A stretch of 64,000 nt of DNA, taken from positions 434,001 through 498,000 of the forward strand of contig NZ_BBZB01000002.1 in assembly GCF_001269985.1 (NCBI RefSeq). The letters run 5' to 3'. The notes below the pieces were generated by a model. It worked only from the letters and a program-made list of their open reading frames with translations, did no database searches and was not told the DNA's origin. Numbering within the stretch: position 1 is the stretch's first letter; each line of letters starts with the position of its first letter. The stretch is from Pseudoalteromonas sp. '520P1 No. 423' (GTDB taxonomy: Bacteria; Pseudomonadota; Gammaproteobacteria; Enterobacterales; Alteromonadaceae). The translations under genes were made by a program, and so were the position numbers. Positions 1 to 64,000 of this stretch are shown here, in pieces.

Positions 1-13
1 CGTCTGTGTCAAA

Positions 14-766
14 ATGAAACTACATAGAATGGAAGGCTATATTCAATCTATTTATTTAGCTGAATATCCTGAAAAACTTTTATTATTAGATGGTTGTAGC
101 AGAGCTGATATACCTGTTTTAAAAACCTTTATAACGCAAACATTACAACGCTCATTTAGCGATTTAAAACTCGTTGTTGTGACTCATATGCATCCAGATC
201 ATGCAGGTGCTGCTCATAAACTGAGAGATTTAACAGGCTGTTCCATTGCCGCATCTAATGTTGATGGTCAATGGTATCAGGGGTTTGATGGTAAGTTAAT
301 GCATTTAACAGATATGTTATTAGCTAAATGGGTTGCTAAGCGTTTAAATAAGCCCGCGAGTAAAGTGTGGTATCCAAGTAAATTAAATCCAGACTACAAA
401 CTCGATGATGGGCAAGTTTTACCTAATTTTGAGGATTGGATTTGTATTTCAACACAAGGTCATACAGATAGAGATATCTCGCTACATCACGTGCCAACAA
501 ATAAAATTTACGTCGCAGACTTAATGGTGACGGTAAAAGAGCACTTTATACCACCTTTTCCTGTATTTTACCCAAATAGATACAGAGACTCATTATATAA
601 AATAATAGACTTAAAACCTGATAGCATCATTTTAGCCCATGGAGGGGAAGTACAACCAACTAAGCAACAATTACAATACTTATTATCAAAATCGCCAAAA
701 ATACCAAAAACTCACTGGCGTGCTGTAAAACTCAGAATTAAAAGTATAATTAAGAGAACAAGTTAA
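14..766 (+). CDS. MBL-fold metallo-hydrolase
   Basis: Predicted zinc-dependent hydrolase of the metallo-beta-lactamase superfamily. The metal-binding motif HMHPDH is at residues 58-63, followed by H150 in GHTD, D169 in VADL and H209 in AHGG, which together supply the usual two-metal ligand set. There is no signal peptide, so it is probably cytoplasmic. The substrate cannot be told; glyoxalase II-like, lactonase-like and generic hydrolases share this pattern. The frame stays open to the left edge of the window, so the true start may lie outside and the 250-residue length is a minimum. Its stop overlaps the stop of the convergent Sel1/TonB gene by 4 bp. Confidence 0.85.
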   Translation: MKLHRMEGYIQSIYLAEYPEKLLLLDGCSRADIPVLKTFITQTLQRSFSDLKLVVVTHMHPDHAGAAHKLRDLTGCSIAASNVDGQWYQGFDGKLMHLTDMLLAKWVAKRLNKPASKVWYPSKLNPDYKLDDGQVLPNFEDWICISTQGHTDRDISLHHVPTNKIYVADLMVTVKEHFIPPFPVFYPNRYRDSLYKIIDLKPDSIILAHGGEVQPTKQQLQYLLSKSPKIPKTHWRAVKLRIKSIIKRTS

Positions 767-2151
767 GACTTATTTAGTTTAGTTATAAATTGCTGAACTT
801 TAACGGTAGAAAAACCTTTTGATTGAGCAGCATTAAGGGCTGATAACGCGATTTTTTTTGCTGATTTTAGATCTTTTTTGAGTAACGATAATTTTGCAGA
901 ATTTAATAAAACTTCAGGGTGCGAATCGTCTATTTCTAAACCTTGCTCTATTAAAGAAACCACTTCTTGTGAAGTATTTTGTTTGTCTAAGTATAAAGTT
1001 GTTAAATCTCTAATCGCTCTAAAGTACCCTTGTTCACTGGCTGTATTTAACCAACCAATAGCTTTTATTTCATCATATTCAATATGTTGACGATTAAGTA
1101 ATTCACGACCTAACCTATATTGCGCAGGTGCAAAACCACTTTGCGCAGCAAGTAAAATCCAATTAAGGCCTTTTTTACGATCTTGCTGAGTTTGTTCACC
1201 ATTTAATAAGTTAGCACCCAATCTATATTGAGAATTAGCAAAACCATTGCTCGCTGATTTTAACAACAGATCTGAGCCCGCATTATCTTGATGCCAATGA
1301 TATTTTAACAAACGCGTGGCGTTATGTTCATCTGCACTTAACCAATTGGCAATGTAATATTGTACTAATGAATTACCTTGCTCAGCTTGCTCTATCAGTT
1401 TGTTTATTTTTTTCTGATATTGCTTTTGTTGTTTAGCAAAGCTTTGCTTATACCGTTTACCTTTATAGGTTGTGAAATGATATAACAAAGAACGGTTATA
1501 AAAGGTTTTAGCTTCACCATTTTCTATAAAAGGTTTATATTGCCAGCGGCGTACAGCATTTGTTATCGCGCGATTAAAAGTATTGTTAGGATAAGAGTCT
1601 AATATTTCTATATCTTTTACAGCGCCGCTAACGTCAATATCAAATTCAAGCCAAACCCAGCCTTCCAAACCTTTTTCATAAGCTTGTTCGGGGTATTGTG
1701 CATCAACTGTATATTCTCTAATGGGTGCCTGTTGACTTTTTTGTGCCTCATCAAAAATGGGTAGTAACTGCTTAAAAAACACTTTATATGAATGTACTTT
1801 TGTCAGTGCTTTATAATCTGATTCAAGTGCTTTTTTATCTGCGACTTGTGAAGCGATTAGAGCGGCATGTTCACCTGCATCTGCTAAACCATAATCAGCG
1901 GCAAGTAAAAACCATGAGTGGGCTTTTATTATACTTTTATCAACACCTTGGCCATGTAAATACATCACCGCAATATTATAAATAGCGTCTTTGTTACCTA
2001 ATTTTGCCAGTTGTTCAAACTGTTCAAATGCCAAACTGTAGTTTGCTTGATGATAATTGACAGTTGCTGATAATAAATCAGCTTTGATACTGTTTGAAAA
2101 CAGTGCCAACCAACTCATTAATAGCAAAATTCTGAAATTCACCTGACGCAT
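763..2151 (-). CDS. Sel1-repeat protein with internal TonB C-terminal domain
   Basis: 462-residue envelope protein. A signal peptide or membrane anchor covers residues 1-24 (hydrophobic stretch ending at KA). One Sel1/TPR-like block lies at about 35-95 (NKDAIYNIAVMYLHGQGV). A TonB C-terminal-type domain follows at about 145-230, with the characteristic YPEQAYEKGLEGWVWLEFDI and WQYKPF segments. Further Sel1 repeats run from about 255 to 460. TonB domains contact TonB-box plugs of outer-membrane receptors, so a role in envelope energy coupling or receptor docking is inferred, not shown. No proline-rich linker is visible, which is unusual for a classical TonB. It lies downstream of a TBDR on the same strand, but a strong terminator separates them. 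Confidence 0.75.
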   Translation of the reverse strand: MRQVNFRILLLMSWLALFSNSIKADLLSATVNYHQANYSLAFEQFEQLAKLGNKDAIYNIAVMYLHGQGVDKSIIKAHSWFLLAADYGLADAGEHAALIASQVADKKALESDYKALTKVHSYKVFFKQLLPIFDEAQKSQQAPIREYTVDAQYPEQAYEKGLEGWVWLEFDIDVSGAVKDIEILDSYPNNTFNRAITNAVRRWQYKPFIENGEAKTFYNRSLLYHFTTYKGKRYKQSFAKQQKQYQKKINKLIEQAEQGNSLVQYYIANWLSADEHNATRLLKYHWHQDNAGSDLLLKSASNGFANSQYRLGANLLNGEQTQQDRKKGLNWILLAAQSGFAPAQYRLGRELLNRQHIEYDEIKAIGWLNTASEQGYFRAIRDLTTLYLDKQNTSQEVVSLIEQGLEIDDSHPEVLLNSAKLSLLKKDLKSAKKIALSALNAAQSKGFSTVKVQQFITKLNKS

Positions 2152-2269
2152 ACTACCTTATATTTAAAATAATTAAATTCCATTGTAACTGAATGATTCT
2201 ATGGAATATAGGCCATAAACCTGTGCATTTTAGATTAATCATGTATTTATTGGTATTGATATTATTACC

Positions 2270-2307
2270 AAAAACTAAAAAAGCAGCTAGTTATAAACTA
2301 GCTGCTT
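2270..2307 (-). terminator. Rho-independent terminator of the 2500-5064 TBDR
   Basis: Perfect 12-bp inverted repeat at 2281-2292 and 2296-2307 with a 3-nt loop. Read on the minus strand it is followed by a T-rich tract (complement of 2270-2280). It lies about 190 nt beyond the TBDR stop codon and should end that transcript before the Sel1/TonB gene. Confidence 0.8.
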
Positions 2308-2499
2308 GCCTCTTGCGGGAAACAAGAGATGACCTTCCATGGTGATACCAGTTGTAGTAATTAAATCCCCACTCAGCGAGAATTTACATAATACAACTGT
2401 TATTAGTCTAAATGCCTGTGTTAGCAAGTTGATTGAGCCTTTGTTTACTTCAGGGGAGGCTCAGACTACCGATAAATAGACTAAATTCTTATAAAAAAT
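2308..2499 (-). other. Long 3' untranslated segment after the TBDR
   Basis: About 190 nt between the TBDR stop and its terminator, with no reading frame of note. A smaller hairpin (arms 2435-2440 and 2457-2462) lies inside. It could be a plain 3' UTR or could release a 3'-derived small RNA. No known RNA family was recognised. Confidence 0.4.
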
Positions 2500-5064
2500 T
2501 TAAAAGTTAAAACGAACACCTGCTACATATCTGCGACCATCAGCATATACACCTGTTAAAGCTTGCTCTACACCTTTTGCTTGGTAGCTAAATGTATGCT
2601 CATTCGTTAAGTTAATCGCCTCTAAAACAACAGCAAGGTTTTCGTTCACGTTATAAGTAATATTGGCATCAACTTGACCATAAGCATCAATGTAACCAGG
2701 CCAATCAAAACCAGAATCATAGCCACTGCGGTAGTTGTAAGAAATACGACCGCTTAGCGTTTCATTTTCATAATAAGAGCTTAAGTTAACAGTATGCTCT
2801 GAGTTACCAGGGATAGTGATATCTTCACCAGCTGAATTTTTAGCTTCTCCATCTACGAATGTATAATTAGCCGATACACCAAACCCTTGATAAAGTTCTT
2901 GTTGAAAACCAAGCTCTAAACCTTGAATAGTACCGCCTTTACCATTTACAGGTCGGCTAATACGTACTTCTACGCCTTCATGGATTTCAAAAGCAGCAGG
3001 GCGGTCAATAAATGATTGAATATCTTTATGGAAAAACGCTGCAGAGAAAATGCCAGCCTCGCTAAAGTACCATTCAACACCGGCATCAAACTGTGTTGCA
3101 CGATATGGGTCAATATCAGAGTTACCACCTGTACCGGTTTGAGTTTCAAGGTTATATGATGTTGATGCGGTCATAGAGTTATAATCAGGTCGAGACATAA
3201 CACGTGCAGCTGCAAGCCTTAAAACTAAATCATCATCTAAATCGATTGCTAAGTTAATGCTTGGTAATACATCAAAGTAGTCTTTATCTTTTACAACCCA
3301 AACCTCACTACCAGAAGCGCCTTCATATGCACCTGATGATTGTTGTGTTTGCACTAAACGAACACCTATATTACCGCGCATGCCTTCAACGTCGATTGTC
3401 GCTTTTGCATAACCCGCTGTAATTTTTTCATTAATATCAAACGTACTGGCTTTTAGTACGCGATAATCCCAATCTAGTGCATCACCTTCGCGGCGTACTT
3501 TATCAGAATCAGTAATTGCATAATCTTTTAACGTACCATTTGAGCCTATGCTACTTTGATAATCAGATGGTATTCCAAGAGAATAATCATCTAAACTCCA
3601 GTTTAAATCTGTTTTAGCATCTGTTGTGTGTTTGGTATTAAAACGAGAATGGTCACGATATTTAACACCAAATTTAATGTTACTAAATACAGATACATCA
3701 ATCGCACGATCAAAATCTAACTGTACGTAACCTTCATCATCTTTTGCATCATTACTATCGTAACGTAAGAAACCTAAGTCCCAATTTTTGCCATCAGCAG
3801 GATCAGCACCATAGCTCGTTTTGATATCTTCAGTAGATGAAATATCATAGCTATGAACATAATTACCTTCCCAACCAACACTTCTGTCTTCCGATGAACC
3901 GCCGCTACCTTTGGTATAACCTAAGTGAATACTCGAATTCCACACTTCACCTTCGTGCTCTACTTTTAAGTCATAAGATTGTGTTTTTAATTTTGAGTTA
4001 CGTACTTTTGTTTCATCAAGAATATTATTGCCATCAGGAGATAAACCAAATGTACCAGCTGTGGCCATAGTGCCCACTTTACTGTGCTCAGTTAAAGTAA
4101 TATCTGTATATTCAGAACCACCGTAACCAGGGAGCCATAAGAAGTTTTGGTTTTCGTTATTGGCTTCTAAAGCAGAATCTAACGCATTAAATGTAATATC
4201 TAATGCATCAGTCGGGCGGTATTGCAGGGTAAAGTTTAAACCTGTGCGAACACGTTCTTGTAAAAACATAGCAGAACCACCACCGCCAGAGCTATATACA
4301 TCTTCATGCACAGTGCCATCAGCCATTTTAATATCACGTTTCGCCCAACTCCATGATTCAATACCATCACGACGCAGGTTACGCTGTTGTCGCACAACAG
4401 AGATTAACGCACCGATAGTTTCTTCATCATTTTTCCAGCTATACATACCAGAAAGTTGCGGATCGGTTTCACCTGATACTTCACTGTATTGCGCAAGTAC
4501 GGAACCCGCAATTTTGTTAGCCTCTAAATCGAGTGGTTTTCGTGTACGTACTATTACCGTACCACCAATTGAACCTTCATCAATATCAGCTTCTGGTGAT
4601 TTATATACTTCAAGGCCAGATACGATTTCCGAAGGCAACATAGTGTAGTTAAAACCACGACTAGCCGCAGAGTTTGTCCACCAATCTGCAGAACCAACAG
4701 CTTGGCCATTTAATAATGTACGGTTTTGACTTTCTGTTGTGCCACGAATACTAATTCGTTCACCTTCACCAAAGTTACGAGAAATAGAAACGCCAGTGAT
4801 ACGTTGTAATGATTCCGCGACATTTTGATCAGGAAATTTACCAATATCTTCAGCGGTAACAGCATCAACAACTGAAGTTGCATAGCGTTTTGTATTGATA
4901 GATTTTACAACGCTGCCTCTGATCCCTTTTACTTCAATTACTTCTACTTCATCTGCTTTTACTTTTGATTCTTGTGCTAAAGCCATAGGCGCAATTCCTA
5001 ACCCTGAACTTAATAACCCTGCACTGATCGCTAAATGTAGCTTACTCATTTTTAACTTTGACAT
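2500..5064 (-). CDS. TonB-dependent receptor (Xanthomonas/Caulobacter-type)
   Basis: 854-residue outer-membrane active transporter. It has a signal peptide (residues 1-30, ending ALAQ), then a plug domain with the motifs SVVDAVTAEDIGKFPDQNVA and RGTTESQNRTLLNG. The beta-barrel ends in the aromatic C-terminus VAGVRFNF typical of outer-membrane insertion. The plug sequence is characteristic of the TIGR01782-like receptors used for oligosaccharides and other large ligands in marine Proteobacteria. No enzyme genes sit beside it, so the ligand is unknown. The start is supported by a GGGGA ribosome-binding site about 6 nt upstream. It has its own terminator at 2270-2307. Confidence 0.9.
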   Translation of the reverse strand: MSKLKMSKLHLAISAGLLSSGLGIAPMALAQESKVKADEVEVIEVKGIRGSVVKSINTKRYATSVVDAVTAEDIGKFPDQNVAESLQRITGVSISRNFGEGERISIRGTTESQNRTLLNGQAVGSADWWTNSAASRGFNYTMLPSEIVSGLEVYKSPEADIDEGSIGGTVIVRTRKPLDLEANKIAGSVLAQYSEVSGETDPQLSGMYSWKNDEETIGALISVVRQQRNLRRDGIESWSWAKRDIKMADGTVHEDVYSSGGGGSAMFLQERVRTGLNFTLQYRPTDALDITFNALDSALEANNENQNFLWLPGYGGSEYTDITLTEHSKVGTMATAGTFGLSPDGNNILDETKVRNSKLKTQSYDLKVEHEGEVWNSSIHLGYTKGSGGSSEDRSVGWEGNYVHSYDISSTEDIKTSYGADPADGKNWDLGFLRYDSNDAKDDEGYVQLDFDRAIDVSVFSNIKFGVKYRDHSRFNTKHTTDAKTDLNWSLDDYSLGIPSDYQSSIGSNGTLKDYAITDSDKVRREGDALDWDYRVLKASTFDINEKITAGYAKATIDVEGMRGNIGVRLVQTQQSSGAYEGASGSEVWVVKDKDYFDVLPSINLAIDLDDDLVLRLAAARVMSRPDYNSMTASTSYNLETQTGTGGNSDIDPYRATQFDAGVEWYFSEAGIFSAAFFHKDIQSFIDRPAAFEIHEGVEVRISRPVNGKGGTIQGLELGFQQELYQGFGVSANYTFVDGEAKNSAGEDITIPGNSEHTVNLSSYYENETLSGRISYNYRSGYDSGFDWPGYIDAYGQVDANITYNVNENLAVVLEAINLTNEHTFSYQAKGVEQALTGVYADGRRYVAGVRFNF

Positions 5065-5600
5065 TTTGATTCCCCTTGGTGTTTAAAAAGCGTGTTTAAA
5101 AAACAGTTAGGCAAACGCTTTATTAGTTGTTAATAGATTCCTAATCATTCAGCTTTATAGATATTTTTAATAACCAATTTAAACTAAATAATTATGTATT
5201 AACGCCTGCTTAACTTTTTTGTAACGCAAACAAGGTGAGTGGTCTTGAATTGAAGTGAAAAGTTGTGAAAATAAAAAAATTTAAAATATAGTGATTTAAT
5301 ATCAATAATATAAAACAAATAAAAACATAAATCTTTTTGATTAATTATGATTAAGTTAAGTTTACTTATTGAGTTTTTGGAAAAATCAGTATCCAAAAGA
5401 ACAAATAACATGTTATTAAAAAATGGCTCTGTTGTAGCTAATTGTTGTCTATACTTATCAGTGCTCATAATGCATTGAAGGTAAAGACAATGAAGACAAA
5501 ATAATTCACTCTAAAACTTAACCAAATAACTTCAGCACTTTTATCTATGACACCAGCACAAAGAGTGGTCGTTCATCAATCAATTAGAACATCTCAAGTA
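5065..5600. other. AT-rich upstream region of the TBDR, no gene
   Basis: Very AT-rich. It should hold the TBDR promoter. The only frame of any length (5199-5468, minus) has low-complexity composition and no recognisable features, so it is not called. The stretch 5480-5600 looks like eroded sequence leading into the two gene remnants that follow. Confidence 0.4.
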
Positions 5601-5623
5601 GAAATGCCCATCCAGGAACTGTT

Positions 5624-5851
5624 TTAGCCTATTTTTGATCCGAACGCTTCTTTTGTGCAAGCTAGTAAAGATAAATCAGGAGATACGGCCGGGTTTAGTT
5701 CATCACCTAAATCTCTCGTAAAAGGTTTTATTTGTTTGGTTTGTATTTGATTTGAGCCATTAAAATAAAAAGCCGCAATCAGTGTGATTATAATTAGTAT
5801 TAAAACAGTTGTAATTCTTCTTGATGATAAAATTAAGCCGTTGGGTGGTGC
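5624..5851 (-). pseudogene. Remnant of a CadC-like transmembrane regulator
   Basis: An open 76-codon minus-strand frame without a start codon. It encodes a transmembrane helix (ITTVLILIIITLIAAFYF) followed by PFTRDLGDELNPAVSPDLSL. That is the junction between the membrane helix and the periplasmic WD40/PD40-type repeats of winged-helix membrane regulators common in Alteromonadales. The N-terminal DNA-binding domain and the rest of the sensor domain are missing, and a stop at 5624 ends the frame. Family assignment rests on pattern recognition only. Confidence 0.5.
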
Positions 5852-5860
5852 CTATAGTTC

Positions 5861-5971
5861 AGCCAAAAAAACGAGCCTCATGTAGTAGTTGATGGCGGTT
5901 TGATCACAGGGAAAAATCCTGCATCAGCTATTCCCATGACAAAAAGTTTGATTGCTATTTTAGCAACTTAA
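5861..5971 (+). pseudogene. C-terminal remnant of a DJ-1/PfpI family protein
   Basis: A 37-codon frame ending in a stop carries PHVVVDGGLITGKNPASAIP followed by a short amphipathic helix. This is the hallmark C-terminus of type 1 glutamine amidotransferase-like DJ-1/PfpI proteins. No upstream part of the gene can be found in any frame. It is a fragment left by deletion, adjoining the oppositely oriented CadC-like remnant. Confidence 0.6.
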
Positions 5972-6127
5972 AAGCCACGCTAAATCAAATATAATAACGA
6001 AGTGTATTGTTTGTATGCTTCGTTACTCAGTAAATTATTGTTTTACTTAATCTTATAAATCCCTTAAGTATGTTATAAACACTTCCCCTTAACAAAAAAT
6101 TAAAATTTAAAACAAATAAATAATTTT

Positions 6128-6155
6128 GTAACCCTTTTTAATTTTCAAATGTCTT
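6128..6155 (+). promoter_or_regulatory. Candidate ECF-type promoter
   Basis: GTAACCC (6128-6134) and GTCTT (6151-6155) are separated by 16 nt, 32 nt before the sigma gene. The AAC-type -35 and GTC-type -10 resemble autoregulated ECF sigma promoters. This is a pattern match only. Confidence 0.35.
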
Positions 6156-6186
6156 TATTAGTAACGGATCATAAAAAGAATAATAA

Positions 6187-6756
6187 ATGTCGAAAATAGG
6201 ATTTCAAAAACAGCTACCTCAAGCCGTAATTGATAAGGCTATCAATGGGGATATGGTGGCCTTAGAAACGGTTTATCTTACTTATGCAGATGCGTGTTTC
6301 AGTTTGGCTTTTAGAATAAGCCAAGATCAAGCGTTAGCACAAGATATCGTGCAAGAAGCTTTTATAAAAGTAATAAATAAAATTGGTAACTTTAAAAATG
6401 AAGGCTCATTTGCAGGGTGGATCAGAAGACTTGTGGTGAATGAAACTATTAATCGTGTTAAATCACAAAGCATTTTACGATTAGTCGTTCAAGATGAGGT
6501 TGAAGAACCTGCTTCAAAAGATTTATTTGATTTTAATTGGCTAATTATTTGCCAGGATTTAGATGAATGATTAAAAAATCTATCAACTGAAAGCCGTGCT
6601 GTTTTGCTTTTGCATGAAGTAGAAGGTTATACCCATAAAGAAATAGCGGGCTTATATGGTAAATCTGAAAGCTATTCAAAAGTGACCTTGAGTCGTGCAT
6701 AAAAAAATTTACAGAAACAAGTTAAAGAGCAGGAGAAATATAATGCATTTAAATGA
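6187..6756 (+). pseudogene. ECF RNA polymerase sigma factor, broken by two in-frame stops
   Basis: The first 127 codons encode sigma region 2 of an ECF sigma factor (SLAFRISQDQALAQDIVQEAF, then GSFAGWIRRLVVNE). A TGA at 6568-6570 stops translation. The same frame then continues with a clear region 4 (TESRAVLLLHEVEGYTHKEI, SKVTLSRA), a TAA at 6700-6702, and a basic tail ending at 6756. Without the stops the protein would be 189 residues, normal for the family, and would overlap the anti-sigma start by 14 nt. The remaining product lacks the -35-binding region 4 and should not direct transcription. Two stops make a single sequencing error an unlikely explanation. Confidence 0.85.
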
Positions 6757-7324
6757 TGATCAATTACTTGAACCTACTGGTGAACAAAGTCGTCATGTTA
6801 ATAGCTGTGAATTGTGCTCTAGCAGACTTGAAAATCTAAAAGGAATGAAAGCACAGTTACAGAATATGCCTCAATTGAGTATGCCAAATAAAAGCTGGCA
6901 AAATTTACGACTTAAGCACCAAGTTTCACAGAATAAAATACAGTTAGAATTGAATAAAAAGCGTATGCATAGATGGAAGTTGAGTAGCTTAGCATTAGCA
7001 GCCTCTATTTTATTAGTATTATTGGTACCTCAAATAAAAGATTCCGAAGAGATAACAATTGACTCTAATCAGCAAATTACCCAGTTAATAGAGCAAAATA
7101 ATTGGTTGCAGCAAGAGTTATTTAAAACGAATTTAGCGCTTGATTCTAAACAAGTTGATTTAAGTTTAGTGAGCTCTCAGTTAAGTATTTTAGACTCATC
7201 AATTCAACAAACTTATATGAATCAACTGCCTGCAGAAGAAGTGTCTAAGTTATGGCAAAGGCGGCTTGAGATCATCAAAAATAAAATAGCAGAAACACCT
7301 TTAGAAGCCGAAGTACAAATTTAA
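6743..7324 (+). CDS. Anti-sigma factor (zinc-finger type, membrane-anchored)
   Basis: 193 residues from the ATG at 6743, chosen because AGGAGA lies 6 nt upstream; an earlier in-frame ATG at 6695 sits inside the sigma gene. The N-terminus has an H18-x3-C22-x2-C25 motif as in ZAS/zf-HC2 anti-sigma domains. A single transmembrane helix lies at about 77-98 (LSSLALAASILLVLLV), and a periplasmic coiled-coil-like segment follows. It would bind and silence the sigma factor encoded just upstream. Since that gene is broken, this protein probably no longer has its cognate partner. Confidence 0.75.
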   Translation: MHLNDDQLLEPTGEQSRHVNSCELCSSRLENLKGMKAQLQNMPQLSMPNKSWQNLRLKHQVSQNKIQLELNKKRMHRWKLSSLALAASILLVLLVPQIKDSEEITIDSNQQITQLIEQNNWLQQELFKTNLALDSKQVDLSLVSSQLSILDSSIQQTYMNQLPAEEVSKLWQRRLEIIKNKIAETPLEAEVQI

Positions 7325-7347
7325 CGATTTAAACATAAGGAATTCAA

Positions 7348-8208
7348 ATGAATGTAACAAAATTTACAACATTATTTATATGCTTAATAATGTTTACATT
7401 TAATAATGCATTAGCTCAAAACTATACCCAAGATTCAAAAGTATTATTAAAAAATCTACAGCGAAAAATTATACATACTTTACTTTATGTCTCTGAAAAT
7501 GAAGTTAATGCGGGTAAGAAAATGCATGATTTTAGCTATAATTTATCATTGCCTGCAAATCAGCATTTTAATTTAGGTTTGGTAATTGGTCCATATAACT
7601 CTGGATTGGGTTATGAAGTGATTTCAGTGACGCCAGGCAGTGAAGCTGAGGAGCAAGGGATTAAAGTACATGATTATATTACTGAAATAAATCAAATTGC
7701 AGTTGAAAAGCTACCAACCAGTGAAATCTTAAATGTTTTATATAAATTGAAAGCAGATCAGAATCTCACCTTAGGTATTAAATCTGGAAATGATTTTAAA
7801 ACTATATCTCCTAAGTTATCTGTTATTGATGTGCCAAGAGTTTTTTTTAATGTAGGAGCTCGATTGGATAATGTTGCCAATCAACATTATCCAGAAAATT
7901 CCTGTGGCAGAGTAACTGTACATATTAGGCCTCCTTCATCAATGGGTAGCTTTGGAGCCTTTAGTTTTAGGCGAATCGACAATCGTGGAGTGTCATATGA
8001 ATTGAATACAGCAAAATTGTCAGCAGGAAAGCATCAAATCGATTTTGCGCGATCTATTTTTAATGGTGATGCTGTATTTGAAAAACTGGCACCAATTGAA
8101 ATCGATATACAACCTAATAAACGTTACTTCGTAGCGGAGAAAATAATAAATGGAACACGTAAAATCGTAAATTGGCGCACTGAAACAGATGAATGTATCA
8201 ATAATTAA
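7348..8208 (+). CDS. Secreted PDZ-domain protein
   Basis: 286 residues with a signal peptide (residues 1-23, ending ALAQ). A PDZ-like domain lies at about 75-150, with GLGYEVISVTPGSEAEEQGI and a following DYITEINQ segment, the usual carboxylate-loop and post-loop pattern. The C-terminal domain contains an isolated Cys and ends near CINN. No protease domain is present, so it is probably a periplasmic binding or adaptor protein. It follows the anti-sigma gene by 23 bp and likely belongs to the same operon, perhaps acting in envelope-stress signalling (inference). Confidence 0.75.
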   Translation: MNVTKFTTLFICLIMFTFNNALAQNYTQDSKVLLKNLQRKIIHTLLYVSENEVNAGKKMHDFSYNLSLPANQHFNLGLVIGPYNSGLGYEVISVTPGSEAEEQGIKVHDYITEINQIAVEKLPTSEILNVLYKLKADQNLTLGIKSGNDFKTISPKLSVIDVPRVFFNVGARLDNVANQHYPENSCGRVTVHIRPPSSMGSFGAFSFRRIDNRGVSYELNTAKLSAGKHQIDFARSIFNGDAVFEKLAPIEIDIQPNKRYFVAEKIINGTRKIVNWRTETDECINN

Positions 8209-8223
8209 TAAGAGGAGTTCACT

Positions 8224-8760
8224 ATGAAATATATTAAATTAATTTGTTTTTTAAGCTTTAGTTTATTGGCATTTACAACTACTGCTCAACCTGAAAGTTA
8301 TACATAAGAATCTAAAGTATTACTCAAAGAGTTAGAGCAAGAAATAGCAGCGACTCTTTTAGCCATTGCTAACAATGAAAAGGCAAAAGGGAACAAAATA
8401 AATGATTTTAATTGTTTGTTATTATTAGATAAAAAAGATTATATTAACTTTGGATTACTATTCGAATTAAATAATAATAAAAATGGCTATGATGTAACAC
8501 AAGTCGATTCAGGAAGTGTAGCCGATAGGCTCGGAGTTAAAGTTAAAGATACAATACTAGAAATAAATGGCAGCAAACTTGCTAACTTTAACAAAAGAGA
8601 AGTATTAAAAATATTTAGTGATTTAACTATAAATCAAACACTAAGTTTAGCTCTTAATTCAAACGGTAAATTTAAAAACCTAACTACTGTACTTGAAGGG
8701 TTACATGTTCCAAAAATCAACTTGTCTTTAGGCGAGTTTGCTGAAAATGCGTGTGGAATA
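8224..8760 (+). pseudogene. Second PDZ protein, nonsense-broken and cut off by an IS end
   Basis: Paralogue of the preceding gene. A signal peptide starts at the ATG at 8224, a TAA stop follows at 8305-8307 (codon 28), and the frame then continues in phase with homology (ESKVLLKELEQEIAATLL, SGSVADRLGVKVKDTILEIN). Homology to the neighbour ends at ENACG, where the terminal sequence of an IS1634-like element begins near 8762. The C-terminal domain is lost. This is tandem gene duplication followed by nonsense mutation and insertion or deletion. Confidence 0.8.
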
Positions 8761-8761
8761 G

Positions 8762-9382
8762 AGCCTATATCCGACATTCCGCAGCATTTTTAGGAATAAA
8801 TTTCTTGATTGATGCTGCCCATGCAATTAATGATAATACTGTTCCTCTCCTCCACATTGAGGACTAATTGTTGCTCGCCAATGATTGTTAATACATCAAT
8901 ACCTTGAAAACAAAAGAACACCTATCGAGCAGTTGGATTTTAGCACGGTTTGTATTTTAAGTTGGTAAAATATACCGACTGAGCCTTTAACTCTCTTCTG
9001 AGCTTATGCTCCAATGCGGCATAAACCATTAAGCATCAGTAGTGCTTCAATCCTTTCTGGCTTTTTCAAATAAAGAGACGCGGTTAAAAAGTCAGGACTC
9101 TTTAGGAGTCTAAAGCCCTTTTCTACACTTTGTTGTGATTTATAAAGGCTAAGCATTTTCTCCATCGTTAGTGTTTCACTCAAGTCATTGGTTGCTAACA
9201 TAAACATGCCTTTTTCCTGCAATCGCTGCTCCCGATTTTTTAACGACCAATATAACAGCCCTGTTATTTGATATTCATAGCTATCGGGTTGCTGATTTAG
9301 TTTGGGACGGCCACTTTGTTTAAATACGGCGTGTTTGAGTATTTCACTGTCACTTATTCCAACTTCACGATAGGATTTTAAT
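8762..9382 (-). mobile_element. IS1634-like transposase, C-terminal fragment with one IS end
   Basis: The minus strand encodes the C-terminal part of an IS1634/IS4-group transposase (SYREVGISDSEILKHAVF, then YKSQQSVEKGFRLLK, then PERIEALLML). The frame shifts near 9030 and resumes as YAALEHKLRRELKAQ and later FQGIDVLTIIGEQQLV. The terminal inverted-repeat-like end is at 8762-8785, beginning CTATATCCGACATTCCG on the plus strand. The N-terminal half and the other IS end are absent, so the element is dead. It truncates the PDZ paralogue. Confidence 0.75.
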
Positions 9383-9491
9383 TATACCTAGGAAATTCAT
9401 CTTGGAAGCCACTATCTATAAGGCCTGTATAAATTTATTAATAGATGATTTATAGTCCTAATTAATAGATTGAACGAAAGTTGTGTGTGCG

Positions 9492-10712
9492 ATGAACTTC
9501 AAAGGAATAAAAAATAAACTCAAACGATTTAAAGCTATCTTTAGTGATCACTGGTCAGCTTTTGTGGCTAAACATGCTCGTTACAATTGTGCGTATTATC
9601 AACGTGAAATAACAAAGATGCTTGATTGTGGTAGTGAAGCGACAGGGTTTGCAGTTTTCGAATGTCTATCATGTGGTCAGGGACAACATAAAGTTCATTT
9701 CAGTTGTAAAGGGAAAGTCTGCCCACAGTGTGGTAAGTGCTACGCACGAGAAAGTATGACGAAAATAGCAGTACGTTTACTTCCTGGTGTGAGTTATCGA
9801 CAAGTTGTCTTAACCTTACCTGCACAGCTAAGAACTAAATTCTATAATCATCCCCAATAGAGCCGTTTATATTCACAATTCATGATGTTAGCGCAGCAAT
9901 GTTTAGAGGAGATAATACACACTAAATTTGGCTGTAAGTCGTTAAAAATCGCTACGATTGTCTTTATTCATACGCACGCAAGAAATGGTTGCTATAATCC
10001 ACACTTACATATTATTTTGGGTGAAGGTGGATTTAATGGTAATAAATCGCAATGGCTTCAATTTACTTTTTTAGATTACGTACCATTACGATTATTATGG
10101 CAAAAACAGCTGCTCAACTTTATCAATACCGAATTTGGTGAGCTTAATGGGTTGGTTGATAAGCTATGGCGTGATCACCCTAAGGTTTTTTCCGCCCATC
10201 TGGGTAATAATAAGAAAGTGCCAACAAAACATTATAAAGGTTTATTACGGTACTTAACTAAATACCTCGCTTCCCCACCGATAGGGGTCTCAAGGATAAC
10301 GGCTTATGATAATGGGCAAGTAACATATTACTACAAGTCACATCGCACGAAAGCAATTCAATATGAATGCTTAGATGTTGAGGCATTCATAGGCCGAATG
10401 GTACATCATATACTACCGAAAGGTTTTCAGCGAGTAAAGTATTACGGATTACAGGCAACAGCGAGTTTTAAAAAATGGTATGAAGTGATAGCCCGTATTG
10501 CTGTAGATTTGGTTGATGCGATGGTAAGTTATGTAAACCGATTGAGATACGCAGATTTTTTTGAATAAGTGGCGGGGCGAAATCCTCTGTCACGCGCCTA
10601 TTGTGGTGAAAAAATGGAACTTACTCGGTTGTTTCATCCAGGGAAGGGGTTTTCTATGATATATTTGCACCAGATTAGGTGTAGGTGTTTTTGTTCAACC
10701 ACAGTAAGGTAA
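9492..10712 (+). mobile_element. IS91-family transposase, inactivated by two stops
   Basis: One continuous frame from ATG 9492 to 10712 encodes an IS91-type HUH/Y2 transposase. It has an N-terminal zinc-binding region (CLSCGQG, CKGKVCPQCGKCYAR), the HUH segment NPHLHIILGEGG and the paired tyrosines in RYLTKYL. A C-terminal part follows (AYCGEKMELTRLFHP). It is interrupted by TAG at 9858-9860 and TAA at 10566-10568. Such enzymes move DNA by rolling-circle transposition and can mobilise flanking genes. Flanking ori/ter ends could not be assigned. Confidence 0.8.
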
Positions 10713-10714
10713 AT

Positions 10715-11194
10715 ATGAAAAACGAAGATTTTTCTAACAACATCAACTACTGGAAAGTTAAAGGAATCAATTTGGAAATGATATTTCCAAATACAGATAA
10801 CATTCCAGATAAAGTGTGGATTGAACTACTTGGATGCTCTTATAGTCTGTATCGAAAAATGAAAGCAATTAATATCAAGGACAGTCGGCAAGTTAAACCT
10901 ATATCTCTAATTTAATTAGAGTTGTCAATAAGTTGCCTGATAGCGACTTTATATATGAGGTTAACCTGGCAATCAAACGGTACTTGGAGAGTAAAGATGG
11001 ATATAACAGAGCTGATTAGCAAAAGAAGTGGCAGGAATTGATAAAGAAGCTAAATCACCGACAAGTACATATATCAAAGAACTAAATTCAATTCTTAAAA
11101 ATTTTAATGTAAAATATCAATTGAAACTCGATAATACTTGGGGGTGGCGGTTTACACAAGAAATCACAACAACCAAAATAGAATTTGAAATATA
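10715..11194 (+). pseudogene. Unrecognised gene, intact 66-codon start then degraded
   Basis: An ATG at 10715 opens a 66-codon frame ending at 10915 (MKNEDFSNNINYWKVKGINL...). Coding-like sequence continues in other frames: NKLPDSDFIYEVNLAIKRYL after about 10920, and KSPTSTYIKELNSILKNF ending at a stop near 11194. This fits a single gene with two frameshifts. No domain was recognised. It lies between the IS91 relic and traT and may be part of the same acquired material. Confidence 0.4.
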
Positions 11195-11234
11195 AAAAAC
11201 AATTAACATATCTGATTTATAAAGGAATATTACT

Positions 11235-11972
11235 ATGAGAACATTTATCAACAAAGCAACGAAATTAACGGCTGTAGCATTAGTATTATCTATGTTCACA
11301 GGTTGTGCAGCCATGCATACAGCAGTAAAAAAACGTAATCTTGATGTGCAAACAAAAATGAGTGAAACCGTCTTTTTAGATCCAGTTTCAGCTGATAAGC
11401 GCACTGTTTTTTTACAGTTAAGAAATACTTCTGATAAGCAAGATTTTAAACTCGATAACCAAATAACAGCAGCAATTCAAAACAAAGGTTATACCGTTGT
11501 TCAAGATCCGGATAAAGCACACTATTGGATTCAAGCTAACATTCTGAAGGTAGGAAAATCAGATTTAAGAGAGCAACAAAATATGTTGGCTGGTGGTTAT
11601 GGCTCAGCTATTGTGGGTGCAGCAGTTGGCGCTCAATTCGGCAGTAATAGCGGTCAGGTTGGTATGGGGCTAATTGGTGCGGGTATTGGCTTGATAGGTG
11701 ATGCAATGGTTGATGATACCTACTTTTTGATGACAACTGACCTACAAATTTCTGAAAAAGCCAAAAAAAGTGTAGTGGTAACTGAAAAGAATAACGCAGC
11801 TCTTAAGCAAGGTACATCAGGTCATAAAACTGTTACAAGTACAGAAACCGTTAATCGTAAAAAATTCCAGACTCGTATAGTGTCAAGTGCTAATAAAGTG
11901 AATCTTGATTTTGCTGAAGCGCAACCACACTTGGTTAATGGCTTAGTAAACTCTATTTCAGGTTTGTTATAA
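11235..11972 (+). CDS. traT: TraT family complement-resistance / surface-exclusion lipoprotein
   Basis: 245 residues, the usual TraT length (about 244). The lipoprotein signal ends in MFTGC, with C24 as the lipidated residue. The body matches the family: a basic MHTAVKKRNLDVQTKMSET region, PDKAHYWIQANIL, and a glycine-rich hydrophobic segment (GSAIVGAAVGAQFG, GLIGAGIGLIG). TraT of F-like plasmids is an outer-membrane lipoprotein giving surface exclusion and serum resistance; chromosomal homologues exist. No other transfer gene is nearby, and IS relics and gene debris flank it, so it is probably an orphan from a former mobile element. A terminator follows. Confidence 0.9.
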   Translation: MRTFINKATKLTAVALVLSMFTGCAAMHTAVKKRNLDVQTKMSETVFLDPVSADKRTVFLQLRNTSDKQDFKLDNQITAAIQNKGYTVVQDPDKAHYWIQANILKVGKSDLREQQNMLAGGYGSAIVGAAVGAQFGSNSGQVGMGLIGAGIGLIGDAMVDDTYFLMTTDLQISEKAKKSVVVTEKNNAALKQGTSGHKTVTSTETVNRKKFQTRIVSSANKVNLDFAEAQPHLVNGLVNSISGLL

Positions 11973-11998
11973 AACCTCTTTAAGTTAGGTTACTCTCA

Positions 11999-12021
11999 AA
12001 GGCTACCAAGTAGCCTTTTTT
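11999..12021 (+). terminator. Rho-independent terminator of traT
   Basis: 8-bp arms AAGGCTAC (11999-12006) and GTAGCCTT (12010-12017) with a 3-nt loop and a following T run, about 30 nt after the traT stop codon. Confidence 0.85.
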
Positions 12022-12886
12022 CTCACCTTAATTTTATTCACAGATTTTGTGGAAAATCAGCGTAATTACTGTTTATTAGTCTCGTTCCTCACACTCACTT
12101 TCAAAGGTAGTTATCTCATATCTACCTAGAATGACAACTTATTAGAACAGTTTTCGACAGCAACAAATCCAGCAGCAAAAGCCGATTTAGCAAACAGTAT
12201 ACAGTTGTGGTCGAGTAATATAGTTTCATACTTTAAATCGCAAGGGTGTTAAAGTACCATACTGGGTACTCAGTGACTCATTTCTTAGCGGTTTTCCCGT
12301 CAGAAACCTGAAACACGGTAGGCTTTGGCGCTTGTGAGCTGTTGATATCAAATGTGTCCATGTTCATTAAATTTTTAGGTGCGGAAAGACAATTTAATAT
12401 AAAACTGTATATGAAAAATTTAAGCATATGCCAAAGTTATGTATGGCTTTTATCAAGGATATATTGGTAGCCCGAGAATAACTAAACAGGCTTATACAGG
12501 TAAAAATGTATATGCGCGAGATGATATTAATGAGCGAATTAAAAATACTGATGAAATAAATGCTAGCATAAATGGTTGGAGTATAACAGATATATACGCC
12601 ACTATGCGAAATTTTTGGTGCAGGTACCGCACCTGGTTCACCTTTTGTAACGGCGGATGCTGGATTCGATATTGCTATTAAACCAACAATCGATTTTCAG
12701 CACAGCAGCAAGCTTTATTATCTAAAATAACCAACAAATTTTATTTACATAAAGGCTGTGTTACGGTTAAAGATTTGGGTAATGTGGAAGAGCCTAATAA
12801 AAATAATAAGAGGGAAAAATAATAGAAAATTATTATTTGATAGGCCAGAATTAACCTAATACAGGTCTATCAAATAATGTAATCGC
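12022..12886. other. Gene debris without an intact gene
   Basis: Short coding-like pieces in several frames. On plus, about 12134-12249 reads QFSTATNPAAKADLANSIQL up to a stop. On minus, about 12287-12385 reads NMDTFDINSSQAPKPTVFQV up to a stop. On plus, 12439-12681 opens with ATG and encodes ARDDINERIKNTDEINASI. A frameshift near 12615 then joins it to FGAGTAPGSPFVTADAGF. None is recognised. The region looks like eroded acquired DNA. Confidence 0.4.
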
Positions 12887-14452
12887 TTAGAATGCAATAC
12901 CTTGTTGCTTTAAAATAGATTGGGCTTCAAGTGTATTATTTTGATATTTTTTCCAACGCCCTAACGCTTTATTGTTAATTGGTTCGCGCACTTGTACTTT
13001 ACTTGCAGTAGAAACAGGTGCTCTATTGGTATGAAATTCCAAGCAGCTTTGTTGCCAAGGTAAGTCACAAAATTTTATGATTTCTTTTATCTTATCGGTT
13101 GGGTTAGCAACTAAATCTTCATAGCTTAACAACTTAAAGTTAGGGTTATTTTGTAATTGAAAGTGATGGGCTAATTGATGAAACTCACTGTAAAATTTTG
13201 TCGTAGTATTAAGATCAAGAGAATAGCCGTAATATGGATTATTTATTGTGAATAATTGTCGATAATTACCGATACAGGTATCCATAGGGTTACGCAATAA
13301 ACATATAATTTTGGCATTTGGCAAAGCACGTTTGATTAGGTCGACATAAAAAAAGTTAAATGGTAGTTTATCAATAAAATGTGCTGTTTCACCTGTTACA
13401 GTGCGTGTTCTATTTAAATAGGCATTGCCTAGTTTCTCAAAGTCTAAATCATAAGCTGCTGTAATGGTTTCTACATCTAGCACTTTATTTGATTTGGTTT
13501 GTGTGAGTTCTTTTATACTCATACCAAAATCTTGAAGTTCTCCCGCTGAAGTCACTAAATCATGACTTGAAATGATACGCTCTACTAGCGTTGTACCTGA
13601 GCGTGGCATGCCTAAAATAAAAATAGGTTCTTTGGTATCACAGCCTTTATTTGTAATAGGTTGTTTACTAATAGATTTTATATGGTCAAATAATTTTTGA
13701 TATTCTAAAAAGTAATAATTGCTGTGCTTTAATTTGTTGTTTTTACTTTTTTCTAAATAATAAAAAGCTTTTTCATAATCACCTAAACATTCAAATTCTT
13801 TAGCTAAGGCATGGCCCAAATGTAATAACCCATCGGGGTGAGTTTGTTTATCAAATGCTATTTTTAAACGATATATATGGTTTTTATCTTTACTGATATT
13901 GCCGATATCACTTAAAGCAAAGTGTGCTTGATAATGCGCAGGATTGATTGTTATGGCATTTTCAAAAGCGAGTTCTGCAGTTTTAAAATCACCAATGAAT
14001 TTACAAGATACACCATAATTGTAATGAAATTGTGCTTTAGTATTATCGAGATTTAAGGCGTGTTTAAAAAATAAAATGGCTTGTTGATGATGCTCTGTAT
14101 GGCTTAAAGCAACTGCAAAAGTATCAGCGATTAGAGCTGATTTTATATTTTGTATATCTACACTTAATGTACATTTAAGTGCATTTTTTAAATCTCCTGA
14201 TATTGCGTAACATTTAGCAAGTTGCGCCAAGTATTCATCTTGTTTATCAAATGACAGCGCTTTAGTAATTAGTGCGATTGCTTTTTTTAACTGACCAATT
14301 TTAAGATTAACCATAGCTAATAAAAAATAGGCATCGGCATGATTTGGATTTAACCTTAATAAAGCTATTAAAGCGCTATGTGCCGCTTTTATATCAGACT
14401 TATTAAGTGCAATTTGCGCTGTGCGATGAAGTGCTAAAATATCTTGAGTCAT
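12887..14452 (-). CDS. Tetratricopeptide-repeat sulfotransferase
   Basis: 521 residues. The N-terminal half (about 1-245) is a series of TPR units (NPNHADAYFLLAMVNLKIGQ and similar). The C-terminal half is a PAPS-dependent sulfotransferase: the 5'-phosphosulfate loop FILGMPRSGTT lies at 278-288 and the 3'-phosphate motif CLLRNPMD near 384-391. It would transfer sulfate from PAPS to a hydroxyl or tyrosine of an unknown acceptor. No signal peptide, so cytoplasmic. It lies 69 bp downstream of a TBDR on the same strand, a pairing I recall as recurrent in marine Proteobacteria. A hairpin between the two may reduce its expression relative to the receptor. Confidence 0.85.
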   Translation of the reverse strand: MTQDILALHRTAQIALNKSDIKAAHSALIALLRLNPNHADAYFLLAMVNLKIGQLKKAIALITKALSFDKQDEYLAQLAKCYAISGDLKNALKCTLSVDIQNIKSALIADTFAVALSHTEHHQQAILFFKHALNLDNTKAQFHYNYGVSCKFIGDFKTAELAFENAITINPAHYQAHFALSDIGNISKDKNHIYRLKIAFDKQTHPDGLLHLGHALAKEFECLGDYEKAFYYLEKSKNNKLKHSNYYFLEYQKLFDHIKSISKQPITNKGCDTKEPIFILGMPRSGTTLVERIISSHDLVTSAGELQDFGMSIKELTQTKSNKVLDVETITAAYDLDFEKLGNAYLNRTRTVTGETAHFIDKLPFNFFYVDLIKRALPNAKIICLLRNPMDTCIGNYRQLFTINNPYYGYSLDLNTTTKFYSEFHQLAHHFQLQNNPNFKLLSYEDLVANPTDKIKEIIKFCDLPWQQSCLEFHTNRAPVSTASKVQVREPINNKALGRWKKYQNNTLEAQSILKQQGIAF

Positions 14453-14461
14453 AACAATAAT

Positions 14462-14494
14462 CTTATATAAAAAGCCTGAAGTAGCTTCAGGCTT
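14462..14494 (-). terminator. Hairpin between TBDR and sulfotransferase, possible attenuator
   Basis: 10-bp perfect arms (14472-14481 and 14485-14494), 3-nt loop, followed on the minus strand by a short T tract (14468-14471) broken by A residues. It sits between two same-strand genes 69 bp apart, so it would act as a partial terminator within an operon. Confidence 0.55.
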
Positions 14495-14521
14495 GATGTT
14501 TAGAATAATATTTAGCTACAG

Positions 14522-16903
14522 TTATAATTCAAACTGATAGTTAAATTTTAATCCCAGGGTGCGAGGACGATTTACAAAATGTCCATAATTTCTTTGAATA
14601 TTGGCACCATTTGCTGATGTAATATCTGCCCGATCACGTCTTACCGATGTGTAGGTATATTTATCGAATAAGTTGTTCACATAAAAAGTAACAGCCCATG
14701 CATCCGCTGATACTTTTGCTGATAAGTTACTTAAAGCAAAACCAGGTAAGGTTTCAGCATTATCATGTAAGCCTACTTTTGAGATCACATCGCTTTGTGC
14801 TGTAATACCGTAATTAACATCTAGCATTTTGTCATTCATCACTTCGGTTTGATAATTTAAACCTAATGAGAATTGATTTTCTGCAGAGCCAGGCAATCTA
14901 TCGCCTGGCTCTGCTCCATCAGAGCCATCTTTATTAAATAAATATGGCGCATCACTGGTAAGCTCAGCTTGCGTATAAGCATAAGTTGCATAGGCTGTCA
15001 TTTTATCACTTACGATTGCTCGAGATGAAATTTCGACCCCTTTTGCATTGGCACTACCCGCATTTGAAGTATATGGTAATTGACCCACTTCAGTCGCGCC
15101 AGCTATTTGCGCATCTTCCCAATCTACATTAAATAAAGCAGCATTAAAATGTAGTTTATTTTTAAACCAAGTACTTTTAAAGCCTAGTTCATAGTTTGTT
15201 GTAATATCAGGGGTATAGAGCATTTCATCCGGTTTGCCACAGCCTTTTTGAGTGCCTTCAGGTAATGGATCTGGGCAGGGAGCTAAACCATTGGAACCGC
15301 CAATTCTAAAGCCTTCACTAACAGTTGCATATGCCATAACATCGTTCGTAAATTGATAGTTCGCATTAAATTTGAATAAACTGCCGTCATCTGAGGCTTT
15401 ATTTTCTTTAAATTCTAAATTAATGGCATCAGGTGCTTCACCGCTAAAAATCGTATTTGCTAATGGAAAATCGACAGCAGACTCAGCCCAGACTTTATAA
15501 TCATAAAAGCGTGCCCCTAAGGTAATATTAAGCTTTTCGTTTACTGCGTAACCAAGCTCACCAAAAATGGCTTTCTCTGTTGTTTCACTGCGATCAACAG
15601 AGTAATACTCTAAATCATCAGGGCGAGAGCCTCCTAAAAACTCATCGTAATGTGGTGTGAATTCTTTACTAGAACCATCCGTTTCATTTTTATTATAATA
15701 TCCGCCAACAATCCAACTTAGTGCTGATTCATTTTGAGAAACTAGACGAATTTCTTGAGTGATAGAGTTATCATCGCTGAGCTCTCTTGTAAATGCCGAA
15801 AATGATGGAAACTCTTCGTAACCATAATCGAGTCGAATAAGTAAATCTGTTTGGTCCCGCTGTCCATCAGCTTCAAATGCCGATAAACCTGTTGCAGATA
15901 CTAACTCTGCAAAGCCAAGATCTGCTTTTATTTCTAGGCTTAGTAATGAGTCTTCTTTTTCTCTAGGTTCTTCATAACGATATGCAGACTCGTATTCCCC
16001 AAGCACTTGATTTAAAACATTACTTGGGTTTAATGCATTATTGTGAACAATTGAGCGACCTTCAGTATCTTGTTTTTGATGAAAGTAATTTATTGTCGTA
16101 TCAAGCCAATCGGTTGGTTGCCAACGCACAGATATACGTGCCGTTGTTGTTTGTTCGCCATTCGCATCTTTCACTTTTTTTAAATTTTCATTAACTACTG
16201 TGTTATTTGTCCAATCAGGATCTGGTAGTGATACACCACCTTCTTTTACAACATAGCTATAATCAATAAAACCAGGATCGTCATAAACATTTAAACTGGC
16301 ACGCACAGCCAATTGATCTTCAATGAGTGGCAGGTTAAAAATAAAGCCTGCTTCGCCACCTGTACTATCACTCTCATTGACTGAAAATAAATCTGAATAT
16401 ACTTCACCTGTGGTGATATCTAGCTGCGGCGCTTTTAGCATATAGCGAATTGCGCCACCTAAAGTACCCGCTCCGTAAAGTGTGCCTTGTGGGCCAATTA
16501 ATACTTCAACACGTTCTACATCGGTTAAACGCATATCAATGGATACTGGAATTTCATTGATGTAAGTTGCAACTGTGCCGCCGTCAGAACCAGGACCTGA
16601 TGAGTTGGTGTTTAAACCACGTACGATGATAGGTGAACCGGAACGACCGCCTTGATCTGTGACAGTTAAACCTGGTACCCAACGCGCAACATCGGCAAGT
16701 TCACTGATATTTTGATCTTTCATTACATCACCGTCTAAAGCGGTAATATTCAGTGGTGCTTCTTGGACCGTGCCTTTACGTCTGGTTGCTGAAATTTGAA
16801 TTACTTCAATTGATTTATCAGCACCAACTTCTGCTGCTTGAGTTGTTATTGGTATGGCAATTGAACTGGCAATAGCCAGAGAGATCACATTTAGTTTAAA
16901 CAT
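14522..16903 (-). CDS. TonB-dependent receptor upstream of TPR-sulfotransferase
   Basis: 793-residue outer-membrane receptor. Signal peptide 1-23 (ending TQAA), then a TonB-box-like IEVIQISATRR. The plug domain carries EAPLNITALDGDVMKDQNI and VERVEVLIGPQGTLYGAGTL with GGAIRYMLK. The barrel ends LGLKFNYQFEL. The plug type is that of the large CirA/FepA-like group common in Alteromonadales and Sphingomonadales. No Fur box was seen upstream, so a non-iron substrate is plausible. It is the first gene of a pair with the sulfotransferase; the partner is the only clue to function. Confidence 0.88.
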   Translation of the reverse strand: MFKLNVISLAIASSIAIPITTQAAEVGADKSIEVIQISATRRKGTVQEAPLNITALDGDVMKDQNISELADVARWVPGLTVTDQGGRSGSPIIVRGLNTNSSGPGSDGGTVATYINEIPVSIDMRLTDVERVEVLIGPQGTLYGAGTLGGAIRYMLKAPQLDITTGEVYSDLFSVNESDSTGGEAGFIFNLPLIEDQLAVRASLNVYDDPGFIDYSYVVKEGGVSLPDPDWTNNTVVNENLKKVKDANGEQTTTARISVRWQPTDWLDTTINYFHQKQDTEGRSIVHNNALNPSNVLNQVLGEYESAYRYEEPREKEDSLLSLEIKADLGFAELVSATGLSAFEADGQRDQTDLLIRLDYGYEEFPSFSAFTRELSDDNSITQEIRLVSQNESALSWIVGGYYNKNETDGSSKEFTPHYDEFLGGSRPDDLEYYSVDRSETTEKAIFGELGYAVNEKLNITLGARFYDYKVWAESAVDFPLANTIFSGEAPDAINLEFKENKASDDGSLFKFNANYQFTNDVMAYATVSEGFRIGGSNGLAPCPDPLPEGTQKGCGKPDEMLYTPDITTNYELGFKSTWFKNKLHFNAALFNVDWEDAQIAGATEVGQLPYTSNAGSANAKGVEISSRAIVSDKMTAYATYAYTQAELTSDAPYLFNKDGSDGAEPGDRLPGSAENQFSLGLNYQTEVMNDKMLDVNYGITAQSDVISKVGLHDNAETLPGFALSNLSAKVSADAWAVTFYVNNLFDKYTYTSVRRDRADITSANGANIQRNYGHFVNRPRTLGLKFNYQFEL

Positions 16904-17191
16904 TAAATTCCCCTTTTTATTTACTGTCTCTTTATATTTATTACATTAAATAAACATTAAAAAAACTCTAAAACAATTGAGGAAAAACGATTGTGAATGA
17001 GTATTCACCCTTTAGTGCATAATATGCAGTAGTATTGTTGTTTATACTGACTTTTATCAGAATATATTTCCAAAATTAATTTATAGTAAAAAGTTAAAAA
17101 ACTGTGATTTATTGCTCAAAACATATCTATAAACAATAATTAACAATTCAATTTATTGTTTATTTGAGATGCTAAATGCCTTTTAAATTAA
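16904..17191. other. AT-rich intergenic region
   Basis: Upstream region of the TBDR. No gene or convincing operator was seen; it leads into the truncated 5' side of a solute-binding-protein pseudogene. Confidence 0.4.
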
Positions 17192-17752
17192 ATTTGTAAG
17201 AGGTCCTAATTTTTCTCGATGCCTAAAGCTATTAGAGCTCGGTAAAGTTGATGTATTAGCGGGCTTGGTAGATAACGAAAATCGTAGAAAAATCGCTTTA
17301 TTAGTCCCTTATAAAAAAGACTCTGAATATATCTTTGTGATCCGCACCCAATCTTCAGATATTAAAAGGTATGATGATTTTAAAGGGCTAAATGTTGGGG
17401 TAACAAAAGATACGCTATATTTTAAACGTTTTGACACAGACAAAAATATGAAAAAAATTGAGGTTAAAGATATCAAAACAGGAGTAAAGCTATTGGTTAA
17501 AGAACGCTTAGATGTAGTGATCACAGCGGAAGAAATTTTTAATAGCTCAATTAAAGAATTAGATATAGCTGATACGTAAAGCTTGCTTCTTATACCCATC
17601 AAGTTGAACGCAGTTTAAACTTTGGTTTTAGTAAAAGCAGCCACTTTAAGATCACAAAGGCAAATATTTCCACAATACAGCAGGCAACAGAGCAAGGAAT
17701 ATTTGTAAAAGCAATCAATGAGTTTATTGCTAAGCACCCACAGTATTACTAA
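17192..17752 (+). pseudogene. Periplasmic solute-binding protein family 3, truncated and frameshifted
   Basis: The frame begins without a start codon (GPNFSRCLKLLELGKVDVLAG), continues through RYDDFKGLNVGVTKDTLYF, and hits a stop at 17577-17579. Homologous sequence resumes in another frame (KLASYTHQVERSLNFGFSKS) to a stop at 17750-17752 (EFIAKHPQYY). The pattern is that of SBP_bac_3-type amino-acid-binding or sensor proteins. The N-terminal lobe and signal peptide are missing, so the gene is dead. Confidence 0.75.
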
Positions 17753-17769
17753 ATCCAAATTATCATGAC

Positions 17770-18312
17770 TTAAAACGCTTTGAGTTGTTTAAACATGATA
17801 GTGGTGGCGTCATATTTATCTTCTTTAGGATCTTTAGCAAAATTCGGTATGATTCCAGCTGTTTGATAGCCCAAAGCCGAATATAAAGGCTCAGCCTTAT
17901 CGCCTGTTCGGGTATCTAAGGTAATTAACAACTTATTGTGATCTATTGCATAATCTTCTAGCGCTGACATCAGTTTCTTAGCTACGCCTTTGCGTTGAAA
18001 GCTTGGGTGCACTAAAAGTTTAGATACTTCGGCTCTATAAGGTTGATTAGGTGGGGTATCACATACTAGTTGCACTGTTCCTGCGACTTGATCATTTATT
18101 AGCGCGACAAAAATAGCTGTATTTTTATTAATTAATTCAGGTAACACTTTATTTAACCAATAGTTTTCGCTCTTTTTTTTAGTGAAAGGTAATATAAAAC
18201 TGATACTGGCACCATCGTGTACACATTGATATAAGGTATTAGTTAAATCGTTTAAATAGGCCTCAAAGTTAGTTTGGGTTAATAATATAATTTGAATATA
18301 GCTATGATCCAT
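17770..18312 (-). CDS. GNAT family N-acetyltransferase
   Basis: 180 residues. The GNAT core lies at about 75-150, with VAGTVQLV, the motif A segment SKLLVHPSFQRKGVAKKLM (the R/Q-x-x-G-x-A acetyl-CoA loop) and a C-terminal EPLYSALGYQTAG. It transfers an acetyl group from acetyl-CoA to an amine; the substrate is unknown. It lies 5 bp downstream of the XRE-cupin regulator gene, so the two are co-transcribed and probably controlled together. Confidence 0.85.
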   Translation of the reverse strand: MDHSYIQIILLTQTNFEAYLNDLTNTLYQCVHDGASISFILPFTKKKSENYWLNKVLPELINKNTAIFVALINDQVAGTVQLVCDTPPNQPYRAEVSKLLVHPSFQRKGVAKKLMSALEDYAIDHNKLLITLDTRTGDKAEPLYSALGYQTAGIIPNFAKDPKEDKYDATTIMFKQLKAF

Positions 18313-18317
18313 AATGA

Positions 18318-18878
18318 TTACACCAAAGTGAGGTAATATTTTACAGTTTCAGATCCGATAACCTTGAAACTACTTGAGCCATTGAGTGTGTAACGTAAGC
18401 AATCTCCTGATTTAAGCTCATATGCTTTACCCTCAATTGAAATCATTAAATGGCCTTGTTGTAACACTAAATGGTGCTCTAAATTGGGGATAGGAGAGTG
18501 TTCATATTGTATATGACTATTTTCAGGTAATTCGCAATGAATCACTTCAGCACGTAACTGCTTATTTGGTGGAGATACACAACGGCGTTTGAATCCGCTT
18601 TCAGAGTCTAGCCATTCTATTTGTTCGCTAAATTTAATCAAACTGGCACTTTGAGACTCTACCATTAGCATTAAACGCGATAATGTAATGTTAAATGCAG
18701 TACATAACTTAGCTAATACTTGCGCGGTTGGGCTGACGTCGGCTTTTTCTATTCGAGATAAGCTTGCACGACTCACTCCTGATGCATTAGCTAGCATATC
18801 TAAAGACATACCATGCTCGATACGAAGTTGTTTTAAGTGTATTGCCAATGTATCCATCGGACTTGTTTCGACTTTCAT
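18318..18878 (-). CDS. XRE-family regulator with cupin domain
   Basis: 186 residues. The helix-turn-helix is at about 10-65 (HLKQLRIEHGMSLDMLANAS, GVSRASLSRIEK). A C-terminal cupin-2 type sensor domain lies at about 110-186 (HHLVLQQGHLMISIEGKAYE). This architecture is common in small-molecule-responsive repressors and activators. It is the first gene of a two-gene operon with the GNAT enzyme. An inverted repeat at 18892-18928, just before its start codon, is a likely autoregulatory site. Confidence 0.85.
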   Translation of the reverse strand: MKVETSPMDTLAIHLKQLRIEHGMSLDMLANASGVSRASLSRIEKADVSPTAQVLAKLCTAFNITLSRLMLMVESQSASLIKFSEQIEWLDSESGFKRRCVSPPNKQLRAEVIHCELPENSHIQYEHSPIPNLEHHLVLQQGHLMISIEGKAYELKSGDCLRYTLNGSSSFKVIGSETVKYYLTLV

Positions 18879-18891
18879 AACGATAACATTA

Positions 18892-18928
18892 ATTCTCTAA
18901 TGTGGGAATAATTACCTTTTTAGAGAAT
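18892..18928. promoter_or_regulatory. Inverted repeat, candidate operator of the XRE-cupin regulator
   Basis: Perfect 9-bp arms ATTCTCTAA (18892-18900) and TTAGAGAAT (18920-18928) separated by 19 bp, starting 13 bp upstream of the regulator start. The arm spacing suits a dimer or dimer-of-dimers on one helix face. Assignment is by position only. Confidence 0.5.
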
Positions 18929-19154
18929 CAATGCAAGCAGAAGATTTAATTTTGATACTTCTTAAATAATAAATGCCACGCTAATTACAGTAAAAATGTT
19001 ATTGAAGGATAAATCTTGTAGAACTGAAGCATTTATTTTACTAAGCCAATGATATGGATTAGATTATAAATTCAATCGCTTATTATCAGGATTTAATGAA
19101 AAGGAAGTTCTGATTTTGTGAATACCTACCCTATACACAAGGAGCAACTTACAC

Positions 19155-21218
19155 ATGTTGAAACATGTTAAAAATATATCGGTATTATCTACGGCCGCTA
19201 TTACTTTGTTACTTTCATTTCCAAGTATTTCTGCGGAAAAAGTCGAAAGTAAACGGGTGAACTATGACGATATTTTTAATCTAGAATATGCTGCATCACC
19301 TCAGGTTAGCCCAAATGGTGAGTATGTTATTTACGAACGTCGTTCTATGGATATTATGAAAGACGGCACCCGTATCAACTTATGGCAAGTGAATATAGAC
19401 GGTAGTGAACATGAGCCGGTATTTTCAGGTAAAGCCAACTATCGTATGCCGCGTTTTTCTCCTGATGGCAAACGTTTAGCATATTTGTCATCCCATGAAG
19501 GTGATAACCAGCTTTATATAGTGTGGCTTGAGTCTGGCAAAACTGCGCGAGTCACTAATTTACAGTTTTCGCCAAGTGACATTTCTTGGTCTCCCGACGG
19601 TAATTCAATTGCATTTTCAATGTTTAAACCAGGTAAATTAAATAGTTTATTTAAAGGTATGCCTAAAAAACCTAAAGGTGCAAATTGGGCTGGCACTGCG
19701 AAATACATAGATCAAATGAATTACCGCAGAGATGGCGGAGGTTTTACTAAAGCAGGCTATACACATATTTATGTTGTACCAGCACTTGGTGGTACAGCGA
19801 GACAAGTTACATCAGGTGATTTTCACCATGGTGGCGTGATCAATTGGTCTAAAGATAGTAAAAATATCATTATAGATGGTGACCGCCATGCTGATTGGCA
19901 AGATAGACCCATCGAATCTGATATTTATCAAATCAATGTTAACACTGGCAATGTAACCACTTTAGTTAAAAGAGATGGACCAGATAATAATCCACGCATG
20001 AGTCCTAATGGTAAAAAAATCGCATACTTGAGTTTTGAAGATAAAAAATTATCAAGCCAAAATTCACAACTTCATGTGATGGATAGCGATGGAAACAACA
20101 TTAAAAATCTAACAGCATCGTTAGATCGTAATGTGAGTAATATTCACTGGGCGCAAAATGGCAAAGGCATTTATTTTTCATATGATGATCATGGTCAAAG
20201 CTACGTAGGCTATGTTGATTTAAAAGGAAAGCTAACAAGTAAGCTGGTAAAGATTGGTAGTCAATCTCTCGGTCGTCCATATACTTCAGGTGATTACACT
20301 GTTGCAGATAATCGCGCTTTAGTATTCACAAAAGCAAATAATCAGCGTCCTGCAGATTTAGCGATTATCAATAAAAAAGGCAAAGTAACAACATTAACGC
20401 AATTAAACGAAGATATTTTTGCTCATAAAGATTTAGCTAAAGTTGAAGCGATAAAAGTTAAATCATCGGTAGATAGCCGTGATATTGAAGCATGGATAGC
20501 ATTACCACCTGGGTTTGATGCAAGTAAAAAATACCCAATGATTTTGGAAATCCATGGCGGTCCACATGCTGCTTACGGACCAAACTACAGTACTGAAGTG
20601 CAATTAATGGCAGCAAAAGGTTATGTTGTTGTTTGGGCAAACCCTAGAGGAAGTACCTCTTATGGCGCAGAGTTTGCTAATACAATTCATCATAATTACC
20701 CTTCTCAAGATTATAATGATCTTATGGATGTGGTTGATGGTGTCATTGGCAAAGGGTATGTTGATGAGTCACAGTTATTTGTAACAGGTGGTTCAGGTGG
20801 CGGTACTTTAACAGCTTGGATTGTTGGTCAAACAAACCGTTTTAAAGCCGCAGTGGTCGCAAAGCCAGTAATTAACTGGATGAGCTTTAGTTTAACAGCA
20901 GATGGTTACTCATATTTCACAAAATACTGGATGCCAGGTATGCCATGGGAGCACGCAGATCATTTATGGAAGCATTCTCCGTTATCATTAGTTGGTAATG
21001 TTAAAACACCGACTATGCTATTAACCGGTGAAGTTGATTACCGTACACCTATGAGTGAAACTGAGCAATATTATCAAGCGCTTAAATTGCAAAATGTAGA
21101 TACTGCTATGGTGCGAATTCCCAAAGCTGCTCATGGAATTGCTGCCAGACCAAGCAACTTAATACAAAAAGTTGGTAATGTACTGGCTTGGTTCGAGAAA
21201 TACCGAACCACAGAATAA
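19155..21218 (+). CDS. S9 family prolyl oligopeptidase-type peptidase
   Basis: 687 residues with a signal peptide (1-27, ending SISA), so probably periplasmic. The N-terminal beta-propeller has repeated TolB/PD40-like segments (SPDGKRLAYLS, SPDGNSIAFS, SPNGKKIAYLS). The C-terminal alpha/beta hydrolase carries S547 in GGSGGG, D628 in GEVDYRTP and H660 in KAAHGI. Such enzymes are dipeptidyl or acylaminoacyl peptidases acting on short peptides. It stands alone, with a terminator at 21243-21282. Confidence 0.9.
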   Translation: MLKHVKNISVLSTAAITLLLSFPSISAEKVESKRVNYDDIFNLEYAASPQVSPNGEYVIYERRSMDIMKDGTRINLWQVNIDGSEHEPVFSGKANYRMPRFSPDGKRLAYLSSHEGDNQLYIVWLESGKTARVTNLQFSPSDISWSPDGNSIAFSMFKPGKLNSLFKGMPKKPKGANWAGTAKYIDQMNYRRDGGGFTKAGYTHIYVVPALGGTARQVTSGDFHHGGVINWSKDSKNIIIDGDRHADWQDRPIESDIYQINVNTGNVTTLVKRDGPDNNPRMSPNGKKIAYLSFEDKKLSSQNSQLHVMDSDGNNIKNLTASLDRNVSNIHWAQNGKGIYFSYDDHGQSYVGYVDLKGKLTSKLVKIGSQSLGRPYTSGDYTVADNRALVFTKANNQRPADLAIINKKGKVTTLTQLNEDIFAHKDLAKVEAIKVKSSVDSRDIEAWIALPPGFDASKKYPMILEIHGGPHAAYGPNYSTEVQLMAAKGYVVVWANPRGSTSYGAEFANTIHHNYPSQDYNDLMDVVDGVIGKGYVDESQLFVTGGSGGGTLTAWIVGQTNRFKAAVVAKPVINWMSFSLTADGYSYFTKYWMPGMPWEHADHLWKHSPLSLVGNVKTPTMLLTGEVDYRTPMSETEQYYQALKLQNVDTAMVRIPKAAHGIAARPSNLIQKVGNVLAWFEKYRTTE

Positions 21219-21242
21219 AAAATATTCACATTACTAAAATTA

Positions 21243-21282
21243 AAAAAGTCACCAACAGTTTACTTGGTGACTTTTTATTTTT
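21243..21282. terminator. Bidirectional terminator
   Basis: 13-bp perfect arms (21243-21255 and 21264-21276) with an 8-nt loop, flanked by A-rich and T-rich tracts, between the convergent S9 peptidase and dihydroorotase genes. It can serve both strands. Confidence 0.85.
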
Positions 21283-21315
21283 TATTAGATGTGTTTCACA
21301 CTTATATCATTATAG

Positions 21316-22641
21316 TTACTTTTCAAATGCTAATCGCTTAGCTACAAGCGAAGTATCAATGACTTTTTGACCATCATAAACTTGCTGACCATTAACCCAA
21401 GTACTTGCAATATTTGCACTAAATTTATGATTTAAAAAAGGTGACCAGCCACAATGATACAAAAGAGACTCTTGTGTCACAGGTGTTGTCTTATCAATAT
21501 CGACTAACACTAAATCAGCATAATAGCCCTCACGAATATAACCTCTATCTTTTATGGCATAGCGTATGGCAGGGTTATGTGCTGTTTTTTCAACTACTTG
21601 TTCTATAGAAAAAGTTTTTTGTTGAACCTGATCTAGCAAACTTAATAATGCATGTTGTACTAGTGGTAAACCTGCGGGTGCTTGTGGGTAAGGAACCTGC
21701 TTTTCAGCCCAGGTATGAGGCGCATGATCAGTTGCAATTATATCAATGCGACCATCATTTAACGCTGATAACAATGCTTGGCGGTCACTCTCTTTTTTAA
21801 TCGCGGGATTACATTTTATTTGATTACCTAAACGCTCGTAATCGTTTTGAGAAAACCATAAATGATGTACACAAGCCTCAGCTGTAATGGCTTTGCCTTT
21901 GATAGCCCCAGGTGAAAATAAATCTAGCTCTTTTGCTGTTGTGATATGGAGTACGTGTAATTGACTACCACAACGTTTTGCAAGATTTACAGCATAAGAT
22001 GAAGAGGCATAACAGGCTTCATCATCACGGATAATAGGGTGATCTTGTATTACAATGTCGCGATTGAGTAAATCAATGCGTGCTTGATTTTTGGCGATCA
22101 CTGGGCCGCTTTCACAGTGGGTAACAATTAAAGTGGGTGACTCTTTAAAAATATTTTCAAGGGCAGTTTCATTTTCTACGAGTAAATTACCTGTTGATGC
22201 GCCCATAAACACTTTAACGCCACAATGTTTACTGGGATCTAAGCGTTGAATTTGAGCAAGATTATCTTCTGTGGCACCAAGGTAAAAAGAGTAATTTCCT
22301 AAACTGCTATTAGCTGCGATATCAAATTTTGCTTCTAATGCTTCAATGCTTGTTGTTGCGGGTGATACATTAGGCATTTCCATAAAACTTGTGATACCGC
22401 CTGCAACCGCGGCTTTAGACTCACTGGCTATTGTACCTTTATGTGTTAATCCAGGCTCACGAAAATGAACTTGATCGTCTATCATGCCAGGCAATAAATA
22501 CTTGCCTTGTGCATCTATAAAAGGCTCGTTATTTGATGGTGAAATGTTAGGGGCTATTTTATGTATGCGTTCTCCTTTTATTTGAACATCTACGGTAAGT
22601 GTTTTACCTTCGTTTACCACATGGGCGTTCTTAATTAGCAT
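21316..22641 (-). CDS. Dihydroorotase-family amidohydrolase
   Basis: 441 residues of the amidohydrolase TIM-barrel superfamily, closest in pattern to the class I dihydroorotase/allantoinase group: LLPGMIDDQVHFREPGLTHK near 50-69, GVKVFMGASTGNL near 140, VLHI near 230 and ATDHAPH near 300. Dihydroorotase closes carbamoyl-aspartate to dihydroorotate in pyrimidine synthesis. The first histidine of the usual D-x-H-x-H metal motif is glutamine here (DDQVH), so metal binding may differ. I recall this variant from related sequences. It may be a second, non-PyrC enzyme. Single gene, no operon partner. Confidence 0.8.
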   Translation of the reverse strand: MLIKNAHVVNEGKTLTVDVQIKGERIHKIAPNISPSNNEPFIDAQGKYLLPGMIDDQVHFREPGLTHKGTIASESKAAVAGGITSFMEMPNVSPATTSIEALEAKFDIAANSSLGNYSFYLGATEDNLAQIQRLDPSKHCGVKVFMGASTGNLLVENETALENIFKESPTLIVTHCESGPVIAKNQARIDLLNRDIVIQDHPIIRDDEACYASSSYAVNLAKRCGSQLHVLHITTAKELDLFSPGAIKGKAITAEACVHHLWFSQNDYERLGNQIKCNPAIKKESDRQALLSALNDGRIDIIATDHAPHTWAEKQVPYPQAPAGLPLVQHALLSLLDQVQQKTFSIEQVVEKTAHNPAIRYAIKDRGYIREGYYADLVLVDIDKTTPVTQESLLYHCGWSPFLNHKFSANIASTWVNGQQVYDGQKVIDTSLVAKRLAFEK

Positions 22642-22737
22642 TATTACTCCTGCTTAGTTTATTAAATTAATTCTGTCCTTTGACTTAGCTGAAATGGTTG
22701 CATGTATTACTTTAAATGGTATTGAGACACCTAGTGC

Positions 22738-22776
22738 GAAAGCTATAAAATGATGAAAAATCACTTTATAGCTTTC
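22738..22776. other. Long hairpin downstream of the ZigA-like gene
   Basis: Perfect 12-bp arms (22738-22749 and 22765-22776), extendable inward by four more pairs around one mismatch to a GAAAA-type loop. No T tract follows on either strand, so it is not a classical terminator. It may protect the 3' end or reflect a small repeat. Confidence 0.45.
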
Positions 22777-22821
22777 ATATGAGCATGAACTAATTGGTAA
22801 ATAACGCGTTTTGTTGTATTA

Positions 22822-24024
22822 CTACTCTTGCCAAGCAGGGAAAGGGTCTGCTAACGTTTCCCAGTAATTACGGCCACGTAATACTTCCTCTTCAGTTAAT
22901 AAGCAATCATCTAATGCTTGAGAAAAAGCGGCCTGATTGAGGTTTTGACCAATGAATACCAGTTCTTGACGCATATCACCAAATGGTTCAACCCATTGTG
23001 ATTCAATTGACTCTAAATATTCAGGCTCAGTTGGCCAGCTCTCTTTTGGAACAGCTTTCCAAAACATGCCTGAAAAGCCATAACGTGCAATGCCACCAGC
23101 TTGGGACCATTGGCCGGCAAATTCAGGACGTGTTGCTAACCAAAAATAACCTTTAGAGCGTAATAACTTGCCAAAGTCTCTGGTGTTGTGTACTACATCA
23201 TAAAATTTTTGCGGATGAAAAGGACGTCGAGCTAGGTAACTAAAGCTTGAAATACCGTATTCTTCAGTTTCAGGCACATGTTCTGAACGCATTTCTTTGA
23301 GCCAACCAGGCGCTTGCTGTGCACGTTCAAAATCAAATAAATTCGTACCTAAAATATCATCAACAGGTACATTACCATTTGAAATTGGCATAATCCGGGC
23401 CTCAGTATTAAGCGTACTTAATATTGCAGTCAATTTATCTATATGACTGCTATCAACTAAATCTGTTTTGCTGATCAAAATAACGTCTGCAAATTCTACT
23501 TGGTCAATTAATAAATCCGCAACACTACGCTCATCTTCATCACCTAAAGATTCACCAGCTTCTTCTAAGCTTTTTGCTTCTTCATAATCTTTTAGGAAAT
23601 TAATGGCATCAACGACAGTAACCATAGTATCAAGCTTAGCGACATCACCAAGAGAGACGCCATCTTCATCCGCAAACGTAAATGTTTCAGCCACTGGAAG
23701 CGGCTCTGAAATGCCAGTTGATTCAATTAGTAAATAATCAAACTGACCATTTTTAGCAAGTTCATTAACTTCTAAGAGTAAATCTTCACGTAAAGTACAG
23801 CAAATACAGCCGTTGCTCATTTCTACTAGTTTTTCTTCACTGCGATTGAGCGATACATCATTTTTTACTTGGCTTGCATCGATATTGATTTCACTCATAT
23901 CATTTACGATAACAGCGACTTTTCGACCTTGTCGGTTGTTAAGAATATGACTGAGTACGGTGGTTTTACCAGCCCCTAAAAAGCCTGATAACACGGTGAC
24001 GGGTAGTCGTGTTGGTTGGTTCAT
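22822..24024 (-). CDS. zigA: Zinc-responsive COG0523 GTPase (ZigA-like metallochaperone)
   Basis: 400 residues. The P-loop GFLGAGKT is at 14-21, the metal-binding CxCC motif NGCICC at 71-76, the SKTD guanine-specificity motif lies in the middle, and there is a CobW-type C-terminal domain. The length and the C-terminal [13 protein letters not shown] and [19 protein letters not shown] segments match the long ZigA subgroup, which delivers zinc to client enzymes under zinc starvation. A Zur-like palindrome at 24059-24073 lies 35 bp upstream. It is divergent from a DUF1826 gene that has a second Zur-like site. Confidence 0.85.
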
Positions 24025-24058
24025 TAAATTGCCTTACTTTCTACATTACTTATAGATA

Positions 24059-24073
24059 TGTTATATTATAACA
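24059..24073. promoter_or_regulatory. Zur-like palindrome before zigA
   Basis: Perfect 7-1-7 palindrome TGTTATATTATAACA, matching the core of the known gammaproteobacterial Zur box (TGTTATANTATAACA), 35 bp upstream of the ZigA-type gene. Zur represses such genes when zinc is sufficient. Confidence 0.75.
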
Positions 24074-24337
24074 AAAGTATAATAAAGTAATGACGAGTCA
24101 AATTATTTAAAGCCGCGATAGCAAGTGTGCATGTGTTCATAAGATTTTTTAAAAGAAATAACAGCTTATATACTCAATACGCGCTCAACATAACTTGAAT
24201 TTAAAAATGCGGTTTAGGACTTTAAAAAATAAAAAGACACATAGCAGTCCCTAAGCTTGTATCAAACTAAAGCTTAGTGACTTATTTTACGGTTTCGATA
24301 AACATACCTATGTTGTTTATCGCTTATACTTGATAAT

Positions 24338-24352
24338 TGTTACAATATAACA
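24338..24352. promoter_or_regulatory. Second Zur-like site before the DUF1826 gene
   Basis: TGTTACAATATAACA differs at two positions from the palindrome 265 bp away and lies 47 bp before the DUF1826 start. Each divergent gene would thus have its own Zur operator. The 24074-24337 stretch between the sites holds no gene. Confidence 0.65.
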
Positions 24353-24398
24353 TTACAATGCGAGCGTAACCGTCATTGTAATAATTAAGGTATTTGTT

Positions 24399-25073
24399 AT
24401 GAGCGCATTAGTGATGCCCACACCTGAAGAGAATACGCAACTTATGCGTCGTTTAGCCACATCTAATACACCAGATATTTTGGCTCATATTTATCAAGAT
24501 GATGTCAATATCGCCATTTGGCAAAATGGTCTATCAGAGCAAACACATGAACAAGCAACACAATTAATCATTGATGAAGGCAAGCTCAACCTTGAAATTG
24601 CAGCTGGACCAGATGATGTCATTACACAATTGGTGAACAAACATTCAGGCTTAACAGACACACATCACTTAAATCAGCACATACAAACACTAGTGGATAT
24701 GTTCTGTACTTTATTTGAATTAAAACGTGCAGGCATTCGTTTAAGTATTTTAGATCAAGCAATGTGCCCAAAGTTCCATGTTGATAAAATTCCTTGTCGT
24801 TTAGTTTCAACATTTTCTGGTCCTGCAACACAATGGATTGCTCATCAAGATGTTGTTTATTCTAAACTTGGTAAAGCAAGCTTCAATGTGAGTGATGATG
24901 TGTCAGGCATATATACTGACGCTAACCAAATACAAACAATGCGCACTGGAGATGTTGCGTTATTAAAAGGCAGTAATTGGCAAAATAATGAACATGCTGG
25001 ACTTGTTCATCGTTCGCCTAAACAGTCTAACAATCAAAAAAGATTAGTGATCACACTCGATTTTATCGATTAA
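24399..25073 (+). CDS. DUF1826 domain protein
   Basis: 224 residues, no signal peptide. The family signature is clear in MCPKFHVDKIPCRLVSTFSG followed by PATQWI, and the protein ends in HRSPK and RLVITLDFID. The conserved Cys, His and Asp residues in the CPKFHVD segment could bind metal. DUF1826 genes are known neighbours of COG0523 genes in Zur regulons; the biochemical role is unknown. It is divergent from zigA, with its own Zur-like site, and 122 bp upstream of the M1 peptidase gene on the same strand. Confidence 0.8.
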   Translation: MSALVMPTPEENTQLMRRLATSNTPDILAHIYQDDVNIAIWQNGLSEQTHEQATQLIIDEGKLNLEIAAGPDDVITQLVNKHSGLTDTHHLNQHIQTLVDMFCTLFELKRAGIRLSILDQAMCPKFHVDKIPCRLVSTFSGPATQWIAHQDVVYSKLGKASFNVSDDVSGIYTDANQIQTMRTGDVALLKGSNWQNNEHAGLVHRSPKQSNNQKRLVITLDFID

Positions 25074-25195
25074 ACAAAATCACTTTTTCAAGTATGCTTA
25101 CAGTGTTAATGATTTATTGGCACTGCTGTACATAAAATAAACTGAATTAACCCGGTTTTATAAAAATACGACAACTAACTAAAAGAACGAGTACT

Positions 25196-27667
25196 ATGAA
25201 GATAAGAAAATCGCTTAGCTTAGCGCTAATGTTACCCTTAGTTTTTATGGCTGGAGCACATGCTTCTGCTATAAAACAAACGAAAGGTGATTTTGAAGAT
25301 AAATTCCGTCAACTTGATGAAGTATTACCTACACCCAATGTGTATAGAAATGCAGCAGGTGAGCCTGGTGAGCGTTACTGGCAACAAAAAGTTGATTACA
25401 AAATAAAAGTATCGCTAGATGAAGAAAAACGTCGTCTTTCAGCTAGCCAAAAAGTGACTTACCAGAATAACTCTCCTTATAGATTAAAGTACCTTTGGGT
25501 ACAGCTAGATCAAAATATCTTTAAAGAAGACTCTATAGCAAATCGTGCCAATAATTTTGCTGGTATCGGTCGTCGTGGTCCTATGACTAAAGCAGGTGAT
25601 AAAGATACTCCGGCTAAGTTAAGCTTAGGTGAATTACGTCGTCATCAATTCATGGCTGATAACGAATTAGGTTATGAAATTAGCAAAATAAGCGATAGCC
25701 GCGGTAAAAACCTAGACTTTACAGTTGTTGGTACGCAAATGCGTATTGATTTACCAAAACCATTAAAGTCAGGCCAAAAAGTAAAATTTAATATCGATTT
25801 TGCTTTTAATATTGTTGAAGAAGATGCTGTTTCTGCACGTTCTGGTTATGAGCACTTTCCAAAAGATCCACGTGAAGGCGGCAACGATATTTTCTTACTG
25901 GCACAGTGGTTCCCTAGATTACATGCTTACACCGATTATGAAGCTTGGACGAATAAAGAATTCTTAGGCCGTGGTGAGTTTACGTTAGAATTTGGCGACT
26001 ACGAAGTTGAAATTGACGTACCTGCCGATCACATCGTAAGTGCAACTGGTGTGCTGACAAATCCTAAGTCTGTCTTAACTTCAATACAGCGTAAACGTTT
26101 AGAGAAAGCAAAAACTGCAAAACGTCCAGTGTTTGTTGTTACTGAAGAAGAAGCATTAGAAAACGAAAAAGCAGGTACAACTAAGCGTAAAACTTGGAAG
26201 TTTAAAGCTGAAAATGTGCGTGATTTTGCATGGGGTTCTTCGCGTAAATTTATGTGGGATGCAAAAGGTTATAAACAAGGTGGTGACGATATGCCACATG
26301 TTATGGCTATGTCATTTTACCCTAAAGAAGGTGGTGATTTATGGAAAAAATATTCAACAGAATCTGTGATCCATACAATGGAAGTATATTCACGTTTTTC
26401 ATTTGATTACCCTTATCCAACTGCACAATCAGTTAACGGCCCTGTAGGCGGCATGGAATATCCAATGATCACCTTTAATGGCCCGCGAACTGAGCTGCAA
26501 GATGATGGCACGCGTACTTATTCTCAAGCTGAAAAGCGTTTCCTAATTGGTGTAATTATTCATGAAATTGGTCATATTTACTTTCCAATGATTGTAAATT
26601 CAGATGAGCGCCAATGGACTTGGATGGACGAAGGTTTAAATAGCTTCTTAGATGGTGTTGCTGGTCGTGAATGGGATCCAACTATTCCTTGGGGTGTAGA
26701 GCCTCGTGATATCGTAGGTTACATGAAATCTGAAAAGCAAGTACCTATCATGACACAATCAGATAGTGTATTACGCTTAGGTCCTAATGCGTATACTAAA
26801 CCTGCTGCTGCCCTAAATATTTTACGTGAAGTAATTTTAGGTCGTGAGCTGTTTGATTTCGCATTTCAAGAATATTCAGATCGTTGGAAATTTAAACGCC
26901 CAACACCATCAGATTTTTTCCGTACTATGGAAGAAGCATCAGGTGTTGATTTAGATTGGTTCTGGCGTGGTTGGTTCTACTCAACAGATCATGTAGATAT
27001 CTCAATCGATAAAGTATATAAATTACGTTTAGATACGCATAATCCAGACATTGATTTTGCACGTTTACGTGATATTGAAAATGACAAACCATCGTCGTTA
27101 TTTGTTGAGCGTAATAAAGCTGAAGGCAAAAAATTATGGATAGATCAAAATCCAGATATTACAGACTTTTATGATACTAACGATAGATTTACAGTTACAA
27201 ATAAAGAGCGTAATAAGTATCAGAAATTCTTAAAAGATCTTAAACCTTGGGAGCGTAAAACACTTGAGCGTGCAGTTGCTGAAGATAACAACTATTACGT
27301 ACTTGAGTTTTCAAACCTAGGTGGTCTAGTGATGCCTATTATACTTGAACTTAGCTATGCTGATGGGACTAAAGAATCTCAGTATATACCTGCAGAGATC
27401 TGGCGTCGTACACCTAAACATGTTCGTAAGCTGATAGTAACAGATAAAAGCAAAACGCTTGTAGATGTCACTGTTGATCCAGGTTGGGAAACAGCTGATG
27501 TAGATGTAGAAAATAACCATTACCCACGTCGTATTATTCCTTCTCGTGTAGAAGCTTATAAAGCTAAAAAACGTTCTGGTAAAGTTCATCGCGATATCAT
27601 GCAAGATATCAAAACAGAACTTAAAAAAGACGAAGACGATAAAGAAAAACAAGATAAAGGTAACTAA
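25196..27667 (+). CDS. M1 family zinc metallopeptidase, secreted
   Basis: 823 residues with a signal peptide (1-24, ending AHAS). The zinc site is HEIGH at 456-460 with the third ligand E479 in WMDEGLN, exactly the H-E-x-x-H-x18-E spacing of gluzincin aminopeptidases. A GGMEYP exopeptidase-like motif (VGGMEYPMI) lies upstream. The C-terminus is highly charged (KTELKKDEDDKEKQDKGN). It would cleave N-terminal residues from peptides in the periplasm or outside. Downstream, a DUF6702 gene begins 2 bp after the stop. Placed in a zinc-responsive cluster, it may be a client of that regulation (inference). Confidence 0.9.
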   Translation: MKIRKSLSLALMLPLVFMAGAHASAIKQTKGDFEDKFRQLDEVLPTPNVYRNAAGEPGERYWQQKVDYKIKVSLDEEKRRLSASQKVTYQNNSPYRLKYLWVQLDQNIFKEDSIANRANNFAGIGRRGPMTKAGDKDTPAKLSLGELRRHQFMADNELGYEISKISDSRGKNLDFTVVGTQMRIDLPKPLKSGQKVKFNIDFAFNIVEEDAVSARSGYEHFPKDPREGGNDIFLLAQWFPRLHAYTDYEAWTNKEFLGRGEFTLEFGDYEVEIDVPADHIVSATGVLTNPKSVLTSIQRKRLEKAKTAKRPVFVVTEEEALENEKAGTTKRKTWKFKAENVRDFAWGSSRKFMWDAKGYKQGGDDMPHVMAMSFYPKEGGDLWKKYSTESVIHTMEVYSRFSFDYPYPTAQSVNGPVGGMEYPMITFNGPRTELQDDGTRTYSQAEKRFLIGVIIHEIGHIYFPMIVNSDERQWTWMDEGLNSFLDGVAGREWDPTIPWGVEPRDIVGYMKSEKQVPIMTQSDSVLRLGPNAYTKPAAALNILREVILGRELFDFAFQEYSDRWKFKRPTPSDFFRTMEEASGVDLDWFWRGWFYSTDHVDISIDKVYKLRLDTHNPDIDFARLRDIENDKPSSLFVERNKAEGKKLWIDQNPDITDFYDTNDRFTVTNKERNKYQKFLKDLKPWERKTLERAVAEDNNYYVLEFSNLGGLVMPIILELSYADGTKESQYIPAEIWRRTPKHVRKLIVTDKSKTLVDVTVDPGWETADVDVENNHYPRRIIPSRVEAYKAKKRSGKVHRDIMQDIKTELKKDEDDKEKQDKGN

Positions 27668-27669
27668 GA

Positions 27670-28164
27670 TTGAAACAGCTTACTTCTATAATAGCTGTTG
27701 TTTTTATGCTGATTGCGAACCTAGCGTTCGCACATCAGCAAAAAGCAGCTGAAACAACTGTTTTATTTAATAAAAAGTCTCATAAGCTTGAAGTGATGCA
27801 TCGCTTTTATTTACATGATACTGAACATGCAGTTCAGCATTTATTTAATAAAGATGCGGATATTTTAAATTCAAAAGATACGCAAAAATCATTTGCTAAT
27901 TATGTTGCAAAGCAATTTTTAGCTCGTGATTTAGCTAACAATGCATTACCTCTAAGTGATGTTGGTTTTGAAGTTGAAGGCAAGTTTTTTTGGGTGTATC
28001 AAGAAACAGCCCTGCCTGACAACATTAAAGGTATCAAGTTATTTAATGGTACTTTACGCTCTCTTTGGCCAACTCAAATTAATATGGTCAATATAGAAGG
28101 CAAAGGCAATATACGTACTTTGTATTTTTCTGAAAATAAAGATTGGCTTACAGCTAAATTTTAG
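27670..28164 (+). CDS. DUF6702 family periplasmic protein
   Basis: 164 residues from a TTG start 2 bp after the M1 peptidase stop, implying translational coupling. The signal peptide ends near NLAFAH. The body contains the HRFYLHDTEHAV segment and the C-terminal LWPTQINMVNIEGKGNIRTL typical of DUF6702, a family found next to M1 peptidases. Several histidines could bind metal. Function unknown; the tight coupling suggests it serves the peptidase. Confidence 0.75.
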   Translation: MKQLTSIIAVVFMLIANLAFAHQQKAAETTVLFNKKSHKLEVMHRFYLHDTEHAVQHLFNKDADILNSKDTQKSFANYVAKQFLARDLANNALPLSDVGFEVEGKFFWVYQETALPDNIKGIKLFNGTLRSLWPTQINMVNIEGKGNIRTLYFSENKDWLTAKF

Positions 28165-28175
28165 TTTTCAATCAG

Positions 28176-28205
28176 GTGCTGTTCATCCAGAGCAGCACTT
28201 TTATC
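28176..28205 (+). terminator. Weak hairpin between DUF6702 and COG0523 genes
   Basis: GTGCTG (28176-28181) and CAGCAC (28193-28198) arms followed by a short TTTT. Possibly a partial terminator inside the operon. Confidence 0.4.
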
Positions 28206-28218
28206 ATGGAGAAACTAA

Positions 28219-29130
28219 ATGGAAGCTATCGTAGTGATAGTGGGCTTTTTAGGTGCAGGTAAAACGACCTTACTTAAAAAGTTAGTCGAAACTGCATTTG
28301 AGCGTGATTGGAGCCCATTTGTAATTTTAAATGATTATGAAAGTGCCAGTCTTGATGCCGCCCAACTAAGTCACAAAATAAACCCTAATTTTTTAAAAGC
28401 CCTCAACGGGAGTTGTATTTGTTGCAGTGGTATCTCTGAGTTACGAGAATCAGTTAATCGTATTCAAGCGCGTGATAATGGCATAACGTTTATAGAAGCC
28501 AATGGTACTACCGATGCTTGTTCATTAATGGGCTTTTTAGGTGTGGGTATCAACCAGCGTTTTTTATCGCCAATTCAGCTATCTGTTGTTGATGTTAAAA
28601 ATTGGCAGCAACGCGGCGAGCATAATGAACTTGAAGCTAATCAAATCCAGGTATCATCAATTATTGTGCTCACTCATGAAGATAAAGTCGATGAAAAGCG
28701 TATTGCATTTGTTAAACAACAATTAAAAACACTTAATCCAAGTGCCACGATTTTAACATCAGACATGTTAAATATTGAGATGCTGCCAGAAGTGAGCCCA
28801 TCTCATAACCAAGCTGATAAATTACCACACCACAAAGCACATTGGGCATCGAGTTCGACCGACTTACCGCCATTGCCTGATTACATGTGTGTCAAAGATA
28901 TTTGTGAAGCTTTACCTAAGTCAATTTTAAGAATTAAAGGGTGTACTAAAATAGCCAACGAGCCTCACTATACGTATTTTGAACGTTGTCCTGATGGTGA
29001 AGTTTATGTCAGGCCATATAAAGGTGAACCTACAACTGGTGCTAAGTTATTAACTATAGGACCTGGAAGTGATAAAGCACTCTTAGAGCGTGTGATAAAT
29101 CAAGCTCTTAAACAGTCAAGTAAGCGCTAA
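28219..29130 (+). CDS. Second COG0523/CobW-type GTPase
   Basis: 303 residues. The P-loop GFLGAGKTT is at 9-17 and the metal-binding motif GSCICC at 64-69. The usual NKxD motif is replaced by THEDKV, so guanine selectivity may be altered. The CobW C-terminal domain contains YTYFERCPDGEVYVRPY. It is a shorter, distinct subgroup from the ZigA-type protein at 22822-24024. It is likely a metal-insertion GTPase for a client encoded nearby, such as the M1 peptidase or DUF1826 protein (inference). Confidence 0.8.
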   Translation: MEAIVVIVGFLGAGKTTLLKKLVETAFERDWSPFVILNDYESASLDAAQLSHKINPNFLKALNGSCICCSGISELRESVNRIQARDNGITFIEANGTTDACSLMGFLGVGINQRFLSPIQLSVVDVKNWQQRGEHNELEANQIQVSSIIVLTHEDKVDEKRIAFVKQQLKTLNPSATILTSDMLNIEMLPEVSPSHNQADKLPHHKAHWASSSTDLPPLPDYMCVKDICEALPKSILRIKGCTKIANEPHYTYFERCPDGEVYVRPYKGEPTTGAKLLTIGPGSDKALLERVINQALKQSSKR

Positions 29131-29406
29131 TTTAAAAAGCAGGTATTACTCATTAAGTGTTCATCTCGATACCTGCTCAAAAGCTCTATTTTCGCTAGTC
29201 TTGAATAAAGACCAGATATAGTACATTAATTTAAAGCCTTTCCATTTTTTATATTCTCAAGTATTTCCTTTTTCTTGTATTTAGATGGGTTAATTTAATT
29301 GATTTGTAGATATGATTTTATTTTTAACTTTATTAAATAAAAACAATGAATTAAAATTAGTTTCTGATTGTGGTATTTATCAGGCGCAATAATCAAGAGA
29401 GAGATA

Positions 29407-30873
29407 ATGAAACTTAGAAAATTAAAAATATTTAGTGCAGTCATCTTTATGTTTACAAATAACCTCATGGCAACAGTTGGTTACGCTGATGAAACTGATG
29501 ATTTAATCAAAAAAATAATGATTGAACGAAGTATTCCCGGGCTTCAATTAGCGATAGTGAAAAATGGGAAAATAATTAAGTCTCAAGCCTATGGTCAATC
29601 GAATATACAGCATTCAGTTAAAGTAACAGAAGAAACAGTATTCCCAATTAATTCAATGACAAAGTTATTTGTAGGGGTTGCTGTTATGCAACTTGTAGAA
29701 CTAAATAAATTGACGCTAGATGATGAAATTGGAAAGCATTTACCTGAATTACCTTCATCATGGCATCATATTAAAATTAAACAGTTATTTGCCCATACAT
29801 CTGGTTTGCCAAATATTTTAAGTGGGAGACATGTTGATTTAATTGCTAGTAATGATCCTGATGCTGCTTGGCAAAAAGTACAAACAAAACCATTTAAATT
29901 TAGATCCAATTCTCAGTTTCAATATAATCAAACCGGTTATGTTATTTTAGGCAAGCTGATTAATAAATTAGCAAATCAAAGCTTTACCGATTTCATTATT
30001 GAGCATCAACTTGTAAAAATTGGTATGCCATTAACTAAGCAAGCTGGCTTTGCGTATTTAGAAGATGTCATAACTAATCAAGCAAACCAATATAGATTTA
30101 GACAAAATGGGAAATTACGTAATGAGTTTGCTGAATTTGCACCATTAATGAGAGCTGCCGCAGGTATGAGTGCCAATGCTAATGAACTTGCTAAATATAC
30201 GATAGCATTACAAAGTGGTGCGATATTAAATGAATCAAGTTTAAATGATTTATGGGATCCAATTGTATTGAATAACGGTCGTACTGCGGGTTTCAGTTCA
30301 TTTGAAAATGGTTACGCTATTGGTTGGCAAGTGGAAAATAGAAAAGCACATAGAGGTGTCAGTGCCAGTGGAGCAAACGCTAATACACTTATGATTTATC
30401 CTGATGATGATTTATCTATTATTATACTGACTAATTTATTAGGGGCTTTGCCGATACAATTTGTTGATGAGATAGCAAGTATCTATATTCCTGACATGAA
30501 AAAAGAAAATGGCTGGCAAGTGCCTTTTGAAGTGCTTAAAGCGGAAGCGGCTAATAACGCTTTTGAAAATATAGTGCAAATAACATCTAAGATAGAAGCA
30601 CAGTTTGGCGTTTTTTTTAATGTAGGTGAAATAAATCACTGGGGATACGAGCTCATAAACCAAAAAAATTATGAAGGAGCATTAGCTGTATTTACCTTAA
30701 ATACAATTTTAAACCCTGATGTTACAAATACATTTGATAGCCTAGGTGAAACCTATTTTGTGATAAAACAATACAAAAATGCATTGGTTAATTATGAAAA
30801 AGTACTTGATCTAGACCCAAGTAATCGTTGGGCCAAAAAGCAAATAAAGGCAATTAACCAAGCCTATAAATAA
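29407..30873 (+). CDS. Serine hydrolase (beta-lactamase family) with C-terminal TPR
   Basis: 488 residues from ATG 29407, preferred over the earlier in-frame ATG at 29368 because a purine-rich GAGAGAG element and a signal peptide (ending VGYA) follow that choice. Class C/PBP-like motifs are present: S-x-x-K in NSMTK, Y-x-N in YNQTGY, and a late SASGANAN in place of HxG. The C-terminal 100 residues form TPR-like helices (YEGALAVFTLNTILNPD, YKNALVNYEKVLDLDPS). It is probably a periplasmic esterase or D-peptidase; a true beta-lactamase role is unlikely. Single gene. Confidence 0.82.
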   Translation: MKLRKLKIFSAVIFMFTNNLMATVGYADETDDLIKKIMIERSIPGLQLAIVKNGKIIKSQAYGQSNIQHSVKVTEETVFPINSMTKLFVGVAVMQLVELNKLTLDDEIGKHLPELPSSWHHIKIKQLFAHTSGLPNILSGRHVDLIASNDPDAAWQKVQTKPFKFRSNSQFQYNQTGYVILGKLINKLANQSFTDFIIEHQLVKIGMPLTKQAGFAYLEDVITNQANQYRFRQNGKLRNEFAEFAPLMRAAAGMSANANELAKYTIALQSGAILNESSLNDLWDPIVLNNGRTAGFSSFENGYAIGWQVENRKAHRGVSASGANANTLMIYPDDDLSIIILTNLLGALPIQFVDEIASIYIPDMKKENGWQVPFEVLKAEAANNAFENIVQITSKIEAQFGVFFNVGEINHWGYELINQKNYEGALAVFTLNTILNPDVTNTFDSLGETYFVIKQYKNALVNYEKVLDLDPSNRWAKKQIKAINQAYK

Positions 30874-30995
30874 TATTGTAAATTAAAAAACACTCATTTA
30901 TAGCGAGGCATATATCACCTATATGTATTATTGGTGATATTCGCCACTTATATGTGATGAACTTCAAAATTTTCTATTTACTATTTTTAATGTCT

Positions 30996-31352
30996 TTAAA
31001 GCATTAAAGTGTAATGATCAAATGTTGTAATTTTGTTATAGCCCAATTGTTTATAAAGTGTTTGTGCTTGATGATTATCAACTGATGTACACAGTTTTAA
31101 TGAATGGGCATGTGTATCGATAGCATATGCTGTTGCCGCATTCATGAGTGATTTCCCCACTTTTAATTGACGAAAATCAGGTGATACAAACAAGTCATTT
31201 AAGATCCACATTTTTTGCATCGCAGTGGACGAAAATGCAGGGTACAGTTGCACAAACCCAACAGATTGTTTATCTAATTCAGCGAATAAAATGACCGAAT
31301 CCTTATTGTCTAACCGTGCTTTGATAAACGCAGTCATCAGCACAGTTATCAA
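30996..31352 (-). pseudogene. GNAT acetyltransferase lacking its N-terminus
   Basis: 118 codons covering only the middle and C-terminal GNAT motifs: ARLDNKDSVILFAE, LNDLFVSPDFRQLKVGKSLM and QTLYKQLGYNK. About 35-40 N-terminal residues, including beta1 and alpha1, are missing. No matching sequence follows upstream, where the first sRNA copy begins within 150 bp. The acetyl-CoA loop reads RQLKVGKS rather than the usual QxxGxG/A. Probably an N-terminally deleted relic, though a short functional protein cannot be excluded. Confidence 0.6.
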
Positions 31353-31498
31353 CTTAGTCAGCCTAAAGGCAAAACTAAAAAACTACTGAGATGAATGATA
31401 TAACTTCTAACTAGGTGGCCAGAATTACTGTACCACTACAATTTTGTCACGTTAGTGATTATTAAACTTTAGATGTTTTTTGTATTTATTTTAGACAT

Positions 31499-31743
31499 AA
31501 AAAAAGCCCGAAAGGGCTTTTTTGAAAATTCATATCAACCGTCACCGATATGAGCAATGTAGCAAGTAATAAGGGTTGATCATCGACAGCTTAGTATCAA
31601 AGGGCGATAGTTACTAACCTATCAATGATCTTACAGTTTTACGTTCTGTTTAACGTCTTACAGGGTTCTTTTTTATCTAAAATAAGCCTGGCTTCCTGCC
31701 AATATGTCGTCCTTGGGTCTGAGGTTAGGTACTGTGTTTCGTT
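31499..31743 (-). ncRNA. RyhB-like Fur-controlled small RNA, copy 1
   Basis: Predicted transcript of about 245 nt on the minus strand. The -35 TTGACT (complement of 31774-31779), a 17-bp spacer and the -10 GATAAT (complement of 31751-31756) form a near-consensus promoter. A GC-rich hairpin with a T run at 31499-31522 is the terminator. At 31545-31560 the RNA reads ACATTGCTCATATCGG; ACATTGCTCA is identical to the conserved target-pairing core of enterobacterial RyhB. There is no open reading frame. A perfect Fur palindrome covers the -10. It should be made under iron starvation and repress mRNAs of iron-using proteins. Confidence 0.8.
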
Positions 31744-31805
31744 GATAATGATTATCAATTAGAATTGATTCTAAGTCAATCTATAAATGATAATTATTTT
31801 CATTT
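31743..31805 (-). promoter_or_regulatory. Promoter and two Fur boxes of sRNA copy 1
   Basis: A 15-bp perfect palindrome TGATAATGATTATCA at 31743-31757 overlaps the -10 and start site. A second Fur-like site lies at 31785-31805 (ATGATAATTATTTTCAT), just upstream of the -35. Both match the GATAAT-based Fur consensus. Confidence 0.82.
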
Positions 31806-31846
31806 GTTTGTTGCGGCTTAATTAATATAACTAGGCAGTAATTTCA

Positions 31847-32104
31847 TCATGTTAGCTTTTTAGAAATAGTGCTCAACCAATTACGAGCCTCTTCTTCACT
31901 ACCCACATCATGTAAAATAACTTCGGCCTGATCATTAAATTGATCTTGCCACAATAATGGACCTAACGCTTTCATATGATCTTTTGATTTTATAGTTGCG
32001 ACAAATCGAAGGTTCGTATCTGCAATAAGTCGAGGAAAATGCACATCCTTGATATATTCTTTAATGCTAGGAGAAAACACTCCAATAGTCATATCAGCTT
32101 TCAC
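31847..32104 (-). CDS. STAS/SEC14 (SpoIIAA)-like protein, start uncertain
   Basis: 85 residues from a GTG at 32104, ending ILHDVGSEEEARNWLSTI. The frame continues upstream without a stop to about 32317, and homology-like sequence reaches about 32250 (IKIFYEKENELLIHEWLEYN). Together this matches the pattern of single-domain STAS/SEC14 proteins of about 130 residues. No ATG, GTG or TTG is found at the expected start near 32250, only ATA/ATT codons. Either it uses a rare start or it has lost its start. It lies between the two sRNA copies. Confidence 0.5.
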   Translation of the reverse strand: MKADMTIGVFSPSIKEYIKDVHFPRLIADTNLRFVATIKSKDHMKALGPLLWQDQFNDQAEVILHDVGSEEEARNWLSTISKKLT

Positions 32105-32274
32105 AATTACTTTTTCAACAGGGTAAATTAAAAATATATCATATATTTTTTGAAGAATTGTAAGAATAATATCATCATGATCTTCTGTATTATATTCTAA
32201 CCATTCATGGATAAGGAGCTCATTTTCTTTTTCATAGAAAATTTTTATTATGTTTTTGTCTTGGTCGTTATCTG

Positions 32275-32605
32275 CTAAGTTAGGCTTTCGAAGCGCCTGC
32301 TTTGAATAGAATTATTCTGCTTATTAAGTAAATCTCTAGTACTCCAGACTTTACCGTTAGTTGCTAAACCAAGTTTTATATAATCATCGTTTTGAGTTTC
32401 AATAAATGTTTTCAGTCAAAGTAGAGTGGGCTGAGCTATGTTTTTTGATGCTTAATATACTGTAGGCAATTGCGCTATTGTATCTAGACATAGATCCGGA
32501 AGTATTGAGCATAATATTTAATCTTGAGGTTATTTGGGCTTTAGTGGAAATACTCATTAACCAACAAATGAAAATAGCTGTAAATTTTATTTTAATTTTA
32601 AATCC
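32275..32605 (-). pseudogene. Degraded secreted protein, possible VWA-like
   Basis: A coding-like piece begins with a signal-peptide-like KFTAIFICWLMSISTKAQ, then NIMLNTSGSMSRYNSA, resembling a von Willebrand A metal site with Asp replaced by Asn. It stops at 32399-32401. Another frame continues as IETQNDDYIKLGLATNGKVW up to a stop at 32275-32277. No start codon in the right place. It is a frameshifted relic; the family is a guess. Confidence 0.35.
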
Positions 32606-32761
32606 CTTATAAAATAAGATGTTAAATATCGTTTTCGTGCTTTAATACATCAGTTATAGCTTAAATGTATATAATTTCACACTGCTAAGAAAGTAATAAA
32701 TTTTAATATTTTGAAGGACTATTAGCACTTTTCAATAATGGTTTATATTTATTTCAGGCAA

Positions 32762-33006
32762 AAAAAAAGCCCAAAAGGGCTTTTTTGAGAATTCATATCA
32801 ACCGTCACCGATATGAGCAATGTAGCAAGTAATAGGGTTGATCATCGATAGCCAGTATCAAGGGGCGATAGTTACTAAGCTATCAATGATCTTACAGTTT
32901 AACGTTCTGTTTAACGTCTTACAGGGTTCTTTCTTTTATCTAAATAAGCCTGGCTTCCTGCCAATATTTCGTCCTTGTGGTCTGAGGTTAGGTACTGCGT
33001 TTCGTT
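32762..33006 (-). ncRNA. RyhB-like Fur-controlled small RNA, copy 2
   Basis: Near-identical copy of the sRNA at 31499-31743, on the same strand, about 1.26 kb away. -35 TTGACA (complement of 33037-33042), 17-bp spacer, -10 GATAAT (complement of 33014-33019), terminator hairpin with T run at 32762-32786. The same 16-nt core ACATTGCTCATATCGG is at 32808-32823. Differences are scattered substitutions and one- or two-base indels; core, promoter spacing and terminator are preserved, suggesting both copies are functional. Confidence 0.8.
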
Positions 33007-33068
33007 GAGAATGATTATCAGTTAGATCTATTGCTGTGTCAATACTTAAATGATAATTATTTTCATTT
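33006..33068 (-). promoter_or_regulatory. Promoter and two Fur boxes of sRNA copy 2
   Basis: TGAGAATGATTATCA at 33006-33020 is a one-mismatch Fur palindrome over the -10. A second site at 33048-33068 lies upstream of the -35 and is identical to the corresponding site of copy 1. Confidence 0.78.
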
Positions 33069-33217
33069 ATTTGTTGGTTCTATTTTTACTAAATTAGCTA
33101 GAGGCTTTAAATTGCTATAGATGTTGTAACTTTATAACCCTATCAAGATAAATCTGATTTATAAAAAGGTCTTTTGGATTACAAATTCGTGTTGTTTATT
33201 ATAAAGGGTGCTCTTGC

Positions 33218-33274
33218 GACATATACGACGATCAGGTTTTATTTTGTTAATCAAATCTGACAGTCGTAAATGTC
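33218..33274. other. Long imperfect hairpin after the Xre-RES operon
   Basis: Arms 33218-33229 and 33263-33274 match at 11 of 12 positions, and pairing continues inward (TCAGGTTT with AAATCTGA). It lies about 20 nt beyond the toxin stop. No T tract, so it is probably a 3' stabiliser or a repeat rather than a terminator. Confidence 0.4.
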
Positions 33275-33293
33275 CTTTAGGTTGGATCTCGAT

Positions 33294-33959
33294 TTAAACT
33301 AATGAGACACTTTCAGCACTTGTGATCTGCTCACCATTCCAAATAAGTGCGAAGTGTGTGCTTTGAATTATTTCTTGTACATTTTTTGGTGTAAGCATCG
33401 CCCAGCAAATCGCACCTTCATTTCTAACACTGTTGTATTTGATTGTTTCTATGCCTGCATTTCTGAGTTTGTTACCTAACTGTCTAGCATCCGTATAGTT
33501 TTGTTTATCATATACGGGATCTGTTATATCTAAATTCGTTAAGTCGTGAATTTTTCCCACATTAAACTTAACTTTAAGCCCTCTAAGGACGATACGATCA
33601 TAATGCAACCCAGAAACTTTACTAAAATAGTTTTGTTGATGGTGAGTGACTTCAGCCAATGCTGTTTCCATGCTATCAGCAACATATAGTACACCAGCAT
33701 CCCCATAAGAAAACCTAGAACCATCTGGATTGATATGAGTAAAAGGAGCTGTAGCGTATGAACATCCAGTAATACCAAATGGAATATCATTTTGATTAAC
33801 TAGCCCAAGATCCCCTATTTCAGCTTTCAATCTTGGGTTTGTTAATGACTGTAGTAAAAATAGATCTTCAAATTCATCCGAATCTGCTACATCATCAAAC
33901 ATGTCTATTGTTGGATACTTTGAGTTTATTAACCTATAACCAATTAACACTATCGTCAT
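33294..33959 (-). CDS. RES-domain toxin (NAD+-degrading)
   Basis: 221 residues from ATG 33959, chosen over the GTG at 33980 because TGGAG lies just upstream and the GTG overlaps the antitoxin. RES-domain features: YRLI near the N-terminus, FSYGDAGVLYVADSMETALAEV in the middle with the conserved Glu, and a late SVRNEGA. RES toxins of Xre-RES modules cleave NAD+ and stop growth. The antitoxin gene is 7 bp upstream on the same strand. Confidence 0.85.
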   Translation of the reverse strand: MTIVLIGYRLINSKYPTIDMFDDVADSDEFEDLFLLQSLTNPRLKAEIGDLGLVNQNDIPFGITGCSYATAPFTHINPDGSRFSYGDAGVLYVADSMETALAEVTHHQQNYFSKVSGLHYDRIVLRGLKVKFNVGKIHDLTNLDITDPVYDKQNYTDARQLGNKLRNAGIETIKYNSVRNEGAICWAMLTPKNVQEIIQSTHFALIWNGEQITSAESVSLV

Positions 33960-33966
33960 TACTCCA

Positions 33967-34383
33967 CTACCATTGTGCACCTCTCATAGCGTCAATTCTC
34001 TTGAATGTTTCATATAAAGAACCAAAGCTACCAGTTGCAATTACATCTAACGGTTTTTTACCGTTAAAAAATTCATTATTATTTTCAAAACCCATAAAGC
34101 CATAAACATTCTCAGGGTTATCAAACACAAGCCTTAACGCTTGATGCATATTTAATAGATACGATAAACGCTCTATTTGGTCATTATTGAGGTTTGCCCT
34201 AGTAGGGTCTTTTTTTACATTGAAATAGGTAGCCCTACCTAGCTGTAGAATATTAATCGCTTGGTCAGTACTAGCCCCCCATTTATCTAAAATATTCAAT
34301 GAAGCTTTCAAACCCGCTGTAGTTGCTTTTTTAATTTCAGCCTTTTCAGCCTTTTCAGTATTTTTATCTTGTGATGTTTTCAT
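33967..34383 (-). CDS. Xre/MbcA/ParS-type antitoxin (DUF2384)
   Basis: 138 residues from ATG 34383; a TTG at 34401 would add six residues but has no better context. The C-terminal toxin-binding DUF2384 domain is clear (VFDNPENVYGFMGFENNNEF, NGKKPLDVIATGSFGSLYET), preceded by a helix-turn-helix-like region (WGASTDQAINILQLGRATYF). The first 25 residues are Lys/Glu-rich. It neutralises the RES toxin and represses the operon. A palindrome 17 bp upstream is the probable operator. Confidence 0.85.
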   Translation of the reverse strand: MKTSQDKNTEKAEKAEIKKATTAGLKASLNILDKWGASTDQAINILQLGRATYFNVKKDPTRANLNNDQIERLSYLLNMHQALRLVFDNPENVYGFMGFENNNEFFNGKKPLDVIATGSFGSLYETFKRIDAMRGAQW

Positions 34384-34399
34384 TTTATCCGCCTTCTTC

Positions 34400-34427
34400 A
34401 ACTTAAACTGAGCCTAAAGTTTAAGTT
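34400..34427. promoter_or_regulatory. Palindrome, candidate Xre-RES operator
   Basis: Perfect 10-bp arms AACTTAAACT (34400-34409) and AGTTTAAGTT (34418-34427) with an 8-bp spacer, directly upstream of the antitoxin ATG. Antitoxins of this family autoregulate through such repeats. Confidence 0.6.
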
Positions 34428-35288
34428 AAATAAAGTCCATAATTGAACTGTAAATCAATAATAGTCTAAAATAATACTTTTTGAAATGATTTTTGTAAAT
34501 ATTATTAAGCAGCATCAGAACTTCAATCACTATTTCTAAGGTTATAAGCAGAGAGTAAAATTTGATCCAAATACGAGACTGTTGATTAATAACGTATAGA
34601 TTTTAAGGTGGAAGCCTGATCACTTAAGGAGTGTGGGCAAGGCGGTTACTTCACTTAATGACCGCCTTTGAAAGAAGCAGACCTTTGTTTTTTATTCATT
34701 AATGGTGACTTTGAGCCTATTACAGTCATTATACTTAGTGACTTTTCAGTATAATTGGAAATAAATACTGAACAGCAAATAAGTTAAAGTTGATTGTTAA
34801 CTTTTAAATTTTTCCATAAATAACTTCATTACATCAGAATCATCGCACGGCTTGATATGTTGTAGCGCAGGTTTTGTTGATAAAGAATAAAAACCATAAA
34901 ATCAATTGGATACGAATATATATCTTCGATATAACTGTCGCATATAAATTACAAAGCATGCAGTAAACTTTTTTAGGCCTCTGTATTTAATGTTATGTTT
35001 TTCTAAGCGATTTAATTTATATTAATAGATCTCAGTGCGTGAAGTTTATACAAATGTTAACCCGTTATGTGTTGTGCTAATTTATTTGTGAAATAGGTAT
35101 GTATTAGCAGTGCATTGATTGATACCTCAATGATTCTTAAATATTTTATAAAATAACAGACTTAATGCTAATCATGCATGACATTAAGTCGGTTATTTGA
35201 TTTTGCTAGCTTATTATTTATAAACCCACTTTATTAGCTGTTTTTATAAAACGGTAAATAGATTAACAAGTGGGTTGATCATTATATA
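34428..35288. other. 860-bp stretch without an intact gene
   Basis: AT-rich. A coding-like C-terminal relic lies on the minus strand near 34797-34900 (STKPALQHIKPCDDSDVMKL, ending in TAA), with a frameshift upstream. Hairpins at 34639-34668 and 35159-35190 (9-bp arms, T-rich on minus) and a longer-range pair 35223-35231/35268-35276 lie in the 3' region of the heme receptor; the 35159-35190 hairpin may terminate it. No other feature seen. Confidence 0.4.
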
Positions 35289-37535
35289 TTAAAACTGATA
35301 GCTTAAAGTTGCTTTAAAGTTACGACCTAACTCACCAGGATCATTGGCTTCACTGGCTGGTGCTCTAAGGTATCTTTCATTAGTTATATTATCTATTCCA
35401 ATAACGAAACCTAAACCAGATAACTTGCCATTTGGAGAATAACTTACATTTAAATTAAATAATTCGTAAGAGTCAGTACCATAGCCCGCATTTAAATATT
35501 GTTCCGGTAATCTATCTTGCTTTGCATAAGCTAATATCTGACCACCAATATTAAGACTCTCAAGTAGCTGATAATTTAAGTTGATTGATAATTTGTCTGC
35601 AGGGGCATCAGCATAAGGCTGCTTTTGATAATCTATACTACCTAAGAAAAAGTTAGGCATACCTTCAACATCCATATTCATTGATGAGTATCCAAGATAA
35701 GCATCAAATTTACCTAGTTGGTAATTAAGCTCTAATTCAACTCCTTTATTAATTAATAATCCGATATTTTTAGCGCTGTAATCTCTATGTGTTGCTACAG
35801 GTATTCCATTTTCAGGTTGAGGGCCTGGAGAACCTTGTATCTTATCGCCATCATCATTAATGTAATACATAAAAGGTACGTTATTGATGTAATTATCGAT
35901 CTCATTGTCGAAATAAATCGCTTTAAAGCTTAAGTAATCTGAAAAGAGCGTATCTTGCCAAGATAATCCAAATCCAATTTCATAGTTTTTAGATGTCTCA
36001 GGTTTTAAATTAGGCTGAGGTTCTGAATAGCAAATTTTCCCGCCTATATGACAACGCCATTCATCTTTTTTATAAAGCTCTTGCACCGAAGGTGCTCTAA
36101 ATGCTTCAGCATATTTTAAATAAAAATTTAAAAAGTCAGTGGTTTTAATTGTTAACCCGAGTTCTTTAGAAAGTGAACCATCATCATTATTACTATAATC
36201 TACAAACTTATTACTACTACGCTTATAAGTATCATAACGAATTCCTGCAGTAGATAATAAATGACCATCAAAAAATTCAGCTTGATCAATTATTGAAAAA
36301 GATAAGCTTTTGGCATCACTATCACCATAATAGGTGTTGATATTGTCATCGGTATACTCTGACTGTGTAAAGCTTTCGCTTTCATAATTAAATTCAGTGG
36401 CTAAACGGTGGTTTATAAAGCTTTCAAGTTCAGTTAAATTGGCAATTCTTATTCCAGTTCTTTTAGTCGCCCCCTCACTTATTTTGTCAAAACTGATTTG
36501 ATTACCACGACGCTCTATGTAACCTTTGGTTTCTTCTTGATAGTTTTTCTTTGAGTAAACAAGTTGAACATCAAGGTCTATCAAAGCACTATCTGGTTGA
36601 TAAGTATAATTGGCCATAGCTTCAATATAGTCATTTTGATAATCTTCAGCTAAGGTTGGGTAATTAATTGCGTGAGATTGGCGTTGTCCGTAGGGTTGGT
36701 CAATAGATTGGGTATCACTCCAATCTAATTTACTTTGCAAACTATGCATAGGTGAAAAATGCCAAGTGTTTTTAAGTGTTAAGTTTATTCTCTCAGAGCT
36801 ATTTTTAATTTTATCTAATAATGCAACAGGTTCTATATCGTCTGGTGTTACAAAGTCACTTTTATTTTTAGCAACGACATCAATATCTGAAAATGTGATT
36901 TTGCTTGCATGAATTACGGTATCTAATTGATCTGTTAAGCTAAATAGTGAAACTCCAAACTTAGTTGAGTCAGATGCCGATTGATATATACTAGATGCAA
37001 GCGCGCCAAAACCATTTTCACCAAATAAGTAATCACTAGCATCTTTTGTCACTAAACGAATGCTACCACCAATTGCACCAGAGCCTACAGTAAGTGAATC
37101 TGCACCCCGTAATACTTGAACTTGTTTTAACTGAGCAGGATCTACACCTAAACTATTAATGCTGGCAATATTACTTGTACCATCAGACTCTGTTTTTCGT
37201 TTTACATTATCAACCGAAATATGAATTCTTTCTCCGTACAATCCTCTTATCACAGGTTGCCCTGATAATGGGGTTACGCTTCCGTTAATATCGACACCAG
37301 GCAAGTCTTTTAAGATATTAATGAGTTCGGATTGCTGTTTTCGAGCGATTTCTTTTTCATTGATTACAGAGATTGAAGAAGCGACATCTTGATTTAATAA
37401 ACTAATCTTATGACCAAAAACTTCAATATGCTCCAATTCTTTCCTGTCAGTTTTAGCCTCCTCCTCAGCAGCAAGAGGAGTGCCATAAATAGCCGAACAC
37501 ATAGCTATAAAAAGAGCGGATTGTTTCATTTTCAT
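35289..37535 (-). CDS. TonB-dependent heme/hemoglobin receptor
   Basis: 748 residues. Signal peptide 1-22 (ending LAAE), TonB-box-like HIEVFGHKI, plug with LPGVDINGSVTPLSGQPVIR and LRGADSLTVGSGAIGG. The barrel carries AEAFRAPSVQELY, the FRAP box of heme and hemoglobin receptors, followed by PNLKPETSKNYE, the equivalent of the NPNL box. C-terminus ATLSYQF. A consensus Fur box lies just upstream. It imports heme or hemoprotein-bound iron under iron starvation. Inner-membrane heme transporter genes are not in the window. It is divergent from DUF4920 and PepSY genes. Confidence 0.88.
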   Translation of the reverse strand: MKMKQSALFIAMCSAIYGTPLAAEEEAKTDRKELEHIEVFGHKISLLNQDVASSISVINEKEIARKQQSELINILKDLPGVDINGSVTPLSGQPVIRGLYGERIHISVDNVKRKTESDGTSNIASINSLGVDPAQLKQVQVLRGADSLTVGSGAIGGSIRLVTKDASDYLFGENGFGALASSIYQSASDSTKFGVSLFSLTDQLDTVIHASKITFSDIDVVAKNKSDFVTPDDIEPVALLDKIKNSSERINLTLKNTWHFSPMHSLQSKLDWSDTQSIDQPYGQRQSHAINYPTLAEDYQNDYIEAMANYTYQPDSALIDLDVQLVYSKKNYQEETKGYIERRGNQISFDKISEGATKRTGIRIANLTELESFINHRLATEFNYESESFTQSEYTDDNINTYYGDSDAKSLSFSIIDQAEFFDGHLLSTAGIRYDTYKRSSNKFVDYSNNDDGSLSKELGLTIKTTDFLNFYLKYAEAFRAPSVQELYKKDEWRCHIGGKICYSEPQPNLKPETSKNYEIGFGLSWQDTLFSDYLSFKAIYFDNEIDNYINNVPFMYYINDDGDKIQGSPGPQPENGIPVATHRDYSAKNIGLLINKGVELELNYQLGKFDAYLGYSSMNMDVEGMPNFFLGSIDYQKQPYADAPADKLSINLNYQLLESLNIGGQILAYAKQDRLPEQYLNAGYGTDSYELFNLNVSYSPNGKLSGLGFVIGIDNITNERYLRAPASEANDPGELGRNFKATLSYQF

Positions 37536-37557
37536 TTGATTAACCTTTATTTAACGT

Positions 37558-37578
37558 AAATGATAACCATTATCATTT
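37558..37578. promoter_or_regulatory. Fur box between heme receptor and DUF4920 genes
   Basis: A 21-bp near-perfect palindrome (ATGATAACCATTATCAT core), 23 bp before the receptor start. It also lies about 120 bp before the divergent DUF4920 gene, so it can control both. Confidence 0.85.
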
Positions 37579-37698
37579 GTGTGTTGCGGCGGTAGAGTAA
37601 ATGAACTAAAATCATTTGGCAATAAGTTATTTTATTTTGTTATAAGGTCTTAATGTACTGTTATTAATGATAATAAATTTAAAATTAGGAGTATTAAA

Positions 37699-38172
37699 TT
37701 GAAATTTTTAGTTTTTAAAACAATCATGTTTTTGATGATTTTAACCTTTAGCTACGATTGCTTAGCCAAGTCGACTCAATTTGGTGGTGGTGCTGATATG
37801 TCAAAGCAAATAAATATTTCTGACATGCTGAACTCACCAGAAAAATACAAAAATGAGGTGGCCACGATAACAGGTTCAATAGTTAAAGTTTGCAAAAAGC
37901 GGGGATGTTGGATGGAGCTCGCGTCAGATAAAAAATATCAGACTTTAACGATAAAAGTTCCTGATGGAAAAATGGTTTTCCCTATGAGTGCAATGGGAAA
38001 AACAGCTTTTGCTACCGGAACACTTAATAGTATGAAATTAAATTTAGCGAAAACTCGTGATTATTTAGCTCACAAAGCAAAAGAAAACCAAACTGAATTT
38101 GATCCTTCTACAATAACTCAAGCGATGACCGTTTATCGATTCTCTCCAATAGGTGTAACGATTGTTGATTAA
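37699..38172 (+). CDS. DUF4920 domain protein, periplasmic
   Basis: 157 residues from a TTG start with AGGAG 8 nt upstream. Signal peptide ending CLAKS. The domain core ATITGSIVKVCKKRGCWMEL carries the conserved KVCxxxGCWM pair of cysteines, an OB-fold-like pattern that may bind a metal or cofactor. Function unknown. It overlaps the PepSY gene by 11 bp and is divergent from the Fur-controlled heme receptor, so a role in iron or heme metabolism is inferred. Confidence 0.75.
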   Translation: MKFLVFKTIMFLMILTFSYDCLAKSTQFGGGADMSKQINISDMLNSPEKYKNEVATITGSIVKVCKKRGCWMELASDKKYQTLTIKVPDGKMVFPMSAMGKTAFATGTLNSMKLNLAKTRDYLAHKAKENQTEFDPSTITQAMTVYRFSPIGVTIVD

Positions 38173-38737
38173 AAAACCTCGTATTAATTGGTTTAAGTTA
38201 AATAGAGCGTTACATCGAGATATTGGTTATTTTTGTATTGGAATGACTTTAGTTTTTGCAATTTCTGGGATCGCCTTAAATCATATCAATGATTGGAACT
38301 CTAATTATTCAGTCACTCAAAAAAGCTATAATATTTCACTCGTTAGTAAAGATATTGAATCTAAAAAATTTGAATCTTGGCTCTTAAATGAGCTAAAAAT
38401 CTCAATAGGTATCAAAGCTAGGTTCTGGCAAGATTCTAATATATATAAGTTATTTTATGAAAATGGCTCAATTACAATCAATAAAAATCTAGAAACAGTT
38501 ATTGTTGAACAAATAAAACCTAGGGTTCTACTAAGAAGCTTAAATTTTTTACATTTAAATGAAGCAAAAAAAGCTTGGGTATACTTTTCTGATTTTTATG
38601 CGCTCATGTTAATCTTTTTATCAATTTCAGCACTTTTCATGGTTAAAGGTAAATATAGTGCTTTTAAACATAGAGGCTGTCTTGTACTTATTGGTTTAGC
38701 CACTCCGGCAGGGTTTGTGATATTTTATGCCTCCTAA
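38162..38737 (+). CDS. PepSY-associated membrane protein
   Basis: 191 residues from a TTG start overlapping the DUF4920 gene. Transmembrane helices at about 20-40 (FCIGMTLVFAISGIALNH), 140-160 (FYALMLIFLSISALFMV) and 170-188 (LVLIGLATPAGFVIFYA), with a periplasmic loop of about 100 residues between the first two. The pattern of a short PepSY-type inner-membrane protein, like reductase-like partners of siderophore and heme receptors. Likely reduces or handles imported iron (inference). Confidence 0.7.
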   Translation: MLIKKPRINWFKLNRALHRDIGYFCIGMTLVFAISGIALNHINDWNSNYSVTQKSYNISLVSKDIESKKFESWLLNELKISIGIKARFWQDSNIYKLFYENGSITINKNLETVIVEQIKPRVLLRSLNFLHLNEAKKAWVYFSDFYALMLIFLSISALFMVKGKYSAFKHRGCLVLIGLATPAGFVIFYAS

Positions 38738-38808
38738 ATTGGGCTTTACCAACTAGCGTCAATGCTTATAAGACTTAGGATTGACGCTATTATTTTGAAC
38801 TGGTTAAT

Positions 38809-40421
38809 TTAACGATTAAACTTATTAGGAATATAAGGTAATCGTTTACGTAACGTCAGTGGCTCTGCGTCTGAATCGGCAACAACAGTTAATTCAAATC
38901 AGGCATCGTGATCTAAGTCTTTTTCAGATATTTTGAAGTTATGTGTGAGTTTTTGCTCTTCATAAGGTTTGATATCGACCTTTTGTTGGAATGTTTGCTT
39001 TTTAAAGCTATGGTATAAATCAAAGGTAATTATGCCGTTGGTTTCACCTGCAAATGGTCCATTTAATAAAGCGGTTATTTCTAATGCTTCATTTTTAAAT
39101 TCTGCATTAATTTGTGGTAATTCAAATCCACGATATTGCTTGGTTTTTTGGCTTACTTGTTGCTTTAATTGCGTGCCTTGCCAGTTGTAGTTCAAATCTG
39201 CAGTCACAGTTTTACCTTTTGATAGTAAATCAGCAGGGATCTGTACATTTAACTTTTCGCCAGGTTTTGCCTGCTTTAAAGCTAGCGCGTGCAAAACGAT
39301 TAGCTAATTTATCGCCTTTAAATCCCCAGGCATTAGCTGCTGTGGTTTGGTTGTAATTTGGCATATTTGGATTTAAATCACGGCCATCATCCATATGCGG
39401 CGTAATGCCATGTTGATTATCACTTGAAACCAAACCAAAAGAGCGGTTTATTAAATCACTATGTTGTTGTTCTGTGATTGGCTCAACAATTTCAAATGTA
39501 TCAGCGTTAGCTGTTTTTAGGGAAACAACAAGAGATGTTTTCTTAAATTGAACAGATACACCGAGTTTAGGCTCAATTTGCTTTTTCAAACTGCTAATCA
39601 TGTTTGCAGGTAAAGCGATTTCTTTTGCGCTAGCGCCAAAATTACGACTATGAATAATTAAAGTTTTGGCTTCTTGTACTTCGATACGTAATTGTTGATC
39701 TAAATCGGTATTGCCGTCTTTCCAGCTACGATAATGTTTTTTAGATTCGATGTTTTCTGGGGTTGATTGAGTACCAAAAGACATACCGATAATACCTTGC
39801 TGTAATGTGTCTTTTTGGTATTGCAGTTCGTAACCTAAAGTGGGTTCATCAACGCCACGTTGTATGTCTAATAAAAGCTCGCTCTTATCTGGCATTGGGA
39901 AGTCTGTTTTAAATGGCTTATAAACAGGTGTTTGCGCAGGTGTCATATTAAAACCTAAACGCTGTGGCGCGTAGTCATAACTGGACTTTCTTTTGTAATA
40001 CATATTGCCATCCATTTCCCATTGACCGCCGCTGGCAACTTCATGCGTTTCATCAATATTTGCAACCCAAGTTGTAAACTGTGTTTCAAGTTTTTCCCAG
40101 TCAGGCACTATGCTCTGTATGATTTTAAGAGATTCTGCACGACTATCCGTTTGTTGTCTCATGACTTCTTGATGATAAATTTTTAAGTATTGAGAGTACT
40201 CTGGATTGTTGAACATAAGCCACATCAATATGTTTTATGGTAGATACACGTGCATTGGTACTCACATCTGCAATCATTTGGGATGGTTTAGGTATGGCTT
40301 GCACAACTGATAAAGTTTGATTGCTAACAACTGGGTTTGTTTTTTCAACTAAAGGTGAACGATCTTGTGCACATGCGCCAAGAAACATGGCGGTAAATAG
40401 TAAACTGAGTTTTTTGTTCAT
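38809..40421 (-). pseudogene. Large lipoprotein gene, two frameshifts and one nonsense codon
   Basis: Starts at ATG 40421 with a lipoprotein signal (LLFTAMFLGAC, C17). It shifts frame near 40205 (after HIDVAYVQQ) into EYSQYLKIYHQEVMRQQTDS, shifts again near 39280 into KQAKPGEKLNVQIPADLL, meets TGA at 38899-38901 after DLDHDA, then continues in frame as FELTVVADSDAEPLTLRKRL to TAA at 38809. The reconstructed protein would be about 535 residues. I do not recognise the family. The multiple lesions indicate a true pseudogene rather than a sequencing error. Confidence 0.75.
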
Positions 40422-40832
40422 TGGATAATCCCTATTAAGCATGAGTTGATCTATTGTTTGTATACGGATATTCTTATATAAAAGTATATTGTATGCATTT
40501 ATTTGTTTCAAAATGTATACATGAGTCTGAGAGTCTGTTTTTATAGAAATAAAGTTGGAGCATTTAAATAATAAAATTGCGGATATCTTATAAAGTAAAG
40601 CGGTTACTAAGGATAGCGCTCTGTGAGGCACAATTGAAAATGATTTAGCTGTAGCGCAGGCTGGAATTGTTCAGGGTTATAAGCTTGTAATGATCTATAA
40701 ATTTGTATTAATAATCCAAAAACTGAAATAGGGTCAAGATCATTACAGTAGTTTTAGCAATTTTACTAACAGAAATAGCCATAAGTAAGCTAAAATACAG
40801 ATTGTTATTTTAGCTTTGAGCCCTTTATATTA
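40422..40832. other. Intergenic, helicase promoter region
   Basis: About 410 bp with no credible gene, terminator or operator. It must contain the divergent promoters of the lipoprotein pseudogene and the DEAD-box helicase; no clear elements were identified. Confidence 0.4.
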
Positions 40833-42116
40833 ATGAGTACCGTCACAACGCCAGCAAACTTTACAGAATTAGGCCTTATTTCACCTTTGTTAGCACGTTT
40901 AACAGAAATGGAATACCAAAAGCCAACGCCCATTCAAGCACAAGCGATCCCAAGTGTATTAGCTGGACGTGATTTAATTGCAGGTGCCAATACTGGTTCT
41001 GGTAAAACAGCGACTTTTGCACTGCCTTTATTACAGCAAATTTTTGAGCAAGAAAAGAAATCAAGCGACAAAGGTAACTTTGTTTCAGGTTTGATTTTAG
41101 TGCCAACTCGTGAACTTGCTAAGCAAGTTGCTGATAGCATAAAATCTTATGCGACACATTTAAATGGTGCAGTTAAAACTGTTGCTGTTTTTGGTGGTGT
41201 ATCAATAAATATTCAAATGCTTGCACTGCGTGGTGGCACTGATATTTTAGTGGCAACTCCAGGTCGATTACTTGATTTAATTTCAAGCAATGCAATTAAG
41301 TTAGACCGCGTAGAGACTTTAATACTTGATGAAGCCGATCGTATGCTAAGTCTTGGTTTCACTGAAGAGTTAGCACAACTTTTAGCGTTAATGCCTCAGA
41401 AAAAACAGACTTTGTTATTCTCTGCAACTTTCCCTGAGCAAGTACAAGCACTAACGCAAGAGCTACTTAATGATCCAATTGAAATACAAGTACAAAGTGC
41501 AGATACAAGTACCTTAGTTCAGCGTGTTTTTACCGTTAATAAAGGCCAAAAAACAGCTTTATTGGCACAAATGATAAAGCAACATCAATGGCGACAAGTG
41601 CTTATTTTTGTAAATGCTAAAAAGAGCTGTAATCACTTAGCTGATAAATTATCAAAACGTGGCATTACCGCTGAAGTATTTCATGGTGATAAAGGCCAAG
41701 GCGCGCGTAATCGTGTATTAGATGCCTTTAAAGCAGGTGAAATTGAAGTCTTAATCGCAACTGATATCGCTGCACGTGGATTAGATATCGAAAAGCTACC
41801 TGTTGTGATTAACTTCGACTTACCAAGAAGTCCATCGGATTATATGCACCGTATTGGTCGTAGTGGCCGTGCAGGTGAAGTAGGTTTAGCATTATCGCTT
41901 ATCGATCATGAAGATTATCATCACTTTAAAATCATTGAAAAGAAAAATAAAATTAGACTTGAGCGTGAAGAAGCTGAAGGTTTTGAAGTAGCAGAAGTTA
42001 TTCCTGACAAGTATTTAGATGCTGGTAAACCTATGGCAAAACCAGAAGGTAGCGGTAAAAAACACCGTAAGAAGAGTGTGTCGCAGCAAACCGATATTTG
42101 GTTAAAAAATCTGTAA
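40833..42116 (+). CDS. DEAD-box ATP-dependent RNA helicase (RhlE-like)
   Basis: 427 residues with the full DEAD-box motif set in order: Q motif PTPIQAQAI, motif I ANTGSGKT, Ia PTRELA, Ib TPGRLLD, II DEAD, III SAT, IV LIFVNAKK, V ATDIAARGLDI and VI HRIGRSGRAG. The C-terminal tail is basic (GSGKKHRKKS) as in RhlE-type helicases. It unwinds structured RNA, in ribosome assembly or RNA decay, often in the cold. Single gene with its own terminator. Confidence 0.92.
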   Translation: MSTVTTPANFTELGLISPLLARLTEMEYQKPTPIQAQAIPSVLAGRDLIAGANTGSGKTATFALPLLQQIFEQEKKSSDKGNFVSGLILVPTRELAKQVADSIKSYATHLNGAVKTVAVFGGVSINIQMLALRGGTDILVATPGRLLDLISSNAIKLDRVETLILDEADRMLSLGFTEELAQLLALMPQKKQTLLFSATFPEQVQALTQELLNDPIEIQVQSADTSTLVQRVFTVNKGQKTALLAQMIKQHQWRQVLIFVNAKKSCNHLADKLSKRGITAEVFHGDKGQGARNRVLDAFKAGEIEVLIATDIAARGLDIEKLPVVINFDLPRSPSDYMHRIGRSGRAGEVGLALSLIDHEDYHHFKIIEKKNKIRLEREEAEGFEVAEVIPDKYLDAGKPMAKPEGSGKKHRKKSVSQQTDIWLKNL

Positions 42117-42140
42117 TTTAATTAAATCGTAAGAACTTTA

Positions 42141-42176
42141 AAACCCTAGTAAACTCTGTTTGTTAGGGTTTTTTAA
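42141..42176 (+). terminator. Terminator of the DEAD-box helicase
   Basis: AAACCCT (42141-42147) and AGGGTTT (42165-42171) arms followed by a T run, 25 nt after the stop codon. Confidence 0.8.
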
Positions 42177-42207
42177 TACTAAGTCATCAGGATTGTTATT
42201 TGTATTG

Positions 42208-43383
42208 TTAACTTTTAGTCACTTGTTCTATCACTTTATCTCGGATTGTTTTAAATGAAGTTAAGCATTCATCACTACCACCACAGTTTAAAAATAATAC
42301 AATGCTGATGTCTTGAGCTTCAAAGTAGAAGTTTTCAGATGAATACCCTGGGTTGCCACCACTATGAAAATATACGTTTGCACCATTGTGTTTAAGTTGG
42401 GACATACCTAGACCATAATTTTCATTATTTTTATCTTTAACTAAGCTGTCAGTTCCCCACATTAAATCTCGAATATCGTCATTAATAAAATTAGGATCTT
42501 TAAACATGCTTCGCGTAAAGTGCGCTACATCAGAAACTGAAGACGCGATTGGAGCTGCCGCGGATGTATATTTTAAATTGAGATCTTTGGTATTAAAGTG
42601 TTGTCCATTTATGGTTTCATACCCTGGAATGAGTTCGATCATATTGTTTTCAACACCAACCGAAAAAGTATCTTCAAGAGATAAAGGGCTTAATATTCTG
42701 TCTCGCATTTCATAGGCATTTTGGCTCCCTAAAACAGTATCTAAAATCATGCCTGCTAAATTATAATTTGTATTTGAATAATGCCACCCTGTGCCTGGTT
42801 CAAACTCAGCGGGCTTATTTAATGCGTACTCAACTAATTCTGCGTTACCTTTTTCTTGCTCTGGATTCGCAAGTGCATCTTCTTTCCATTTGTCTGTATC
42901 ACCATAATTATAAATGCCACTGCTGTGATTAAGTAATTGACGTAATGTGATTTTATCACTGTATTGAATTTTAGTTAATAAATCACTGGGTAACCAAGTA
43001 TCTAAAGTATCATCTAAATTAAGTAAACCATCTTGGTGTAATTGTGCAGCCAGTAGGCCGATAAAAACTTTACCTGTACTTGCGATATGAAATGTATCGG
43101 ATGTTTGCATTGGCGTTTGATTTTCAATATCAGACACGCCCGCACTGCCAATAAACTCTCTGTCAGGTGTGTTTACTAATAAAATAATACCAGGCACAGC
43201 TGAAGAAATTTTATTATCAATTAAACTCTGGTAATCGAAGGCAACAGGTTCAGGCGTGACCACTTTAGCTTGTTCTTGCACTTCTGTAGTTGAATCTGAG
43301 CCACCACACGCTGTTAAGAAAACTGAAACTGTAGCACCGAATAAAGCTGATTTGATTGTATTTGTTATCATCATTTTGTTCAC
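42208..43383 (-). CDS. Serine hydrolase lipoprotein (beta-lactamase family)
   Basis: 391 residues. Lipoprotein signal with VFLTACGG (C26). Class C/PBP-like motifs: S-x-x-K in ASTGKVF, Y-x-N in WHYSNTNYN, and HSGGNPGY for the third motif. Probably an esterase, D-aminopeptidase or EstB-like enzyme anchored in the envelope. It belongs to the same superfamily as the gene at 29407-30873 but lacks the TPR tail. Single gene. Confidence 0.85.
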   Translation of the reverse strand: MNKMMITNTIKSALFGATVSVFLTACGGSDSTTEVQEQAKVVTPEPVAFDYQSLIDNKISSAVPGIILLVNTPDREFIGSAGVSDIENQTPMQTSDTFHIASTGKVFIGLLAAQLHQDGLLNLDDTLDTWLPSDLLTKIQYSDKITLRQLLNHSSGIYNYGDTDKWKEDALANPEQEKGNAELVEYALNKPAEFEPGTGWHYSNTNYNLAGMILDTVLGSQNAYEMRDRILSPLSLEDTFSVGVENNMIELIPGYETINGQHFNTKDLNLKYTSAAAPIASSVSDVAHFTRSMFKDPNFINDDIRDLMWGTDSLVKDKNNENYGLGMSQLKHNGANVYFHSGGNPGYSSENFYFEAQDISIVLFLNCGGSDECLTSFKTIRDKVIEQVTKS

Positions 43384-43504
43384 TCTTAGTTGTTTTGTAC
43401 TTGATATGTATTTGATAAAAAAAACTATAAAAGGTAATTAAACAAAAAGACGTACCAAACATTCTCAACATGTACCAAAGTGTATCCGGTTTACATTAAG
43501 CTAT
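43384..43504. other. Upstream region of the serine hydrolase gene
   Basis: AT-rich, includes GTACC- and TGTATC-like words near 43453 and 43485 similar to those before the MipA operon, but too few to call an operator. Leads into the tandem repeat. Confidence 0.3.
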
Positions 43505-43692
43505 GTGGGCTTGGCTTTAGCCGTGCGATTGTATTTTGAAGGCGCAAGACTGAAGTCTCGCCTACAGAGAGATTATCTGGTTTTAAATGTAAGCTCGGCT
43601 TTAGTTATGCGTGTTGTATTTTGAAGGCGCAAGACTGAAGTCTCGCCTACAAAGGTATAATCTGGTTTTAAATGTGGGCGCGGCTTAAGCGT
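43505..43692. repeat. Tandem repeat of 84-85 bp with internal palindromes
   Basis: Two full units (43505-43588 and 43589-43673) and the start of a third (43674-43692). Each contains an imperfect palindrome GGCGCAAGACTGAAGTCTCG with flanking CC, and a shorter GGCTTTAG motif. The structure is like REP/BIME-type intergenic elements. It lies between convergently spaced operon ends, just after the histidine kinase stop. Confidence 0.8.
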
Positions 43693-43709
43693 CCTTCTCT
43701 CGTTAATTA

Positions 43710-44999
43710 TCAGCGCTCTGTAGGCAAAGTTATGGTAAATTTAGCACCAGATAATTCGATTGAATCATCTATTTCAATACTTCCTTGATGCCAATCTATA
43801 ATGCGTTTAACAATAGCTAAACCAATGCCATGGCCTTTGATGGTGGTGTTTTTAGCATCACCGCGAACAAATGGTTTGAGTATGTTTTCTCTTTGTTCTT
43901 TAGCAATACCTAAACCATTATCTTCAATTATGATCAGTGCATTATTTTGATTACGATTTAACGTTACCTGTATTTGACCATTTCCGTAAATTACTGCGTT
44001 TTGTAGTAAATTGTTTATTAACATAGATACATATGAACGATCACCAATGAGTTTCATGTCGTTTGATAAATCGTTAAAAGTAAAATCCACAATATCAGAT
44101 TTTTTAGTCTTGATACAATTAGCGATTAGCTCCGTTAATAATATTTCGTCTTTTTTTATTTCTAACATAGACTGATCTAAACGTGCATAACTAAGCAAGG
44201 TTTCGACTAAAGAGGTCATTTCATCAACATTGTTACTTATTTTATCTTCGAAACGTCGGCGTAAAACAGGATCATCTTCTTCTTGTAAGGTATCTATACC
44301 AAAACGTATTCTGGCCAAAGGTGTGCGCAGATCATGCGATACCGCATTACTTAATAGCTTTACATCACCAATTAAGTTTTCGATACGTTGCGCCATATGA
44401 TTAAACTCAATTTCAATGTCACGAATATATGAAAGCGGACTGATTTTTAGTCTTTGGTTTAATTTGCCTTCACCAAATGATTTTGCTGTTTTTCTCAGAG
44501 TAAGCAAACGCACTATTAGCGGCAGTACCCACAATAAAAAGAGTAATAATAGGGCGATATAAAACAATACGGTGAATATGTAGTTTTGAGTGTCATCTGT
44601 TTTTACAACGTTAATACGGGGGGACTTAACAATCAATAATTCATCACTTGAAGCTAAATAATAATGAAAAGCGACATGCGTTTTTGTTTCTAATAGAAGT
44701 GGTTCACCTAATTTTAGTTGTTCAATTAATTGCTTGGGTAACGGAAATTTAACTAAAGACATTAAGCTCAATTTATATTGATTTTTACTTGACCATAACT
44801 GAATAAACTTTTGTCGGTCAGGTAATTTATCAAGTGTTAGCGCAAGATCAGCGCCCATTTTTTCTAATACGCTAATAGCATTAATACCTTGATGCTGCTC
44901 ATCGGTTGAGTATTGCTCGTAGACACGATCAAATAGCCAACCTAAGCCAACTGTTGCAGTTAGAATAACTGCTAATAATGATATTGTAAGTGCGCGCAT
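43710..44999 (-). CDS. Sensor histidine kinase (RstB-like)
   Basis: 429 residues. TM1 at about 5-23, periplasmic sensor of about 115 residues, TM2 at about 141-165, HAMP domain, dimerisation helix with H222 in VSHDLRTPLAR, and ATPase motifs N (NNLLQNAVIYGNG), G1 (DNGLGIA) and G2 (GHGIGLAIVKR). It phosphorylates the OmpR-type regulator encoded 19 bp upstream. The sensor domain has no recognised ligand signature. Last gene of the MipA - DUF3019 - regulator - kinase operon. Confidence 0.9.
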   Translation of the reverse strand: MRALTISLLAVILTATVGLGWLFDRVYEQYSTDEQHQGINAISVLEKMGADLALTLDKLPDRQKFIQLWSSKNQYKLSLMSLVKFPLPKQLIEQLKLGEPLLLETKTHVAFHYYLASSDELLIVKSPRINVVKTDDTQNYIFTVLFYIALLLLFLLWVLPLIVRLLTLRKTAKSFGEGKLNQRLKISPLSYIRDIEIEFNHMAQRIENLIGDVKLLSNAVSHDLRTPLARIRFGIDTLQEEDDPVLRRRFEDKISNNVDEMTSLVETLLSYARLDQSMLEIKKDEILLTELIANCIKTKKSDIVDFTFNDLSNDMKLIGDRSYVSMLINNLLQNAVIYGNGQIQVTLNRNQNNALIIIEDNGLGIAKEQRENILKPFVRGDAKNTTIKGHGIGLAIVKRIIDWHQGSIEIDDSIELSGAKFTITLPTER

Positions 45000-45018
45000 T
45001 ATTTAGTTAAGTCCAAGA

Positions 45019-45756
45019 TCACCAAGCATCTTTAGCAAAGAGGTAACCTTTACCCCAAATTGTTTTTATTCTAAATGGCTCTGATGAATCGTCTCTTAGT
45101 TTTTTGCGTAATCGCGATATTCTCAGATCGATAGAGCGATCAAAACCATCATAGTCAAAACCTCTTAATTGGCTTACAAGCTCACTTCTTGAAACTGGTG
45201 TACCGGCTTGCTGTGCTAGCAGCCATAAAACGTCAAATTCATTGGTTGAAATTTTAACTTGTTCACCATCAAGAGATACGGTCATTGCTTGTCGATCAAT
45301 TATGAGATTATTAAACTTTAATCTATCCGTATTTTTCTCTATAGCGGCTTGTTCAATATGAGTAGCATGTTCTTGTTGGCGATCTAGATGCTTTTTAATT
45401 CTTGTTAATAAGGCTCTTGCTCTGACTGGTTTTGTTAAATACTCATCAGCGCCCATTTCTAAACCTAATACTTCATCAATCTCTTCATCTCGGGCAGTAA
45501 CCATGATAATGGTATTTTTAAAGTTTGGCCTGACAGCTTTACAAACATCAAAACCATCTAAACCAGGTAACATACCATCTAAAACTACTAAATCAGGATT
45601 TATTTTGTTGATTAAAGTAACAGCTTCATCACCTCTACCAGTCGATGTTACCTGATAGCCTTTTGCACTTAAGTATTCGCACATCCATTCACATAGCTCT
45701 ACATCATCTTCAACAACTAAAATATTAGGCATGTATAGCATTTGATCTACTGCCAT
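45019..45756 (-). CDS. OmpR-family response regulator (RstA-like)
   Basis: 245 residues. Receiver domain with acidic pocket (VVEDD), phospho-acceptor D60 in VVLDGMLPG, T in MVTARD and K in YLTKPV; C-terminal winged helix with SRSELVSQLRGFDYDGFDR and RIKTIWGKGYLF. The start codon abuts the stop of the DUF3019 gene. An internal ATG at 45732 before PNILVVEDD is possible. It probably binds the TGTATC repeats upstream of the operon (47123-47175) and controls it. Confidence 0.92.
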   Translation of the reverse strand: MAVDQMLYMPNILVVEDDVELCEWMCEYLSAKGYQVTSTGRGDEAVTLINKINPDLVVLDGMLPGLDGFDVCKAVRPNFKNTIIMVTARDEEIDEVLGLEMGADEYLTKPVRARALLTRIKKHLDRQQEHATHIEQAAIEKNTDRLKFNNLIIDRQAMTVSLDGEQVKISTNEFDVLWLLAQQAGTPVSRSELVSQLRGFDYDGFDRSIDLRISRLRKKLRDDSSEPFRIKTIWGKGYLFAKDAW

Positions 45757-46185
45757 TTAAAACATTCTCCATGATGCATGAGATCTACCATTATTTTTAT
45801 AAACCCAAGCCATTTCTAATACTTCTTCTGCCACTATCTTCTTACTTGGATTGCGTTTTAAATAAAAAGTAATATTTTCATTGGAAACAAACTCTTTAGT
45901 TAATTGTCCTTGAGCTAGATTATTCCAACATTGTAATGGCTTAGATTGCTGAGATGTGAATAAACAGTAATCATGGGATTTTTTTGATAGCCATGAAATT
46001 TTGACATCAACATAGCAGTCATCACCTTGAACAATAGAAACACATTGTTCAGGGTCTACTTCAAGGGTCAATATTGCTTCGTTTGGTTCTGCATATAGTT
46101 TGGTTGAAAAAAGTATAACCATAGCGATTAAACTGGTTATGATATTTTTATTGTTTATTTTTTTTATTTTCATAATTTTAGTCAT
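45757..46185 (-). CDS. DUF3019 family secreted protein
   Basis: 142 residues with a signal peptide (ending KLYAEP). Conserved family pattern: LEVDPEQCVSIVQGDDCYVD, HDYCLFTSQQ, LQCWNN and a C-terminal HASWRMF; four cysteines likely form two disulfides. Function unknown; DUF3019 genes are commonly found beside MipA-type porins and RstA/RstB-type regulators in Shewanella and relatives. 11 bp after the MipA-like gene and directly abutting the regulator. Confidence 0.8.
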   Translation of the reverse strand: MTKIMKIKKINNKNIITSLIAMVILFSTKLYAEPNEAILTLEVDPEQCVSIVQGDDCYVDVKISWLSKKSHDYCLFTSQQSKPLQCWNNLAQGQLTKEFVSNENITFYLKRNPSKKIVAEEVLEMAWVYKNNGRSHASWRMF

Positions 46186-46196
46186 CAGATCTCTAG

Positions 46197-47078
46197 CTAA
46201 AAAACATAACTTACAAGGATGCCAAATTCAGTCATGTTTTTAGAACGACTTTCAAGGGTACTTGCGAATTGCATTATTGGGCTATCGGTTATACTGTCAG
46301 CCAAACGGGTATATCTGTAATAAGTTTCAAATAGCCATTTATTATTGATAGGGTAGCTTGCTCCAAGTTCAGTTGTGGTATCTATACCTGAACTTGGGTG
46401 ATAGGCTTTAAAATTATTAGTAGCGCGATCCGCTTCAATGCCATAATAATAATCAAGCATATCTTCAGAGCGATACTCTAAACCAAATGCAGTATATAAC
46501 TCCCAATTTTTAACTTGAAAAGACTGGTCTATCCATACAGAGGCGTATAACGCATTGTCATATTCATCATTGAAAGAGTAGGGAGCAACAACAAATTGAA
46601 CTGTCGTTTTGTCAAAACTGCCTGTTGATCTCAAGGCTGCCATTCGTGTTATATCACTTTTTTTATAAAAGACTTTCCCTTGATCAATAAAGCCAGTTTC
46701 ATTTTTGCCATGGGCAATATTCGTTACTAAATCGAAATTCCAACGTTCGGTATTATAGAAGTTATAACCGATATTTATTCCAGAATTGAGCACTCTATAA
46801 AATGCTGCTTCAACAAATACTTGGCTTTCCCATTGATAACGAGCGTTGATAAATAATGACATGCCACTCTCTTCATCGTTATAGGGGTTAGTTACGATAT
46901 TGTATCCAAACCCTAATTTTAAATAGCCACCACTACGGTCTATATCATTAAGTTGTATTGGTTGTGTGAATTCAGCATCTTCATTGACTTGGTTCTCACC
47001 TGATAATACTGAGGAAGCGTAAAAGCTTGTTAAGCCAAATAATAAGCTAACGATAAGCTGTTTTGATAAAAGTCTCAT
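46197..47078 (-). CDS. MipA/OmpV family outer-membrane protein
   Basis: 293 residues with a signal peptide (ending VLSGE). Beta-barrel pattern with alternating aromatic residues (YLKLGFGYNIVTNPY, VFVEAAFYRVLNSGINIGYN) and a C-terminal FGILVSYVF that ends in Phe, as needed for outer-membrane insertion. MipA/OmpV proteins are porin-like, linked to murein scaffolding or osmotic response. First gene of a four-gene operon ending in a two-component system that probably regulates it. Confidence 0.82.
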   Translation of the reverse strand: MRLLSKQLIVSLLFGLTSFYASSVLSGENQVNEDAEFTQPIQLNDIDRSGGYLKLGFGYNIVTNPYNDEESGMSLFINARYQWESQVFVEAAFYRVLNSGINIGYNFYNTERWNFDLVTNIAHGKNETGFIDQGKVFYKKSDITRMAALRSTGSFDKTTVQFVVAPYSFNDEYDNALYASVWIDQSFQVKNWELYTAFGLEYRSEDMLDYYYGIEADRATNNFKAYHPSSGIDTTTELGASYPINNKWLFETYYRYTRLADSITDSPIMQFASTLESRSKNMTEFGILVSYVF

Positions 47079-47122
47079 TTTATGTTCTTTTGTTATTTTA
47101 AATTATTAAACATATTGTAAAG

Positions 47123-47175
47123 TGTATCGAAATTAATGATGTATCTAGGGTTACCTAGATGTATCATTTTGTATC
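47123..47175. promoter_or_regulatory. Four TGTATC direct repeats before the MipA operon
   Basis: TGTATC occurs at 47123-47128, 47140-47145, 47160-47165 and 47170-47175, with starts 17, 20 and 10 bp apart, within 100 bp of the MipA-like start. OmpR-family regulators bind direct repeats of about this size with near 10-bp periodicity. Likely target of the response regulator at 45019-45756. Confidence 0.55.
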
Positions 47176-47355
47176 TTACTTGCGAATTTCAAAGCAATGA
47201 GTATAAAGAATGGAAGCAGCTTTGTCACAGGTCCAGGGAAATAATTACAGTTTTAGGTTTTGTAATTAATATAAAATTAGCTACTGATAAATATGAACTT
47301 TATTCAAATAAAAAATAAATTTGGCGTTATAATCTAAATAATGGAACTTTAATAA

Positions 47356-48557
47356 ATGGCAAATGCACTGAGTTTAAAAGATGCACAAAAAGCAATTTTG
47401 ATCAGCCAAGGCTTTCATACAAAGAATCAATGTGGCAATGATCTTGAAGCCAGTTTTCAAGTCCTAAGGTTTATTAATTATGTTCAAATAGATTCTATCT
47501 CTGTTGTAGAACTAGCTCATCATCACAGTATTTGGAATCGCGCAAAAAATATCATCCATCTCATATCGATCAATTATTAGAAAATCAGCATGTTTTTGAA
47601 TATTGGTTTCATGCAGCTTCGTATTTACCTATGGATCATTATCGTTATAGTCTGCCAAGAAAAAATGCGATAACCAAAGGCGAGCAACATTGGTTTAAGC
47701 AAGATAATAAAACCATGGCGTTAGTGTTAGAACGGATCAAGGTAGATGGTCCACTACAAGCGAAAGACTTTAAAGATACAAGAAAAACAACAACAGGTTG
47801 CTGGGATTGGAAGCCAGCCAAAAAAGCGCTCGAGCAGTTATTTATGCAGGGCGATCTTAAGGTCCTAAAAAGACAGGGTTTTCAAAAAGTGTATGACTTA
47901 ACAGAGCGCTTTTTACCTGAAAATATTGATATGAGCATACCGAGTGAAGAGGAATACTATGCACATTTAATTATTCGTTATTTGACAGCCAATGCCATTG
48001 GTAGGCCAGAACAAATGAGCTATTTGCTTAAAGGGATTAAAAAACCGGTTAAAACACAGTGTTTGAAAATGCTTGAAGCTGGTTTGTTAATCACAGTTAG
48101 TGTTGATGGTCAAAGTTACTTTTTCTTACCAAGTATTAATGATTTATTAAGACACAAAGTACCTGATAACACGGTAAAAATACTCTCTCCATTTGATAAC
48201 CTGCTTATTCAAAGAAAAAGAATTAAACAGTTGTTTAATTATGATTACCAAATAGAGTGTTATGTACCTTCGGATAAAAGAAAAATCGGCTACTTTAGTT
48301 TACCACTGCTATGGGGACGGACGTTTTCAGGTCAAATGGATGTGAAAATGGACAGAAAATCAGGGGTTTTAAATATTCTTAATCTGCATTTACAAACAGA
48401 GAAACCTGATGAGTTTGTTGTAGAGCTAAAAACAGAACTGAATAGATTGTTATTGTTTAACAATGTTAAAAGTATCAATGTCAGTAAAATTACAGCCGAT
48501 AAAATAAACCTATCTGATAGTGATATAAGCCATTTCACTAAAATATTACAAAGCTAA
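47356..48557 (+). pseudogene. YcaQ-like winged-helix DNA glycosylase, one-base frameshift
   Basis: The first frame (47356-47580) encodes the N-terminus (LSLKDAQKAILISQGF, VQIDSISVVELAHHHSIWNR). The rest (47532-48557) continues in another frame from KKYHPSHIDQLLEN to the end (FHAASYLPMDHYRYSL, LSPFDNLLIQRKRIKQLF). Adding one A to the A6 tract at 47544-47549 restores a continuous protein of about 400 residues. The family (COG3214, YcaQ/AlkZ-like) unhooks DNA crosslinks. Homopolymer slippage, a sequencing error or a recent mutation are all possible. Confidence 0.8.
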
Positions 48558-48560
48558 CGT

Positions 48561-48714
48561 CTATACAATAGGTTTAGCTAAAGAGCTTTTATCTGAGTTT
48601 ATATGTTGGTGTAAAACGCAGACTAATTGCTCAAAGCTCGTTGGTGGCGTAAGCAAAGATAACTTCGTATCTTCTAATCTTTTAATAAAACTAGACTCCT
48701 TTTTTAGCTCTCAT
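48561..48714 (-). pseudogene. Small unrecognised gene with a one-base frameshift
   Basis: ATG at 48714 is preceded by a strong AGAGGA ribosome-binding site. The frame ends after 7 codons, but a shift at the six-T run 48700-48705 restores KKESSFIKRLEDTKLSLL and PPTSFEQLVCVLHQHINSD to a TAG at 48561, about 50 residues. Convergent with the YcaQ-like gene. Family unknown; the good ribosome-binding site and coding-like composition suggest a real small gene. Confidence 0.4.
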
Positions 48715-49126
48715 TTTCCTCTTTAAAAACCTTGTAAATTAATACCTTTATATCATTTTAAATGCTCGCAAGTGTGTTTTTTATAAATCAAAGACACTAG
48801 GAGGGTGTTTTTATCATGTTCTAACTTATTGTTTTAAAGCTTAATAATGTTATTTTGAACTTTTTTACTGTTGTTTTTTACATTTTAATTTTGTGTTTTT
48901 TCTTTACAATACACATTAATTAATTTACATTTGTTAACAAGCGGTAGGGAATTTAACGCATTTATAAACATTTGATGTTTTTGGTGCAATAAAAAACAAC
49001 TATTTACTGCTAGTTATAAATTCTAAATTGTAATTGGAGTTATTTTGGGAGTGATTCCTTTTAAATAAGGTTTAGTTTTTTATCAAAAATTACAGGTGTG
49101 GGTGTAAATCCATCTAGGGGAACGTA
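48715..49126. other. Upstream region of the glycan-locus TBDR
   Basis: About 410 bp, AT-rich, with no gene. It should carry the main promoter of the polysaccharide locus. GGGGA lies 7 nt before the TBDR start. No operator could be recognised, and no regulator gene lies in the locus. Confidence 0.4.
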
Positions 49127-52036
49127 ATGTCACGACAGTTTAAAAAAAACCAGATTGCAACATATGTATGTATCGCTCTATCTGCTGCAGCAAGTGCAAG
49201 TGCTGTAGCAGCCGAGAAAGATAAAAAGGCACTTGAAGATATCGAGGTAATTCAAGTATCGGGGATCCGTTCGAGTTTGACGTCGGCACTTAATACAAAA
49301 CGTGGTGCTGAAACGATTTCAGATTCGATTATTGCTGAAGAAATTGGTAAATCATCAGATGAAAATATTGCTCAAGCGCTTTCTCGAGTATCAGGTGTAT
49401 CTTTAGATCGTAATGGCGGTGATACGCAAACTGTTACTGTTCGTGGTGTGCAAGCTGCGTTAAATGATATTAAGCTTAACGGCGTATCAATGACCAGTAA
49501 TACTGATAATCAATCCGTTGATTTAAGTTTATTTTCAGCTGATGTACTAAGCCGTATCGATGTAATTAAATCTCCTTCAGCTAATCAAGAAGAAGGTTCT
49601 CTAGGCGCATCAATTAATTTGCAAACACGTGCACCTTTATCTTCAGCTAAAAATGTAAATGTTGTGACAGTTGAAGCCCGCCATAATGACTTAAGTGAAG
49701 AAAGTACACCAAGGTTTGCTTATACAGGTATTTATAATCTAGATGATACTATGGGTTTTGCTGCATCTGTTTTTCATGATGAGCAAAGTGTCCGTAAAGA
49801 TGAATTCAATACTTTTAGAACAGCTGTACGTAAATTTAGTAGTAATGATAAATCAGGCAATGCAGCTAAAAAGGTCATTAATGCTGATACAGGTGAAGTG
49901 ATCCCTGGTAATACATTTGCAGTTGCACCAGATTTTTACTTAAACCGTTTAGGTTTAGATGATAAAACAAAACAAGGCGGTACTTTTACTTTTCAATATC
50001 GTCCTAGTGACCAAACAGATATCCGTTTTGATGCGTCATTTTCTCGCCAAGAAATCAAACATTTACAATCACATACTCGTATGCACGCATTACATCGTAA
50101 TCCATATGAAATCACAGTTAAGTTAGGCGATGACAAAACTTCTAATAGTGTTGTAGCAGCTAAAACTGGTCATATCGGTGGCTTGAACCAGTCAGGCCGT
50201 TGGACAAATACAACAGATTCATTAGTCCTAGGCTTAGAATTTGAACATTTTATTGGTGAAGATTGGGTGATTTCAGGTCGAGTGGGCCACTCTGGTACTG
50301 ATCAAGAATTTACTGATGGTTATCGTATGAATTGGATGCCGGATAATGCTAAAAAATTAGGTAATGAAACTGAAGAAAACCCTTGGTGTGGTATTGAATA
50401 TGCCGAAGGTCCTCAAGGTGATTATTTACCAGGCCTTAACTTCTGTGCGCCAACTTATGATGGCAATGACCCATCAACTATGAAGTTAACACAATTTAGA
50501 TCAGATCACCGTGATGTCGATGATAGTAAGAACAGCGTATATTTTGATGCAAGCCGTGCTATTGAAACGAATGGTATAGATTCTGTTGAGTTTGGTTTTA
50601 AATATACATCTCGTAGTAAATCAGTGAGTTCTGGTGAAGCATTCTTTGGTCCAGACGTATTTGAAAATAGAAATAAAATATTAGCCAGCGATATTCCAGG
50701 TGCTGAGTCTAGCAGTATTACAGGTGGCAAGTTCCTAGATGGGATCGCACATTCTGGTATGCCAAACGATTGGATTTACCCAGATATTGATTCAACGGTT
50801 GCTCATGTATTTCCAAATGGCTTAGACCAAGACCTATTTGTACAAAACCCTTTAAAAGCTTGGGAAGTGAATGAAAAAACTTATGGTGCTTATGCTCAAG
50901 CTAACTATGAACTTTTAGATGGTGATATCACAGGTAATTTTGGTATTCGTTATGCCAAAACTGAAATAGATAGCAAGGGTAGCTCAGGTATTAAATTTGC
51001 GAAAAACATGCCGTTTTTAGTTGATGGTGAAGAAGTGGTTTATTACGCTGTAGCTGATGAAAAAGAGTATGATAACTGGTTACCAAGCGTCACGTTAAAC
51101 TGGGTTGTTGAAGATGATTTAATCTTTCGTGCATCAGCTGCAAAAGTAATGGCACGTCCTGAAATCAATAGCTTAAGACCAAACTATGATATTAAAGCGA
51201 ATAACTTAGAAGAAGTACCAGTTGGTGCGGGTGGTAATACTCAGTTAGACCCATTTGAAGTGAATCAATTTGATATGTCATTAGAGTGGTACTTTGAAGA
51301 GGGGGCGTTGCTATCTGGTGCTGTTTTTGTAAAGGACTTCAAGAGCTTTACATATAATACCAGCAGTAATCAGGAGTTTGAAAATCCGCTTACCAATACG
51401 TGTATTGTAGATCGCAGTATATATGATGGCGATGATAAGTTAACAGCAACATCTCCATGTGCAGATATTAACTTTTCTCAAACCGTTAATGGCGGTAGTG
51501 CTGAAATAAAAGGTTTAGAGTTAACTTATCAGCAATATTATTCATTCTTACCAGGTTTATTGAGCAACTTAGGCTCATCAGTTAATTATACTTACGCTGA
51601 TAGTGAAGCAATTATTGACCCTGATAATATAGAAAACCCATTTAACGGCCTACCTTTTGTTAATACTTCAAAACACTCAGCAAATACAACCGTATTTTGG
51701 GAGAATGACAAACTCAGCTTACGTTTAGCGTATGCATATCGCTCTGAAGCTTTAAGCAAAACAGTAAATAGAGATAGCAGTATTGTACGCGATGCTCGTG
51801 GCACATTAGATTTCACTGCAAGCTACGATGTAACAGACAAAATGAAAGTAAGCTTCTCTGCGATGAACTTAACTGATAGCTATGATGTTTTTTATGATGT
51901 TGTTAATAATCCTAAAGGTCGCGATGGTATTGTATCAGAGGTAACAGGTGACTTAAGCGATATCTCAAAAGAGCGCGTATCATCAATCTTTGATTACGGG
52001 AGCAGTTACAGATTATCAGTTAGATACGCTTTCTAA
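49127..52036 (+). CDS. TonB-dependent receptor of the sulfated-glycan locus
   Basis: 969 residues, the largest receptor here. Signal peptide 1-29 (ending SAVAAE), TonB box IEVIQVSGIR, plug with SDSIIAEEIGKSSDENIAQA, RVSGVSLDRNGGDTQTVTVR and VIKSPSANQEEGSLGASINL. The C-terminus is RLSVRYAF. It belongs to the large TIGR01782-like receptor group that carries oligosaccharides across the outer membrane in marine Gammaproteobacteria, in place of a SusCD pair. It heads a same-strand series of two sulfatases, a beta-helix protein, GH141 and GH29. Predicted ligand: fucose-rich sulfated oligosaccharides (from the neighbours). Confidence 0.9.
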   Translation: MSRQFKKNQIATYVCIALSAAASASAVAAEKDKKALEDIEVIQVSGIRSSLTSALNTKRGAETISDSIIAEEIGKSSDENIAQALSRVSGVSLDRNGGDTQTVTVRGVQAALNDIKLNGVSMTSNTDNQSVDLSLFSADVLSRIDVIKSPSANQEEGSLGASINLQTRAPLSSAKNVNVVTVEARHNDLSEESTPRFAYTGIYNLDDTMGFAASVFHDEQSVRKDEFNTFRTAVRKFSSNDKSGNAAKKVINADTGEVIPGNTFAVAPDFYLNRLGLDDKTKQGGTFTFQYRPSDQTDIRFDASFSRQEIKHLQSHTRMHALHRNPYEITVKLGDDKTSNSVVAAKTGHIGGLNQSGRWTNTTDSLVLGLEFEHFIGEDWVISGRVGHSGTDQEFTDGYRMNWMPDNAKKLGNETEENPWCGIEYAEGPQGDYLPGLNFCAPTYDGNDPSTMKLTQFRSDHRDVDDSKNSVYFDASRAIETNGIDSVEFGFKYTSRSKSVSSGEAFFGPDVFENRNKILASDIPGAESSSITGGKFLDGIAHSGMPNDWIYPDIDSTVAHVFPNGLDQDLFVQNPLKAWEVNEKTYGAYAQANYELLDGDITGNFGIRYAKTEIDSKGSSGIKFAKNMPFLVDGEEVVYYAVADEKEYDNWLPSVTLNWVVEDDLIFRASAAKVMARPEINSLRPNYDIKANNLEEVPVGAGGNTQLDPFEVNQFDMSLEWYFEEGALLSGAVFVKDFKSFTYNTSSNQEFENPLTNTCIVDRSIYDGDDKLTATSPCADINFSQTVNGGSAEIKGLELTYQQYYSFLPGLLSNLGSSVNYTYADSEAIIDPDNIENPFNGLPFVNTSKHSANTTVFWENDKLSLRLAYAYRSEALSKTVNRDSSIVRDARGTLDFTASYDVTDKMKVSFSAMNLTDSYDVFYDVVNNPKGRDGIVSEVTGDLSDISKERVSSIFDYGSSYRLSVRYAF

Positions 52037-52044
52037 CTAAAAAA

Positions 52045-52096
52045 CTTAATAATAATGGGTGGCTTATGCTGCCCATTTATTTGCGCAATTATTAAG
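52045..52096 (+). terminator. Nested hairpin after the glycan-locus TBDR
   Basis: Inner arms 52054-52063 and 52068-52077 (with two G-U pairs) followed by TATTT; outer perfect 9-bp arms CTTAATAAT (52045-52053) and ATTATTAAG (52088-52096). It may reduce read-through from the receptor into the enzyme genes. Confidence 0.5.
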
Positions 52097-52199
52097 TGGC
52101 TTCACATCATACCTCCCACTTTTTCTGTGCAATATTAAGTTTATTAACAATTGAAATCTTAATCTTCTATATCAGTTTGTTAAACATTAGGTGTAATGA

Positions 52200-53699
52200 A
52201 TGAGCTTTAAGAACTTCCGTTTTAAAATACATAAACTAACAGCAATAACTAAATTGATATTGTTAGTTTTTGCATGTGTACAAATAAATGCATGTAGTAA
52301 CAATATTCCAGATGAAAAACCACTCAATATCCTATTTATATTAACTGATGATCAGGCACCAGATACGGTTTCTGCATTTGGTAATAACAATATAAATACG
52401 CCTAGTATCGACTCTTTAGCAAATCAAGGTATGCGTTTTAGTCATGTATTTAATCAAGGTGCTTGGTCTGGTGCTGTGTGTTTACCTAGTAGACAAATGA
52501 TAAATACTGGCAGGCATTTATACCGTACTGGTCTTGATGCCAGAGGCGTAAACGATCCTACCTTTGTTGCAAAACATCAAACATTTGGTGAAACATTTAA
52601 AAACTCAGGCTACGATACTTTTCAAACTGGAAAGTGGCATTTATCAACTGAAGTTTGGCGTCGTAGTTTTACTCATGGTAAAGCAATTCACCAAAACGGC
52701 ATGTCTCGCCATGAGAAGGGCGGTCACTGGGATGCGGAATTTACAGATTATGATCCAACTAAAACAGGCGATGATGCTTTTACACATTACAAAGGGGGTA
52801 AACATACCAGTGAAGTGATTGCAGATGCTGCAGTAGACTTTTTAGCAGACAGAGACAATAACAGTAAACCATTTATGATGTATGTGGGTTTTTTAGCACC
52901 ACATGATCCGCTACATGCACCGGATGAATATTTAGCCCGCTATCCAGAAGCGCAAATAAAACTACCAGAAAACTTTTTGCCTTATCATAGTTTTGATCAA
53001 GGTGACTATTACCTGAGAGATGAAGTACTCGCAGGTTTTCCACGCTCTAAAAAAAGCATTCAAGATAAAATCAGTAAATATTACGCTATGATAGAGCATA
53101 CAGATGCACAAATAGGGCGTATTTTACAAAAATTAGAAGAATCAGATCAGGCAGATAATACCCTCATCATTTTTACCTCAGATCACGGTTTAGCTATGGG
53201 TCGTCATGGCTTAATGGGTAAACAAAATCAATATGATCATAGCATCAGAGCGCCATTTATTGTTAAAGGGCCTAATATCCCTAAAGGTAAAACTGCTACG
53301 GGCATGTTTTATTTAAATAGTATATTTCCTACCGCGGCAGAACTTGCTGGATTAGATATTCCTAAAAGTGTAGATGCGCCAAGTATCGTGCCTTTAATTA
53401 ATGGCAATAAAGATGTGGCTTACGACAATATTTATGGTGCTTATCGACATTTTCAACGCATGGTTCGCAGCCAAGACTTCAAGCTTATTTACTATCCAAT
53501 GATCAAACGTACTCAATTGTTTGATATGAAAGCTGATCCATTAGAAATGCATGATTTAAGCTCTCAACCTCAGTACCAACAACAAATAAAAACCATGATG
53601 ACGCAATTAGAAGATTGGAAAAAGGTGGTAGATGATCCATTAGATTTGAATGCACCAGAAGCAAGTTACGATGCCTTTTTAAGATTAACTTGGGATTAA
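52200..53699 (+). CDS. S1-type sulfatase, lipoprotein
   Basis: 499 residues. A lipoprotein-like signal ends in INAC (C32). The formylglycine site is CLPSR at 94-98, with the metal-binding DD at 50-51 (FILTDDQ) and later HDP (LAPHDPLH) and TSDHGLAMGRHG; all match Cys-type S1 sulfatases. C94 must be converted by a formylglycine-generating enzyme, which is not in this window. It removes sulfate esters from a glycan, probably at the cell surface or periplasm. Two bp before the next sulfatase. Confidence 0.9.
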   Translation: MSFKNFRFKIHKLTAITKLILLVFACVQINACSNNIPDEKPLNILFILTDDQAPDTVSAFGNNNINTPSIDSLANQGMRFSHVFNQGAWSGAVCLPSRQMINTGRHLYRTGLDARGVNDPTFVAKHQTFGETFKNSGYDTFQTGKWHLSTEVWRRSFTHGKAIHQNGMSRHEKGGHWDAEFTDYDPTKTGDDAFTHYKGGKHTSEVIADAAVDFLADRDNNSKPFMMYVGFLAPHDPLHAPDEYLARYPEAQIKLPENFLPYHSFDQGDYYLRDEVLAGFPRSKKSIQDKISKYYAMIEHTDAQIGRILQKLEESDQADNTLIIFTSDHGLAMGRHGLMGKQNQYDHSIRAPFIVKGPNIPKGKTATGMFYLNSIFPTAAELAGLDIPKSVDAPSIVPLINGNKDVAYDNIYGAYRHFQRMVRSQDFKLIYYPMIKRTQLFDMKADPLEMHDLSSQPQYQQQIKTMMTQLEDWKKVVDDPLDLNAPEASYDAFLRLTWD

Positions 53700-53701
53700 A
53701 A

Positions 53702-55375
53702 ATGAAGATGAATAAAATGAATTTTACTACAAAAAATAAAACAGCATTTTTAACAAGTTTTAAGCTTGCTATCTTGGCTTTACTTGCTTGTACATCTGTA
53801 TTTTCAACAAGTACAGTTTGGGCAAAAGAGGAAAATAAGCAGCCTAATATTGTATTTATTATGTCAGATGATCACGCTGCCAATGCTATTTCAAGTTATA
53901 AAGGGCGTTTATCATCAGTATTTAAAACGCCTAATATCGACAAGTTAGCAACACAAGGCGTGCGTTTTAATGGCATGTACTCAAATAATGCAATTTGTAC
54001 TCCTAGCCGTGCAGCCATATTAACTGGACAATATAGCCATACTAACGGTGTTAAAACATTAGCTGACTCGCTTGACCGTAAAAAAGACAATATAGCTAAG
54101 CAACTACAAGCGGCTGGGTATCAAACTGCTGTAGTAGGTAAGTGGCATTTAAAAACGCAACCATCAGGTTTTGATTATTACAACGTACTACCAAATCAAG
54201 GTGATTACTTTGATCCTAAGCTAAAAGAAACTGGTCAGAAATGGCAAAACGGTAGAAAAGGCGGAAAAGTCCACCCAGGTTATGTGACAGATGTCATTAC
54301 TGATGAAAGCTTAAATTGGTTAGATAAACGCGATGAAAACCAACCCTTTATGTTAATGATCCATCATAAGGCACCACATGGAAAATGGCAGAGTGCTAAA
54401 CGCCATGAAAAGTTTTTAGCTGATGTGAAAGTTCCAGAGCCAGATAGCCTATATCACCGTGAAAACCATGGGCCAACAGATGCGGTGATCATAGATGGTA
54501 AGGCTGGCCAACAATTTGGCTCTTCTGTCTCTCGTAGAATGGAAGGTCGTGGTTTAGTAACACGTATGTTAGATGAAGCTTGGCCTACAGGTAAATTACA
54601 ACTAGATAGCTATGATTGGAATACTGTTGTTTCTGCTGCATATCAAAAATATTTAAAAAACTATTTACGTACGATTAAAGCAGTTGATGAAAATGTAGGT
54701 CGCGTATTAGATTATTTAGATGCTAATGATTTAACTGACAATACCATAGTTGTTTATACATCTGATCAAGGCATGATGTTAGGAGAGCACGATTATTACG
54801 ATAAACGTTGGATATATGAAGAGTCTATCCAAATGCCATTTTTGGTTCGCTACCCTAAATTAGCATCTCAAAATCAAACCACAAATGAATTGTTTTTAAA
54901 TATAGATATCGCACCTACATTGTTAGATTTTGCTGGTATAAAAAAGCCTGAATCAATGCAAGGTAAAAGTTTTAAATCAGCCTTATTAGATCCGACAACA
55001 GCGACTGGTCGTGATGCAATTTATTATCGCTATTGGTTACATATGAGCCATCACACTATCCCTGCGCATTATGGTATTCGCACTAAAACTCATAAATTAG
55101 CTTTCTTTTATGGGTTACCGCTAGATGCTAATGGCGCTATGCCAGCTGCAACGCCACCTTACTGGGAATTATATGATTTAAGCAAAGATCCATTAGAGAT
55201 GAATAACCTTTATCCTAATAAAGAAAGTTCAGCTATAAAAATACAATTAAAACAGCAGTTAAGTAATTTAAAGCGGAATATTGGTGATACAGATGAGGTA
55301 TATCCTTCTCTTGTAGCTGTTAAAGAAAAGCACTGGTTTGATAAAAATGTACAATTAGCTGCTAGGGAAAAATAA
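53702..55375 (+). CDS. S1-type sulfatase, secreted
   Basis: 557 residues from ATG 53702, 2 bp after the preceding stop; a TTG at 53690 would add four residues and overlap. Signal peptide ends near TVWAKE. Metal ligands DD in IMSDDHA, formylglycine site CTPSRAAILTG (C99), and late TSDQGMMLGEHDYYDKRW. It differs clearly from the upstream sulfatase, so the pair probably attacks different sulfate positions. Its stop overlaps the start of the beta-helix gene by 1 bp (TAATG), indicating translational coupling. Confidence 0.9.
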   Translation: MKMNKMNFTTKNKTAFLTSFKLAILALLACTSVFSTSTVWAKEENKQPNIVFIMSDDHAANAISSYKGRLSSVFKTPNIDKLATQGVRFNGMYSNNAICTPSRAAILTGQYSHTNGVKTLADSLDRKKDNIAKQLQAAGYQTAVVGKWHLKTQPSGFDYYNVLPNQGDYFDPKLKETGQKWQNGRKGGKVHPGYVTDVITDESLNWLDKRDENQPFMLMIHHKAPHGKWQSAKRHEKFLADVKVPEPDSLYHRENHGPTDAVIIDGKAGQQFGSSVSRRMEGRGLVTRMLDEAWPTGKLQLDSYDWNTVVSAAYQKYLKNYLRTIKAVDENVGRVLDYLDANDLTDNTIVVYTSDQGMMLGEHDYYDKRWIYEESIQMPFLVRYPKLASQNQTTNELFLNIDIAPTLLDFAGIKKPESMQGKSFKSALLDPTTATGRDAIYYRYWLHMSHHTIPAHYGIRTKTHKLAFFYGLPLDANGAMPAATPPYWELYDLSKDPLEMNNLYPNKESSAIKIQLKQQLSNLKRNIGDTDEVYPSLVAVKEKHWFDKNVQLAAREK

Positions 55376-57534
55376 TGAATCAAATTCTTTTATTAACACT
55401 TGCAGTTACTTCAAGTTTGCCTGTTATGGCTGCAGAATATTTTGTAGCTACAAATGGTAGTAACAAAAATACAGGGTCAATTAATCAACCTTTTGCAAGT
55501 ATTCAATATGCAGCAAAACAAATGCAAGCTGGAGATACTACTCATATTCGACAAGGTAATTATTTTGAAGAAGTTAATCTTTCAAAACTGAAAGGAACAG
55601 CTAAAAAGCCTTTTACTTTTAAGGCTTATCAAGATGAAAGTGTGACTTTAGATGGCACAATCAAGATCAAACAAACTTGGACAAAATATAAGGGTAATAT
55701 TTATCAAACTAAGCTAAAACAAGATATTTGGCAGCTATTTGTAGATGATAAAAGCATGACATCAGCACGTTGGCCAAATGGTAATTGGTATGACCGCTCA
55801 GTTTGGGACAAAAGCCAATCTATGATGTGGCCACAAAAAGGAAAACTAGGTAAATATTACAATCAAGAATTGGCAGATTTCGATTTTAGTTTGGCGGGTG
55901 GTATTGCTGTTGTTAATTCAGCTTCTTTTAAAACATACCAAAGAAAAATCACTGAACATAATGTAGGTAATGATCATTTTTCTTACAATACACAAGGTGT
56001 GACTTCGCATTTTAGCTTTAAAGAAAGTGTAAAACGTCATGGTTATTTTATAGAAGGTAAGCTTGGTTTATTAGATGAAGAAAATGAATGGTTTTATGAT
56101 GTAAAAACCAAGCAACTTTATTTATGGGCTAAAGATGGTGTCAATCCACAAGCATTAAATATTCGCGGCAAAGTTCAGTCATATGCATTAAATATCAACC
56201 GCTCTGAACATGTGACTTTTAAAGGTATTAACTTTTTTGGTACTAGCTTTAATATTAAAAAGAGCCAGTTCGTCACTGTTGAAGATACAACGCTGTTATA
56301 TCCTTCATATTCAAAAAGAATGCTAAGTGATATAGCGCCGATTAAAGTAACAAAAATGGTGGTTAAAAAAGAACATGATGCGGCTTATAACCAGCTTAAA
56401 AACTGCAAAATCGCATATACCGACGGCCCTGCCATTGAAATGAATGGTAAAGGCAACTTAATTGAAAACTGCTATATGCATGACATCGATTACAGTTGTA
56501 CTTACAAAGGCGGATATACCTTAAATATGGTCAATGCCTCTGAATTAATTTTTAGACGTAATACCATACATACAACAGGTTGTTCTGAGCTATTTAAAGC
56601 AGGTGTGCGAAATTTAGTTGAGTTAAATAATCTATCTGATTCAGGGCATCTACAAAATGATGGCTCTATGGTACAGCTAAGTGTTAAGCAACAACCTGGT
56701 GGTATAGTGCGTAATAACTGGGTGCATAATTCAGTTAAACAAGGCATTCGCTTTGATAATAAAAACACCCCTAATGCGCCTTATGGAAACAATGGTCAAG
56801 TTTCTAACAATGTCGCTTGGCATACCGACCGTATTTTTTTTAAGGGTGAATCACACTTTATTTTTAATAACTTGAGTTTTGATAATCATCAAAATGATTT
56901 GATTATTAGCAGCAATACTAAAATTCAAGGCCACAATCATAAAACTATTACACGTAACAATATAAGTAATAAATTCTCTGGCCATAGAACTAAGCCACGA
57001 AATAAATTTCCTTTACCAGGCATAGTAGATCATAACTGGGATGGCGTGACATTAGGTTTAGATGTGCGATCACAATTAAGAGATCCCGATAATTTTGATT
57101 TTAGACCAAAACAAGGCGCTACTTTGATTGATAGCGGAGCTGTGGTGAAAGGTAAAAGTAATAAATTTATTGGCAAAGCACCTGATATAGGTCCTTATGA
57201 ATTTGGTGATACTCACTATTGGATCCCAGGATATCAAGCGAAAACAGCGTCATCACCTGTACCTAAACAATCTGCAAAAAATGTTAAAATTGATGCTGAT
57301 CTAATGTGGTTACAGGCCTATAAGGCAACAATTCACAGTGTTTACTTATCTAATTCAAAAAATGACATCTTAGCGGCAACTTCCACTTCACCTGCTTATA
57401 AAGGCCGTTATGCGAATAACATTTTTACCCCTCAAAACCTAAAACTAGGTGAAACCTATTATTGGCGGGTTGATGCATTGAAAGATGGAAAAACCATAAA
57501 AGGGCCGATTTGGCACTTTACAGTTGAGCAATAA
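55375..57534 (+). CDS. Secreted right-handed parallel beta-helix protein
   Basis: 719 residues, signal peptide 1-19 (ending VMAAE). N-terminal EYFVATNGSNKNTGSINQPF and ASIQYAAKQMQAGDT, then repeated coils with N-rich turns (HVTFKGINFFG, NLIENCYMHDID, GIVRNNWVHNSV, HKTITRNNISN), the pattern of parallel beta-helix polysaccharide enzymes. The last 80 residues resemble a fibronectin III-like module (LGETYYWRVDALKDGKTIKG). Family not settled: distant GH141/GH110-like hydrolase or polysaccharide lyase are possible. Position suggests action on the same glycan. Confidence 0.75.
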   Translation: MNQILLLTLAVTSSLPVMAAEYFVATNGSNKNTGSINQPFASIQYAAKQMQAGDTTHIRQGNYFEEVNLSKLKGTAKKPFTFKAYQDESVTLDGTIKIKQTWTKYKGNIYQTKLKQDIWQLFVDDKSMTSARWPNGNWYDRSVWDKSQSMMWPQKGKLGKYYNQELADFDFSLAGGIAVVNSASFKTYQRKITEHNVGNDHFSYNTQGVTSHFSFKESVKRHGYFIEGKLGLLDEENEWFYDVKTKQLYLWAKDGVNPQALNIRGKVQSYALNINRSEHVTFKGINFFGTSFNIKKSQFVTVEDTTLLYPSYSKRMLSDIAPIKVTKMVVKKEHDAAYNQLKNCKIAYTDGPAIEMNGKGNLIENCYMHDIDYSCTYKGGYTLNMVNASELIFRRNTIHTTGCSELFKAGVRNLVELNNLSDSGHLQNDGSMVQLSVKQQPGGIVRNNWVHNSVKQGIRFDNKNTPNAPYGNNGQVSNNVAWHTDRIFFKGESHFIFNNLSFDNHQNDLIISSNTKIQGHNHKTITRNNISNKFSGHRTKPRNKFPLPGIVDHNWDGVTLGLDVRSQLRDPDNFDFRPKQGATLIDSGAVVKGKSNKFIGKAPDIGPYEFGDTHYWIPGYQAKTASSPVPKQSAKNVKIDADLMWLQAYKATIHSVYLSNSKNDILAATSTSPAYKGRYANNIFTPQNLKLGETYYWRVDALKDGKTIKGPIWHFTVEQ

Positions 57535-57588
57535 AAAATCTAAAAAACCTTGTATGTATGACAGAATTTCAGTCAATTTGGAGACTTT

Positions 57589-59949
57589 ATGATAAACAAA
57601 TTAACAACATCTAGCACATTATTGCTAGCTGCATGTTCAAGTATAATTTTAGCTGGTTGTAATCAAGCAAATAATAATGAGCAACAAGCAGCAGACAATA
57701 AACTATCAGCTACAGCAAGCTCAGAGCAGCTCACATTTTTTGTATCACCTGATGGTAAGGCTGGCAATATGGGTAGTAAAGCATCACCTTTTAAAACTTT
57801 AAAAGAGGCACGAGATGCAATACGTCAACTTGATACAAAGCAGCGCGATCAAGATATTACGGTTTGGTTAAGAGGTGGCACACATACACTAAAAGATACT
57901 TTAGTATTAAATCGTCAAGATGGCGGTAAAGGCGAGCATTTTATTCATTATCGTGCTTATAAAGATGAAACCCCAGTGATTTCTAGTGGGAAGTCTGTTG
58001 ATGGCTGGAAGCTATTAGATTCTCCTTTAGATGGGTTACCTGATATCGCAAAAGGTAAGGTTTGGGTAAGCGATGTATCTAGAGAAGAATATGGTCGTTT
58101 TACAGCTCTTTTCACAAAAGATAAACGTTTACCAAGAGCACGTAGTGAGCGTTTTGATGGTGAAAAACCAACAGGATACGAAATTGCAGACTCTCGAAAT
58201 GTAATGCATAAAAAAGATCGTCATCTTTTGAAAAAGATCACTTATAAAACAGGTGCGCCTATTCGCAATTGGTCAAATTTAGATGATATAGAAGTGTTTT
58301 TTAACCCTGTTCCTTGGGCATTAAATTTCATCCCGTTAGAGTCTATCGATTTAGATAAACAGCTTTTGAATTTAAAGTATGAAGCAAATGCACCTGCGTT
58401 TTCACAAGATAGCCCATGGGCGGTTATTGAAAATGCAGTAGACTTTATTGATGAAGCTGGTGAGTGGGCCCATAACAGTGAAACAGGTAAACTTTATTAC
58501 TGGCCTCATGATAATAAAAAGCCAACAGATATCACAATTCCTCAATTAAAAGAACTAGTAAGAGTTGAGGGGGAAATTGATTATGATGGCCCAGTTGATC
58601 AACCAGTAAAAAACATTAGTTTTGAAGGCATTACGTTTACAAAAGCAAAACGCGCAACTTGGTATAAAGGTCGTAAAGGTTGGGGCATTCAACATGACTG
58701 GGATACCTTTGATACAGGTAATGCCATGTTACGTTTTCGTGGTGCTGAAAATATGTTAGTAAAAGGCAATCACTTTACTAACTCAGCAGGCTCTGCAATG
58801 CGTTTGGATTTACATGCGCAAAATATCACAATCAAAGATAACTTAATTGATTATGTAGGCCATATGGGCATTTTACTTGCTGGCTATGGGCCAGGTACCA
58901 AAGATGTAAATCATCACAATACAATTACAAATAACATTATCCATCATGTCGGTGAAATTATTTGGCATGGTCATGCGATTTTTGCTTGGCAAAGTGGTAG
59001 CAATACGATTTCTAATAACTGGATCCATCATGTACCACGTAAAGCCGTTGGAGTTGCAGGCCCTCGCGTTCAAATTTTGATGAAAAAACATGAAGATTTT
59101 GATGAAGCAGCTAAAACGATCCGTTGGAATGAGCTTGATTTAGATGTTGAATGGTCTGACGATACGCAAGCGCATTTTATGCCTTATTTACATGCTAAAA
59201 ATAACATTATTGAAAATAACAAAGTAACTAAAACATTATTACAACTGCATGATGGTGCTTCAATTAATGTATCAGGTGCGGGTGAAGGCAATATCATACG
59301 TCATAACTATATTTTTGATGTGGATTACATAGGTACCCGTACAGATGATTGGCAACGAGGCACAATTACGACACAAAATATTATAGAAAACGCGGGAACA
59401 GGTATCGTTCATAAAGATTACAACCATATTACTAATAATTTATTTATTAATATAAATGGTGAAGCCATTCGAATGCGTGCTTTTCCACGTCAATATTTCA
59501 AACCAGAATCTATTATTGAAAAAAATATATTTACTAAAGGGAGAAGACCACCATATGGCTCTCGCAATTTATGGAATACTAAAGAATTTTTTGCTACTAA
59601 AAAAGGCACGAAATTAATCCCTTATGAATACATTTTAGATAACAATACTTATGCATTTGAAGGTGCTGAAAAGTTTTTAGCTAAACATCAAAAGCATGGT
59701 GTTGAGCAAAACTCTATCGCAACAGAAATGCAGCAATTTGTTGATATTGAAAATAAAGATTTCCGTTTAGTTGATAATGCTGCGGCATTAAAGTCTGGTT
59801 TTATTCCATTTGATGTCAGCATGGATTCTTTTGGCGTGAGTAAAGATTACCCTGAACACTTATTAAAATTAGACAGAGATACCATGCAATGGGGCGGTGA
59901 AACTTTGCTTCATGGTGGTTTAGAGGGCGTACAAAAGAACGTACATTAG
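57589..59949 (+). CDS. GH141-like glycoside hydrolase, lipoprotein
   Basis: 786 residues. Lipoprotein signal ILAGC (C24). The N-terminus has FFVSPDGKAGNMGSKASPF, TLKEARDAIRQL and VWLRGGTHTLKDTL, followed by YRAYKDETPVISSG, a pattern I associate with GH141. Central parallel beta-helix coils (NMLVKGNHFTNSAG, NTITNNIIHHVG, NTISNNWIHHVP). GH141 includes alpha-L-fucosidase and xylanase activities; with a GH29 gene next door a fucosidase is favoured. Outer-membrane or periplasmic anchoring likely. Confidence 0.75.
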   Translation: MINKLTTSSTLLLAACSSIILAGCNQANNNEQQAADNKLSATASSEQLTFFVSPDGKAGNMGSKASPFKTLKEARDAIRQLDTKQRDQDITVWLRGGTHTLKDTLVLNRQDGGKGEHFIHYRAYKDETPVISSGKSVDGWKLLDSPLDGLPDIAKGKVWVSDVSREEYGRFTALFTKDKRLPRARSERFDGEKPTGYEIADSRNVMHKKDRHLLKKITYKTGAPIRNWSNLDDIEVFFNPVPWALNFIPLESIDLDKQLLNLKYEANAPAFSQDSPWAVIENAVDFIDEAGEWAHNSETGKLYYWPHDNKKPTDITIPQLKELVRVEGEIDYDGPVDQPVKNISFEGITFTKAKRATWYKGRKGWGIQHDWDTFDTGNAMLRFRGAENMLVKGNHFTNSAGSAMRLDLHAQNITIKDNLIDYVGHMGILLAGYGPGTKDVNHHNTITNNIIHHVGEIIWHGHAIFAWQSGSNTISNNWIHHVPRKAVGVAGPRVQILMKKHEDFDEAAKTIRWNELDLDVEWSDDTQAHFMPYLHAKNNIIENNKVTKTLLQLHDGASINVSGAGEGNIIRHNYIFDVDYIGTRTDDWQRGTITTQNIIENAGTGIVHKDYNHITNNLFININGEAIRMRAFPRQYFKPESIIEKNIFTKGRRPPYGSRNLWNTKEFFATKKGTKLIPYEYILDNNTYAFEGAEKFLAKHQKHGVEQNSIATEMQQFVDIENKDFRLVDNAAALKSGFIPFDVSMDSFGVSKDYPEHLLKLDRDTMQWGGETLLHGGLEGVQKNVH

Positions 59950-59954
59950 CAAAC

Positions 59955-60323
59955 TTAATGTTTGTCTTCCCCTAAAGCTATACATACGTCATCTCCGAGG
60001 TGTTTTATCGGAGATTTGATTTTCGAGATTAGATTGAAGATTAGCGGGTATAGATCCCCGATATAAACACCACGGGAATGACTATGATTTTAGGCTTGGT
60101 GAATTACTTAATGTTTGCCTCCCCCTAAAGCTATACATACGTCATCTCCGAGGTGTTTTATCTAAGGTCTGGTTTTTGAGATTAGATTGAAGTTTAGCGG
60201 GCATAGATTCACGATATAAACACCACGGGAATGACTATGATTTTAGGCTTGGTTAATTACTTTATGTTTGCCTTCTCCCAAAGCTTTATATACGTCATCT
60301 CCGAGTTATTTTATCGGAAACTG
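59955..60323. repeat. 153-bp tandem repeat between GH141 and GH29 genes
   Basis: Units start at 59955, 60108 and 60261, exactly 153 bp apart; the third is partial (to about 60323). Each unit includes a CGTCATCTCCGAGG segment near its left and GGGAATGAC with opposite polarity near its right, giving an imperfect inverted pair. This resembles mobile intergenic hairpin elements. It separates the fucosidase gene from the rest of the locus by 507 bp. Confidence 0.85.
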
Positions 60324-60456
60324 GTTTGGGTTTTAAAGTTAAACTTCATTTAAATTAATACTGTTTTATCACTAAGCCTCACATTTATTAAATGTAAGGT
60401 TCATTTGTGTTGCTCAAAATAATTATATCCTCTAAGAAGAATAAGGAGTTTCGTTT

Positions 60457-62352
60457 ATGGCAAACGTATCAATACTATTAAAAAAAATAGTACTAATAGG
60501 TCTATTATCAACAAGTGTTTTACTTGGGTGTACTTACGAGAAAAATGTTATAGAAACGCCTTTACAACCAAACCAATCAGCAATAGAAAAGTGGCAAGCT
60601 ATGCGCTTTGGCATGTTTATCCATTTTGGTGCTTATGCTGATTTAGCAGGCGTTTGGCAGGGAAAACAAATCGAAAAACTTGGTGAGCAAATACAGCGCC
60701 ATGCCGATATCTCATCTGAAGATTATCAAAAAGTAGTTAAGCAATTTAATCCAAAAAACTTTGATGCTGAAAAAATCGTAAAACTGGCAAAGAAAGCGGG
60801 GATGCGTTACATCGTTTTAACCACAAAACACCATGATGGCTTTTCAATGTTTGAATCAAAACATACAGATTTTGATATTGTTGACTTTACACCTTATAAA
60901 AAAGATCTGTTAAAACAACTTGCTGATGCAACAAAGCGCTATGGTTTAAAGTTAGGTTTATATTATTCAACACCAGATTGGCATTTTAATGGTCCAAATC
61001 CAGAACGTAATCCAGTTGATGGCAAGATCAGCGTATTTGGCAAAGTATCAAAAGCCAATGAAGACTTTCAAGTGGCACAACTTGAAGAGTTAATGACAAA
61101 TTATGGTGACATTGTTGAAGTATTTTTTGATATGGGAGAGCCCACATTAGCCCAAAGTAAGCGTTTTCGAGACGTAGTGAAAAAATATCAGCCTAATGCA
61201 CTTATAAATGGCAGAGTGATGAATAATCAAGGCGACTTTTTAACGATGCCAGATAATCATGTACCAGACTCGCCAATTACAGATTATCCGTGGGAAACAC
61301 CGGGTACTTTTTATCATACTTGGGGTTATAAATCTTGGGTCAAAGGTTTACCTTTGGAGCAGCAAATTTCAGTACAAGTACGTAAGCTTTCTGATATAGC
61401 AAGCATGGGTGGTAATTTCCTATTAAATATAGGTCCAAAAGGTGATGGCAGTGTTTTACCTTATGAAAAAGATGTTTTACTTGGTGTAGGTAACTGGGTA
61501 GATAAAAATAAAGAAGCTATTTTTGAAACAGGTTTAAACCCATTTTTGAAATTAGACTGGGGTCAGGTATCAACTAAACAAGGCACTTTGTATTTACATA
61601 TTCATCAATGGCCAAAAGACAATAAAATAGTTTTACCTGGATTTAAAAGTACAGTTTCAAAAGCTTCACCTTTAACCCAATTGGATAAAAATTTATCGGT
61701 AGTTTATGCCAATGGTAATGCGATAGTTGATTTATCTGGTGTAGCTAAAGATCCATATTTGAGCATAATAAAACTCAGTTATGAGGGAGAACTTAATTTA
61801 ATACCTAGGCACAGCAAAGCTAATCAAGATGGCAAAATTACGCTAGTGGGTGATGAAGCGACAAAACATGGGAAATTTGGTAAACAAAGTTATCGTTCAA
61901 TGCTTAAAGACTTCTCGCGAAGCTGGTATGTAGATGTGCCAAAAGCGGGCAGTTATAAGGTTAAAATAAATTATAAAATGCGCTATAAAGACAAAGACTT
62001 TATTTTAGCGAATAGCAGTGATGAGTTAGCATTTAACTTAAAAGGAAAGGGAAAAAAAGTTAAAAAATTACAAGCTTTTGATGGCAATGAGCAAGTCGCT
62101 AAAACAAGTGATAACTTAGATGAACCTTCGAAAAACAGCTTTTCACAAAACAATACTTCACAAAGTAATTTTTTTAAAAGTAATCTAGGTCAATTACATT
62201 TTAGCCAAGCAGGTATTCAGCAAGTAACTTTAAAGCAAGGGCAGGCATTTGAATTAAAAGCCAGTACTCAAGATTTTAAAGCACAAGATCAGCGTTACCG
62301 CGCTATGAATATCGAAATAGACTCAATTGAGCTCATGCTACCAAATACTTAA
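60457..62352 (+). CDS. GH29 alpha-L-fucosidase, lipoprotein
   Basis: 631 residues. Lipoprotein signal VLLGC (C25). GH29 catalytic domain: KWQAMRFGMFIHFGAY, TTKHHDGFSMF, GLYYSTPDWHF and VEVFFDMGEP with D225 at the expected nucleophile position; later NFLLNIGPKGDG. It releases terminal alpha-L-fucose from oligosaccharides. The C-terminal region is a beta-sandwich-like domain carrying an unusual Ser/Asn/Phe/Gln-rich low-complexity insert at about 555-590 (SQNNTSQSNFFKSN). It lies 507 bp after GH141, past the tandem repeat, probably with its own promoter. Confidence 0.9.
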   Translation: MANVSILLKKIVLIGLLSTSVLLGCTYEKNVIETPLQPNQSAIEKWQAMRFGMFIHFGAYADLAGVWQGKQIEKLGEQIQRHADISSEDYQKVVKQFNPKNFDAEKIVKLAKKAGMRYIVLTTKHHDGFSMFESKHTDFDIVDFTPYKKDLLKQLADATKRYGLKLGLYYSTPDWHFNGPNPERNPVDGKISVFGKVSKANEDFQVAQLEELMTNYGDIVEVFFDMGEPTLAQSKRFRDVVKKYQPNALINGRVMNNQGDFLTMPDNHVPDSPITDYPWETPGTFYHTWGYKSWVKGLPLEQQISVQVRKLSDIASMGGNFLLNIGPKGDGSVLPYEKDVLLGVGNWVDKNKEAIFETGLNPFLKLDWGQVSTKQGTLYLHIHQWPKDNKIVLPGFKSTVSKASPLTQLDKNLSVVYANGNAIVDLSGVAKDPYLSIIKLSYEGELNLIPRHSKANQDGKITLVGDEATKHGKFGKQSYRSMLKDFSRSWYVDVPKAGSYKVKINYKMRYKDKDFILANSSDELAFNLKGKGKKVKKLQAFDGNEQVAKTSDNLDEPSKNSFSQNNTSQSNFFKSNLGQLHFSQAGIQQVTLKQGQAFELKASTQDFKAQDQRYRAMNIEIDSIELMLPNT

Positions 62353-62617
62353 AAAGTCCAAGCCAAAACTCTGCAAAAAGATCAGGTGTTTTGTGTAATA
62401 TCTGATTTTTTTTATTTAGTAATTGTCTATGAGTTATTTTATGACTCAATATACTGCTATTCGTATTTTTAGATGTGAAATTAGCAATGGAAATATTTTC
62501 TATTTTGTTGTTTTTAAATAACTAAACACGTATTCTTGTTTAAAATGAAAAATTACTAAATATCAACTTGTGTGAAGACAACAAAGCTGTTTTGTTTCTA
62601 ATAAGTTGTTAGCCGTC
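62353..62617. other. Intergenic, nothing recognised
   Basis: AT-rich spacer after the fucosidase gene. No terminator with a clear stem, no gene. Confidence 0.4.
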
Positions 62618-62932
62618 ATGGAGTTTAAATTTAATATTGATGTAATCATAAATATTTTTTGCTTTGGTTTAGGCTCACTTGCAATCTATTTAACCGCATA
62701 CTTGAAGGTGAAAGGGTAAAATAAAGCTTTAATTGAAGATATCAATAAAATAGAAGATGAGCGAAATGTAGAATTTCAAAATCAGGGTAACGCCAAATTT
62801 ATTCAGGATATTCAAAATTTATTTTTTGAATTAAATGCTGAGCAGTTAAAAATGAATTATGAAGCAAATAGTATTAGGCTAATTTCTTCACCTGAAGTTG
62901 ATTTATTGCTTAATGAATTAGATGAATTTTAA
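62618..62932 (+). pseudogene. Small membrane coiled-coil protein, nonsense-broken
   Basis: ATG 62618 opens MEFKFNIDVIINIFCFGLGS with one transmembrane helix. TAA at 62717-62719 stops it at codon 34. The same frame then continues for 70 codons (KALIEDINKIEDERNVEFQN, LFFELNAEQLKMNYEANS) to TAA at 62930-62932. A single CAA-to-TAA change would explain the break. Family unknown. Confidence 0.6.
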
Positions 62933-62992
62933 AACGTTTAGCACAACTTCACAATTACAAGCCAGCTACTGATAGCGGCGTTATACCGCTAA

Positions 62993-63010
62993 ATTAAGTT
63001 CTAGCTTAAT
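62993..63010. promoter_or_regulatory. Palindrome, candidate RelB operator
   Basis: ATTAAG (62993-62998) and CTTAAT (63005-63010) arms with a 6-bp spacer, about 55 bp before the antitoxin start. RelB-type antitoxins autoregulate through such inverted repeats. Short arms in AT-rich DNA, so chance is possible. Confidence 0.35.
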
Positions 63011-63064
63011 AGTTTAATTAGGTCTAAAATAAGAGCTAAATTTGACACTTAATTGGTGGTTATT

Positions 63065-63316
63065 ATGAGACAAGTTCTAGCTGATTGTTCAGCGAGTATT
63101 TCTGAACTTAAGAAAAACCCTACAGCATTACTTAATGAAGCTGATGGTTCTGCTATCGCAATATTAAATCACAATAAACCTGCTGCATATTTAGTCCCAG
63201 CCGAAACTTACGAATGGCTAATGGATGTTGTTGATGATTATGAATTGGCTAAAGTGGTAGAAGATCGTCGTGGTGATTTATCTGACGCTATTGAAGTTAA
63301 CTTAGATGACTTATAA
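63065..63316 (+). CDS. relB: RelB/Phd-like antitoxin
   Basis: 83 residues from ATG 63065 (an earlier GTG-like start at 63053 adds only MVVI). N-terminal Phd/YefM/RelB fold: CSASISELKKNPTALLNEAD, GSAIAILNHNKPAAYLVPAE, ETYEWLMD; the acidic C-terminus binds the toxin. It overlaps the RelE gene by 11 bp, giving the normal antitoxin-first coupled order. Confidence 0.88.
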   Translation: MRQVLADCSASISELKKNPTALLNEADGSAIAILNHNKPAAYLVPAETYEWLMDVVDDYELAKVVEDRRGDLSDAIEVNLDDL

Positions 63317-63593
63317 ATTAAAGTTTCTTCCTGCTGCTAAAAGAGAGTGGGACAAATTGGCAGTACCACTCAAAAAGCAATTTAAGAAAAAACTTGAAGA
63401 AAGGTTAGAAAATCCACATGTACCGTCTGCTAAGCTGAGAGGATATGAATCTGTTTATAAAATTAAATTGCTAACCGCTGGATATCGGTTAGCTTACGAG
63501 GTTATTGATAATGAAATCGTCATTTACGTATTAGTTATTGGTAAACGTGATAAAAGTGCAATCTATAAAAAGTTAGCTTCTAGGTTAGAATAA
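63306..63593 (+). CDS. relE: RelE-family mRNA interferase toxin
   Basis: 95 residues, very like E. coli RelE in layout: YKLKFLPAAKREWDKLAVPL, QFKKKLEERLENP, AKLRGYESVYKIKL, GYRLAYEVIDNEIVIYVLVI and GKRDKSAIYKK. The conserved basic and Tyr residues (KLRG, YRL, GKR) for ribosome-dependent mRNA cleavage are present. Cotranscribed with and translationally coupled to the antitoxin. Confidence 0.9.
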   Translation: MTYKLKFLPAAKREWDKLAVPLKKQFKKKLEERLENPHVPSAKLRGYESVYKIKLLTAGYRLAYEVIDNEIVIYVLVIGKRDKSAIYKKLASRLE

Positions 63594-64000
63594 TACCTGT
63601 GTAGCACATATGAGCCGGATCATCGTCAATTTTATTTCAATTTATAAAATCTTTTTAATCTACAGTCAACATCTGTCATGTGGCTGTCTAAGTCAATTAC
63701 AGAAAACACATATAGAGGCTCTCTTATGGAACTCCACCGTAGCCTGTTGTTTTTAAATGTTTTTAAGCTCTTAATAAATGAAGCAGGATGCACTAATCGA
63801 GAGGTTTATCGGTTAACCTCAACTGGTACTATTCAAATCCAATCACTGCTTCACTTCAGTTTATTGAAAGTAAAGTGTGTAATGGAACTTAACAAACACT
63901 TCAATCAATGAATAGATCAGTAAAATTACCGAAAGAAAATTAGGATATATACTTGCGGAAATAGAACTTCAATATATCAAAATTATTAGGGCTGCCGAAA
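63594..64000. other. Right end, no convincing gene
   Basis: A 77-codon frame at 63678-63911 has an ATG but no recognisable domain, weak ribosome-binding context and unremarkable composition; it is left uncalled. Nothing else seen to the window edge. Confidence 0.35.

Follow-up and report, generated by a model that had tools for sequence, protein, structure and literature searches.

Across large parts of the ocean, growth is held back by a shortage of iron. Pseudoalteromonas is a widespread genus whose members can be cultured. Within a 64,000-nt stretch of the genome of Pseudoalteromonas sp. '520P1 No. 423' (hereafter the window), a first-pass annotation picked out a minus-strand unit that joins a Fur-like promoter to the pairing core of RyhB, and thereby raised the question of whether these bacteria carry RyhB itself, an RNA of separate make that does similar work, or something else. 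From the comparisons set out below, we consider it probable that the unit encodes a genus-specific, Fur-repressed, trans-acting iron-sparing small RNA that acts like RyhB, with petA as its first predicted target. The annotation's provisional placement of the DNA in the Alteromonadales was right, the genus being Pseudoalteromonas. Among the literature matches listed for Pseudoalteromonas and Alteromonas with RyhB, small RNAs, Fur or iron limitation, no such RNA is found by title or abstract, and none describes an iron-sparing small RNA for Pseudoalteromonas; the RNA may be among the unnamed small RNA predictions in supplementary lists of P. fuliginea papers. The family is of interest as an RNA found throughout a genus, for which both a seed and a target open to experiment can be named.

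Direct reading of the sequence confirmed the unit as first described, namely about 245 nt of non-coding RNA with a TTGACT-17-GATAAT promoter, two Fur-like palindromes, the core and a terminator (Table 1). The promoter scan alone performs at chance level (3 found versus 3.0 expected), eight 19-mers in the 64-kb window score at least 14/19 against the Fur pattern in plus-strand reading, and a single 14/19 Fur match is not rare in an A+T-rich window; the promoter and Fur-like sites of copy 1 stand above chance because they are conserved among 45 distinct copies of the gene. The window's best Fur match (16/19, 37556-37574) lies elsewhere, just upstream of a TonB-dependent haem receptor gene (35289-37535, minus strand), and is consistent with Fur control in this genome.

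Table 1. Features of the small RNA locus and its flanks, in window coordinates
Feature	Position	Strand	Basis or remark
Small RNA copy 1, predicted transcript of about 245 nt	31743-31499	-	sequence reading, conservation, folding
-35 hexamer TTGACT	31779-31774	-	sequence and promoter scan
-10 hexamer GATAAT	31756-31751	-	sequence and promoter scan; 17-nt spacer to -35
Predicted +1	31743	-	
Fur-like 19-mer at -19, over the -10 (15/19, minus-strand reading)	31762-31744	-	
Second Fur-like 19-mer, at -64 (14/19)	31807-31789	-	
RyhB-like core ACATTGCTCATAT	31560-31548	-	
Near-invariant block UACUUGCUACAUUGCUCAUAUCGGUGACGGU, holding the RyhB-like core	31568-31538	-	
Hairpin UCAUAUC-N10-GAUAUGA, nearly invariant, including the 3' part of the core	31553-31530	-	
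Middle hairpin, its apical loop C-rich and conserved, CGCCC(C/U)UUGAU	31630-31578	-	outer helix with compensatory changes
Intrinsic terminator AAAAAAGCCCTTTCGGGCTTTTTTT, 7-U tail	31523-31499	-	
Small RNA copy 2; a separate promoter and Fur-like sites extend to 33070	33006-32760	-	91% identity to copy 1 over the matched stretch
GNAT acetyltransferase ORF flanking copy 1, same strand, downstream	31352-30996	-	
85-aa orphan ORF flanking copy 1, without a family match	31847-32104	-	

The unit is one member of a gene family. The genome to which the window belongs holds three intact copies, two in the window and one at C2:728036-728353, together with two diverged ones on C1. A search of the genus with a 371-bp stretch gave a match in 107 of 108 Pseudoalteromonas genomes, one of them the genome of the window itself, and in the remaining genome (G096) no copy was matched. 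The match covers most of the 371 bp in three genomes only (the window's, G014 and G070), and elsewhere, among the matches listed, it is mainly the last 77-90 nt that align. That full-length matches are few and 3'-end matches many indicates that the 5' half evolves fast and the 3' domain does not. In the named genome collection, 100 stretches contain an exact 21-mer, TTGCTACATTGCTCAYATCGG, and all 80 among the matches listed come from Pseudoalteromonas. A covariance model built on the 3' domain (R1), run with strict search filters under which weak matches may be lost, recovers 32 of the 395 genomes of the taxonomic family, all 32 of them Pseudoalteromonas with one to five hits each; among 52 genera, this is the only one matched. 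As far as searched, the RNA therefore appears to be specific to Pseudoalteromonas.

Many copies are arranged in tandem, and their surroundings vary. At four loci (L005, L007, L009 and L011) the array and ylqF are convergent, ylqF lying on the opposite strand, so that there the RNA is no mRNA leader; the surroundings differ again at L017, in the window and in Pseudoalteromonas sp. Bsw20308, whose copy sits on a 906-kb replicon (NZ_CP013139.1, around 422512-422586) in a stretch without a listed gene (the gene table carries no RNA genes) and has a TPR gene downstream on the same strand. We take Bsw20308 to be P. fuliginea BSW20308, the strain studied in PMC9927453 and PMC11882849. In 17 further genera of the taxonomic family, the stretches adjacent to ylqF contain no exact core; some hold strings with one mismatch, none recognisable as a copy. 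In the window, a RES-domain toxin and an Xre/MbcA/ParS-type antitoxin (33294-34401, minus strand) adjoin copy 2.

Several variant members were also seen. One short, diverged member (L034, about 1400-1600; G000:C1:334160-334239) has a promoter, the GGTGACGG hairpin and a terminator, and carries CTACATAAAAATTATATCGG in place of the core, which makes it a natural seed-loss variant. A second (L035; G000:C1:2941060-2941142) has one base of the core changed (CTACTTTGCTCATATCGG) and most of the hairpin loop lost, and a third (L003 of G070, 1567-1814) has a 1-nt deletion in the core, CTACTTGCTCATATCGG.

For comparison among copies, 45 distinct transcripts of 204-259 nt were extracted from 31 fetched loci after removal of duplicates; the copies were found by a search for the core, and none was dropped for a missing promoter or terminator. 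Forty-four of them have the promoter TTGAC(N)-17-GATAAT, the remaining one reading AATAAT, and in 45 of 45 the best Fur match (13-16 of 19) falls at -19 or -64; the second-best site is weaker, at 11-14 of 19, and is not always at one of these two positions. The block from UACUUGC to GAUAUG, compared in 33 of the 45 copies as aligned, is invariant apart from the 1-nt deletion in L003 and one A/U position. The core-bearing 3' domain, nearly invariant together with the terminator, is thus the most conserved part of the RNA, an outcome opposite to the one that would have counted against the first-pass annotation, namely that relatives fail to conserve the core. The nearly invariant hairpin locks up UCAUAUC, the 3' part of the core.

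The copy 1 RNA, folded as 31745-31501, is more stable than 200 shuffles of it (z -3.43). Around the C-rich loop, the sequence of the middle helix varies, yet 90% of cells remain paired, and five of its seven pairs have changed on both sides. Over the whole structure, 57 cells are changed on both sides compared with 16.2 (sd 4.1) in shuffles, and the covariation score is 0.210, shuffles giving 0.104 and slid controls no more than 0.050. Two of the five measures of covariation are not distinct from the shuffles, namely the number of pairs with a both-side change, 6 versus 4.8 (108 of 500 shuffles reach 6), and that of further pair types, 21 versus 18.3 (36 of 500 reach 21); kinship among the copies can inflate the others.

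Inspection of the reading frames agrees with the initial claim that there are none. Copy 1 has no open frame of at least 15 codons bearing a Shine-Dalgarno-like site; one such frame each occurs in 8 of the 45 copies, copy 2 of the window among them. Copy 1 does have a 13-codon ATG frame that terminates at a conserved CGG TGA, for which no conserved start codon or Shine-Dalgarno-like site exists across the 45 copies. A coding role was rejected on this survey of frames; the compensatory helix changes and the invariant block favour the RNA, and not a peptide, as the object of selection. The comparison of copies supports the annotation's central proposal, a conserved non-coding RNA gene with a Fur-type promoter and a RyhB-like core, and the sequences examined show a multi-copy RNA family that is conserved across the genus and has no match in Rfam.

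Which messages might such an RNA pair with? The genome of the window, scanned for the seed complement with at most three mismatches, yields 80 sites, four of which are the family's own copies; most lie inside open frames or have no nearby start with a Shine-Dalgarno-like site. Two stand just upstream of iron-linked genes, petA and ccmD, and four further starts (L273, L296, L365 and L386) are weak candidates. The string TGAGCAATG has 75 sites in the same genome, three of them in the RNA's own copies, and in the fetched stretches it occurs in 68 distinct contexts, three at a start region: petA, a surE-like gene and a HAD-like gene, the latter two named by inspection without a family search. Reversed-pattern controls contain CG dinucleotides and are an unfair control, and the apparent excess of sites was not used.

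The gene petA, which encodes the Rieske subunit of cytochrome bc1, a respiratory iron-sulphur protein, is the leading target candidate rather than a finding. A leader element, TCTCAAT(A/G)T(A/G)GCAAGT(A/G)TTG(A/G)G, is present about 40 nt upstream of its AUG in 29 of 29 Pseudoalteromonas genomes, and the leaders of these 29 form duplexes of -13.5 to -20.2 kcal/mol with a 16-nt seed, as against only -8.1 to -10.8 kcal/mol for the leaders of 20 of 20 other genera without an R1 match, one of which (L430) has the short string GCAAGT. With a 25-nt seed, petA comes out lowest, at a mean duplex energy of -20.6, among 17 conserved gene clusters, defined as genes with at least six distinct start regions in the fetched loci of the genus; the other 16 average -13.1 (sd 2.2), with a best of -16.9. 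On a plain single-gene energy list, petA is third of 230 start regions, which include loci fetched because they matched, and is not singled out. These comparisons are to be read with the order of selection in mind, petA having been chosen by the scan of one genome before the conservation test, and the genus counting as one evolutionary event.

Other properties of the leader bear on this candidacy. In the leaders that were folded, the element makes a hairpin whose loop contains or lies close to GGCAAG or AGCAA, which places part of the complement of the seed ACUUGCUA in the stem. The petA gene begins AUGAGCAAUG, the exact complement of CAUUGCUCAU; the same or nearly the same start is found in most of the 20 genera without the RNA, and that site therefore did not arise for the RNA. 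The leader element is present also in G096, where no RNA copy was matched. The leader (L318-L346) is strongly conserved and includes AACCTGCTGTAACTGA in most copies as well as an inverted repeat; it may hold a promoter and operator, and the repeat could be a protein operator.

Two further candidates were considered. ccmD pairs strongly in the window's genome (-19.6) but in only 1 of 29 genomes, and it was dropped. The start regions of 20 iron or manganese superoxide dismutase loci from 13 Pseudoalteromonas genomes, the place to look for the sodB pairing proposed at the outset, have no core complementarity of note and reach only -8.6 to -13.6 kcal/mol with the 25-nt seed.

Taken together, these observations suggest the following model. 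Each copy would be a gene in its own right, encoding a small RNA that acts in trans by base-pairing. When iron is present, Fur would block transcription from two palindromes, one at -19 that overlies the -10 and one at -64; when iron is scarce, Fur would leave, and all copies would be transcribed from the near-consensus promoter to the intrinsic terminator. The 3' domain would offer the seed UACUUGCUACAUUGC, predicted to be mostly unpaired, beside the nearly invariant hairpin, and the U-tailed terminator looks suited to Hfq. The seed would then pair with the leaders of iron-rich respiratory genes, petA first, and lower the translation or stability of these targets, and so save iron in the manner of enterobacterial and Shewanella RyhB. 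The genes themselves, their conservation, the compensatory changes in one helix, the restriction of model matches to the genus and the petA complementarity are observed directly; Fur control, the involvement of Hfq, an iron response and repression are what we infer from them.

That the RNA shares a ten-mer with RyhB by chance, within a near-invariant block, is unlikely, which leaves descent or convergence on GCAAUG-containing start regions. It is possible, and we propose it tentatively, that the RNA is an independently evolved, multi-copy counterpart of RyhB, confined to Pseudoalteromonas, that converged on the ten-base core and has the petA leader as its main co-evolved target. Were this so, iron starvation would throttle cytochrome bc1 rather than superoxide dismutase. 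The family also makes it worth asking whether start regions with GCAAUG are such good targets that the RyhB core has come about more than once.

Descent, in the form of a true but strongly diverged RyhB orthologue that kept the core of the same ancestral gene while the rest was replaced, we regard as unlikely. It would account for the ACATTGCTCA(C/T)AT common to both RNAs, placed within the most conserved block here, for the Fur-type site matched at the promoter of all 45 distinct copies, which is a RyhB feature, and for the tandem copies, found also in genomes of family f2, probably Shewanella, and in S. amazonensis according to PMC2964681. Shewanella likewise offers a precedent in which Rfam failed at first. 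Against it, the RF00057 covariance model, the check that the first-pass annotation had in view, gives no match at the gathering score in the window, in the genome or in 18 loci of the RNA family; it matches 89 of 247 genomes of the order, none of them in family f1, which includes Pseudoalteromonas, and its matches extend to sub-threshold tandem copies in family f2, which we take to be Shewanella. A scan of the locus with all of Rfam, at E up to 10, returns only sub-threshold matches (Thr_leader, STnc370, PrrF at 16 bits and others), bearing out the remark that standard annotation may miss this RNA. In the reverse direction, R1 finds none of 20 fetched RyhB-type loci (best 15.1 bits, E 0.51), and ORFs neighbouring the arrays (L005, L007, L011 and L017) have no tblastn match at E 1e-5 in these 20 loci, each of which includes about 2.3 kb on either side.

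The core itself also differs. In 15 of the 20 RyhB-type loci, ACATTGCTCA is followed by a second half, (A)TTGCTTCC; 13 of these read ACATTGCTCACATTGCTTCC, and two (L259 and L260) have one or two extra bases. The other five (L254-L258, family f16), RyhB-type, partly tandem and below the Rfam cut-off, do not carry ACATTGCTCA followed by that half, and the two of them that were scanned (L254 and L255) have the core TATTGCTCACATTGCT. The Pseudoalteromonas RNA has the first part only, followed by ATATCGG folded in the nearly invariant hairpin; the second ACAUUGCUUCC half is absent, and of the full RyhB core ACAUUGCUCACAUUGCUUCC the common part is ACAUUGCUCA(C/U)AU alone. With the covariance model, the reverse R1 search and synteny all failing to join the two, membership in RyhB was rejected; a reading of it as RyhB with the usual targets is not supported, on these grounds, on the half core and on the lack of sodB pairing. 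The RNA would instead be a functional counterpart, RyhB-like in its anatomy, that fails the RyhB membership tests that were run.

Quite improbable, in our judgement, is a Fur-controlled RNA whose 3' domain mainly does something else, such as protein sequestration or acting as an RNA sponge, and in which the RyhB-like ten-mer is incidental. Half of the core does lie in the nearly invariant hairpin, whose loop GGUGACGGU is as conserved as the seed, the C-rich loop is conserved as well, and the diverged copy L034 keeps the hairpin loop with the core lost; L035, however, is the reverse case, having the core with one change and the loop TGACGG lost, GGA motifs are few (0-4 per copy), and the petA complementarity sets the genus apart from 20 other genera. 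Least credible of all is that, in place of a free small RNA, the sequence is a 5' attenuator or encodes a leader-peptide element belonging to the gene downstream: a weak Thr_leader match over part of the terminator (26.2 bits against a cut-off of 55, E 0.012), the 13-codon frame of copy 1 and a same-strand gene downstream (GNAT here, TPR in Bsw20308) point that way, but at L005, L007, L009 and L011 the next gene is the opposite-strand ylqF or another copy, the same-strand gene is not the same one in the two cases, and the frame has no conserved start and Shine-Dalgarno-like site in 45 copies.

Returning to the iron-sparing reading, the predicted RNA may be set beside systems already described. 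With RyhB (RF00057; Enterobacteriaceae, Vibrionaceae) it shares a Fur-type operator at the promoter, the ACATTGCTCA core, an intrinsic terminator and a non-coding character; it differs in having no RF00057 match, no second core half ACATTGCTTCC and no sodB pairing, in a core that lies partly in a hairpin, in its length of 204-259 nt and in its limitation, as far as searched, to one genus. PrrF1 and PrrF2 of Pseudomonas are Fur-controlled functional analogues of RyhB. Their arrangement is tandem, as mentioned in PMC2964681, and the likeness lies in tandem copies and in the Fur-type control predicted here, whereas the Pseudoalteromonas RNA has no PrrF match above the cut-off (16 bits versus 90). 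Within the genus itself, the Csr RNAs Pf1-Pf3 of Pseudoalteromonas fuliginea (PMC9927453) have 25, 21 and 9 GGA motifs (PMC11882849), compared with 0-4 per copy in our 45 copies, a count by which membership among Csr/Rsm sponge RNAs was rejected.

A further parallel is with Shewanella. The RyhB of S. oneidensis was missed by the Rfam model and found by synteny with Vibrio, has a Fur box, is longer than that of E. coli, includes c-type cytochromes among its targets and lowers sodB when overexpressed (PMC2964681, PMC5826389); two tandem copies are described there for one species, S. amazonensis (PMC2964681). The Pseudoalteromonas RNA resembles it in the Rfam miss, the Fur box, the length, the tandem copies and, as a candidate feature here, respiratory iron-protein targets, and differs in that the family f2 loci carry the full ACATTGCTCACATTGCTTCC core. 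Viewed against the iron-sparing class as a whole (RyhB, PrrF, NrrF), its sequence has the non-coding unit, the Fur-type promoter and the intrinsic terminator. As for a seed that would pair with iron-protein mRNAs, the observations are mixed: the candidate petA has the complementary element in 29 of 29 genomes, ccmD pairs strongly in 1 of 29, and the superoxide dismutase start regions show no complementarity of note.
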